Part shown: positions 1 to 39,901 of the stretch, piece after piece
Position numbering within the stretch: the first letter of the stretch is position 1
How the letters are laid out: every line of letters begins with the position of its first letter
DNA from: an uncultured Verrucomicrobiota bacterium
GTDB taxonomy: Bacteria; Verrucomicrobiota; Kiritimatiellia; RFP12; UBA3636
NCBI GenBank assembly: GCA_947169825.1
Contig: CAMVRE010000007.1
Span: 1-39,901 of the forward strand
Reading direction: 5' to 3'
Length of the DNA: 39,901 nt
Position numbers and translations under genes: made by a program
Notes under the pieces: model-generated
Seen by the model: only the letters and a program-made list of their open reading frames with translations
Database searches by the model: none
Told to the model about the DNA's origin: nothing

Positions 1-90
1 CGGCGCGCCGGGCGCGCGAGCGAGCACGGCGCGGTCGAGGCGGCCGGCGCCGGCCCCCTCCTCGGTGCAGCGGAACGCGCAGTCGAGCAT
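1..90 (-). CDS. 5' end of a probable RluA-type pseudouridine synthase (partial)
   Basis: Only the first 30 codons are visible; the gene runs off the left edge. The peptide starts MLDCAFRCTEEG and continues GRLDRAVLARAPGAP. This resembles the start of the S4 RNA-binding domain of RluA/RluD-family 23S rRNA pseudouridine synthases, where R-L-D-x-x-L follows a short acidic lead-in. It is not on the supplied ORF track because it is short. The start is supported by a good promoter ending 11 nt upstream, with no Shine-Dalgarno sequence between. Another S4-domain protein is possible; the family call is a guess from about 15 residues. Confidence 0.45.
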   Translation of the reverse strand, partial: MLDCAFRCTEEGAGAGRLDRAVLARAPGAP

Positions 91-101
91 GGATGCGGGC
101 G

Positions 102-130
102 AGGATAGCAGATGCGCCTCGCGCCCGCAA
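102..130 (-). promoter_or_regulatory. Promoter for the left-edge minus-strand gene
   Basis: Read on the minus strand, TTGCGG (125-130), 17 bp, then TATCCT (102-107) preceded by TGC. Only 11 nt separate the -10 from the ATG at 90, so the leader would be very short. The form matches other promoters in this window. Confidence 0.55.
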
Positions 131-144
131 GCGCGTTAACATGA

Positions 145-172
145 CAGAGTAAGAGGGGGCGCGCTTACTCTG
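145..172. repeat. 9-bp inverted repeat in divergent intergenic region
   Basis: CAGAGTAAG and CTTACTCTG form a perfect 9-bp inverted repeat with a 10-nt spacer, between the divergent left-edge gene and upp. Just downstream, TTACTCTGGCAAG is echoed by TTACTTTGGCGAG, and CGCCCGCAAGCGCG occurs twice (near 122 and 201). It could be an operator, or just part of the local repeat content. Confidence 0.35.
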
Positions 173-216
173 GCAAGCGGCGTTTACTTTGGCGAGTCAC
201 CCGCCCGCAAGCGCGG

Positions 217-245
217 TGGACTTCCCGCGGGCTTTCTGCTAGCAT
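217..245 (+). promoter_or_regulatory. upp promoter
   Basis: TGGACT (217-222), a 17-bp spacer, then TAGCAT (240-245) with the extended -10 TGC. It leaves a leader of about 70 nt before the upp ATG, and that leader contains an 8-bp repeat array. Confidence 0.55.
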
Positions 246-252
246 TCCGGCA

Positions 253-315
253 CGAACGACCGAACGGCCAGGACCGTTCGACCGAAAGACCGAAAGACCG
301 CCAGACCGAAAGACC
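253..315 (+). repeat. Degenerate 8-bp tandem array (GACCGAAA type) in upp leader
   Basis: Units such as GACCGAAA, GACCGAAA, GACCGCCA, GACCGAAA follow one another directly up to the upp start codon, preceded by looser GAACGACC/GAACGGCC units. The GACCG core is shared with the in-frame 8-bp array in miaB. Confidence 0.75.
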
Positions 316-319
316 CGAC

Positions 320-940
320 ATGCACACCGTCGTCCAGCACCCGCTCCTGCAGCACCGCCTCGCCATCCTCCGCGCCACCAAGACCGACCCGAAGCTCTTC
401 CGCGAGCTTGTCCACGAGATGACGCGCCTCATCGCGTTCGAGGCGCTGCGCGACCTGCCGACCGTCCCGGTCTCCGTCCGCACGCCGATGGGCGACGCGG
501 CGGGCGTGAAGATCGAGGGGCACATGGTCGTCGCGCCGATCCTGCGCGCCGGCATGGGCATGCTCGACCCGATGCTGGAGCTGCTGCCCTACGCGACGGC
601 GGGCGTCATCGGCACGAAGCGCAACGAGGAGACGGCCGAGCCGATCCCCTACTACCTCAACCTCCCCAAGCCCTTCCCGGACAGCTTCGTCGCGCTCGTC
701 GACCCGATGCTCGCCACCGGCGGCAGCGCGTGCGACGCGATCGCGACGCTCAAGAAGAACGGCTTCCAGCGCATCGTCTTCCTCAACATCATCGCCTGCC
801 CCGAGGGCATCGCCCGCGTCGAGAGGGAGCACCCGGACGTCCCGATCTTCACCGCCGCGATCGACGACCACCTCAACGACCGCCACTACATCGTCCCCGG
901 CCTCGGCGACGCCGGCGACCGCCTCTTCGGCACGCTCTAG
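320..940 (+). CDS. upp: Uracil phosphoribosyltransferase
   Basis: Salvage enzyme that joins uracil to PRPP to give UMP and pyrophosphate in the cytoplasm. The 206 residues match the usual family length (about 208). The PRPP-binding loop VDPMLATGGSA is at 127-137, the family segment APILRAGMGM at 72-81, RNEETxEP near 101-108, and the uracil-binding C-terminus YIVPGLGDAGDRLFGT at 190-205. The ATG at 320 gives the expected N-terminus (HPLLQHRLAILR); no clear Shine-Dalgarno sequence precedes it. It stands alone, divergent from the left-edge gene and convergent with the sigma factor gene. The long minus-strand ORF over it (239-1519) is a frame shadow. Confidence 0.97.
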   Translation: MHTVVQHPLLQHRLAILRATKTDPKLFRELVHEMTRLIAFEALRDLPTVPVSVRTPMGDAAGVKIEGHMVVAPILRAGMGMLDPMLELLPYATAGVIGTKRNEETAEPIPYYLNLPKPFPDSFVALVDPMLATGGSACDAIATLKKNGFQRIVFLNIIACPEGIARVEREHPDVPIFTAAIDDHLNDRHYIVPGLGDAGDRLFGTL

Positions 941-959
941 CGCGGTTTCAACGATTCCG

Positions 960-980
960 TGGCCGCCGGGACGGCGGCCA
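960..980. terminator. GC-rich hairpin between convergent upp and sigma factor genes
   Basis: TGGCCGCC and GGCGGCCA form an 8-bp stem with a 5-nt loop, 20 nt after the upp stop and 20 nt before the sigma gene stop on the other strand. A pyrimidine-rich stretch follows, but no true T-run. It could serve both genes. Confidence 0.5.
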
Positions 981-999
981 TCTCCTTTGTGGAACCGCT

Positions 1000-1587
1000 C
1001 TAGCGCGCAAGCTCCTCCGCCAGGGCGCGGAGCTTCCTCGTGGCGCGGGCGCGGATCTGGTCGACGGCGTTGCGGTCGATCCCGTAGGCCGCCGCGACGG
1101 CCTCGGGCCTCTCGCCGCCCAGCGCGACGCGCAGGAAGACCTGCTTCGTGCGCTCCTGCACCGACGGGTCCGAGAGATACTGCTCCAGCGCGACCTCGTA
1201 GGCCGCGTGTCGCCATTCGCGAAGCTCCTCCTCCGTCGGGTCCGCCGCCGCGGACGCACGCTCCGCGGCGCCCGCGAGCGCGTCCTCCTCGCGGAGGCGC
1301 CGGCGGATCTCGTCCGCCGCCTTGAACCGCAGGATTCCCGCGAGGTAGCTGCGGAAGTGCCCCTTCTCGTCCGGCGCGTGGCGGTAGTCCGGCAGACGCT
1401 TCGCGAGCGCGAGGAACGTCTCCTGCACGAGGTCGTCCGCCGCGTCGGCGAGCGTCGGGAACTTCGCCGCGAGGAACGAGAGCAGCGCGGGACGATAGCG
1501 CGCGACGAGCTCCGCCCACCGCGGCGACTGCGCGTCCGCGCCGAGGTCCTTCAGGAGCGTCGTGGATGTGGTGGGAGGAACGGGCAT
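1000..1587 (-). CDS. Sigma-70 family RNA polymerase sigma factor (ECF-like)
   Basis: A 195-residue alternative sigma factor. Region 2 spans roughly 25-97 and includes the core-binding segment DDLVQETFLALAKRL (51-65) and a -10 recognition helix ending in DEIRRRL. Region 4 spans about 145-190, with the helix-turn-helix RPEAVAAAYGIDRNAVDQ (160-177). I chose the ATG at 1587 (MPVPPTTSTT) because it begins 8 nt after the PIN toxin stop. The 411-residue ORF on the track reads backward through the TA genes in another frame. It is probably cotranscribed with, and perhaps translationally coupled to, the antitoxin and toxin. A membrane Ser/Thr kinase gene lies upstream on the same strand; sigma factor and kinase neighbours are common in PVC bacteria. 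No anti-sigma gene is seen. Confidence 0.85.
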   Translation of the reverse strand: MPVPPTTSTTLLKDLGADAQSPRWAELVARYRPALLSFLAAKFPTLADAADDLVQETFLALAKRLPDYRHAPDEKGHFRSYLAGILRFKAADEIRRRLREEDALAGAAERASAAADPTEEELREWRHAAYEVALEQYLSDPSVQERTKQVFLRVALGGERPEAVAAAYGIDRNAVDQIRARATRKLRALAEELAR

Positions 1588-1595
1588 CGGGCGCC

Positions 1596-1970
1596 TCAGA
1601 TCGCGGAACGGGGCAGATACCGCCGGACGAACGGATCGTGCGTGACCAGAAGGAGGTTTTCGATCCGGGACTGGGCCACCAGGATCCGGTCGAACGGATC
1701 GCGGTGGATCGGCGGCAGAAGCCGCAGCGCCCGGACGTGCTCCGCGCGGACGGGCAGCCACTTCACGCCGAACTCCTCCGTGCGTTCCATCCAGTCGTCG
1801 GGGGCATCGAGCTTCCCGATGCCGCGCTTGATCTCGATTTCCCAGGCGGAGGCGACGCTGAGGAACAGCTCGTTGCCGGGGTCGCGGAGCGCGGCGCGCT
1901 CCTTCGCGGCCAGGCGCGACGGTTCCGTCCGGCTCCAGAGGTAGACGTGCGTGTCGAGGAGCAGTTTCAC
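1596..1970 (-). CDS. PIN-domain toxin, VapC-like (type II toxin-antitoxin)
   Basis: A 124-residue PIN-domain ribonuclease of the VapC/DUF4411-like type with LLLDTHVYLW at the N-terminus. The acidic residues expected at the metal site are present: D6, E44 (SAWEIEIK), D91/D94 (DPFDRILVAQ) and D112 (LLVTHD), so it looks intact. It starts with GTG (1968-1970), and that GTGA overlaps the TGA stop of the antitoxin, a classic translational coupling. The family cleaves tRNA or rRNA when freed from its antitoxin; the target here is unknown. Unusually, the next gene, 8 nt away, is a sigma factor. Confidence 0.9.
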   Translation of the reverse strand: MKLLLDTHVYLWSRTEPSRLAAKERAALRDPGNELFLSVASAWEIEIKRGIGKLDAPDDWMERTEEFGVKWLPVRAEHVRALRLLPPIHRDPFDRILVAQSRIENLLLVTHDPFVRRYLPRSAI

Positions 1971-2407
1971 GAGGCGGTCCCTCCGCGCATTCCGAACGCC
2001 TCCGCGAGATCGTCGGGCCAGTCGTCGAAGTCCGGCGCGATGCGGACGAGCCCCTTCCAGTCGCCCAGTTCGCGCGGCATCGGCTTCGCGCCGTCCGCGG
2101 ACAGGCCCGCGAGGAAGTCGCGGACCAGGCGGACGACGGACGTCCCGCGGGCGCGGGCGGCGGCCCGCGCCCGTTCGAGGACGACGGAGTCGACGACGAG
2201 GGAGAGATTGGGCGCTTCGCCCGCGAACGCGTCATAGACGGCTGCGGGCTCCCGGACGGAAGCCGCGCCCCCCAGTCCGTCTTCGCGCGCGGCGTTGCGC
2301 AGCGCGCGCTTGATGACCTGGTTGAGGCTCAAGTCTTCGTCCTCGGCCGCGCGGCGGATCGCGGCCCAGGTCGCTTCGTCCAGATCGTGGAGGGTGATGT
2401 CGGGCAT
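1967..2407 (-). CDS. Antitoxin with two ribbon-helix-helix-like domains
   Basis: A 146-residue partner of the PIN toxin. Residues 2-42 (ITLHDLDEATWAAIRRAAEDE, then SLNQVIKRAL) look like a FitA/Arc-type ribbon-helix-helix unit. Residues 67-103 (NLSLVVDSVVLERARAAA, then GTSVVRLVRDFLAGL) look like a second, different RHH unit. A toxin-neutralising-type tail with GLVRIAPDFDDWPDDL follows. Most such antitoxins have one RHH and 70-90 residues, so this resembles a fusion of two antitoxins. A purine-rich GGAGAA lies 4 nt before the ATG, one of the few Shine-Dalgarno-like sites here. A promoter lies directly upstream, where an RHH repressor would be expected to bind its own operator. Confidence 0.8.
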   Translation of the reverse strand: MPDITLHDLDEATWAAIRRAAEDEDLSLNQVIKRALRNAAREDGLGGAASVREPAAVYDAFAGEAPNLSLVVDSVVLERARAAARARGTSVVRLVRDFLAGLSADGAKPMPRELGDWKGLVRIAPDFDDWPDDLAEAFGMRGGTAS

Positions 2408-2436
2408 ATCGTTCTCCGTGGTTCAAAACGGTTCAC

Positions 2437-2465
2437 AGTCTACCGCGCTCCGTTCCGGAAATCAA
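2437..2465 (-). promoter_or_regulatory. Promoter of the antitoxin-toxin-sigma operon
   Basis: On the minus strand TTGATT (2460-2465), a 17-bp spacer, then TAGACT (2437-2442). It sits between the kinase stop and the antitoxin ATG, 29 nt upstream of that ATG. The sigma factor gene can therefore be driven independently of the kinase, from the TA promoter. Confidence 0.6.
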
Positions 2466-2487
2466 GTCGAAAACGCGCGAGAGATGG

Positions 2488-4479
2488 CTATTCCGGGACG
2501 AGGCGGAGGCGGACGCCGACCTCGTGGCCGGGCGGCGCCCAGAGATCGGACAGGAACCGGAACGTAAAAATGTGCGGGCCCGGGGCGCCGACGGAGAAAT
2601 CGTTCCACTCGATTCCATCGGACGGCCGGCCGTCGTGGGCGTCGACGTCGACGGTCTGGTAGTCGGCGTCCACCACGAAGCTTCCGCCGCGTCCCCCGTG
2701 GTTTTCCTTTCCCGCGTAGTATTTCGCATATTCCCAGCGGAACGACTGGGGCCTGGTGTTGGAAACCGTGACACGCGATTCCCCGAGGCCTCCCGGAAGC
2801 GCAAGCCAGACCGTTCCGTCCCCGGCCGAGGCGAGGCGGGCCGGCCGGTCCGATCCGGTGAAGAAGAAGACGCCGTTCGTCCATCCCAGCGCCTCGCCGA
2901 TTTCCGGCGCGGGGATGTCGCGGTCCTCCGCGGCGCGTGCCGTCGCCTCCGCGAGAAGCTCGCGTTCGAGCGCCATCTGTGCGCCGAGCGACGTCTCGGC
3001 GGTCGAGAAGCGCAGCGCGCGGTCGCCGGCCTTCGGGTTCTCCGGGTCCGGCTCGTCGTAGGGCTCGGCGAAGTCGCCGGGGAAGACCGAAAGCACGTTC
3101 GGCAGCGTGACGAACGCGCCCGGCCCGAGCCGGAAGCGCGGGCTGTGCGCCGGGTCTGGATCCTCCGTCGCGTCGATCACGGCGGCGTCCCGCACCGTGA
3201 CGAGCGTCTCCGGCGTGCCCGCGATCGCCGCGTCGAGCCGCCCCGGCCCGACGATCTCCACGGTCTGCGGCTCCGCGAGGTCCAGCGGGCGCGCGAGCGC
3301 GACGTGCCGCCCTTCGAGCCGCACCCGAACGAGCGGACGCCCGTCATAGACCGAATACGTCGCGATCTCCCGCCACGCCGGCTCCGCCTCCGCCTCGAGC
3401 CGCTCCGCGAGCGTCCGCGCGGCGGAGAGGTCCGGTCGCTCTAGCGACTCTAGCGATTCTAGCGGCTCTAGCGATTCTAGCGGCTCTAGCGGCTCTAGCG
3501 ATTCTATCGGCGGAGCCGCCTCCGGCCGCAAAGCCGCCCGGCCCGCGACCATGACTGCGGCGATTACCACGGCGGCGGCAGCCAGCGCCGCCTCCGCTGG
3601 CGCGTGGCGGCGCCGCACGGCGCGCGCCAGCGCCTCCGCGGTCGCGAAGCGCTCCGCGGGGAGCGCGCTCGTCGCGCGCCGCAGGAGCGCGCGCCAGCAC
3701 CGCGGCGGCCGGTGGTCGAAGCAGGCGTCCGCGAGGACGCCGAGCGCGTAGGTGTCGCTCGCGGGCGTCACCTCGCCGCCGGCGAACTGCTCCGGCGCGG
3801 CGTAGCCCGGCGTGCCGACGCCCTTCGCACGCCCGTCGACGACCGACAGGGTCGAGACGCCCGGCGGCCCCGCGGCCGCAGCGCCGACGGGCGCCCCAAG
3901 GCGCTTCGCGAGCCCCAGGTCGATCAGCACGGGCGATCCGTCCGCGCGGAAGAGGACGTTGGAGGGCTTCACGTCGCGATGGACGAACCCGAGTGCATGC
4001 AGGTGCGCCACGCCGCCGCAAAGCGCGAGAAGAAAGCGCGCCACGTCGCGGTCGCGGCGCGGCAGCTCGCGCTTCTCCAGCTCCTCCACCGCCATCCACG
4101 GCTTCCCATCCGCCGTCTCGCCCGCGCCGAAGAACCGAGGCAGCGCCGGATGCGGATGCTCGCGCAAAATCTCCGCTTCGCGCCGGAACCGCGCGACGGC
4201 GGCGAAATCCGACTTATGGAGGATCTTGATCGCGACGCGGGGAGCCGATGCCTCTGCGCTCTCTGCGTGAGACACCCCCTCTGCGCTCTCTGCGCTCTCT
4301 GCGTGAGATACTCCCTCCGCGCCCTCCGCGTGATAGACCTCCCCGCTCCCGCCGCGCCCGAGCAGCCCGCCGACGATCCACGGTCCCATCCTCGCCCCTT
4401 CGGGCACGAGCCGCTCCGTCCGCGGCGCGCCTCCGCGTGCCGCGAGCCATTCGTCGAATCCGGTGGCGGGGTCGTTCAC
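2488..4479 (-). CDS. Transmembrane Ser/Thr protein kinase with beta-rich outer domain
   Basis: A 663-residue Hanks-type kinase. Visible: glycine-rich loop GRGGSGEVY (41-49), VAIK lysine K85, catalytic HRDVKPSN (167-174), DLG in place of DFG (187-189), GTPGYAAPEQ (222-231). A single membrane segment lies at about 295-315. The C-terminal half (320-663) would be outside the cytoplasm; its last 130 residues resemble the beta-sandwich module of the LRR proteins in this window. Two stretches encoded by 9-bp arrays are in frame: HAESAE-type residues at about 50-78, between the glycine loop and the VAIK strand, and LES/LEP tripeptides at 327-348 just after the membrane. The start is GTG at 4477-4479, 10 nt after the ATPase stop. 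Substrates are unknown; the nearby sigma factor is an obvious candidate partner. Confidence 0.88.
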   Translation of the reverse strand: MNDPATGFDEWLAARGGAPRTERLVPEGARMGPWIVGGLLGRGGSGEVYHAEGAEGVSHAESAESAEGVSHAESAEASAPRVAIKILHKSDFAAVARFRREAEILREHPHPALPRFFGAGETADGKPWMAVEELEKRELPRRDRDVARFLLALCGGVAHLHALGFVHRDVKPSNVLFRADGSPVLIDLGLAKRLGAPVGAAAAGPPGVSTLSVVDGRAKGVGTPGYAAPEQFAGGEVTPASDTYALGVLADACFDHRPPRCWRALLRRATSALPAERFATAEALARAVRRRHAPAEAALAAAAVVIAAVMVAGRAALRPEAAPPIESLEPLEPLESLEPLESLESLERPDLSAARTLAERLEAEAEPAWREIATYSVYDGRPLVRVRLEGRHVALARPLDLAEPQTVEIVGPGRLDAAIAGTPETLVTVRDAAVIDATEDPDPAHSPRFRLGPGAFVTLPNVLSVFPGDFAEPYDEPDPENPKAGDRALRFSTAETSLGAQMALERELLAEATARAAEDRDIPAPEIGEALGWTNGVFFFTGSDRPARLASAGDGTVWLALPGGLGESRVTVSNTRPQSFRWEYAKYYAGKENHGGRGGSFVVDADYQTVDVDAHDGRPSDGIEWNDFSVGAPGPHIFTFRFLSDLWAPPGHEVGVRLRLVPE
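3439..3507 (-). repeat. In-frame 9-bp tandem array in the kinase (CTAGARnnn)
   Basis: About seven and a half direct units of the form CTCTAGCGA/TTCTAGCGG on the plus strand. On the coding strand each unit reads CTAGAG/CTAGAA plus three bases and encodes Leu-Glu-Ser or Leu-Glu-Pro. The same unit recurs in the LRR gene near 11.43 kb. Confidence 0.9.
4252..4335 (-). repeat. In-frame 9-bp tandem array in the kinase N-lobe
   Basis: Units CTCTGCGCT, CTCTGCGTG, GAGACACCC/GAGATACTC and CTCCGCGTG alternate on the plus strand. The array contains an internal larger repeat, since the CTCTGCGCT-CTCTGCGTG-GAGAnACnC order occurs twice. It encodes Ala-Glu-Ser, Ala-Glu-Gly and Val-Ser-His tripeptides. Confidence 0.88.
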
Positions 4480-4489
4480 GGGAGAAACG

Positions 4490-5695
4490 TCAGTGGAGAA
4501 ACCCGAAGAGCCAGAGGGGGATGCGGTTCCCGAAGCCGGCTTCGAGGTCGTCCGCGGCGACGAAGCTCTCGGGGATGTCCTTGATCTGCGCGAAGCCCTT
4601 CTTTCGGCCGCCCACCTCCACCCGGTAGCGCCCGTCGACGGTGAAGTCGCCCCGGTCGGCGCAGACGACCGCGTGGCCGGCGGCGCGGAGCTGGTTCACG
4701 AAGAACGTCTCGCGGATCGTCCCTTCGTCGGCGCGCGAAACGAGCGCGTGCATCAGGTTCGGGTTGGCGCAGAAGATCTTCTCCGGGCGCGAGAGGTTCT
4801 TGAGCGAGTTCTTGCCGGACGGCACGAGCGCGAGGAGTCCGGCGCGTTCGAGCACCGACAGCATCTTGAGGCCTTGGTTGCGGTCGGTCTCGAGCTCGCG
4901 GTAGAGCGCCGACATGTTCGGCTGCTGCGGACAGCTCGCGGCGAGCACCGCGAGCATCTTCTTCGTCTTTCGGATCGTGGCCGGCGTGACGTCCTCGACG
5001 GCGGGCCAGTCGCTGTCGAGGACCTTGTCGACCGTCGCGGCGACGCGCTCGTAGTAGCCGGAATGCTCGGTCTTGTAGAACGGGTAGAAGCCCGTGGCGA
5101 GGTAGCGCTCGAAGAGGGGGAGGACGCGGATCTTCCTCGCGACGTCCGCGGCGATCCGGACGTGGTCCGCGAGCACGGCCTCCAGCGGGACCGGTTCCGC
5201 GTCGAGCGCGCCCTCGTAGGCGAGGAACTCGCGGAACGAGAGCCCATCGAGCGTGTAGGCCATCTGACGGCGCGAGAGGTCTCCCTCGCGGTTGTCCATC
5301 TTGAGGAGGGACGAGCCGCTGTAGACGACGGACATCTCCGGGTAGAAGTCCGTGAAGTTCTTGATGGCGGTCTGCCAGTGCTCGACGTGGTGGACTTCGT
5401 CCACGAAGAGGTGCGTCACGCCCTGCTTGTGCATCTCCTCCGCGAATTCGAGCGGGGAATGGGTCTTGAACCAGTAGTGGTCGAACGAGACGTAGATCGC
5501 CCGCGGGTCGAGGCCGAACCGCTCCTTCGCGCTCTGCCGGAGCATCGTCGTCTTGCCCGTCCCGCGGGGCCCCTTGATGCACACGAGCCGGTTCTCCCAG
5601 TCGACCGATCGGTAGAGGCGGCGGTGGAACGCCGTCGGCGTTTCATCGATCAGGCGGTTGGAAATCAGCCGCATCCGTGCCAGTTCTTGATCCAT
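4490..5695 (-). CDS. AAA+ ATPase of the AAA_14/DUF4143 type, divergent C-terminus
   Basis: A 401-residue P-loop ATPase. Walker A is GPRGTGKT (42-49) and Walker B HLFVDEVHH (95-103). A sensor-like VVYSGSSLLK follows. A winged-helix-like middle segment and a C-terminal region with DFTVDGRYRVEVGGRKKG are in the position of the DUF4143 PD-(D/E)xK nuclease fold, but the catalytic acidic/Lys pattern is only partly kept. Family members are common in bacteria and archaea, often in multiple copies; their cellular role is not established. It precedes the kinase by 10 nt on the same strand, so they may be cotranscribed. GGGGA lies about 9 nt before the ATG. No convincing promoter was found upstream. Confidence 0.85.
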   Translation of the reverse strand: MDQELARMRLISNRLIDETPTAFHRRLYRSVDWENRLVCIKGPRGTGKTTMLRQSAKERFGLDPRAIYVSFDHYWFKTHSPLEFAEEMHKQGVTHLFVDEVHHVEHWQTAIKNFTDFYPEMSVVYSGSSLLKMDNREGDLSRRQMAYTLDGLSFREFLAYEGALDAEPVPLEAVLADHVRIAADVARKIRVLPLFERYLATGFYPFYKTEHSGYYERVAATVDKVLDSDWPAVEDVTPATIRKTKKMLAVLAASCPQQPNMSALYRELETDRNQGLKMLSVLERAGLLALVPSGKNSLKNLSRPEKIFCANPNLMHALVSRADEGTIRETFFVNQLRAAGHAVVCADRGDFTVDGRYRVEVGGRKKGFAQIKDIPESFVAADDLEAGFGNRIPLWLFGFLH

Positions 5696-5834
5696 TGGAG
5701 TTATCCCCTTTTCATGTTTCTGTTCACGAATTGAAATGTCGAATTAGTGTTTTCATTCACGAACGGCCACGAGACTACCATATCCAAAACGAAGATGCAA
5801 GCGAAATTGCTGGTGCGGCACCTTCCAACGCCCT

Positions 5835-5872
5835 CCGTGGCGGGGTGCGGGCGAGCTCGCACCCCGCCACGG
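5835..5872. repeat. Perfect 15-bp stem inverted repeat
   Basis: CCGTGGCGGGGTGCG and its exact complement flank an 8-nt loop. A purine/pyrimidine context without a T-run makes a classical terminator unlikely. It may be a copy of a dispersed REP-like element; nothing nearby on the plus strand needs termination. Confidence 0.7.
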
Positions 5873-5998
5873 AAGACTTGCGCGCCCACGTAAGATTTCC
5901 GTCCTTTGGACGGGTAAGGGGTAGAGCATCGGCATCCCGCCGGCGCCTGGTCCGGAAACCCTTTGGAGATCACCCCGAGAGAGAAGCGCGAAACGGAG

Positions 5999-6027
5999 TT
6001 GAATCCGAGGCGCGAGTCTGCTAGACT
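5999..6027 (+). promoter_or_regulatory. Promoter-like site with no evident gene
   Basis: TTGAAT (5999-6004), exactly 17 bp, then TAGACT (6022-6027) preceded by TGC. The form is as good as those of upp or pgk. The next ATG overlaps the end of the -10 (6028), and the frame it opens has no recognisable product. It may drive a small RNA or be the relic of a lost gene. Confidence 0.4.
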
Positions 6028-6128
6028 ATGCGCCAATCGATTTGCTCCGCTGCAAACCGTCGATCGTCCGAAACCTGGAAAACTTCGAGATCAAGACGGC
6101 AGGCAGGCAGGCGCGTGCGCAAGCACGT

Positions 6129-6187
6129 CCTTCCTTCGCGCTTCTTGATCGGGCTTTCCAGGGCCTCGGACGAAACGCGAAGGAAGG
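6129..6187. repeat. 12-bp inverted repeat with 35-nt spacer
   Basis: CCTTCCTTCGCG (6129-6140) and CGCGAAGGAAGG (6176-6187) are exact complements. They lie about 100 nt downstream of the orphan promoter and could form a long hairpin in its transcript. Confidence 0.55.
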
Positions 6188-6238
6188 GCCTTTTGAATCC
6201 GTCGACTCCACAGCTTTTGATAGGGCGTCTCGCCAGGC

Positions 6239-6304
6239 GAGGGCGCCTCGCGCGGCGTCCGCCGCGCCGGCGCCCGTCGGAGCTCGCTCCGCTCGGCCCC
6301 TTCG
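6239..6304 (+). repeat. 66-bp dispersed repeat, copy 1 (downstream of second ATPase)
   Basis: By eye 60 of 66 positions match copy 2 at 7597-7662, including the shared stretch CCGCCGCGCCGGCGCCCGTC. The two copies sit in the same orientation on either side of the second ATPase gene. The GC-rich interior can fold on itself. Confidence 0.8.
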
Positions 6305-6318
6305 ATCCTTCGGCGGGA

Positions 6319-7479
6319 CTAGAACGCGGCCAGCGGCGGACGGCCCGGGACGAGGGCCCGGAGGAAGTCCTCCACGGGCAGGACGAGGATGCCGTCGCTC
6401 AGGAAGCGCTCCTCCCCGCGGTAGAGCAGGACCGGACGCGCCTCGGGGTAGTCCTCCCGGAAGGACTTGAGCCCGGCGAAGTCGTCGGGCCGGAGCACGG
6501 CGGCGTTCTTCACCTCGATGGCGGCGAAGTCGCGCTCCCCGTAGAGGACGAAGTCGACCTCGACGCCCGCCCGGGTGCGCCAGTATCCGAGCGTGTCCGG
6601 TGCGCCGGAGCAGTCGTTCCAGGCGCGCAAGTGCTGGAAGACGAGCCCCTCGAGGGCGGCGCCGTCGATCTCCGACGGCCGGTCGAGCGGCCCCTTCGGA
6701 CGGAGGGCGCGGAAGACGCCGCAGTCGAAGAAGTAGAACTTCTCGTGCGCGACGAGCTCCCGCTTCGCGCGCTTGGAGAAGACGGGAAGCCGGACGCCGA
6801 TCATCAGGTCCTCGAGGATCTTCAGGTAGCCGTCGACCGTGGTGCGGCCGACCTGGCAGTCGCGGGCGATGTCCGTGGAGACGAGCTGCGAGCCGTGCGA
6901 GAAGGTCGCGGCCTCGAGGAAGCGCGCGAACGGGTCGAGGGAGCGGACGAGCCCCTCCTGCACGACCTCCTCCCGGATGTAGAGGTCGAGATAGGCGGCC
7001 AGCGTCGCCGTGGCGGACTTCGCCCCGGCCACGACGGGAAGGAGTCCGTTCCGCAGGGCCCGGTCGAGGGAGAATGCGTCCCCCAGCTCCGCCGCCAGGA
7101 AGGGATGCATGGAAAGCCTGAGCGCGCGGCCGGCGAGAAGGTCGACGCCCGCCTTCTTGAGCTTCCGCGCGCTGGAGCCCGTCAGGACGAAGCGGACCTT
7201 CCGGTGTTCCTCGATCAGCGAGTGGACCACGTCGAGGATGGCGGGGACGCGCTGGACTTCGTCCACCACGAACGTCCTGGCCTTGGGGTGCGCGTCGACG
7301 AACTCGCGGAACCGTTCCGGATGGGGCTGGAACATCCGGAGCGTGGCGGGCTTGAGAAAGTCGAGGAACACGGCGTCGGGCAGCGTCTGCTTGAGCCAGG
7401 TCGACTTGCCCGTGCCGCGCGGGCCGAACAGGAAGAAGTGGTCCCTGGGTGCGGAAAGAAAACGGCGGATGGCTTTCAT
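6319..7479 (-). CDS. AAA_14/DUF4143 ATPase with C-terminal nuclease-like domain
   Basis: A 386-residue protein. Walker A is GPRGTGKS (19-26), Walker B TFVVDEVQ (69-76), sensor FVLTGSSARKLKK near 97-109. A winged-helix/DUF4143 region follows at roughly 160-290. The C-terminal PD-(D/E)xK-like motif is well kept: GVEVDF (305-310) then AIEVK (320-324). It is the canonical form of the family of which the 4490-5695 gene is a diverged member; the two are not close copies. The function of this family is not established. The ATG at 7479 is only 9 nt from a strong -10 element. The gene is framed by a 66-bp direct repeat on both sides, as if it were one unit in a repeat-bounded segment. Confidence 0.93.
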   Translation of the reverse strand: MKAIRRFLSAPRDHFFLFGPRGTGKSTWLKQTLPDAVFLDFLKPATLRMFQPHPERFREFVDAHPKARTFVVDEVQRVPAILDVVHSLIEEHRKVRFVLTGSSARKLKKAGVDLLAGRALRLSMHPFLAAELGDAFSLDRALRNGLLPVVAGAKSATATLAAYLDLYIREEVVQEGLVRSLDPFARFLEAATFSHGSQLVSTDIARDCQVGRTTVDGYLKILEDLMIGVRLPVFSKRAKRELVAHEKFYFFDCGVFRALRPKGPLDRPSEIDGAALEGLVFQHLRAWNDCSGAPDTLGYWRTRAGVEVDFVLYGERDFAAIEVKNAAVLRPDDFAGLKSFREDYPEARPVLLYRGEERFLSDGILVLPVEDFLRALVPGRPPLAAF

Positions 7480-7488
7480 GAGGTCGGC

Positions 7489-7517
7489 ATTCTCCCACGG
7501 AATCCGTTCGTTGTCAA
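7489..7517 (-). promoter_or_regulatory. Promoter of the second ATPase gene
   Basis: Minus-strand TTGACA (7512-7517), 17 bp, GAGAAT (7489-7494) preceded by TGG. The -35 is a full consensus. Nine nt separate the -10 from the ATG, so the predicted start of transcription is at or beside the start codon. Confidence 0.65.
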
Positions 7518-7520
7518 CGA

Positions 7521-7579
7521 AAATCCGCCATCGCTAATGGCGGATTTGCTTCGATTCCGCCAATTGGAATGGCGGATTT
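7521..7579. repeat. Three ATGGCGGATTT copies forming adjacent inverted repeats upstream of an ATPase promoter
   Basis: AAATCCGCCAT (7521-7531) and ATGGCGGATTT (7537-7547) form a perfect 11-bp inverted repeat with a 5-nt loop. A third ATGGCGGATTT lies at 7569-7579 and pairs imperfectly with ATTCCGCCA before it. The first repeat begins 3 bp upstream of the -35 of the ATPase gene, a position suited to a repressor or activator site. Confidence 0.65.
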
Positions 7580-7596
7580 CCGGCCACTCTTCCCTC

Positions 7597-7662
7597 GAGG
7601 GCGCCTGGCGATGCGTCCGCCGCGCCGGCGCCCGTCGGCGCTCGCTTCGCTCGGCCCCCTCG
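7597..7662 (+). repeat. 66-bp dispersed repeat, copy 2 (upstream of second ATPase)
   Basis: The same element as 6239-6304, same orientation, with six mismatches by eye. It runs directly into the GACGACAG-type arrays that continue to the LRR gene. Confidence 0.8.
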
Positions 7663-7679
7663 TTCGTTCGGCGACCGGG

Positions 7680-7873
7680 GCGCGACCTTTTGTCCTGTCG
7701 TCGTTTCGTCCTGTCGTCGACCGGCCGTGGAAGGGGGAAGGCCTTCCCCCGGCGAACGGCCAAGGACGACAGGATGACAGGACGACACGACGACAGGATC
7801 ACCCCCGCCCGCCTTCGGGACGAGGGGGACGATTTCTCGTCGTCCCGTCAGCTCGTCGTCTCGTCGTCCTCGC
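7680..7873. repeat. Composite GACGACAG/CTGTCGTC block around an 18-bp palindrome
   Basis: This is the rest of the 437-bp space before the LRR gene. CTGTCGTC-type units (about 7691-7720) face GACGACAG-type units (7764-7800) across the perfect palindrome GGGGGAAGGCCTTCCCCC (7733-7750). A further TCGTCGTC array follows at about 7831-7873. The order and sequence recall the block at 31.5-31.7 kb. ORFs read through it on both strands but have no recognisable content. Confidence 0.75.
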
Positions 7874-7916
7874 AGGATGCGCATCCAGATAACTTTCGAA
7901 AGAATCAATTGACCCC

Positions 7917-10900
7917 ATGAAAACCACCCTCCACCCCCTCCTTCCCGCCCTCGCGGCTCTTCTTCTTCCCTGCCCCAGTTTTGCCGAGATGCAACGCATA
8001 GGGAATTACATGTGGTTCTATTCGCTTTCTGACGATTCGGCGATAGTTACTGGAGTTACCCCCGAATCGGGCATCCTGGCAATTCCGAATTCCCTAGGAG
8101 GCAAAGCTGTGACGAGCATCGGGAATCGTGCGTTTTACGATTGTTCCAGACTGACGTCGGTCACGATTCCGGACAGCGTGACGAGCATCGGGTCCTCAGC
8201 GTTCCGGGGTTGTTCCGGGCTGACGTCAATCACGATTCCGGATGGCGTAACGAGCATTGGATACGATGCGTTCTACAATTGTTCCGGGCTGACATCGATC
8301 ACGATTTCGGATGGCGTAACGAGCATTGGATACGATGCATTCCGAGGATGTTCCGCGCTGACGGAAACTCGAATCAATATCACCGACAATGCGAAATGGG
8401 CCGAAAACTCTATCAATTCCAAACTGATGGGTGAAAGGCGACTTTTTGTCAATGGCGAAGAAGTCGCGAACTTCGTCATTCCAGATGGCGTGACGAGCAT
8501 CGCAGCCAATGCGTTTTCTGGTTGTTCCGGTCTGACTTCGATCACAGTCCCTGACGGCGTAACGAACATCGAGAATTCGGCGTTTTTCGGTTGCTCCGGA
8601 CTGACTTCGGTCACAATCCCGGACAGCGTGACGAGAATCGGAAACTTGGCATTTTCCGGTTGTTCCGACCTTCTGTTCGATACAAATACCATTTCCAACG
8701 TCAAGCTTGTCGGCGAATGGGTAATTGGATGTTCGGAATTACTATCCGGCGAATTAAATTTGACGGGGATCCGAGGAATTGCAGGTGGTGCATTTTCCGG
8801 TTGTTCCGGGTTGACATCGATCTTGATTCCGGACGGCATGACGAGCATCGGTGACTCCGCGTTTGAAGGATGTTCCGGGCTGATGTCGATTACGATTCCG
8901 GACAGCGTGACGCGCATCGGGAATTCGGCGTTTTCGGAGTGTTCCGGGCTGATGTCCGTCACGATTGGAGCGGGGCGTACTTCACTTGAAGGCGTCCCCA
9001 CATCCGTCTACGAATTCCACATTGACGGTGATTCTGAATTTTTAACTGAAATCGGCGGCGTGCTGTTCAGTAACGACGAAAGAAATCTGATTCGGTTTCC
9101 GGAGAAACAAACTGGCGAGTATTCCATTCCGGACAGCGTGACGAACATCGAAAAGTCGGCGTTTTCCGGTTGTTCCGGATTAACGTCGATCTCGATTCCG
9201 GACTGTGTGACAAGCATCGGAGACGGGGCGTTTCAGAGTTGTTCCGGGCTGACGTCAATCTCGATTCCGGACGGCGTGATGAGCATCGGAGGCGATGCAT
9301 TCTCCGATTGTTCCGGGCTGACATCGATCACGATTCCGGACAGCGTGACAAGCATCGGAAGCGGCGCGTTTGAAGGTTGTTCCGGGCTGACATCGATCAC
9401 GATTCCGGACAGCGTGACAAGCATCGGAAGCGGCGCGTTTGAAGGTTGTTCCGGGCTGACATCGATCACGATTCCGGACAGCGTGACGAGCATCGGAGGC
9501 GGGGCGTTTCAGAGTTGTTCCGGACTAACGTCAATCTCGATTCCGGACAGCGTGACGAGCATCGGGGACAGCACGTTTTCCAGATGTTCCGGGCTGACGT
9601 CAATTACGATTCCGGACAGCGTGACAAGCATCGGGTATTACGCGTTTTACAATTGTTCCGGGCTGACGTCGATCACGATTCCGGACAGCGTGACAAGCAT
9701 CGGAGACGGCGCGTTTGAAGGTTGTTCCGGGCTGTCATCGCTTGTAATCGGAAAAGGCGTTACGAACATCAGGACATATGCGTTTCGGGGTTGTTCCGGA
9801 CTGGTATCGGTTGCGATACCGAGAAGCGTTACCAGTATCGGACAGGGAGCATTCTACGGTTGTTCAAGTCTAGGGAAGATTCTTCTTCCTTCATCCTTTG
9901 ATCTTGGGTCGGACAACTGGAGATTGGCGGGATCCCAAATTACCCGGTATCAGATTGCTGTCGATTTCTCCGCGAATTCCGGAACGTTAGCGGGACAAAA
10001 AACATGGTTGCCTGTCGAGGTTCTGTCAGAATATGGGAAATTTGGCAGTTTTCCAAGCCCTTCTAGATTGGGATACCTGTTTTCAGGATGGGAATTACAT
10101 GGAGCCATCATTCAGACAAACAATATCGTGAATGAGACAACAAACCATGTCGTTATAGCAAGATGGGCCCCCATTGAATACCGCGTTACATTTGATGCAA
10201 ACGGAGGAATGCTTGGCGAGGGCGAAGAATCGAAAGTGGTGGCGTTCGGCGCGGCGTATGGTGTGCTGCCCACGCCGACATTCGAGTCACACTCCCTCAA
10301 GTGCTGGAGTCTTGACGGTTCAGCCGTCACCGGGCAGACCATCGTTGCCACGCCTTTTAACCACGTCCTCGTCGCTGAATGGAACATCGGTATTGGCGAC
10401 GGCGTCTGGGAGTTTCCGGAAGGAGATGGCCCCATCGCGCTCGGCGAACCGCTCGTCGCGCCGTCGGGCGAGATCGTGATCCCCGACAAGATCGACGGGC
10501 GGCCGGTGGTGGAAATCGGCGCGGACGCCTTCGCGGGGAACGCGTCGATTACCTCGATCACGATTCCGTCGAGCGTGACGAACATCGCGGACGGCGCGTT
10601 CGCGGGATGTACGGGGCTGAAGACGGTTGCGGTCGATTCGCTGCGCGGCAACCGTTTTGCGGCGTTCCTGCCGGACCTCGCGGAAACGGTGGAGCGCGTG
10701 GTCTTCCGCGACGGCGTGACGGCGATTCCCGACAACTTCTTCAAGGGCTGCACAGCGCTGCGGACGATGGACCTCGCGGAGAGCGTGGTCGACATCGGGA
10801 CGAACGTGTTCGAGGCGTGCAGCGCGCTGGAGACGGTCGTCTCGAACGGACTGGAAATCTGCGACGGATGGGTGCTCGGGATGGCGAACGGCGCATCGGC

Positions 10901-13900
10901 ACCGGCGGATCTGGTAATCCCCGAAGGCGTCCGCGGGATCGCCGCGGGGGCGTTCGAGGGCGAATGGGGCATCGGGACGATGTCGCTGCCGGAATCGCTG
11001 CGGTTCGTCGGCGCGCGGGCGTTCAAGGACTGCACGTCGTTGGAAAGCATCTCGGTGCCGGAGGGCGTCGCGAAGATCGACCGGGAGGCGTTCCGCAACT
11101 GTACCTACGCGCAGGGGCTCGCGCTGCCCGGGACGTTGCGCGAGATCGGGGACGGCGCGTTCGCGAACGCGTCGATGCTGATGGGCGCGACGATTCCCGA
11201 CGGGGTCGTGTCGGTCGGCGAATGCGCCTTCTCGAACTGCTGGCGGATGCTGTCGGTCGCGATCCCGCAGAGCGTGGAGCGCGTCGGCGACGGCGCGTTC
11301 GCGGACTGCCGGCGCGTCGCCGGCGTCACGGTGCCGCTGCACGTGCGGCCGATGTCGGAGCTCTTCCCGGCGGCGTATGCCAGCCTCGAAACCATTTCGA
11401 TTTCGAGGCTGGATCTAGAGGCGCTAGAGCATCTAGAAGGTCTAGAGAGCGAAAACGCCATTCAGGCATACATCGCCTCGCGGCAGATGGTGCCGGACGT
11501 GTTCAAGGGGTGCGCGGCGCTGGAGGGGATCGAGCTGCCGGCGTGGGTGCGCAACGTGTCGGACGGGGCGCTGGAGGGATGCTCGGCGATCGCGTCGCTC
11601 GAGCTTCCGGATGCCGTGACGAACGTCGGCGCCCGGGCGTGCGCGGGGATGGCGGCGCTCGAATCGGTCGCGCTACCGGCGTCGCTCGTCTCGATCGGGG
11701 ACGAGGCGTTTGACGGCGACGCGGGGCTCGCGGCGCTGAACCTGCCGGAGGGGCTGCGGACGATCGGCGAGCGGGCGTTCCGGGGGCTCGTGCCGCTGGC
11801 GCGGGCGGAGATTCCGGGAAGCGTCCGGGCGATCGGCGACGGAGCGTTCGCGGGATGCGCGTCGATCCGCGCGGTGTCGATCCCGGGCGATGCGGGGACG
11901 GTCGCGGCGGCGTTCCCGGACTGCTACGCGGACATCGTGTCCGCGACGGTCGTCGCGGAGGACGGCTCGCCCGGAGAGCTCGCCCCGCCGAAACTGACGG
12001 CGGGGCTGTTCGAGGGGTGTGCGGCGCTTACGAGCGTGGAGCTGCCGGCGGAGCTGGCGGAGATCGGCGCGGAGGCGTTCGCGGACTGCACGTCGCTCGC
12101 GGAGATCGGCCTCCCGGCGGCGGTGACGAACCTCGGAGAGCGGGCATTCGCGGGGTGCGGGACGCTTTCGTCGATCGCGCTCCCGAAGAGCCTGGAAGAG
12201 CTGCGGGACGGGACCTTCGCCGGGTGCGCGGCGATGGCGGAGATCGTCGTGCCGGAGAGCGTCCGGCGGTTCGGGAACGGGATATTCTCCGGCTGCACGC
12301 TGCTGCGGTCGGTGCGGTTCGTCGGGAACGCGCCGGACTACGGCACGGCGGACGGCGGCCCCTACGCCGGCGTTCCGGCGGGCGCGAAGAGCTACGTGGC
12401 GAACGGCTCGAAGGGCTGGGACGGCATCGCGACGTCGATGGCGCTGCCGGAATACTGGCCGGCGGACACGACCTACGAGATCGCCTTCTGGACGCCGAAC
12501 CGCTGCGCCGTGTCGTTCGACGCGAACTACGAAGGGGCGGGCGAGCCCGCCGAGGTGGAGCAGGTGACGGGCACGAGCTACGTGCTGCCCCCGAATCCCG
12601 TGCGTCTCGGCGCGCGATTCGACGGCTGGTGGACGGCGCCGGAGAACGGCGCGCGGATCACGGCCTCGACGCAGGTGACGGCGACGCGTCCGCACACGTT
12701 CTACGCGCACTGGACGATGAACCGCTACTACGTGCACTTCGACGCGAACGGCGGGAGCGGGACGGCGGAGCCGGTCGAGATGACGGTCGGGACGCCGGCG
12801 CCGCTGCCGCCGTGCCCGTTCGCGAAGGTGGCCCACGACTTCGCGGGCTGGGCGACGGAGCCGGGCGGCGAGGTCGTCTACGCGGACGGCGCGCAGGTCG
12901 CGGACCTGGCCTACACGCAGAATGCGGCCGTGACGCTCTACGCGGTCTGGCAGGCGCGCGACTGGACGCTCGCCGACTACCTCGACGCGCCGGGGCTCGC
13001 CTTCGAAACGGCGGGCGGCGGCGCGTGGGGCCCGGACTGGAACGACGCCAAGGCGGGCGGCGTGTCGTTGCGATGCGACGGGCTCCCACCCTCTGCCGCC
13101 GGAGGAACCGTCGAGGCCACGCTTCGCTCGACGGTCGTCGGCGCGGGCACGCTCTCCTTCTGGTGGAAGGCGAGCTGCGAAGAGATGGACGACGAATACG
13201 GCGACTGGTTCGACTACGCGGCCTTCTCGGTCGACGGCGTCGAAACCGCGAAGATCGCCGGCGAGAGCGGCTGGCGGAAGGTCGAGTGCGCTGTCGAGGG
13301 CGCGGGCGAGCACGGGCTCGTCTGGGCCTTTGTCCGAGACGACTACGACGAGGATGGCGCCGACTGGGAGAACGCGCTCTGGGTGGACGGCGTCGAGTGG
13401 ACCCCGGCGCCGGTGACGCTCTCGTTCGACGCCGGCGGCGCCACGGAGGGCGCGCCGCCGGCGGCGGTCGTGAAATACGAGGGCTACGCGCTTGCGCTGC
13501 CCGGACCGGGCACGCTCGCCGATCCTCCGCGCGTCTTCGCGGGATGGAGCGACGGCGAGAGCGTCTACGCCGCCGGCGCGACCTATGTCTTCGGTTCGGC
13601 GGACGCCGTCCTTACTGCGGTCTGGACGCTCCAGACCTGGACGCTCGCCGAGGCGGTCGACGCGCCGGCGCTCGTCTTCGCGACGGGCGGCGACGCCGAC
13701 TGGGCGGTCGACGCGACGGCGGGCTGGACGAACGGCGTCTCCGCGAAGAGCGGGAGCGTTACGAACAGCCAGGCGTCCTGGATCGAAACGACGGTGAGCG
13801 GCGCCGGAACGCTCTCGTTCCGCTGGAAGGTGCTGGGCGGCATCTACCGCAACACCCCCTTCGCCTACGCCAAGGCAGAGGTGGACGGGACGCCGGCCTC

Positions 13901-15509
13901 CTCGACGCACCTCACGGACGGATGGGAGGCGCAGGCGCTCGACATCGTCGGCGCCGGGCCGCACACGATCCGATGGACCTACCTTCGGACGTCGGCCCGC
14001 GACTGCGATGGCGACTGTGCCTGGCTCGACGGCGTCGAATGGACGCCGACCGACGCCACGACCATCGTCGTGGAAGGCGTCTCGATCCCGATCTCGTGGC
14101 TCGACGAAGCGGCGGCAACCTTCGTCGCGGCGAACGGCGGCGACTACGCCGCCGCCGCGCGCGCGACGGCCGCCAACGGCCGCAACAAGGTCTGGGAGTG
14201 CTACGTGGCGGGACTCGACCCGACCAACGCGGCTTCGCGATTCCTCGCGACGATCGCTTTCGACGAGAACGGCGTGCCGGACATCGGATGGACGCCGGAT
14301 CTCGGCGGCGCGCGAGACTACGCGGTGGACGGCAAGCTTTCGCTCACGAACGACTGGAGCATCCCAGACGCAGACAGCCGATTCTTCCGCGTCCGCATCG
14401 CGATGCCCGGCGGCTTCGGATTCTACACGATTTCGTTCGATACGGACGGCGGAAGCACCCTCGCGGCAATCACGGCGGCCTACGGCTCGCCCGTGACGGC
14501 GCCGGAGCCGCCGACGAAGGACGGATACGACTTCGCCGGGTGGTCGCCGCCGCTTCCGGCGACGATGCCCGCGCGCAACCTGACGGCGGTCGCGCAGTGG
14601 ACGCCCATCGGCCTCTTCGTCGACGCGGAGTCCGGCGACGATGCCAACGACGGGAGGCAGCGGGCGACGGCCAAGAAGACGATCCAGGCGGCGATCGACG
14701 CCGCGCCGGACGGCGGGACGATCCGCGTCGCGCCGGGGGTCTACGGAACCATCGTCAATTCCGGATCGAAAGCCCTCCGGATCGAAAGCGAGGCCGGACC
14801 GGAGCGGACCGTCATCGATGGACAGGGCAGGAGGCGCTGCGCGAAACTGTCGAACCAGGAAGCGGCCCGCGATCCCTGCGCGACGCTCGTCGGCTTCACG
14901 CTGCGCAACGGTTGCCGAAACGACGCCGGCGTGGGCGGCGCGTATCTGGGGCGGCTGGAAAGCTGCGTCGTCTCAAACTGCGTCGCGGCGAACGAGGCGG
15001 CGGCCGCCGCCAACTGCGAGCTGCTGAACTGTCTCGTCGTCGGCAATGTCGCCAGCAATCTCAACGCCACGACCCGGGGATACATCTGCAACAATGCGGT
15101 TCTGCGGAACTGCACGGTCGTCGGCAACCGGACGGTCGAAGGAAACGGGGCTCCCCTGTTCCGGGGCGGCGTTCTCCGGAACTGCATCGTCTGGGACAAC
15201 GACCGCTTCGGAACGGCGGCGTTCTCGTCCGACACGACCGTGGACCACGTGGCGACGGACGCGGCGGGCGAAGGCGACATTCCGCTTTCGTCCTCGCCGT
15301 TCTCCGACGCCGCGAACGGAGACTACCGGCTCGCGGCGGGATCGCCATGCATCGACGCGGGAGCGGGGACGTTCGAGCCGGACGCGACGGATCTGGCGGG
15401 CAACCCGCGAGTTTCGGGCGCCGCGGTCGACGCCGGTTGTTACGAATGGCAACCGGTGTCGCCGGATTCCACCGGCCTTTCGATTCGCGATTCCGACATC
15501 GGCGAATAG
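7917..15509 (+). CDS. Giant secreted BspA-like LRR / B-repeat / beta-helix protein
   Basis: A 2530-residue exported protein. A signal peptide occupies residues 1-23 (MKTTLHPLLPALAALLLPC, cleavage after SFA). LRR_5/BspA repeats of 23 residues, of the type GCSGLTSITIPDSVTSIG, fill about 40-660. An InlB-type B-repeat (VTFDANGG) lies at about 755-820. A second, more diverged LRR block covers about 830-1470 and B-repeats follow at about 1520-1680. Two beta-sandwich modules (about 1681-1832 and 1906-2043; GAGTLSFWWK, VDGVEWTP) are followed by the linker WECYVAGLDPTN, a last B-repeat (about 2169-2230) and a C-terminal parallel beta-helix (about 2232-2500; DAESGDDANDGRQ). The first LRR block has visibly lower GC than the rest. 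No sortase or PEP-CTERM signal is seen. BspA relatives act in adhesion or host and glycan contact; the ligand here is unknown. No strong ribosome-binding site precedes the ATG. Confidence 0.93.
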   Translation: MKTTLHPLLPALAALLLPCPSFAEMQRIGNYMWFYSLSDDSAIVTGVTPESGILAIPNSLGGKAVTSIGNRAFYDCSRLTSVTIPDSVTSIGSSAFRGCSGLTSITIPDGVTSIGYDAFYNCSGLTSITISDGVTSIGYDAFRGCSALTETRINITDNAKWAENSINSKLMGERRLFVNGEEVANFVIPDGVTSIAANAFSGCSGLTSITVPDGVTNIENSAFFGCSGLTSVTIPDSVTRIGNLAFSGCSDLLFDTNTISNVKLVGEWVIGCSELLSGELNLTGIRGIAGGAFSGCSGLTSILIPDGMTSIGDSAFEGCSGLMSITIPDSVTRIGNSAFSECSGLMSVTIGAGRTSLEGVPTSVYEFHIDGDSEFLTEIGGVLFSNDERNLIRFPEKQTGEYSIPDSVTNIEKSAFSGCSGLTSISIPDCVTSIGDGAFQSCSGLTSISIPDGVMSIGGDAFSDCSGLTSITIPDSVTSIGSGAFEGCSGLTSITIPDSVTSIGSGAFEGCSGLTSITIPDSVTSIGGGAFQSCSGLTSISIPDSVTSIGDSTFSRCSGLTSITIPDSVTSIGYYAFYNCSGLTSITIPDSVTSIGDGAFEGCSGLSSLVIGKGVTNIRTYAFRGCSGLVSVAIPRSVTSIGQGAFYGCSSLGKILLPSSFDLGSDNWRLAGSQITRYQIAVDFSANSGTLAGQKTWLPVEVLSEYGKFGSFPSPSRLGYLFSGWELHGAIIQTNNIVNETTNHVVIARWAPIEYRVTFDANGGMLGEGEESKVVAFGAAYGVLPTPTFESHSLKCWSLDGSAVTGQTIVATPFNHVLVAEWNIGIGDGVWEFPEGDGPIALGEPLVAPSGEIVIPDKIDGRPVVEIGADAFAGNASITSITIPSSVTNIADGAFAGCTGLKTVAVDSLRGNRFAAFLPDLAETVERVVFRDGVTAIPDNFFKGCTALRTMDLAESVVDIGTNVFEACSALETVVSNGLEICDGWVLGMANGASAPADLVIPEGVRGIAAGAFEGEWGIGTMSLPESLRFVGARAFKDCTSLESISVPEGVAKIDREAFRNCTYAQGLALPGTLREIGDGAFANASMLMGATIPDGVVSVGECAFSNCWRMLSVAIPQSVERVGDGAFADCRRVAGVTVPLHVRPMSELFPAAYASLETISISRLDLEALEHLEGLESENAIQAYIASRQMVPDVFKGCAALEGIELPAWVRNVSDGALEGCSAIASLELPDAVTNVGARACAGMAALESVALPASLVSIGDEAFDGDAGLAALNLPEGLRTIGERAFRGLVPLARAEIPGSVRAIGDGAFAGCASIRAVSIPGDAGTVAAAFPDCYADIVSATVVAEDGSPGELAPPKLTAGLFEGCAALTSVELPAELAEIGAEAFADCTSLAEIGLPAAVTNLGERAFAGCGTLSSIALPKSLEELRDGTFAGCAAMAEIVVPESVRRFGNGIFSGCTLLRSVRFVGNAPDYGTADGGPYAGVPAGAKSYVANGSKGWDGIATSMALPEYWPADTTYEIAFWTPNRCAVSFDANYEGAGEPAEVEQVTGTSYVLPPNPVRLGARFDGWWTAPENGARITASTQVTATRPHTFYAHWTMNRYYVHFDANGGSGTAEPVEMTVGTPAPLPPCPFAKVAHDFAGWATEPGGEVVYADGAQVADLAYTQNAAVTLYAVWQARDWTLADYLDAPGLAFETAGGGAWGPDWNDAKAGGVSLRCDGLPPSAAGGTVEATLRSTVVGAGTLSFWWKASCEEMDDEYGDWFDYAAFSVDGVETAKIAGESGWRKVECAVEGAGEHGLVWAFVRDDYDEDGADWENALWVDGVEWTPAPVTLSFDAGGATEGAPPAAVVKYEGYALALPGPGTLADPPRVFAGWSDGESVYAAGATYVFGSADAVLTAVWTLQTWTLAEAVDAPALVFATGGDADWAVDATAGWTNGVSAKSGSVTNSQASWIETTVSGAGTLSFRWKVLGGIYRNTPFAYAKAEVDGTPASSTHLTDGWEAQALDIVGAGPHTIRWTYLRTSARDCDGDCAWLDGVEWTPTDATTIVVEGVSIPISWLDEAAATFVAANGGDYAAAARATAANGRNKVWECYVAGLDPTNAASRFLATIAFDENGVPDIGWTPDLGGARDYAVDGKLSLTNDWSIPDADSRFFRVRIAMPGGFGFYTISFDTDGGSTLAAITAAYGSPVTAPEPPTKDGYDFAGWSPPLPATMPARNLTAVAQWTPIGLFVDAESGDDANDGRQRATAKKTIQAAIDAAPDGGTIRVAPGVYGTIVNSGSKALRIESEAGPERTVIDGQGRRRCAKLSNQEAARDPCATLVGFTLRNGCRNDAGVGGAYLGRLESCVVSNCVAANEAAAAANCELLNCLVVGNVASNLNATTRGYICNNAVLRNCTVVGNRTVEGNGAPLFRGGVLRNCIVWDNDRFGTAAFSSDTTVDHVATDAAGEGDIPLSSSPFSDAANGDYRLAAGSPCIDAGAGTFEPDATDLAGNPRVSGAAVDAGCYEWQPVSPDSTGLSIRDSDIGE
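9308..9487 (+). repeat. Exact 69-bp tandem duplication inside LRR block
   Basis: The unit starting TTGTTCCGGGCTGACATCG begins at 9308, 9377 and 9446. The first two copies are identical over 69 bp (23 codons, one LRR) and the third for about 42 bp. Silent positions are identical too, so the duplication is recent or maintained by conversion. Confidence 0.9.
11415..11450 (+). repeat. In-frame 9-bp array (CTAGARnnn) in LRR protein
   Basis: CTAGAGGCG, CTAGAGCAT, CTAGAAGGT, CTAGAGAGC: four direct units encoding Leu-Glu-x tripeptides between two LRRs. The unit is the one found in the kinase at 3439-3507, although the proteins are unrelated. Confidence 0.85.
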
Positions 15510-15535
15510 GGATACGGCATGTGGATTCAGTCCGC

Positions 15536-15559
15536 GCGCGCGGCGGCGCCGCCGCGCGC
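15536..15559. terminator. 24-bp perfect palindrome after the LRR gene
   Basis: GCGCGCGGCGGC followed by its exact complement, 27 nt after the LRR stop and 27 nt before the leuS -35. There is no T-run, so if it ends transcription it is not a textbook intrinsic terminator. Confidence 0.4.
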
Positions 15560-15585
15560 CACCCGCCGGACTTCCGAAATCGGGG

Positions 15586-15614
15586 TGGAATCGCGGAGGG
15601 GATTGTGGTATTCT
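15586..15614 (+). promoter_or_regulatory. leuS promoter
   Basis: TGGAAT (15586-15591), 17 bp, TATTCT (15609-15614) preceded by TGG. It places the start of transcription near 15621, about 45 nt before the leuS ATG, and rules out the upstream start shown on the ORF track (15519). Confidence 0.5.
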
Positions 15615-15665
15615 CCTCAGCACGCGCGCGTTCCTGGCGGAGCGCGCGCGTGGAAAGCGACACCG

Positions 15666-18199
<2,534 letters not shown>

Positions 18200-18203
<4 letters not shown>

Positions 18204-18940
18204 CGCCGTTCCCAGCGGCCGATGACGGGCGTGCCCAAGAGGCGCGTGAGGCCGACGGCCCGGCAGCAGCCCTCGAGGAAGGCGGAGAGCGGCTTGCACT
18301 TCAGCGCGCGGTGGACGACCATCGGGAGGAAGAACTGCGCGTAGCGGCCCGTCTCGCGGAAGCCCGCGGCGGCGAAGCCCTCGCGGACCTGGCGGTGCCG
18401 GAAGAGCGTCCAGTGGCGCGTGTTCTTCTCGAACTTCTTCTTGGCCTTGAAGAGCGCGGGCGCGATCGCGTTGAGACTCTGCGAGGTCGGGTAGTCCGTG
18501 ATCACGGGGCCGCGCGAGACGCGGCACATCTCCTTCACGAGCGTCGGCCACCGCTCGCAGTGCGTGAGCATGCGGACGGCGACGACGGCGTCGAAGCTCC
18601 GGTCCGGATACGGCAGCGCGACGACGTTGCCGACCTCGAACGAGCAGCGTCCGGCGTCGACGAGGTCCGCGATCCGGTGGCGGCAGCTCTCGGCGCTGCC
18701 GATCACGGAGACCCGGTAGCCGGCGTCCGCGAGCGGATGCGCGAGCTGGCCGTGGCCGCCGCCGACGTCGAGGACCGTCGCGCCCGGGACGGCCGCGCCG
18801 GCGAGCAGCTTCAGGACGCCGCGCTCCTGGACCTTCAGCATCCAGGCGCCCGTCGCGCCGCGGAAGCGCGTGGCGTAGTCGTCGTTGGAGGTCTCGATGT
18901 CGGCGGTCTCGGGGAACGGGGAGGGTGTGTCGTTTTCCAT
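18200..18940 (-). CDS. Class I SAM-dependent methyltransferase
   Basis: A 246-residue protein with a Rossmann methyltransferase core. Motif I is [12 protein letters not shown] (about 57-68) and a later core strand with its flanking segment is [20 protein letters not shown], as in the Methyltransf_11 group. The C-terminal part ([19 protein letters not shown]) resembles methyltransferases of lipid or small-molecule type, but the substrate cannot be told. I chose the ATG at 18940 because a good promoter lies 20 bp upstream; the track start at 19114 is on the far side of that promoter. It is divergent from topA and ends inside the leuS stop codon. Confidence 0.85.
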
Positions 18941-18960
18941 GGCGTACGGGATTTGCGCCG

Positions 18961-18989
18961 AGTCTACCAGACCGCGGCGGCGACCGCAA
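18961..18989 (-). promoter_or_regulatory. Promoter of the methyltransferase gene
   Basis: Minus-strand TTGCGG (18984-18989), 17 bp, TAGACT (18961-18966) preceded by TGG. Back to back with the topA promoter 32 bp away. Confidence 0.6.
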
Positions 18990-19021
18990 GGAAGCGCGGC
19001 CACGGCGCCAAAAAAAGATTC

Positions 19022-19050
19022 TTGACACCCGGGGCGGGGGATGCTAACCA
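19022..19050 (+). promoter_or_regulatory. topA promoter
   Basis: Consensus TTGACA (19022-19027), 17 bp, TAACCA (19045-19050) preceded by TGC. About 78 nt of leader precede the topA ATG. The -10 is weaker than the -35. Confidence 0.6.
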
Positions 19051-19128
19051 AGACGTGATGCGGCGCACGCGGGAGCGCGCGGGAAACGCCCGCGCATACG
19101 CGTGTAAGCCGCAAACGAAAGGCACCCC

Positions 19129-21789
19129 ATGAGCAAGCTCGTCATCGTCGAATCCCCCGCCAAGGCCCACACCGTCGGGCGCATCCTCGGCCCGGACTAC
19201 CGGGTCATGGCCTCCGTCGGCCACATCCGCGACCTGCCGGAGCACCAGGAGGGGATCAAGCGCGAGGAGCTGCCCGGCGGCGCGATGCGCTTCACGCCCG
19301 GCTACGTCGTCCCGCCCGAGAAGGAGAAGGTCGTCGCCGCCCTCGCCGCCGCCGCGCGGCAGGCGGACGAGATCTTCCTCGCGAGCGACCCCGACCGCGA
19401 GGGCGAGGCGATCGCCTGGCACCTGCGCGAGGAGCTGGGCCGCCGCCTCGGCGCCAAGTGCCCGCCCTTCCGCCGCATCGAATACCACGAGATCACGCCG
19501 CGCGCGGTGAAGGCCGCCCTCGCGAATCCCCACGACATCGACCAGGCCCGCGTCGACGCCCAGCAGGCGCGCCGCTGCATCGACCGCTACCTCGGCTTCC
19601 GCATCTCCCCCAAGGTCGCGCGCGCCGTCCGCGGCGGCTCCAGCGCCGGGCGCGTGCAGTCCGTGGCGCTTCGCCTCGTCCGCGACCGCGAGCGCGAGGT
19701 GCGCGCGTTCGTCCCGCAGCCCTACTGGGAGTTCGCCGTGAAGCTCGCCAAGCGCGGCCCCGGCGCCGGCGAGCCCTTCGCCGTGCGCCTGCGCAAGCTC
19801 GACGGGAGGAAGGCCGAGATCCGCGACGAGGCCGCCGCGAAGCGCGCCGAGGCGTTCCTCGGCGCCGCCGCCTACGCGGTGCGCGCGGTCGAGCCGCGCC
19901 AGGCGCAGAAGCGCCCCGGCCCGCCCTTCACGACCTCGACGCTCCAGCAGGCCGCCTCGAACGCGCTCGGCTTCTCGCCCGACCGCACGATGCGCCTCGC
20001 GCAGGACCTCTACGAGGCCGGCCTCATCACCTACATGCGAACGGACTCGACGAACATCGCGCCCGAGGCGCGCGAGGCCGCGGCGGCATACGTCGCGGGC
20101 GCCTTCGGCAGGGAATTCGCCGACCCGCACAACTACGCCACGCGCAGCAAGGGCGCGCAGGAGGCCCACGAGTGCATCCGCCCGACCGACCCCGCCGCGA
20201 CGCCCGAGCGCGCCGCGATGCCCGACGGCCGCGACGCCGAGGGCCTCGCGCGCCTCTACCGCCTCGTGTGGGAGCGCTTCGTCTCGTCGCAGATGGCGCC
20301 CGCCGTCTCCGAGGTGACGACCGCGACGGTCGACGCGACCGCCGCGCCCGGGCTCCTCCCGGCCGGCTCGCCCGCCGCCGCCGAGCTCACCGCCTCCGTC
20401 TCGCGCCTCGTCTTCCCCGGCTTCCTCGCGCTGCGCGGCGCCGAGGGCGTCGCCAAGGCCGAGTCCGCCGACGCGGCGAAGGACGGCGAGGAGACGAGCG
20501 ACGCGCTCGCCGCCCTCCCCCCGCTCGCGCCCGGCGAGGCGCTCGATCCGGCCGCGGTCCTGCCCGAGCGCAAGGAGACCAAGCCGCCGCCGCGCTTCAA
20601 CGAGGCCTCGCTCGTCCGCGAGATGGAGGCGCGCGGCATCGGCCGCCCCTCCACCTACGCCAGCACCGTCAAGACGCTCAAGGACCGCAAGTACGTCCTG
20701 AGCGAGCGCCGCGTCCTCTCCCCGACCGAGCTCGGAGAGAAGGTCTGCGACTGGCTCGTCGAGGCCTACCCCGACATGATGGACGTCGGCTACACCGCCG
20801 ACATGGAGCGCAAGCTCGACGACGCGCAGGACCCCGCCACGGCGACCGACTGGCAGGGGCTCCTCGCCGCCTTCTACCGCGAGCTCGAGGACTGGAACGA
20901 CCGCGCCAAGAAGTGGGCCGACCCCGCCGCCGTCGCGACGCTGCTCGAGGCCTTCCGCGACGTCCACGACTGGGAGCCGCCCCACAAGGCCGGCGCCCGG
21001 ACCTACGACGACAGGAAGTTCGTCCAGGACCTCGCCTACGACGTGATGGGCGAATCGCGCCCGCGCGCCAAGGACCGCCGTCCCGACGCCCCCTACCGCT
21101 TCGAGCGCCCCGCCTCATTCCCCGCGAAGTGCTGCACCGTCCCCCAGCTCCAGGCCCTCGCCCGCACGCTCCTGCGATACCGCGACCAGGCGCCCGGCGC
21201 CGAGGAGGCGCTCCGCGCCGCCGGCCTCGGCGATCTGCTCGCCGACGCCGCCGTCCCCGTCGCCGACGAGCGCTCCGCCGCGCTCCTCGACGCGCTCGCC
21301 AAGTACGGCGCCGCGCCCGACGACGAGCGCTTCGCCACGTCCCTCGCCGAGCAGGTCCGGCGCGGCAAGCGCCTCAGCCCCCGCCAGGCCGACTGGCTCC
21401 CGAAGCTCTTCCTCAACGCGCGCGACCGCGTCCCGGCCGACGAGTTCGAGGCCCTCTGCGCGAAGTTCGGCATCGAGCCGAAGGCCGAGGAGTCCGTCGA
21501 CCCGGAGCGCGCCGCCGCCGTCGTGGCCGCGCTCGCGGGCGTGACGGAATGGGCCGCGCCGGCCGCGCCGCGCAAGGGCGGGCGCGTCTACGACGACAAG
21601 AAGTTCTACGCGGACGTGGCCGCGCGCTTCGGCGCGCGCCGGACGATGTCGGCCAAGCAGCTCGGCGCGCTGGAGCGGATGCTGCTGCGCTACCGCGCGC
21701 AGATTCCGGGCGCGGACGAGCTCGCCGCCCGCTACGGCATCGAGGCCCGCCCCCGCCGCGCCCGCAAGGCCGGCGGGAAGAAGGCCTAG
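19129..21789 (+). CDS. topA: DNA topoisomerase I (type IA) with unusual C-terminus
   Basis: Relaxes negative supercoils by single-strand passage. The Toprim domain (1-120) has KLVIVESPAKA at the start and the metal site SDPDREGEA near 86-94. The active-site tyrosine is Tyr302 in GLITYMRTDSTN. The catalytic core ends near residue 600. The last 270 residues lack the CxxC...CxxC zinc ribbons usual in bacterial TopA. Instead they hold two related segments, RTYDDRKFVQDLAYDVMG (about 623) and RVYDDKKFYADVAARFG (about 820). Each is followed by a helix pattern ending LLRYRxQxPGA, and the protein ends in a basic RRARKAGGKKA. The 886-residue length is normal. GAAAGG 8 nt before the ATG is a weak ribosome-binding site. 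Confidence 0.96.
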   Translation: MSKLVIVESPAKAHTVGRILGPDYRVMASVGHIRDLPEHQEGIKREELPGGAMRFTPGYVVPPEKEKVVAALAAAARQADEIFLASDPDREGEAIAWHLREELGRRLGAKCPPFRRIEYHEITPRAVKAALANPHDIDQARVDAQQARRCIDRYLGFRISPKVARAVRGGSSAGRVQSVALRLVRDREREVRAFVPQPYWEFAVKLAKRGPGAGEPFAVRLRKLDGRKAEIRDEAAAKRAEAFLGAAAYAVRAVEPRQAQKRPGPPFTTSTLQQAASNALGFSPDRTMRLAQDLYEAGLITYMRTDSTNIAPEAREAAAAYVAGAFGREFADPHNYATRSKGAQEAHECIRPTDPAATPERAAMPDGRDAEGLARLYRLVWERFVSSQMAPAVSEVTTATVDATAAPGLLPAGSPAAAELTASVSRLVFPGFLALRGAEGVAKAESADAAKDGEETSDALAALPPLAPGEALDPAAVLPERKETKPPPRFNEASLVREMEARGIGRPSTYASTVKTLKDRKYVLSERRVLSPTELGEKVCDWLVEAYPDMMDVGYTADMERKLDDAQDPATATDWQGLLAAFYRELEDWNDRAKKWADPAAVATLLEAFRDVHDWEPPHKAGARTYDDRKFVQDLAYDVMGESRPRAKDRRPDAPYRFERPASFPAKCCTVPQLQALARTLLRYRDQAPGAEEALRAAGLGDLLADAAVPVADERSAALLDALAKYGAAPDDERFATSLAEQVRRGKRLSPRQADWLPKLFLNARDRVPADEFEALCAKFGIEPKAEESVDPERAAAVVAALAGVTEWAAPAAPRKGGRVYDDKKFYADVAARFGARRTMSAKQLGALERMLLRYRAQIPGADELAARYGIEARPRRARKAGGKKA

Positions 21790-23150
21790 CCGGGCTCCGG
21801 CAGCGCGCGCTCGAGCGCCATCGAACGCGAGGCCTTGACGAGCACGAGGTCGCCCGGCTTCGCGAGGTCCGCGAGCGCGGCGCGCGCCGCGAGGGCGTCC
21901 GGCGCGCGATGGACGTGCGCGGCGGGGAGCCCCGCGCGCACGGCCTCGTCCGCGATCCACGCGGCGCGAGTCCCGACGCACAGCAGCTCGTCCGGCGCCG
22001 CGGCGGCCGCGGCGCGCCCGACGCGCCGGTGCAGCGCCTCCTCCGCGTCGCCGAGCTCGCCCATGTCGCCCAGCGCCGCGATGCGCCGTCCCGCGCACGG
22101 CGTCGCGGCGAAGGTCTCGAGCGACTTCTCCATGCTGATCGGGTTCGCGTTGTAGGCGTCGTTGATCCACGAGACGCCGCCGCGCTCGATCCGCTCCCAG
22201 CGCATCTTCGCGCCGGGCGTCGCGGCGAGCCGCTCCGCGATCTCCTCCCACGCCACGCCGAGCGCGCGCGACGCGGCGACGGCGAGGAGCGAGTTGCCGA
22301 TCTGGTGCGCGCCCGGCTGCGGCGCGCGCAGGGCGCGCGTTTCGCCCGTCGCCGCCTCGCGCGCCTCGAACGCGCCCGTGGCGGGGTCCGCCGAGACCGC
22401 GACGTAGTCCGCCGCCGTGGCGGGGTCCGCCGAGACGGAGACGACGCGGCAGCGCGGCTGCGCGCGCAGGAAGGCGAAGTGGCGGTTCGTCGCGTCGAGC
22501 ACGCAGAAGCCCTCCGCCGGCACGGCGCGCAGGAGCTCCGCCTTCTCGTCCGCGATGCGCTCCTCGGTCCCGAAGTTGCCGATGTGCACGGGGCCGACGT
22601 TCGTGAGGATCGCCGCGTCCGGCCGCATGAGCGCCGCGAGCGGCGCGATCTCGCCGGGATGGTTCGTGCCGGACTCCAGCACCGCGTAGCGCGTCTCCTC
22701 CGGCATCGCGAGGATGGACTTGGGGAGGCCGAGCCCGTTGTTCCAGTTGCCGCGGGTCCTCGCGACCGGCCCGAGAGCGCCCAGGAGCTGCGCCGCGAGC
22801 TCCTTCGTCGTGGTCTTGCCGACCGAGCCCGTGACGCCGAGGACGAACGGGTCGACCTTCGCGCGCCAGCCCGCCGCGAGGTCGCGGAGGGCGCGCGCGG
22901 TGTCGTCCACGCGCAGGGCCGGAAGCCCGGGCGGCAGCGACGCGGAGCGGTCGGCCACGACGCCCCCCGCGCCGGCCTCGACCGCCTTCGCGGCGAAGTC
23001 GTGGCCGTCGAAGTTCTCGCCGCGCAGGGCGAGGAAGAGGCAGCCCGGCGGAAGGTCGCGGGTGTCGGTGGAAAGGGACGGGAACGAGTCCGGGAGCGGG
23101 CCCTCCGGCGCGGCGCCGGACCAGCGGACGAGGTCTTCGAGCTTGAACAT
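21786..23150 (-). CDS. murF: UDP-N-acetylmuramoyl-tripeptide--D-alanyl-D-alanine ligase
   Basis: Last cytoplasmic ATP-dependent ligase of the peptidoglycan precursor, adding D-Ala-D-Ala. The 454 residues match the family. The N-terminal domain has STDTRDLPPGCLFLALRGENFDGHDF (quoted in part as LFLALRGENFDGHDF). The P-loop is GVTGSVGKTTTKE (about 104-116). Family segments GNWNNGLGLP, ESGTNHPGEI, NVGPVHIGNFG and INDAYNANPISM follow in order. The ATG at 23150 is set by a -10 element only 7 nt upstream, so the mRNA should be leaderless. The 936-residue ORF on the track is a frame extension through pgk. It is not beside other mur genes here. Its stop overlaps that of topA in one CTAG. Confidence 0.96.
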   Translation of the reverse strand: MFKLEDLVRWSGAAPEGPLPDSFPSLSTDTRDLPPGCLFLALRGENFDGHDFAAKAVEAGAGGVVADRSASLPPGLPALRVDDTARALRDLAAGWRAKVDPFVLGVTGSVGKTTTKELAAQLLGALGPVARTRGNWNNGLGLPKSILAMPEETRYAVLESGTNHPGEIAPLAALMRPDAAILTNVGPVHIGNFGTEERIADEKAELLRAVPAEGFCVLDATNRHFAFLRAQPRCRVVSVSADPATAADYVAVSADPATGAFEAREAATGETRALRAPQPGAHQIGNSLLAVAASRALGVAWEEIAERLAATPGAKMRWERIERGGVSWINDAYNANPISMEKSLETFAATPCAGRRIAALGDMGELGDAEEALHRRVGRAAAAAAPDELLCVGTRAAWIADEAVRAGLPAAHVHRAPDALAARAALADLAKPGDLVLVKASRSMALERALPEPG

Positions 23151-23157
23151 GGCGCGT

Positions 23158-23187
23158 ATCCTACCACGCCCGCGCGGCGCGCCGCAA
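23158..23187 (-). promoter_or_regulatory. murF promoter
   Basis: Minus-strand TTGCGG (23182-23187), 18 bp, TAGGAT (23158-23163) preceded by TGG. The -10 ends 7 nt from the ATG. Its -35 lies only 6 bp from the -35 of the divergent pgk promoter, so the two are likely to compete for polymerase. Confidence 0.6.
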
Positions 23188-23193
23188 GGCGAT

Positions 23194-23222
23194 TTGCAAC
23201 CCCTCCGGGCTTCTGCTAGAAT
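23194..23222 (+). promoter_or_regulatory. pgk promoter
   Basis: TTGCAA (23194-23199), 17 bp, TAGAAT (23217-23222) preceded by TGC. It leaves a leader of about 36-42 nt without a Shine-Dalgarno sequence. Confidence 0.65.
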
Positions 23223-23264
23223 CCTTTCCCGTCTTTCAACCCAAACCCACACCATACACAGACC

Positions 23265-24530
23265 ATGAACACCAAGACTCTCCGCGACGTCGACGTCCAG
23301 GGCAAGCGCGTCCTCATGCGCGTCGATTTCAACGTTCCCGTGAAGGAAGGCAAGATCAAGGACGACACCCGCATCGTCGGCGCCCTCCCCTCCATCCAGT
23401 ACGTGATCGAGCACGGCGGCAGGCTCATCCTCATGTCCCACATGGGCCGCCCCGACGAGAAGGGCATCACCCCCGACACCACGATGAAGATCGTCGCGGA
23501 CGCCCTCGCCGCCAAGCTCGGCAGGCCCGTCGCCTTCGCGGCCGACTGCGCCGCGGCGGACGCCGAGGTCGCCGCGCTCAAGGACGGCGACGTGCTCGTC
23601 CTCGAGAACACCCGCTACCACAAGGAGGAGCAGGCCAAGCGCAAGCAGAAGGACGGCGAGGACGAGGCGACCTTCAAGGCCGCCAAGAAGGCGCTCAAGG
23701 AGGAGCAGCGCAAGCTCGCCGAGAAGCTCGCCTCCTACGGCGACGTCTACGTGAACGACGCGTTCGGAACCGCGCACCGCGCCCACGCCTCCACCGCGGT
23801 CGTCACCGAGTTCATGAAGGCCAAGGGCGCCCCGTGCGTCGCCGGCTTCCTCATGGAGAAGGAGATCGAGTACCTCGGCAACGCGGTCGAGAACCCCGTC
23901 CGCCCGTTCGCGGCGATCCTCGGCGGCGCCAAGGTCTCCGACAAGCTCGCGGTCGTGAAGAACCTCCTCGGCAAGGTCGACACGCTCGTCATCGGCGGCG
24001 GCATGGCCTACACGTTCCTCAAGGCCCAGGGCCACGCGATCGGCGGCTCGCTCTGCGAGGACGACCAGCTCGACTACGCGCGCGAGATGATGGCGCTCGC
24101 GAAGGAGCGCGGCGTGCAGTTCCTCCTGCCCGTCGACAGCGTCGCGGCCGACAAGTTCGACCCCGAGGCCAACACGCAGATCGTCGGCGAGGACGTCCCC
24201 GACGGCTGGATGGGCCTCGACATCGGCCCCAAGTCGATCGAGCTCTTCTCCAACGCCGTGAAGACCGCCAAGACCGTGGTCTGGAACGGCCCGATGGGCT
24301 GCTTCGAGATGGAGAAGTTCGCGGCCGGCACGTTCGGCGTCGCGGCGGCCGTGGCCGAGGTCAAGGCCAACGGCGGCACCTCGATCATCGGCGGCGGCGA
24401 CTCCGTCTCCGCGGTGAAGAAGTCCGGCCTCGCCGAGAAGATGTCCCACATCTCCACCGGCGGCGGCGCGTCCCTCGAATACCTCGAGGGCAAGGTCCTG
24501 CCCGGCGTCGCCGCGCTCGACCAGAAGTAG
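23265..24530 (+). CDS. pgk: Phosphoglycerate kinase
   Basis: Glycolytic enzyme transferring phosphate from 1,3-bisphosphoglycerate to ADP. The 421 residues include RVDFNVPV (19-26), SHMGRPDEK (58-66), [13 protein letters not shown] (164-176), the nucleotide-site GGAKVSDKL and [10 protein letters not shown], and the C-terminal GGGDSVSAV and [14 protein letters not shown] highly charged, Lys/Glu-rich helical insert of about 30 residues (121-150, [20 protein letters not shown]) sits before VNDAFG; similar inserts occur in some other bacterial enzymes. It is divergent from murF. Codon usage is strongly biased to C/G-ending codons, as expected for a highly expressed gene here. Confidence 0.98.
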
Positions 24531-24547
24531 GCCCTCCCCGATCCGCC

Positions 24548-24579
24548 CGGCCCGGCGGCGCCCCCGCGCCGCCGGGCCG
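24548..24579 (+). terminator. Strong GC hairpin after pgk
   Basis: CGGCCCGGCGGCGC and its exact complement form a 14-bp stem with a CCCC loop, 17 nt after the pgk stop. No T-run follows. It separates pgk from the secreted protein gene that starts 15 nt later. Confidence 0.55.
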
Positions 24580-24594
24580 CACGCCCCCTGCCGC

Positions 24595-25860
24595 ATGAGA
24601 CCCGCGTTCCGGATCGCCGCGCTCCTTCCCGCCCTCCTCTGCGCCGCGCGCGCGGAGGACCTGCCGGTCGAGACCTACGAGGAGACGCTCGCGCGCATGC
24701 CCGCCTGGCTCGCCGAGCGCGCCCCCAGGGCCGCCGCGAAGGCCTTCTCGGTCGACCCCGCGCGCGTGCGGTTCCTGGACCTCGCGCCCTTCGCCAACCG
24801 ATCCTACGGCGACACCGTCGCGGGCGACGGCAAGGGCGGCTGGACCGACCAGGGCGAGAACCACCTGCGCCACGCGCCGTGGGGCCCCACGGACTGCAAC
24901 GGCGTGCCGTTCGACTTCATCCGCCCCGACCAGAACGACGACCGCGCGTGCGTGATGCTGCGCTCGAAGCACCTGCCCGACCTGCCCGACGCCGTGCGCG
25001 GCATCGCGGCGGGCTGCAAGGCCGAGGCGCTCTACTTCCTGCACGCCGGCGCGTGGGTCGAGAAGGACGCCGAAGGCTTCCGCTACGTGGTCCATTACGC
25101 GGACGGCGCCTCGGAGACCGCCCCGATGGTCGGGGGCGTCGACTTCGGCGACTGGTGGATCGACACGCGCCGCGCCGGCCTGGCGCGCACCACCCGCTAC
25201 CACACGGGCTGGGCCAACTCCGAGAGCAAGGGCTTCCACGTCCTGCGCTGGGAGAACCCGCACCCGGAGAAGACCATCGCGACGATCGACATCGAGAGCG
25301 CCTGCGGCGAAACGATCCCGATCATCGAGGCCATCACCGCGGAGCTGCCCGACGAATCGCCCTTCGCCCTGCGCCGCCTCAAGCTCAGGGGCTGGGGCGG
25401 CGCGAAGCCCGAGCGGCACGACGGAGCGCTCGAGATCGTGCTCCCCGACGCCTCCCGGGACTGGTGCGGCGCGAACCTGGACCTGCCCGAGCCCGCGCCC
25501 TTCCCGGCGGAGGACCCCGCCGCGTGCGACCTCGTCTTCGAGGCGAACGGCGGCCGCACGCCGCTCGGCGTCGTCGGCCCGGGCGGACAGCGCTTCCAGG
25601 TCGCCGCGCGCTTCCGCCTCGAGGACGGAACCGAAAAGAGCGGCCCCTACGTCCACCCGACGATCGAGGGCGATCGCATCGACGAGGACCCCGCCACGTG
25701 GCAGACCGTCCGCCTCCCGGTCCGGCTCCTCCTCCCGAAGAACGCCCCCTCCCCGGTCTCCTCCCTCTCGGGCCTCAACCTGCAGTATCGCATGCTGTCC
25801 TCCGACCGCGCGGCGCTCCGCGTCCGCTCGATCCGCCTCGAGCCGTCCGCCGCCCGATAG
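24595..25860 (+). CDS. Secreted protein of unknown function, possible carbohydrate-binding type
   Basis: A 421-residue exported protein with a signal peptide of about 20 residues (MRPAFRIAALLPALLCAARA). After it come FLDLAPFANRSYGDTVAGDG, then WTDQGENHLRHAP and GVPFDFIRP. These resemble a galactose-binding-like beta-sandwich seen attached to glycoside hydrolases in PVC and related bacteria. The middle has ALYFLHAGAW and YVVHYADG, which fit the same fold. The last 150 residues are another beta-rich domain. No catalytic motif is recognised. No promoter is evident; a strong hairpin lies just upstream, so expression may depend on read-through from pgk. Confidence 0.6.
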   Translation: MRPAFRIAALLPALLCAARAEDLPVETYEETLARMPAWLAERAPRAAAKAFSVDPARVRFLDLAPFANRSYGDTVAGDGKGGWTDQGENHLRHAPWGPTDCNGVPFDFIRPDQNDDRACVMLRSKHLPDLPDAVRGIAAGCKAEALYFLHAGAWVEKDAEGFRYVVHYADGASETAPMVGGVDFGDWWIDTRRAGLARTTRYHTGWANSESKGFHVLRWENPHPEKTIATIDIESACGETIPIIEAITAELPDESPFALRRLKLRGWGGAKPERHDGALEIVLPDASRDWCGANLDLPEPAPFPAEDPAACDLVFEANGGRTPLGVVGPGGQRFQVAARFRLEDGTEKSGPYVHPTIEGDRIDEDPATWQTVRLPVRLLLPKNAPSPVSSLSGLNLQYRMLSSDRAALRVRSIRLEPSAAR

Positions 25861-25910
25861 CGCTCCGCATCCCGTCGCGCCCGAGCGCCCTTCTGTTTTC
25901 CGGGGCGTTC

Positions 25911-25919
25911 TGCTAGAAT
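25911..25919 (+). promoter_or_regulatory. Extended -10 promoter of miaB
   Basis: TGC-TAGAAT with the hexamer at 25914-25919; the -35 is weak (TTCTGT at 17 bp). Only 8 nt (CCGCGCCC) lie between the -10 and the ATG, predicting a leaderless transcript. Confidence 0.6.
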
Positions 25920-25927
25920 CCGCGCCC

Positions 25928-27394
25928 ATGCCCGCGCACCCCGCCTTCTCGATCCATACCTACGGCTGCCAGATGAACGTCCGCGACTCGGACCTCCTGG
26001 CGCGCCGGCTCCGCGCCGCGGGCTTCGCCGAGGCCGCGTCGGAGGACGAGGCGGACGTCGTCCTCGTCAACTCCTGCTCCGTCCGCGAGAAGGCCGAGGA
26101 GAAGGCGATCGGCAAGCTCGGCATGCTCTGCGCCGCCCGCCGCGACCGCCCCGGGCTCGTCGTCGGCCTCACCGGCTGCATGGCCAACCGCCTCGGCCCC
26201 GACGTCTTCGGCCTCGTCCCCGGGCTCTCCTTCTCCGTCGGCCCCCGCGCCGCCGGCCCCGCGATCGTCGGCCTCGTCCGCCGCGCCCTCGACGGCGCGA
26301 AGGGGATGTTCGTCCCCGACGCGGATGGTCGCACGGTCGCACGGTCACACGGTCACACGGTCGAGCAGTCGGACAATCTCGCGGTCTCACGGTCGGACCG
26401 TCAGACCGTCGGACCGTGCGACCGTGCGACCACGAAGGAGGCCGGCGCGGACGAGCCGCACGGCTCGTCCGCGCCGGCCTCCTTCGTGACGATCTTATTC
26501 GGCTGTAACCAGCGCTGCTCCTACTGCATCGTGCCGTCGGTGCGCGGCGGCGAGGAGAGCCGGGACCCGCGTGCGATCGTCGCCGAGGTCCGCGAGGAGG
26601 CGGCGCGCGGCGCGAAGGACGTGTGCCTCCTCGGCCAGAGCGTGATGCGCTACGGCCGCATGGGCTTCGCCTGGCCGGAGGGCCTCCCCTCCCCCATGGG
26701 CTTCTCGGAGCCGCTCCCGCGCCTCCTGGAATATATTGCGCGCGAGGTGCCGGAGGTGCGCCGGCTGCGGTTCACGTCGGGCCATCCCTCGGGCGTCACG
26801 GACGAGCTCGTCCGCGCGATGCGCGAGATTCCCGCCGTCTGCCCGCACCTGCACCTGCCGATGCAGAGCGGCTCGGACCGCATCCTGCGCGAGATGCGCC
26901 GGGGCTACGACTCCGCGCGCTACCTCGCCGCCGTCCGCCGCCTGCGCGAGGGCGTCCCCGACATCGCGATCACGACGGACATCATCGTCGGCTACCCGGG
27001 CGAGACGGAAGAGGACTTCGAGGACACGCGCCGCGTCATGGAGGAGGCGGGCTTCGACAACGCGTTCGTCTTCAAGTATTCGCCGCGCCCCGGCACGCCC
27101 TCCGCGCTCCTCGAGGACGACGTCCCCGACGAGGAGAAGCGCCGCCGCGACCAGGTCCTGCTCGCCGACCAGGACGCGCGCGGCCAGCGCTGCAACGACC
27201 GCTGGGTCGGCCGCACCGTCGAGGTCCTCGCCGAAGGCCCCTCCCTGCGCAACCCCGCGCGCTGGTCCGGCCGCACCGGACAGAACAAGATCGTCGTCTT
27301 CGACCCCGCCCCCGGCCTCCGCGCCGGCGACTTCGTCTGCGTCTCCGTCTCCTCCGCCCGCCCCCAGACCCTCTACGGTGAAATCGCCGGCTGA
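25928..27394 (+). CDS. miaB: tRNA-2-methylthio-N6-isopentenyladenosine(37) synthase with in-frame repeat insertion
   Basis: Radical-SAM methylthiotransferase that adds the 2-methylthio group to i6A37 of tRNAs. The N-terminal MTTase domain carries cluster cysteines C14 (YGCQMN), C50 (NSCSVR) and C84 (TGCMAN). The radical-SAM motif is C193-x3-C197-x2-C200 (CNQRCSYC). A TRAM domain occupies the last 65 residues. Between the two iron-sulfur domains, residues 134-187 are extra. They are encoded by an 8-bp tandem array and then a perfect 27-bp inverted repeat. The insert keeps the frame and lies in the natural hinge, so the enzyme may still work. At 488 residues it is longer than most MiaB proteins (about 440-475). 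It probably heads an operon with hslO, the SGNH hydrolase and the PHP gene. Confidence 0.95.
   Translation: MPAHPAFSIHTYGCQMNVRDSDLLARRLRAAGFAEAASEDEADVVLVNSCSVREKAEEKAIGKLGMLCAARRDRPGLVVGLTGCMANRLGPDVFGLVPGLSFSVGPRAAGPAIVGLVRRALDGAKGMFVPDADGRTVARSHGHTVEQSDNLAVSRSDRQTVGPCDRATTKEAGADEPHGSSAPASFVTILFGCNQRCSYCIVPSVRGGEESRDPRAIVAEVREEAARGAKDVCLLGQSVMRYGRMGFAWPEGLPSPMGFSEPLPRLLEYIAREVPEVRRLRFTSGHPSGVTDELVRAMREIPAVCPHLHLPMQSGSDRILREMRRGYDSARYLAAVRRLREGVPDIAITTDIIVGYPGETEEDFEDTRRVMEEAGFDNAFVFKYSPRPGTPSALLEDDVPDEEKRRRDQVLLADQDARGQRCNDRWVGRTVEVLAEGPSLRNPARWSGRTGQNKIVVFDPAPGLRAGDFVCVSVSSARPQTLYGEIAG
26327..26432 (+). repeat. In-frame 8-bp tandem array inside miaB
   Basis: Units CGGTCGCA, CGGTCACA and similar in the first half turn into GACCGTCA, GACCGTCG and GACCGTGC in the second half. 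The second half is thus close to the reverse complement of the first, and the array itself is a loose inverted repeat. It encodes DGRTVARSHGHTVEQS and onward. Confidence 0.92.
26431..26488. repeat. Perfect 27-bp inverted repeat with 4-nt loop inside miaB
   Basis: The arm starting CACGAAGGAGGCCGG (26431-26457) and its exact complement (26462-26488) flank GCAC. It is fully inside the reading frame (residues about 168-187) and directly abuts the 8-bp array. In RNA it would form a very stable GC-rich hairpin; in DNA it could extrude as a cruciform. Confidence 0.95.
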
Positions 27395-27411
27395 CCGATC
27401 GCCCATCTCCC

Positions 27412-27439
27412 CTCTCTCGTCACTCGTCACTCGTCACTC
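27412..27439 (+). repeat. 7-bp TCGTCAC array before hslO
   Basis: Three full TCGTCAC units plus partial ones fill the 49-nt gap between the miaB stop and the hslO GTG, ending 4 nt before the start codon. There is no Shine-Dalgarno sequence in that gap. Confidence 0.85.
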
Positions 27440-27443
27440 CCCC

Positions 27444-28331
27444 GTGGTCAAGCCCCGCACCAACGACGCCGCCGTCGAGGCGTTCTGCCCCAAGACCCGC
27501 CTGCGCTTCCTCTACGCGGACGTGTCCGCGACGGCGCGCCGCCTCGCGAAGGCGCACGGCGACTCGCCCGCCGCCGCCGCGATCCTCGGCAAGGTGCTCG
27601 CCGGCACGGCCGCCGCGACGATCGACTTCAACGAGCCCGGCGAGCGGCTCGTCGTCGCGGCCAACGTCAAGGGCCCGCTCGGCGGCTGGCGCGCGGAGAT
27701 CTCCGGCGAGGGGTTCCTCACGGGCTCGCTCCAGGAGCACGACCCCGAGTCGCTGCGCAATGCGGGCGACGGCGCCGACGAGTGGTGCGGCCCCGGCGCC
27801 GCCGCCAAGGCGACGCGCCTGCGCGAGGACGGCACGATTCGCTCGCAGGTCTCCTTCGAGTGCAAGGGGGGCGCGCCCGAGTCCGTCTACGCCGCGCTCT
27901 TCTGCTCCGCCGTCCCGACGCGCCTGCGCCTCGTCTGCACGATGTTCGACGGCGAGATCGATCGCGCCCGCGCCCTCGCGCTGCAGCTCGTCCACGAGGG
28001 CTCGCGCCGCGCCTTCAAGCGCGTGGAGAAGCTGTTCGACGACGGCACCGTCGCCGACACGCTCGCCTTCGACGCGACGCTCCCGACGCTCCGCGAGATC
28101 CTCGGCGTCGAGGATCTCGTGACCGGCCCCACGCGCGCGATCGCCTTCGGCTGCACCTGCTCCGAGAAGCGCTTCCTCGACGCCTACGCCGCGCTCCCGC
28201 GCGAAACCCTTGAGGGGATGCTCCGCCCCCTCCGCCCCCGCGAGGAACGCTGCCACCTCTGCGGACGCCGCTACACCATCACCCCCGAGCAGCTTGTCCA
28301 AGTCCTCCAATCCAAAACCGAAACGAAATGA
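27444..28331 (+). CDS. hslO: Hsp33 family redox-regulated chaperone
   Basis: A 295-residue holdase chaperone activated by oxidative unfolding. The four zinc-binding, redox-sensing cysteines are in the expected C-terminal order: C237-T-C239 (FGCTCSEKR) and C270-x2-C273 (CHLCG). The N-terminal part has GKVLAGTAAATIDFNEPGER, and the conserved GPLGGWRAEISGEG shows the substrate-binding core. The start is taken as GTG at 27444 (MVKPRTNDAA); the longer track ORF begins inside miaB in another frame. Its TGA overlaps the ATG of the next gene (ATGA), so those two are translationally coupled. Confidence 0.93.
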   Translation: MVKPRTNDAAVEAFCPKTRLRFLYADVSATARRLAKAHGDSPAAAAILGKVLAGTAAATIDFNEPGERLVVAANVKGPLGGWRAEISGEGFLTGSLQEHDPESLRNAGDGADEWCGPGAAAKATRLREDGTIRSQVSFECKGGAPESVYAALFCSAVPTRLRLVCTMFDGEIDRARALALQLVHEGSRRAFKRVEKLFDDGTVADTLAFDATLPTLREILGVEDLVTGPTRAIAFGCTCSEKRFLDAYAALPRETLEGMLRPLRPREERCHLCGRRYTITPEQLVQVLQSKTETK

Positions 28332-28966
28332 AGATTCTCTTCCAGGGCGATTCCGTCACCGACTGCGGCCGCGGAAACAGCGGCGGCTGCGGCTACGAGC
28401 AGGGCCAGATGGGCCCGGGCTATCCCGGCCTGATCAAGTCCCGCCTCTCCTGCGACCGTCCCGACGCCGGGTTCGAGTTCGTCAACCTCGGCATCAGCGG
28501 CAACCGCATCGTCGACCTCTACGCCCGCTGGCGCGCCGACTGCCTCAACCACGAGCCCGACATCGTCTCGATCCTCGTCGGCGTGAACGACTCGTGGCAC
28601 GAGCAGCACCGCAACGGCGTCGAGGTCCCTCGCGCGATCCGCATCTACAACGAGCTGCTCGACTGGACGATCGAGAAGCTCCCCGCCGTGAAGCTCGTCC
28701 TGCTCGAGCCCTTCACCGCGGGCGAGTCCGACAACGGCAAGCTCTTCGGCGCCGAGGTGCGCGAGCGCGGCGCCGCCGTGAAGGCCGCCGCCGAGCGCCT
28801 CGGCCCCGACCGCGCCGTCTTCGTTCCCCTCCAGTCCATCCTCGACGACCTCCGCGCCCGCGCGCCCTGGCAGCACTGGACCGCGGACGGCGTCCACCCC
28901 ACCCCGGCCTTCCACCAGGCGATCGCCGATGCCTGGCTCCGCGCCGCCGCCCCCTTCCTCGGCTAG
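28328..28966 (+). CDS. SGNH/GDSL-family hydrolase
   Basis: A 212-residue esterase-type protein. Block I is GDSV with nucleophile Ser9, block II GISGNR (55-60), block III VGVND (84-88), and block V DGVHP with Asp187 and His190. All catalytic positions are present. No signal peptide is seen, so it should act in the cytoplasm. Relatives are carbohydrate esterases or lysophospholipase-like enzymes; the substrate is unknown. It starts within the hslO stop codon (ATGA). Confidence 0.9.
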   Translation: MKILFQGDSVTDCGRGNSGGCGYEQGQMGPGYPGLIKSRLSCDRPDAGFEFVNLGISGNRIVDLYARWRADCLNHEPDIVSILVGVNDSWHEQHRNGVEVPRAIRIYNELLDWTIEKLPAVKLVLLEPFTAGESDNGKLFGAEVRERGAAVKAAAERLGPDRAVFVPLQSILDDLRARAPWQHWTADGVHPTPAFHQAIADAWLRAAAPFLG

Positions 28967-28970
28967 CCCG

Positions 28971-29026
28971 CTTCCGCTCGCCACTCGCCACTCGTCACTC
29001 GTCACTCGTCACTCGTCTCTCGTCAC
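28971..29026 (+). repeat. 7-bp TCGTCAC/TCGCCAC array before the PHP gene
   Basis: About seven units (CTCGCCA, CTCGCCA, CTCGTCA repeated, CTCGTCT, CTCGTCA) fill the gap between the hydrolase stop and the PHP ATG, ending about 4 nt before that ATG. It is the same family and the same placement as the array before hslO. Confidence 0.9.
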
Positions 29027-29030
29027 TGTC

Positions 29031-30065
29031 ATGCGCAAGCACCTCCTCCCGCCGGACCGCAACTGGTACCGCGCGAACTTCCACTGCCACTCCCACCTCT
29101 CCGACGGCTACTGGCCGCCTGCGCGCCTCCGCGACGAATACAAGAAGGCCGGCTACCAGATCCTCGCCATCACCGATCACAACGTCCTCGTCGACCACTC
29201 GGACCTCAACGACCCGGACTTCCTCACGCTCACCTCCGTCGAATACGACATCACGGACTGGGACTCGCGCCTGCCCGTCGCCCGGCCGGACGCCAACGTC
29301 TGGAACTACCGCTTCCACGACACGTTCCACCTCAACCTCTTCTCCAAGGTTCCGAATCCCGCCGGCCCTCCCGCGCGCGACACGATCTGGGGCGTCCAGC
29401 ACAACTGCTTCGAGGGCTCCGAGGAGGAGAAGGCGCGGAAGAAGCCCTTTTCCCTGGACGCCGTGAACGAGGTGGTCGCGAAGGCGAACGAGGCCGGCTT
29501 CCTCGTCCAGTACAACCACCCGAACTGGTCGCGCAACGTCCGCTCCGACTGGCTCGGGCTGAAGGGGATCTGGTCGCTCGAGATCCTCAACTACGCCACC
29601 GAGTGCCTCACCGGCGGCGAATACTGCCCCTACGTCTACGACGACCTGCTCAACCACGTCTCGCCCCGCATCTTCTGCACGATGGGCGACGACAACCACA
29701 ACCGCGACGGCACCACGCTTCAGTCCTTCGGCGGCTCGACGATCATCGGCGCCGAGTCGCTCGACTACGCGTCCGTGATCCGCGCGCTGGAGAAGGGCGA
29801 GTTCTACTGCTCCTCCGGCAGGACCGACCCGCCGCGCATCCTCGCGCTCTACGTCGAGAGCGGCGTCGTCCACGTCGACTGCACGCCCGCCTCGTTCGTC
29901 TTCTTCGTGGGCGACGGCCGCCGCTACGCGAACAAGCGCGGCGAGGGCGTGACGCACGCCGAGTTTCCGCTCGGAAGGGACGACGGCTGGTTCCGCGTCG
30001 CCGTCCGCGACGACCGCGGCAACACCGCCCACACGCACGCCTACCTCGTCGACGAGTGCCGCTAG
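29031..30065 (+). CDS. PHP-domain metal-dependent phosphoesterase
   Basis: A 344-residue cytoplasmic protein with the PHP trinuclear metal site: H18 and H20 in NFHCHSHLSDG, D25, D49-H50 in AITDHN, E71 in SVEYD, and H163 in QYNHPNW. A late MGDDNHNRDG supplies further ligands. The last 80 residues form a beta-rich tail (RILALYVESGVVHVDC). Family members hydrolyse phosphoester or nucleotide substrates; the substrate here cannot be told. The ATG at 29031 follows the 7-bp array; the track start at 28929 is in the hydrolase gene and is not credible. Confidence 0.88.
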   Translation: MRKHLLPPDRNWYRANFHCHSHLSDGYWPPARLRDEYKKAGYQILAITDHNVLVDHSDLNDPDFLTLTSVEYDITDWDSRLPVARPDANVWNYRFHDTFHLNLFSKVPNPAGPPARDTIWGVQHNCFEGSEEEKARKKPFSLDAVNEVVAKANEAGFLVQYNHPNWSRNVRSDWLGLKGIWSLEILNYATECLTGGEYCPYVYDDLLNHVSPRIFCTMGDDNHNRDGTTLQSFGGSTIIGAESLDYASVIRALEKGEFYCSSGRTDPPRILALYVESGVVHVDCTPASFVFFVGDGRRYANKRGEGVTHAEFPLGRDDGWFRVAVRDDRGNTAHTHAYLVDECR

Positions 30066-30082
30066 CGCCGCCCCCGGCGTTG

Positions 30083-30091
30083 TGGTATGCT
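30083..30091 (+). promoter_or_regulatory. Extended -10 promoter of nadD
   Basis: TGG-TATGCT with the hexamer at 30086-30091; no good -35 at 17 bp. Eight nt (CCGTGCCC) separate it from the GTG start, the same distance as in miaB, again predicting a leaderless mRNA. It lies inside the start proposed by the ORF track (30082). Confidence 0.5.
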
Positions 30092-30099
30092 CCGTGCCC

Positions 30100-31350
30100 G
30101 TGGAACGCATCGGCATCTTCGGCGGGAGCTTCGACCCCGTGCACGCCGGGCATCTGGCGCTCGCGCGCCGGGCGCTCGAGGCCGTGCCGCTGGACCGCGT
30201 GCTCTTCGCCCCGGCCGCCGACTCGCCCTTCAAGGTCGGGCGGATGAACGCCCCCGCGGAGGACCGCCTCGCGATGCTGGAGCTCGCGATCGCCGGCGAG
30301 CCGCGCTTCGGGATCTGCCGCGCCGACCTCGACCGCGGCGGCGTCTCCTACACCGTGGACCTCGTCGCCGACGTCCGCGCGGCGCACCCGGACTCGGAGC
30401 TCTTCTTCCTCCTCGGCGCGGACTCCCTCGCCGGCCTGCACCGCTGGCGCCGCGCCGCGGAGCTCGTCGCGATGTGCCGCTTCGTCGGCTTCGGCCGCCC
30501 CGGATTCCGCCTCGACCCGGACGCCCTCGGCTTCGACCCCGCCACGAACGCCCGTCTCGCGGCGGACTTCGTCCCCGACTTCGCCGAGCCCGCCTCCTCC
30601 ACCGAGGTCCGCGCCCGCCTCGCCGCCGGCGAGGACGTCTCCTCCCTCCTCCCCTCCCCCGTCGCCGCCTACATCCGCGACCGCGGCCTCTACCGCCCCG
30701 CTCCAGCACCGTCCGCGCCCCGCGCGAACGTCGTATCGATTCTTCTTCCCGTTCTCTGCTTCGAGTTGGCCGCCCTGTCCCTCGCCCTGGGCGTGGCGGG
30801 GTTGTTGCTCAGCCTCCCGTTTCTCGGAATCGCCTTTCTGTGGGCGGCCGGCGGATTCCTTCTGGCGAGCGTTGCGGTCCGCGCCGTCAGAGCCGGAAAG
30901 AACGGCGGAAAACGGACCTTGGCGTTCGCTTGCACGGCCGTTCTCGCCGTCGCTTCATTCTATTCGTTCTTTTCCGCGGTCTCTTCGTTCGCGGCGTGGC
31001 GGGCGCCTTACGACATCAGCGATGCGTTCGGAGACGACGCCTATCCGGGCTTGATCGAAATCGTCGGATTCCGCTACCACCCGCCGACGCCCTGGTCCGA
31101 GTCGTCCTACGAGGCGCGGACGGAATTCCGCGCCGCCAGCCCGCGCTTCTTCTGCGAAGAAACGGATTCGGGAGCGGAACGCGTCGGCGCCGACGTCGCC
31201 CGGCTCGCGATCCGGAAAGCCCGCAAGGCGTTCCGCGCCTTCCGTCCCGATTCCGGGGAAGCGGTGTTCGTCGTCGCACGGAACGGCGCCCCGCGCTGGA
31301 CGATCGTCCTCGGCGAAAACCCCTCCGAATGCGTCGTCCTCGCCGAATGA
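30100..31350 (+). CDS. nadD: Nicotinate-nucleotide adenylyltransferase fused to a C-terminal membrane domain
   Basis: The first 200 residues are NadD, which makes deamido-NAD from NaMN and ATP. GIFGGSFDPVHAGHL holds the ATP-binding GxFxPxHxGH motif, FLLGADSLAGL is the mid-domain signature, and the C-terminal SSTEVRARLAAG carries the (S/T)SSxxR-like motif. A normal NadD ends at about YIRDRGLYR. Here the frame runs on for about 210 residues: two to three membrane segments (VVSILLPVLCFELAALSLAL, FLGIAFLWAAGGFLLASVAV, LAFACTAVLAVASFYSFF) and then a soluble domain of about 110 residues. The extension has lower GC than the enzyme part. GTG at 30100 is the start suggested by family alignment and promoter position. 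Confidence 0.88.
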   Translation: MERIGIFGGSFDPVHAGHLALARRALEAVPLDRVLFAPAADSPFKVGRMNAPAEDRLAMLELAIAGEPRFGICRADLDRGGVSYTVDLVADVRAAHPDSELFFLLGADSLAGLHRWRRAAELVAMCRFVGFGRPGFRLDPDALGFDPATNARLAADFVPDFAEPASSTEVRARLAAGEDVSSLLPSPVAAYIRDRGLYRPAPAPSAPRANVVSILLPVLCFELAALSLALGVAGLLLSLPFLGIAFLWAAGGFLLASVAVRAVRAGKNGGKRTLAFACTAVLAVASFYSFFSAVSSFAAWRAPYDISDAFGDDAYPGLIEIVGFRYHPPTPWSESSYEARTEFRAASPRFFCEETDSGAERVGADVARLAIRKARKAFRAFRPDSGEAVFVVARNGAPRWTIVLGENPSECVVLAE

Positions 31351-31366
31351 CCCGCTCCTCTCGAAT

Positions 31367-31394
31367 TTTCAACTTCCAACTTTGAACTTTAAAC
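31367..31394 (+). repeat. 7-bp TTTNAAC array
   Basis: TTTCAAC, TTCCAAC, TTTGAAC, TTTAAAC: four direct units just after nadD. AT-rich, unlike its surroundings. Confidence 0.8.
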
Positions 31395-31442
31395 TCCAAT
31401 GAGCCGCCCGCGCCCGCCCGGCGCTTGGCCGCGCCATCTTCC

Positions 31443-31561
31443 ATTGTGCATTGTGCATTCTGCATTGTGCATTGCACACGGCGCCCGACTTCGTCGATTG
31501 CGTCGATTCGGTCGATTGGGTCGACCGGCCGCTCGCCGGGGAGGCCCGCCCCCGATTCCGG
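31443..31561 (+). repeat. Composite repeat, copy A
   Basis: About 4.5 ATTGTGC units (31443-31474), a short link ending CGCCCGACTTC, three GTCGATTNN 9-bp units (31492-31522), and a CCGGCCG...GGGGAGGCC core. Copy B at 31703-31842 has the same order with a different unit count. This is part of the 595-bp space between nadD and the DUF2971-like gene, which holds no gene I can support. Confidence 0.88.
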
Positions 31562-31684
31562 CCCGTCGACGACAGGACGACGGGACGACGGGCTGACGAG
31601 ACGACAAGATTGCGCCTCCAGGCGCTTCGCGGAAGCGAGGCCCGATTGCTCGTCGTCCCGTCTTCTTGTCATCTCGTCGTCCTC
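31562..31684. repeat. GACGACNGG / TCGTCGTC block between the two composite copies
   Basis: GACGACAG, GACGACGG and GACGAGAC units on the left face TCGTCGTCC and TCATCTCGTCGTCC units on the right, so the block can fold back on itself. It resembles 7680-7873 in unit and layout. Confidence 0.78.
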
Positions 31685-31702
31685 CAAGGCCGCGCCCTCC
31701 CC

Positions 31703-31884
31703 CATTGTGCATTGTGCATTCTGCATTGTGCATTGAACATAGCCGCGCCCGACTTCGTCGATTGCGTCGATTCGGTCGATTGCGTCGATTCGGTCGATTG
31801 CGTCGCCCGGCCGCACTCCGGGAAAGGCCTCCCCTGCCCCAGCTTCTCGACGAAACCGACGACGCCGACGACATCGACGAACCA
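31703..31884 (+). repeat. Composite repeat, copy B
   Basis: ATTGTGC units (31703-31735), the same CGCCCGACTTC link, five GTCGATTNN units (31756-31800), and a CCGGCCG...GGGAAAGGCCTCCCC core to about 31842. A looser GACGANNNC array follows to 31884. Copy A has three GTCGATTNN units where this has five. Confidence 0.88.
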
Positions 31885-31945
31885 CGCACGGAAGACCGAA
31901 GACAAGGTGCGCCCGGAATCCGTCCCGCCGCGTTTCGCGCCGAGT

Positions 31946-32941
31946 TCAAGAAATGCCTCGCGAACCTTTTCGCTTCGACCGTTCCTTGAATTCGCACTTG
32001 CAGGTTTTCTTATTCGCCTTGCAATGGTCGCAATTCGACAGCATTCGAAGTTCTCCCGTGTACGAGCTCTTGTTGGAGCGATCGATGACGGCAGACAATG
32101 ACGACCAGTCGTCGTCATCGGAAGAATGTTTGCCACTGATGTTTCTCCGAAATAGCGCCTCGTCAAACCAAGGACCGAGAAGGATGTTGCTTCTGCCGGA
32201 ATTTCCTTTGTTTTCCAGCATCGCTTGAATGACGGACGTGAAGTCGATGTAAATCGAACCATTCATTTTTCCGGTCGGCCGTTTGTCGAACTCAACGACG
32301 ATCCTCGATTCCCGCTCGTAGGCCCAACCCCGGTTCTTCATAAACAACCCCAGTCCGACACCCGGCGCAGTTTTCGCAAAATCGGTCCAGCACTTTTTGT
32401 CGGGGCTCTTATGCATTCTTCCGTCGTGCTCCGCCAGATAGTCGCCGGGCATTCCTTTCCGAACGACGTACAAAACGTCCGCGAACCGAATCCGTGATGG
32501 AACGATGCTATGGAACGTTTTGTCTTTGGCAGAGTTTTTGATGAAACAAACGGAGGCCGGTTGTTTCTCCGCCTCTTCGCACCATCGGCGGATTGCACTC
32601 GACGGAAAGCGAAGGCGAACAGCTTCGCGCCGGGGAACGCCGTATGTCGTCCACATCGACACGTTTTCTTCAGGCCCGTATGAAAGGCTTAACACATAAG
32701 CATAAACGCCTTTTGCCTGCTCTGCCGTGTCGTTCAACGTCTCAAGTGAAGACAGTTTGAACAGATACTTCCTGTCCGTTCCAATCATCGCCGGCCAGAG
32801 AATCTTGGCGAGATAGCGCAGAACCGTCTGGTGGAAGAAGCCACGATTGTGCTTCATGGCTTGGTCGTGAAGCTTGGAAAACACGGAATCGGGCGTTTTC
32901 CCCAACCTTCTCAATGCTCTACCTTTTCGTTTCTTACTCAT
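31946..32941 (-). CDS. DUF2971-like protein, probably acquired
   Basis: A 331-residue cytoplasmic protein. KYLFKLSSLETLNDTAE near the start, MWTTYGVPRREAVRLRF in the middle and GWAYERESRIVVEF later match the spacing of DUF2971 proteins, which have a clothing of LYKYR..., W..Y...G..I.F and WxxExExRxV. The match is by eye and remote. The C-terminus has CDHCKANKKTCKCEF, a possible metal site. GC is clearly lower than in the housekeeping genes, and a real Shine-Dalgarno sequence precedes it; both suggest transfer. DUF2971 genes are sometimes found in defence or mobile islands; the function is unknown. It lies 18 nt after the giant LRR gene on the same strand. Confidence 0.6.
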   Translation of the reverse strand: MSKKRKGRALRRLGKTPDSVFSKLHDQAMKHNRGFFHQTVLRYLAKILWPAMIGTDRKYLFKLSSLETLNDTAEQAKGVYAYVLSLSYGPEENVSMWTTYGVPRREAVRLRFPSSAIRRWCEEAEKQPASVCFIKNSAKDKTFHSIVPSRIRFADVLYVVRKGMPGDYLAEHDGRMHKSPDKKCWTDFAKTAPGVGLGLFMKNRGWAYERESRIVVEFDKRPTGKMNGSIYIDFTSVIQAMLENKGNSGRSNILLGPWFDEALFRRNISGKHSSDDDDWSSLSAVIDRSNKSSYTGELRMLSNCDHCKANKKTCKCEFKERSKRKGSRGIS

Positions 32942-32959
32942 TCTCTCTTCCTTTCTATT
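32942..32959 (-). promoter_or_regulatory. Clear Shine-Dalgarno site before the DUF2971-like gene
   Basis: On the minus strand the 18-nt gap reads AAATAGAAAGGAAGAGAGA-type purine-rich sequence, with AGGAAG about 3 nt before the ATG. This is the strongest ribosome-binding site in the window and fixes the start at 32941. Confidence 0.7.
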
Positions 32960-35900
32960 TCAGCTCCTGAACGTTACCGTGCATCCATTCGGAATGTTCA
33001 TTCGGGACGTTTTTCCGCGGAAACGCCCAGGAAGCGAAAGCAATGTCAGCCCGGAACAATTTTCAAACACGTATTCCCCGATGCTCGTCACGCTGTCCGG
33101 AATCGTGAGCGACGTCAGCCCGGAACAACCCCAGAACGCAGCGCCCCCGATGCTCGTCACGCCATCCGGAATCGTGATCGACGTCAGCCCGGAACACCAG
33201 GCAAACGCATAGCCACCAATGCTCGTCACGCTGTCCGGAATCGTGATCGATGTAAGTCCGGAACAACCTGAAAACGCATCGCCACCGATGCTCGTCACGC
33301 TGTCCGGAATCGTCGTGTTCATGCACCCGACCACGAGGACATTATTCGCCGAATGGACGATTGCCATGCAATTGTCACGGGAGTCGTAAGCCGGGTTGTT
33401 TGGATCGACCGTGATCGACGTCAGCCCAGAACAACCGTTAAACGCGTGGTTCCCGATGCTCGTCACGCTGTCCGGAATCGTGATAGAGGCCAGCCCGGAA
33501 CAACCGGAAAACGCTCCGTCCGCGATGTTCGTCACGCTGTCCGGAATCGTGATTGAAGTGAGTTCGGAACAACCGGAAAACGCATAGTTCCCGATGCTCG
33601 TCACGCTGTCTGGGATCGTGAGCGACGCCAGCTCGGAACAACCGGAAAACGCAGAGTCCCCGATGCTCGTCACGCCGTCCGGAATCGTGAGCGACGTCAG
33701 CCCGGAGCAACCGTAAAACGTATAGTTCCCGATGCTCGTCACGCCGTCCGGAATCGTGATCGACGTCAGCCCGGAACACCAGGAAAACGCAGAGTCCCCG
33801 ATGCTCGTCACGCCGTCCGGAATCGTGAGCGACGTCAGCCCGGAACAAACGTAAAACGCAGAGTCCCCGATGCTCGTCACACTGTCAGGAATCGTGACCG
33901 ACTTCAGCTCGGAACAATTGGAAAACGCCTCACTCCCGATGCTCGTCACGGGCAGACCGTCGATTTCGGCTGGAATGACAAAGTCTCCGGTTGGTTCCTG
34001 CAGAGTTCCCGTAATCGTGACGGTGCCGCCTGAAACAGTCCAGGAGAGAACTTCTTCGGGCATCCACTGCGCCGTGAGCGTCGCGCCGCCGAGCGGCATC
34101 GTCGCCGGGAACGCCGGCGACCAGCCGGCAAACATAAAACCATCGCGCGTCGGGGGCGACGGTGCGGTCAGCGCCGCACCGTAGGGAGCCGTGATGGACG
34201 CGACGGCGCTGCCGCCGGCGCTGTCGAACGAAATCGTGTAGCTGCGCGGTGTCCACTGCGCCGTGAGCGTCGCGCCGCCGATCGGCATCGTCGCCGGGAA
34301 TGCCGGCGACCAACCGGTGAACGAGTAGCCGTCCCTCGTCGGGGCGTTTGGCGCGGCGAGGGCCGAACCGTAGGGAGCCGTGATAGGCTCGACCGCGCTG
34401 CCGCCGTTTGCGTCGAAACGCAGGGTGAAGACGTCCGGCGTCCAGACCACTTCGTCCACCCAGCCGCAGTCGGAGCCGGAGGAGCCGCTGCCATCCTTGT
34501 CGTAGCGCCAGCGCAGAACGTGGACGCCGGCGCCGGAGACCGGAAAGGATTCCTGCGCCCAGGTGCCGCCCGTCCCGCTGACGCCCGCCTGCTGCGATCC
34601 GTCGACGAAAAAGCGCAGGCAGTCACAGTCGTCTTCGCTCGAGGCCTTCCACCAGAAGCTCACCGCGCCGGGACCGGTCACCGTGGTTTCGATCCACGTG
34701 CTCTGGCCGTCGGCGATCGCGCCGCTACGAGCGGCGAAGACGCCGTCGTGCGTGTCGTCGCTTTGGACGAACCACTCGGCTGAGCCGCCCTTCGTGAAGA
34801 CGAGGTCCGGGTTGAGAGCCCGCGCAAGCGACACCTGCCATGCCGCCACGAGGGTCAAGTCGCACCACGGGACCGCGGTCGTTTCGTCCGCCGGCAGACC
34901 GCCCGTTGCGCGCGTCCGCCACCCGAAGAAGTCGTAGCCGTCCCGCACCGGCACCGGCAGCAGGCCGAGAGCGCCCGGCGCATCGTAGGTCCGCGTGGCG
35001 GGGTCCACGGTGCCGCCGGCCGGGTCGAAGGTCACGACGACCGAACCCGGCCAGGCGCGCTCGTCCACGCCGCTTGCGCTCCCGAGCGCCACGCGCACCT
35101 GGTAGAACCGGTGCGACGGCTCGACCGGGCACGACCATTCGTCCGCCAGGTCCGCCTTGCCCCAGACGGTATAGACGCGCCCTGCGACGTTCGACGGCCA
35201 CCACGTCACGACCGGTTCGCCGCCGTCCATGTCGATGAACACCCGGAAGTCGTCCTCCTTCGTCGGATCCAGCCCCGCCACGTAGCATTCCCAGACCGGG
35301 CGCCCGTTCTCCGCCGTGGCGAGGGCCGCCGCCTCGAACGCGGCGTCCGGCGCACCCTCCGCCGCGAGACCGTGCGAGACGAGCCAGTCGAGCGGCACCG
35401 GCGCGGGCGTCGTCGCCGTCGCGCCGGGAACCGCCGCGGCCCCGGTCCACGACACGCGGTCCAGATACCCGCGGTCCTCCGCCGATCCCATCTCGTTCCA
35501 GAAGACGAATCGGACCTCGTGCGATCCCGCGCCGGCAATCGCGACGGACACCTTGATCCAGGAGCCAGCCTCATCGCTTTCGATCCAGGTTTTCGTTACT
35601 TCGTCGACCACGAGGTCGATGCCGGAGCCGCCCGCTGAGTCGAGCCGCCACGACCAGGAGAGCGTGCCGGGACCGACGAGCGTCGTCGAGAGGATGCTGT
35701 CGTCGGCGGTTCCGGCCGGACCGCTCGCGGCGGCGTCCTCCCCGTCCGCCGTCGTCTTCGTCTGCGGCGTCCAGGCGTTGCTCCCCTCGCTCGTCCAGAC
35801 GAGTCCCGGAGCGTCGAGCGCCGTTGCCAGTCCCGTCGGCTGCGCCGTCAGCACGATGTTGCGCGGGCCGTCGCACGGGACCGCGATCGTCCGCGCCGCC

Positions 35901-38900
35901 GCATCCAGCGCCACGCCGTTCGTGTCGCCGCCGAGCGTCACGGCGCAGTCCCCCTCCCAGAAGACGTCGAACGCCACTTCGAGCGCCGTTCCCGCCGCGC
36001 GCCAGCCCGCCTCGAAGTCCGCTACGACCGGTCCCTTCGCTTCAAGCGAAATCCAGTGGTCCGTCCGCCAGTTCCACGCGAGCGTCGAATCCTCCTGCAT
36101 CGTGAACGAGACCGACGAGCCCGAGCCGCTCGCCGGGACGCTCCCCGTCCCGGTCCATCCCGTGCAGAGGCGTCGCGTGCCGTCCTCCTCCGGCGGTGCC
36201 GCCACGCTCGCGGTCACCATGTCGCCCCACGAGTGCATGTAGGTCCCCGGAGCCGGCGATGCCGTCCCGAACGCGCTTGACACCGCGAGCGAGACCTTGC
36301 GCTCCGTAATCGTCGCACGGATCGTCCGCGGACCGTCGGCCGGGACGGAGAGCATCGATCCGGAGCGTGTCACGCCCTCCGTATCGCCCGAGAGCGCCAG
36401 GTCGTAGAGCGTCCAGTCCGGAGAAAGCGCCACCGAAAGGATCGTTCCCTCCGCCGCCCATTGCGGCCGGATCGCCGTCGTCCCGCCGCTTTCCACCGCG
36501 ACGTCGATCCAATGCTCCGTCCGCCAGTTCCACGTAAGAGACGAATCCCCCTCGACCGTGAACGTCATGTTCGTTCCCGTGCCACTCGCCGGGACGCTCC
36601 CCGTCCCCGTCCAGCCCGTGCAGACGCGGCGCGTCTTTCCGCCCGCCGTCGGAGCCGGCGGCTCGACGCTTGCCGCGACCTTCTCCCCCCAATAGACGAC
36701 GTTCGTTCCAGCCGCCGGAGTCGGCGTGCCGTCCTTGCTCGACACCGTCAGCGCGTGGCGGGACTGCCAGCACACGTCGTCGAGGAACGCCGCGCCGCCC
36801 GCCCCCGAGCCTCGCTCGAATGTCCAGCGCAACGCGTGCTCGCCCGCCCCGAGCTCCAGTGGGCCGACCGCAGCCCAGTCCGTCGAGCGCGTGATCTCGG
36901 CCTTGTTCGTCCCGTCCACGTAGAAGCGGGCGTAGTCGCTGCGGTTCGCGGTAATCTTCCACGAGAACGAAATCCGCCCCGGGCCGACGACCGCCGTTTC
37001 GAGCGCGTTCGTCCCGCCCTGCGCCACTTCGCCGCTTTGCAGACAGAATCCGTCGGCCCGCGAGTTGTCCGCCACCGCGAACCAGGGCGCGTCTGCACCA
37101 TCCGACCACGGGAGCGGCTTGCCTGTTCCGCTCTCTCCCGCCTCGCCGCGCGTCAGCACATGCAGTCCCACCGCGCGCGGCCGGTCCGCCGGAATCGCGA
37201 TCGTCCCGATCGACGGGTCGACCGTAACGCCGTTCGCGTCACCGGACAGGACATACGAGAACGGCCGCGTGGCGGGCGCGAAGGCGAACACGGCCGCTTC
37301 GCCGTCCTTCCGGAACCAACCGCTTCCCGGTCCCGATAGCGCGGCGTCGCCCGACAACTCGCACTCGATCCAGACATTCGTCTCGCCCCACAACCATGTG
37401 ATCGACGAATCTTCGAGCATCAGCACGTCGACCCGGTTGCTCGTTCCGCTCGCCGGGACGCTCCCGGTCCCCGTCCAGCCAGTGCACACATAGCGAACGC
37501 CCGGGTTCCCGGAATCGACCACCGACGCCTCGGCCGAACAGCGGACGACGAAATTCGACGGAACCTTGTGCGTGCCGAGGAACGGATCCGCGCCGCCGTG
37601 TTCCGACACGACGGACAGATACACAGGATCGTACCGAATGATCGTGCAGCCCGACGGGACCGCCGGCGTTCCGGAATACGACCTCGACAGATACAGCGTT
37701 TTCAGTCCGGAACAACCGGAAAACGCAGAGTCCCCGATGCTCGTCACGCTGTCTGGGATCGTGAGCGATGTCAGCTCGGAACAACCGGAAAACGCAAAGC
37801 TCCCGATGCTCGTCACGCTGTCTGGGATCGTGAGCGACGCCAGCTCGGAACAACCGAAAAACGCGGAATCCCCGATGTTCGTCACGCTGTTCGGAATCGT
37901 AATCGACGTCAGTCCGGAACAACCGGAAAACGCGGAATCCCCGATGCTCGTCACGCTGTTTGGAATCGTAAACGATGTCAACCCGGAACAACCGGAGAAC
38001 GCACGGTTTCCGATGTTCGTCTCGCTGTCCGGAATCGTAATCGACGTCAGTCCGGAACAACCGGAAAACGCGGAATCCCCGATGTTCGTCACGCTATCCG
38101 GAATCGTAATCGACGTCAGTCCGGAACAACCGGAAAACGCGGAATCCCCGATGCTCGTCACGCTGTTTGGAATCGTAAGCGACGTCAACCCGGAACACCA
38201 GGCAAAGGCAGAGGCCCCAATGCTCGTCACACTGTCCGGAATCGTAACCGACGAGAAGCCGGAACAACCGGAAAACGCCGAGTTCCCGATGTACGTCAGA
38301 CCGTCCGGAATCATCAGGTCTTTGATTTCGGCCCCGTCCAGGAATAGACGATGTGCATAGCGGCAGGGGTTGGCATAGGGACCGGCAAAGTCAATGTCAC
38401 ACCATGCCGCCAAATCGGAGATGTGGACCGACGTAAGGCCGGAACAACCGGAGAACGCAAAACGCCCGATGCTCGTCACGCTGTCCGGAATCGTGACCGA
38501 CGAGAGCCCGGAACAACCGGAAAACGCCCGGGCCCCGATGCTCGTTACGCCGTCCGGAATCGTGATCGACGAGAGGTCCGAGCAACCGGAAAACGCCCAT
38601 TCCCCGATGCTCGTCACGCCGTCCGGGATCGTTGCAACGCCATGGATGCCGACAATCAGTTTTTTGGCATCTTTCGAGAGCAATAGCCCGTTTCTGGAAG
38701 AGTAGGTCGAATTGCTCTCGTCGACGACAACCGACGTCAACCCGGAACAACCGTAAAACGCCCCGTGCCCGATGCTCGTCACGCTATCCGGAATCGTGAC
38801 CGACGAGAGCCCGGAACAATCTCGAAACGCATCGCTTCCGATGCTCGATACTCCGCCCGGAATCGAAATCGACATGAGATCGGAACAACCGGAAAACGCC

Positions 38901-39901
38901 CGGTTCCCGATGTTCGTCACGCTGTCCGGAATCGCGACCGACGCGAGGCCGGAACAATCGGAAAACGCATCGTTCCCGATGATCGTCACGCTGCCCGGGA
39001 TCGTGACCGACGTCAGCCCGGAACAACCGGAAAACGCATCGTTCCCGATGCTCGTCACGGTGCGCGGAATGAGAAGTTCCGTGAGCTCTTCGCCATCGGC
39101 AAACAGTCGCCTGTTTCCTCTCAGTTTGGAATTGATGGAATTGGTGGCCCACTTTGCAATATCGGTGACGTTGATTCTCTTTTCCACCAGCCTGGAGCAA
39201 CCGGAAAACGCACGGCTCCCGATTCTCTTCATGCCATCCGGAATCGCGACCGATGTCAGCCCGGAACAACCATAAAACGCCCATTCGCCGATGCTTGTCA
39301 CACTGTCCGGAATCGTGACCGTCGTCAGTCCAGCGCAATTTTCAAACGCCCGGTCCCCGATTCTCGTCACGCCGTCTCCGATCGTGACCGACGTCAACCC
39401 GGAGCAATCTTCAAATGCAGATCCCCCGATGCTCGTCACGGAGTCGGGAATCGTAACCGACGTCAGCCCGCGACAATAGTCAAACGCATGATCCCCGACG
39501 CTCGTCACGCCGACCGGAATCATGATTGACGTCAGCCCGGAACAAACGTAGAACGCTCTGAACCCGATGTTCGTCACCGAGTCGGGAATCGTCACCGACG
39601 TCAGCGCGCGACAATAGTCGAACGCAGAATCCCCGATGCTCGTCACGCCGTCCCCGATCGCGACCGACGTCAGGCCGGAACAATCGTGAAACGCACCGCT
39701 CCCGATGCTTCTCACGCTGCCCGGAATCGTGACCGACATCAGCCTGGTGCAATTCTCAAACGCAGAGTCCCCGATGCTCGTCACGGAGTCGGGAATCGTG
39801 ACCGACGTCAACCCGGAACAACCTCGAAACGCACTGTCCCCGATGCTCGTCACGCCGTCCGGAATCGTAATCGACGTCAGCCCGGAACAACCGGAAAACG
39901 C
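32960..39901 (-). CDS. Second giant BspA-like LRR / B-repeat protein (5' end outside window)
   Basis: The frame is open to the right edge, so the N-terminus and any signal peptide are missing; at least 2313 residues are visible. The M on the ORF track (39853) is a GTG inside an LRR, not a start. The order from the N-terminal side is: BspA LRRs (39901 to about 37.7 kb), interrupted by LAAWCDIDFAGPYANP-type segments. Next come three repeats of VCTGWTGTGSVPASG (37.5-36.1 kb), alternating with three beta-sandwich modules (GPGTLSWSWR, GAGVHVLRWRY). The linker WECYVAGLDPTK is near 35.3 kb, two or three B-repeats (FDANGGSAVEPITAPYG) lie at about 35.0-34.0 kb, and a last LRR block ends in NGCTVTFRS. 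It shares every module except the beta-helix with the 7.9-15.5 kb protein. No C-terminal anchor is seen. Confidence 0.92.
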   Translation of the reverse strand, partial: AFSGCSGLTSITIPDGVTSIGDSAFRGCSGLTSVTIPDSVTSIGDSAFENCTRLMSVTIPGSVRSIGSGAFHDCSGLTSVAIGDGVTSIGDSAFDYCRALTSVTIPDSVTNIGFRAFYVCSGLTSIMIPVGVTSVGDHAFDYCRGLTSVTIPDSVTSIGGSAFEDCSGLTSVTIGDGVTRIGDRAFENCAGLTTVTIPDSVTSIGEWAFYGCSGLTSVAIPDGMKRIGSRAFSGCSRLVEKRINVTDIAKWATNSINSKLRGNRRLFADGEELTELLIPRTVTSIGNDAFSGCSGLTSVTIPGSVTIIGNDAFSDCSGLASVAIPDSVTNIGNRAFSGCSDLMSISIPGGVSSIGSDAFRDCSGLSSVTIPDSVTSIGHGAFYGCSGLTSVVVDESNSTYSSRNGLLLSKDAKKLIVGIHGVATIPDGVTSIGEWAFSGCSDLSSITIPDGVTSIGARAFSGCSGLSSVTIPDSVTSIGRFAFSGCSGLTSVHISDLAAWCDIDFAGPYANPCRYAHRLFLDGAEIKDLMIPDGLTYIGNSAFSGCSGFSSVTIPDSVTSIGASAFAWCSGLTSLTIPNSVTSIGDSAFSGCSGLTSITIPDSVTNIGDSAFSGCSGLTSITIPDSETNIGNRAFSGCSGLTSFTIPNSVTSIGDSAFSGCSGLTSITIPNSVTNIGDSAFFGCSELASLTIPDSVTSIGSFAFSGCSELTSLTIPDSVTSIGDSAFSGCSGLKTLYLSRSYSGTPAVPSGCTIIRYDPVYLSVVSEHGGADPFLGTHKVPSNFVVRCSAEASVVDSGNPGVRYVCTGWTGTGSVPASGTSNRVDVLMLEDSSITWLWGETNVWIECELSGDAALSGPGSGWFRKDGEAAVFAFAPATRPFSYVLSGDANGVTVDPSIGTIAIPADRPRAVGLHVLTRGEAGESGTGKPLPWSDGADAPWFAVADNSRADGFCLQSGEVAQGGTNALETAVVGPGRISFSWKITANRSDYARFYVDGTNKAEITRSTDWAAVGPLELGAGEHALRWTFERGSGAGGAAFLDDVCWQSRHALTVSSKDGTPTPAAGTNVVYWGEKVAASVEPPAPTAGGKTRRVCTGWTGTGSVPASGTGTNMTFTVEGDSSLTWNWRTEHWIDVAVESGGTTAIRPQWAAEGTILSVALSPDWTLYDLALSGDTEGVTRSGSMLSVPADGPRTIRATITERKVSLAVSSAFGTASPAPGTYMHSWGDMVTASVAAPPEEDGTRRLCTGWTGTGSVPASGSGSSVSFTMQEDSTLAWNWRTDHWISLEAKGPVVADFEAGWRAAGTALEVAFDVFWEGDCAVTLGGDTNGVALDAAARTIAVPCDGPRNIVLTAQPTGLATALDAPGLVWTSEGSNAWTPQTKTTADGEDAAASGPAGTADDSILSTTLVGPGTLSWSWRLDSAGGSGIDLVVDEVTKTWIESDEAGSWIKVSVAIAGAGSHEVRFVFWNEMGSAEDRGYLDRVSWTGAAAVPGATATTPAPVPLDWLVSHGLAAEGAPDAAFEAAALATAENGRPVWECYVAGLDPTKEDDFRVFIDMDGGEPVVTWWPSNVAGRVYTVWGKADLADEWSCPVEPSHRFYQVRVALGSASGVDERAWPGSVVVTFDPAGGTVDPATRTYDAPGALGLLPVPVRDGYDFFGWRTRATGGLPADETTAVPWCDLTLVAAWQVSLARALNPDLVFTKGGSAEWFVQSDDTHDGVFAARSGAIADGQSTWIETTVTGPGAVSFWWKASSEDDCDCLRFFVDGSQQAGVSGTGGTWAQESFPVSGAGVHVLRWRYDKDGSGSSGSDCGWVDEVVWTPDVFTLRFDANGGSAVEPITAPYGSALAAPNAPTRDGYSFTGWSPAFPATMPIGGATLTAQWTPRSYTISFDSAGGSAVASITAPYGAALTAPSPPTRDGFMFAGWSPAFPATMPLGGATLTAQWMPEEVLSWTVSGGTVTITGTLQEPTGDFVIPAEIDGLPVTSIGSEAFSNCSELKSVTIPDSVTSIGDSAFYVCSGLTSLTIPDGVTSIGDSAFSWCSGLTSITIPDGVTSIGNYTFYGCSGLTSLTIPDGVTSIGDSAFSGCSELASLTIPDSVTSIGNYAFSGCSELTSITIPDSVTNIADGAFSGCSGLASITIPDSVTSIGNHAFNGCSGLTSITVDPNNPAYDSRDNCMAIVHSANNVLVVGCMNTTIPDSVTSIGGDAFSGCSGLTSITIPDSVTSIGGYAFAWCSGLTSITIPDGVTSIGGAAFWGCSGLTSLTIPDSVTSIGEYVFENCSGLTLLSLPGRFRGKTSRMNIPNGCTVTFRS

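Follow-up and report, generated by a model that had tools for sequence, protein, structure and literature searches.

In an uncultured bacterium of the Kiritimatiellae, the gene for the tRNA methylthiotransferase MiaB carries, in frame between its UPF0004 and radical-SAM domains, an array of 8-bp repeats that belongs to a dispersed family, followed by a perfect hairpin partly made of the gene's own sequence (Table 1). It is best read as one of several protein-coding palindromic octamer arrays, whose hairpins are probably made and kept by fold-back template switching and which are probably translated as near-neutral, disordered linker. The window, the whole 39,901-nt stretch of DNA that was analysed, is contig 7 of a 3.08-Mb metagenome-assembled genome (MAG; G000; 73% complete, 394 contigs, short-read) whose nearest named relatives are Verrucomicrobia/Kiritimatiellae MAGs of the ruminant gut. 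The miaB frame is open across both array and hairpin, and the product scores as full-length MiaB by NCBIfam and Pfam, with UPF0004 at residues 7-98 and Radical_SAM at 189-369. An AlphaFold2 model (39 MiaB sequences) has a mean pLDDT of 87.8 and drops below 50 only at residues 134-180, so that the insert is predicted to be a disordered spacer separating well-folded domains. These Pfam boundaries and the low-pLDDT segment bear out a first, sequence-only reading of the DNA, which had placed the insert in the hinge between two domains. The linker counts 82 residues in G000, 69 in G006, 56 in both G008 and G010, 52 in G002, 53 in G009 and 75 in G001; it spans 52-62 in most other members of the genus and has a median of 46 outside it. 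By this comparison, the array accounts for a net gain of 26 residues, and the hairpin sits in a linker of a length ordinary for the genus. The earlier figure of about 54 extra residues was too high, since the right hairpin arm encodes MiaB's own conserved APASFV.

Table 1. Features of the miaB region, by position in the window, and in-frame fillings of the carA linkers by genome
Feature	Position	Strand	Genome	Remarks
miaB, tRNA methylthiotransferase, 488 codons	25928..27394	+	G000	NCBIfam TIGR01574, 388 bits over cut-off; Pfam UPF0004, Radical_SAM, TRAM
UPF0004/radical-SAM inter-domain linker	26240..26491	+	G000	Length varies in the genus (52-82 aa), ~46 aa elsewhere; sequence comparison, AlphaFold pLDDT
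Whole 8-bp array, member of dispersed family	26327..26432	+	G000	~40 matches in G000, 19 in G006, 30 in G008
Array, forward half	26327..26362	+	G000	Units GGTCGCAC / GGTCACAC
Array, reverse half	26383..26432	+	G000	Units GTNNGACC; pairs with forward half
Hairpin, left arm	26431..26458	+	G000	In G006 gone together with loop and part of right arm (39 nt, in frame)
Hairpin, right arm	26461..26488	+	G000	3' part is native coding sequence (APASFV)
7-bp array CTCGTCA, another repeat of the array class	27416..27439	+	G000	Between miaB and next gene
carA filling: 7-mer TCGTCAC and 16-bp hairpin			G008
carA filling: 9-mer, TTCAACC type			G007, G003, G001
carA filling: CAACCACC type			G000
carA filling: 7-mers ACAATGC and CATTCAG			G010
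carA filling: 15-mer			G010, G002

The array is itself a hairpin. Its halves had been described as near reverse complements, and indeed their outer 37 nt are 89% complementary. The RNA of positions 26300-26500 folds with -147.7 kcal/mol (z = -12.4 against shuffles), placing the array stem and the hairpin stem side by side. The second of these, thought at first to be a flawless 27-bp inverted repeat with a 4-nt loop, is flawless and slightly longer: 28 bp, 100% complementary, around a loop of 2 nt. Within 437 kb of G000 sequence no other perfect hairpin is as long, the runner-up reaching 17 bp, and this one lies far beyond chance, first-order Markov shuffles yielding 0 stems of at least 15. A general excess of short perfect stems is no peculiarity of G000, as G003, G008 and G010 share it; in G003 no stem of at least 14 was found within 200 kb. 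The genome-wide search suggested by the sequence-only reading had a divided outcome: the array recurs at about 40 places in G000, and the hairpin arm has weak partial matches only, so the hairpin is not a dispersed family. Nor is it an intrinsic terminator, since no GC stem followed by a T run occurs in 25900-27500, and an Rfam search of the window returned 0 matches.

As a dispersed repeat, the array is matched at 40 places in G000, at 19 in G006 and at 30 in G008, three close species, with single weak matches in G009 and G001. It had 0 matches in 25 other relatives searched, six of them of the same genus; within this search, which covered 19 genomes from elsewhere in the family and order, the repeat is confined to a few close species of one genus of ruminant-gut Kiritimatiellae. 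Coding arrays were called by their open frame, which builds frame retention partly into the sample, and by this definition at least 14 genes hold the array in frame: miaB, priA, murC (a murC-murB fusion), purL, mutL, pyrK, and the genes of a T2SSE+FHA protein, an ABC-ABC protein, a polysaccharide pyruvyl transferase, a glycogen-debranching/amylase protein, an MBOAT protein, a helicase, a glycosyltransferase and a cellulase-like ORF. All hosts were identified by Pfam or NCBIfam, save the last, which is without a family match. The sites are mostly linkers or loops, such as those before the C-terminal domain in mutL, before the helicase part in priA and between the two ATPases of the ABC protein, and the arrays measure about 80-90 nt in most genes. 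The orthologous arrays of priA, mutL, ABC, csaB and gde are seen again in G008 or G006. Where a gene is shared, the lengths of orthologous arrays vary in threes (by 21 nt in priA, by 3 nt in ABC). Palindromic organization distinguishes 11 of 14 coding arrays versus 3 of 18 noncoding ones (p = 9e-4), the latter being mostly one-directional. As regards the array, these data uphold the early idea of an element whose entry into coding DNA need not destroy it: the array is dispersed, in frame in 14 genes, and matched by an empty site in murC.

Several individual copies deserve mention. The array interrupts the MutL linker in both G000 and G008 (L100:2088-2169; L047:190-271); MutL, which acts in mismatch repair, normally keeps the instability of repeats in check. 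G009 (L153) has another tandem repeat (TAGTEG) at the site that the 8-bp array occupies in the priA linker of G000 and G008. Eight of the 18 noncoding arrays (L069:6249, L076:13482, L083:17362, L090:5442, L095:318, L098:1058, L008:1571, L057:361) end in ..GACCATG, whose ATG apparently starts the following ORF, putting these intergenic copies directly on translation starts. An array also lies between two ORFs of a rumen phage contig from a viral collection, IMGVR_UViG_3300028805_000022 (L288:7887-7924), where it gives stops to one ORF and abuts the ATG of the next.

The codon phase of the reverse units is the reason to believe that the array is translated. With a unit of 8 bp, an array would be read in all three phases and yield a single 8-residue cycle, RSHGHTVT; its reverse half would then give TGA once every 24 nt, a codon that in genes is mutated away. 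The reverse unit GTGTGACC contains TGA in one of three phases. In noncoding arrays, half of the reverse units (50 of 100) are of this form. In coding arrays it accounts for 8 of 42 units lying out of stop phase and for 0 of 15 lying in it, a zero partly built in by the use of the frame to call coding arrays. The replacement of GTGTGACC by GTCGGACC in 12 of those 15 is not built in. Together with net lengths in threes, this avoidance of in-frame TGA supports the further suggestion of a repeat under selection to stay in frame.

Among the relatives, whose MiaB sequences were aligned as the first reading had advised, the insert varies in length: only the array is found in G006, and only a hairpin in G008, G010 and G002. 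G006, with a MiaB 98% identical, retains the array and misses 39 nt in frame, comprising the left arm, the loop and the start of the right arm. G008 has the hairpin with one difference, which is G-U compatible, and lacks the array; its gaps of 51 and 27 nt are both multiples of 3. G010 and G002, also without array, bear hairpins of other sequence at the same place. Since each part is found alone in a close relative (the array in G006, the hairpin in G008), the two do not form one mobile unit, and what had been read as a single element goes back to two separate events, with the gene's own sequence as the hairpin's right arm. This arm codes for the conserved APASFV ahead of the radical-SAM motif, and the left arm tracks its changes. 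Arm pairs changed on both sides number 5 between G000 and G010, 6 between G000 and G002, and 5 between G010 and G002, almost every pair still being Watson-Crick. Such covariation is equally expected from selection on the stem and from template switching.

Hairpins made with host-gene sequence recur at other arrays. Perfect hairpins with arms of at least 8 adjoin coding arrays at 10 of 28 flanks, compared to 5.3% of 1878 control windows (Fisher p = 1.5e-6), and their outer arm is often host-gene sequence. At noncoding arrays, 0 of 36 flanks have one; among coding hosts, none is present in ABC, csaB, dinG, pyrK and MBOAT. The murC locus captures the arrangement most directly. G008 and G009 have the empty site, and the G000 insert is 114 nt longer, a length divisible by 3, with no target-site duplication visible at the site. 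The insert begins with CGTCCCCGCCGAGCG, which repeats 15 nt from the native left flank in inverted form; among 500 shuffled murC inserts, the inverted flank copy averaged 7.7 and reached a maximum of 13. The new arm at murC is thus a reverse-complement copy of adjacent native sequence. In carA, two linkers hold different in-frame fillings in different species. Hairpins of 15, 15, 13 and 10 bp occur at the first linker in G000, G008, G010 and G009, respectively, the right arm consisting of each species' own codons for the conserved (R)PLVAV, and in 13 genomes outside the genus this linker has no stem above 8. The second linker has a hairpin arm of 16 in one species, and inserts are found there also in some other genera of the order (G020, G023, G032).

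Fold-back template switching, which we regard as the probable origin of these hairpins, could act as follows. The miaB array would be one copy of a lineage-specific dispersed octanucleotide repeat that, like the other 7-9-bp arrays here, enters genes and survives where the frame is kept and the linker is flexible. The hairpin would stem from the gene: in a template switch during replication, the nascent strand would fold back at the array-gene junction and copy the flank. Later re-copying of one arm from the other could yield the paired changes between species, slippage across the hairpin could yield the 39-nt loss in G006, and translation would turn the product into a disordered spacer of little or no function. 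Perfect stems arising in one step and multi-base compensatory changes are both documented outcomes of template switching (PMC8794818), which also homogenises hairpin arms within coding DNA (PMC8604942). That the array spread from site to site, and that it is near-neutral for MiaB, we likewise infer; no recombinase or source copy for the array was identified. Selection or a second mechanism may also act, because a purely mutational process should not prefer genes, and between genes the flank hairpins are absent and palindromic arrays few.

The most serious alternative, albeit an unlikely one, is that the hairpins are selected, a strong mRNA stem at domain boundaries slowing the ribosome (or protecting or cleaving the mRNA) and the arrays being kept as suppliers or carriers of the stem. 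It would account for the flank hairpins and the palindromic build that mark coding arrays and not noncoding ones, for arms that covary, with the one G008 difference G-U compatible, for different hairpins in the same carA linker of different species, and for the very stable fold. The same covariation is, however, predicted by template switching without selection (PMC8794818), several hosts have no flank hairpin, linkers outside the genus are mostly without insert or long hairpin, and G006 has lost its miaB hairpin with no other sign of damage. Similarly unlikely is the extended proposal that, where the domains of essential proteins meet, this lineage keeps a hairpin-capped repeat as an exchangeable signal in the mRNA, for example a pause for co-translational folding. 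If true, sequence would turn over between species while structure and position persist, and hairpins and palindromic arrays in genes, not between genes, would be explained. It is improbable that the array is a non-autonomous mobile element of the MITE/REP type moved by a Y1/RAYT-like transposase, with the hairpins as part of the target or product. The array is dispersed, palindromic in genes, where it mostly measures about 80-90 nt, and present in a phage contig, and Y1_Tnp (PF01797) has matches in 10 of 11 genus genomes; yet its ends are not fixed, its unit number is variable, murC shows no target-site duplication, and unrelated 7-, 9- and 15-bp arrays act alike in carA. The Y1 matches show no correlation with the array, and transposases are equally present in genomes without arrays, so that a Y1 transposase is an improbable cause. 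Very improbable is an insert absent from the protein, whether spliced out of the mRNA or bypassed in translation: array and hairpin do fold as closed adjacent stems, but splicing or bypassing would require neither the kept frame in the hosts examined nor in-frame TGA avoidance. An assembly or amplification artefact, conceivable in a short-read MAG of 394 contigs with chimera-prone hairpins, is scarcely credible and was rejected, since MAGs obtained independently have the array (G006) or the hairpin (G008, RUG10674) starting from the identical base position, and the arrays of priA, mutL, ABC, csaB and gde have orthologous counterparts in G008 or G006.

Lineage-specific tandem arrays of a 7-bp class, dispersed in the genome and mostly between genes, are familiar as the cyanobacterial short tandemly repeated repetitive sequences (STRR). 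Unlike these, the present arrays join the two orientations and are also found in frame inside housekeeping genes. Closer parallels are the Rickettsia palindromic elements (RPE) and Wolbachia repeats, which are likewise dispersed palindromic DNA tolerated in frame in conserved genes, form stem-loops, and differ at the same site between species (PMC3767692, PMC2229807). The array appears to work like an RPE but is not one by host, residing in Kiritimatiellae rather than Rickettsia or Wolbachia. RPE are 100-150-bp families with their own sequence, whereas here 8-bp tandem units, different in kind, vary in number and often end in a hairpin drawn from the flanking host gene. Template-switch hairpins (quasipalindrome mutations) likewise arise as inverted copies of local sequence, with perfect stems and with changes that are paired, and are known from coding DNA as well (PMC8794818, PMC8604942); the present ones stand at the junction of dispersed array and gene, in linkers, are up to 28 bp long and recur in several genes of a single lineage. 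Coding palindromes of Nematomorpha mitochondria resemble them as long perfect inverted repeats in working protein genes whose arms code for conserved residues, but are mitochondrial and up to 284 bp, and the abstract of that account mentions no tandem arrays (PMC6649704). PARCEL is similarly a translated palindromic repeat spreading between genes, but it is a 25-residue protein motif, often in membrane-targeted proteins, in contrast to an 8-bp unit in enzyme linkers (PMC2996958). A literature search on Kiritimatiellae repeats gave nothing relevant. Palindromic repeats colonising protein genes in frame are known mainly from Rickettsia and Wolbachia; here they occur in a gut lineage that is uncultured and unrelated to these, their unit is not a triplet, and the genes affected include core ones such as mutL, priA, murC, carA and miaB. 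Because close relatives offer empty, filled and differently filled sites, the steps of linker evolution can be read from sequence, and it can be asked whether selection maintains long coding hairpins or template switching leaves them as by-products.

Other repeats accompany these arrays. Two identical 7-bp CATTGTG arrays lie 261 nt apart in the window (31442-31474 and 31703-31735). Stems with GTGGCGGGGT, possibly a REP-like or terminator family, occur outside recognised coding frames in G000, G008 and G010 (window 5834-5873; L082:2988-3021; L131:1559-1601; L109:8663-8698). Long 69-bp tandem repeats occupy window positions 8141-9740 and 33078-39901, and presumably encode leucine-rich surface-type proteins.
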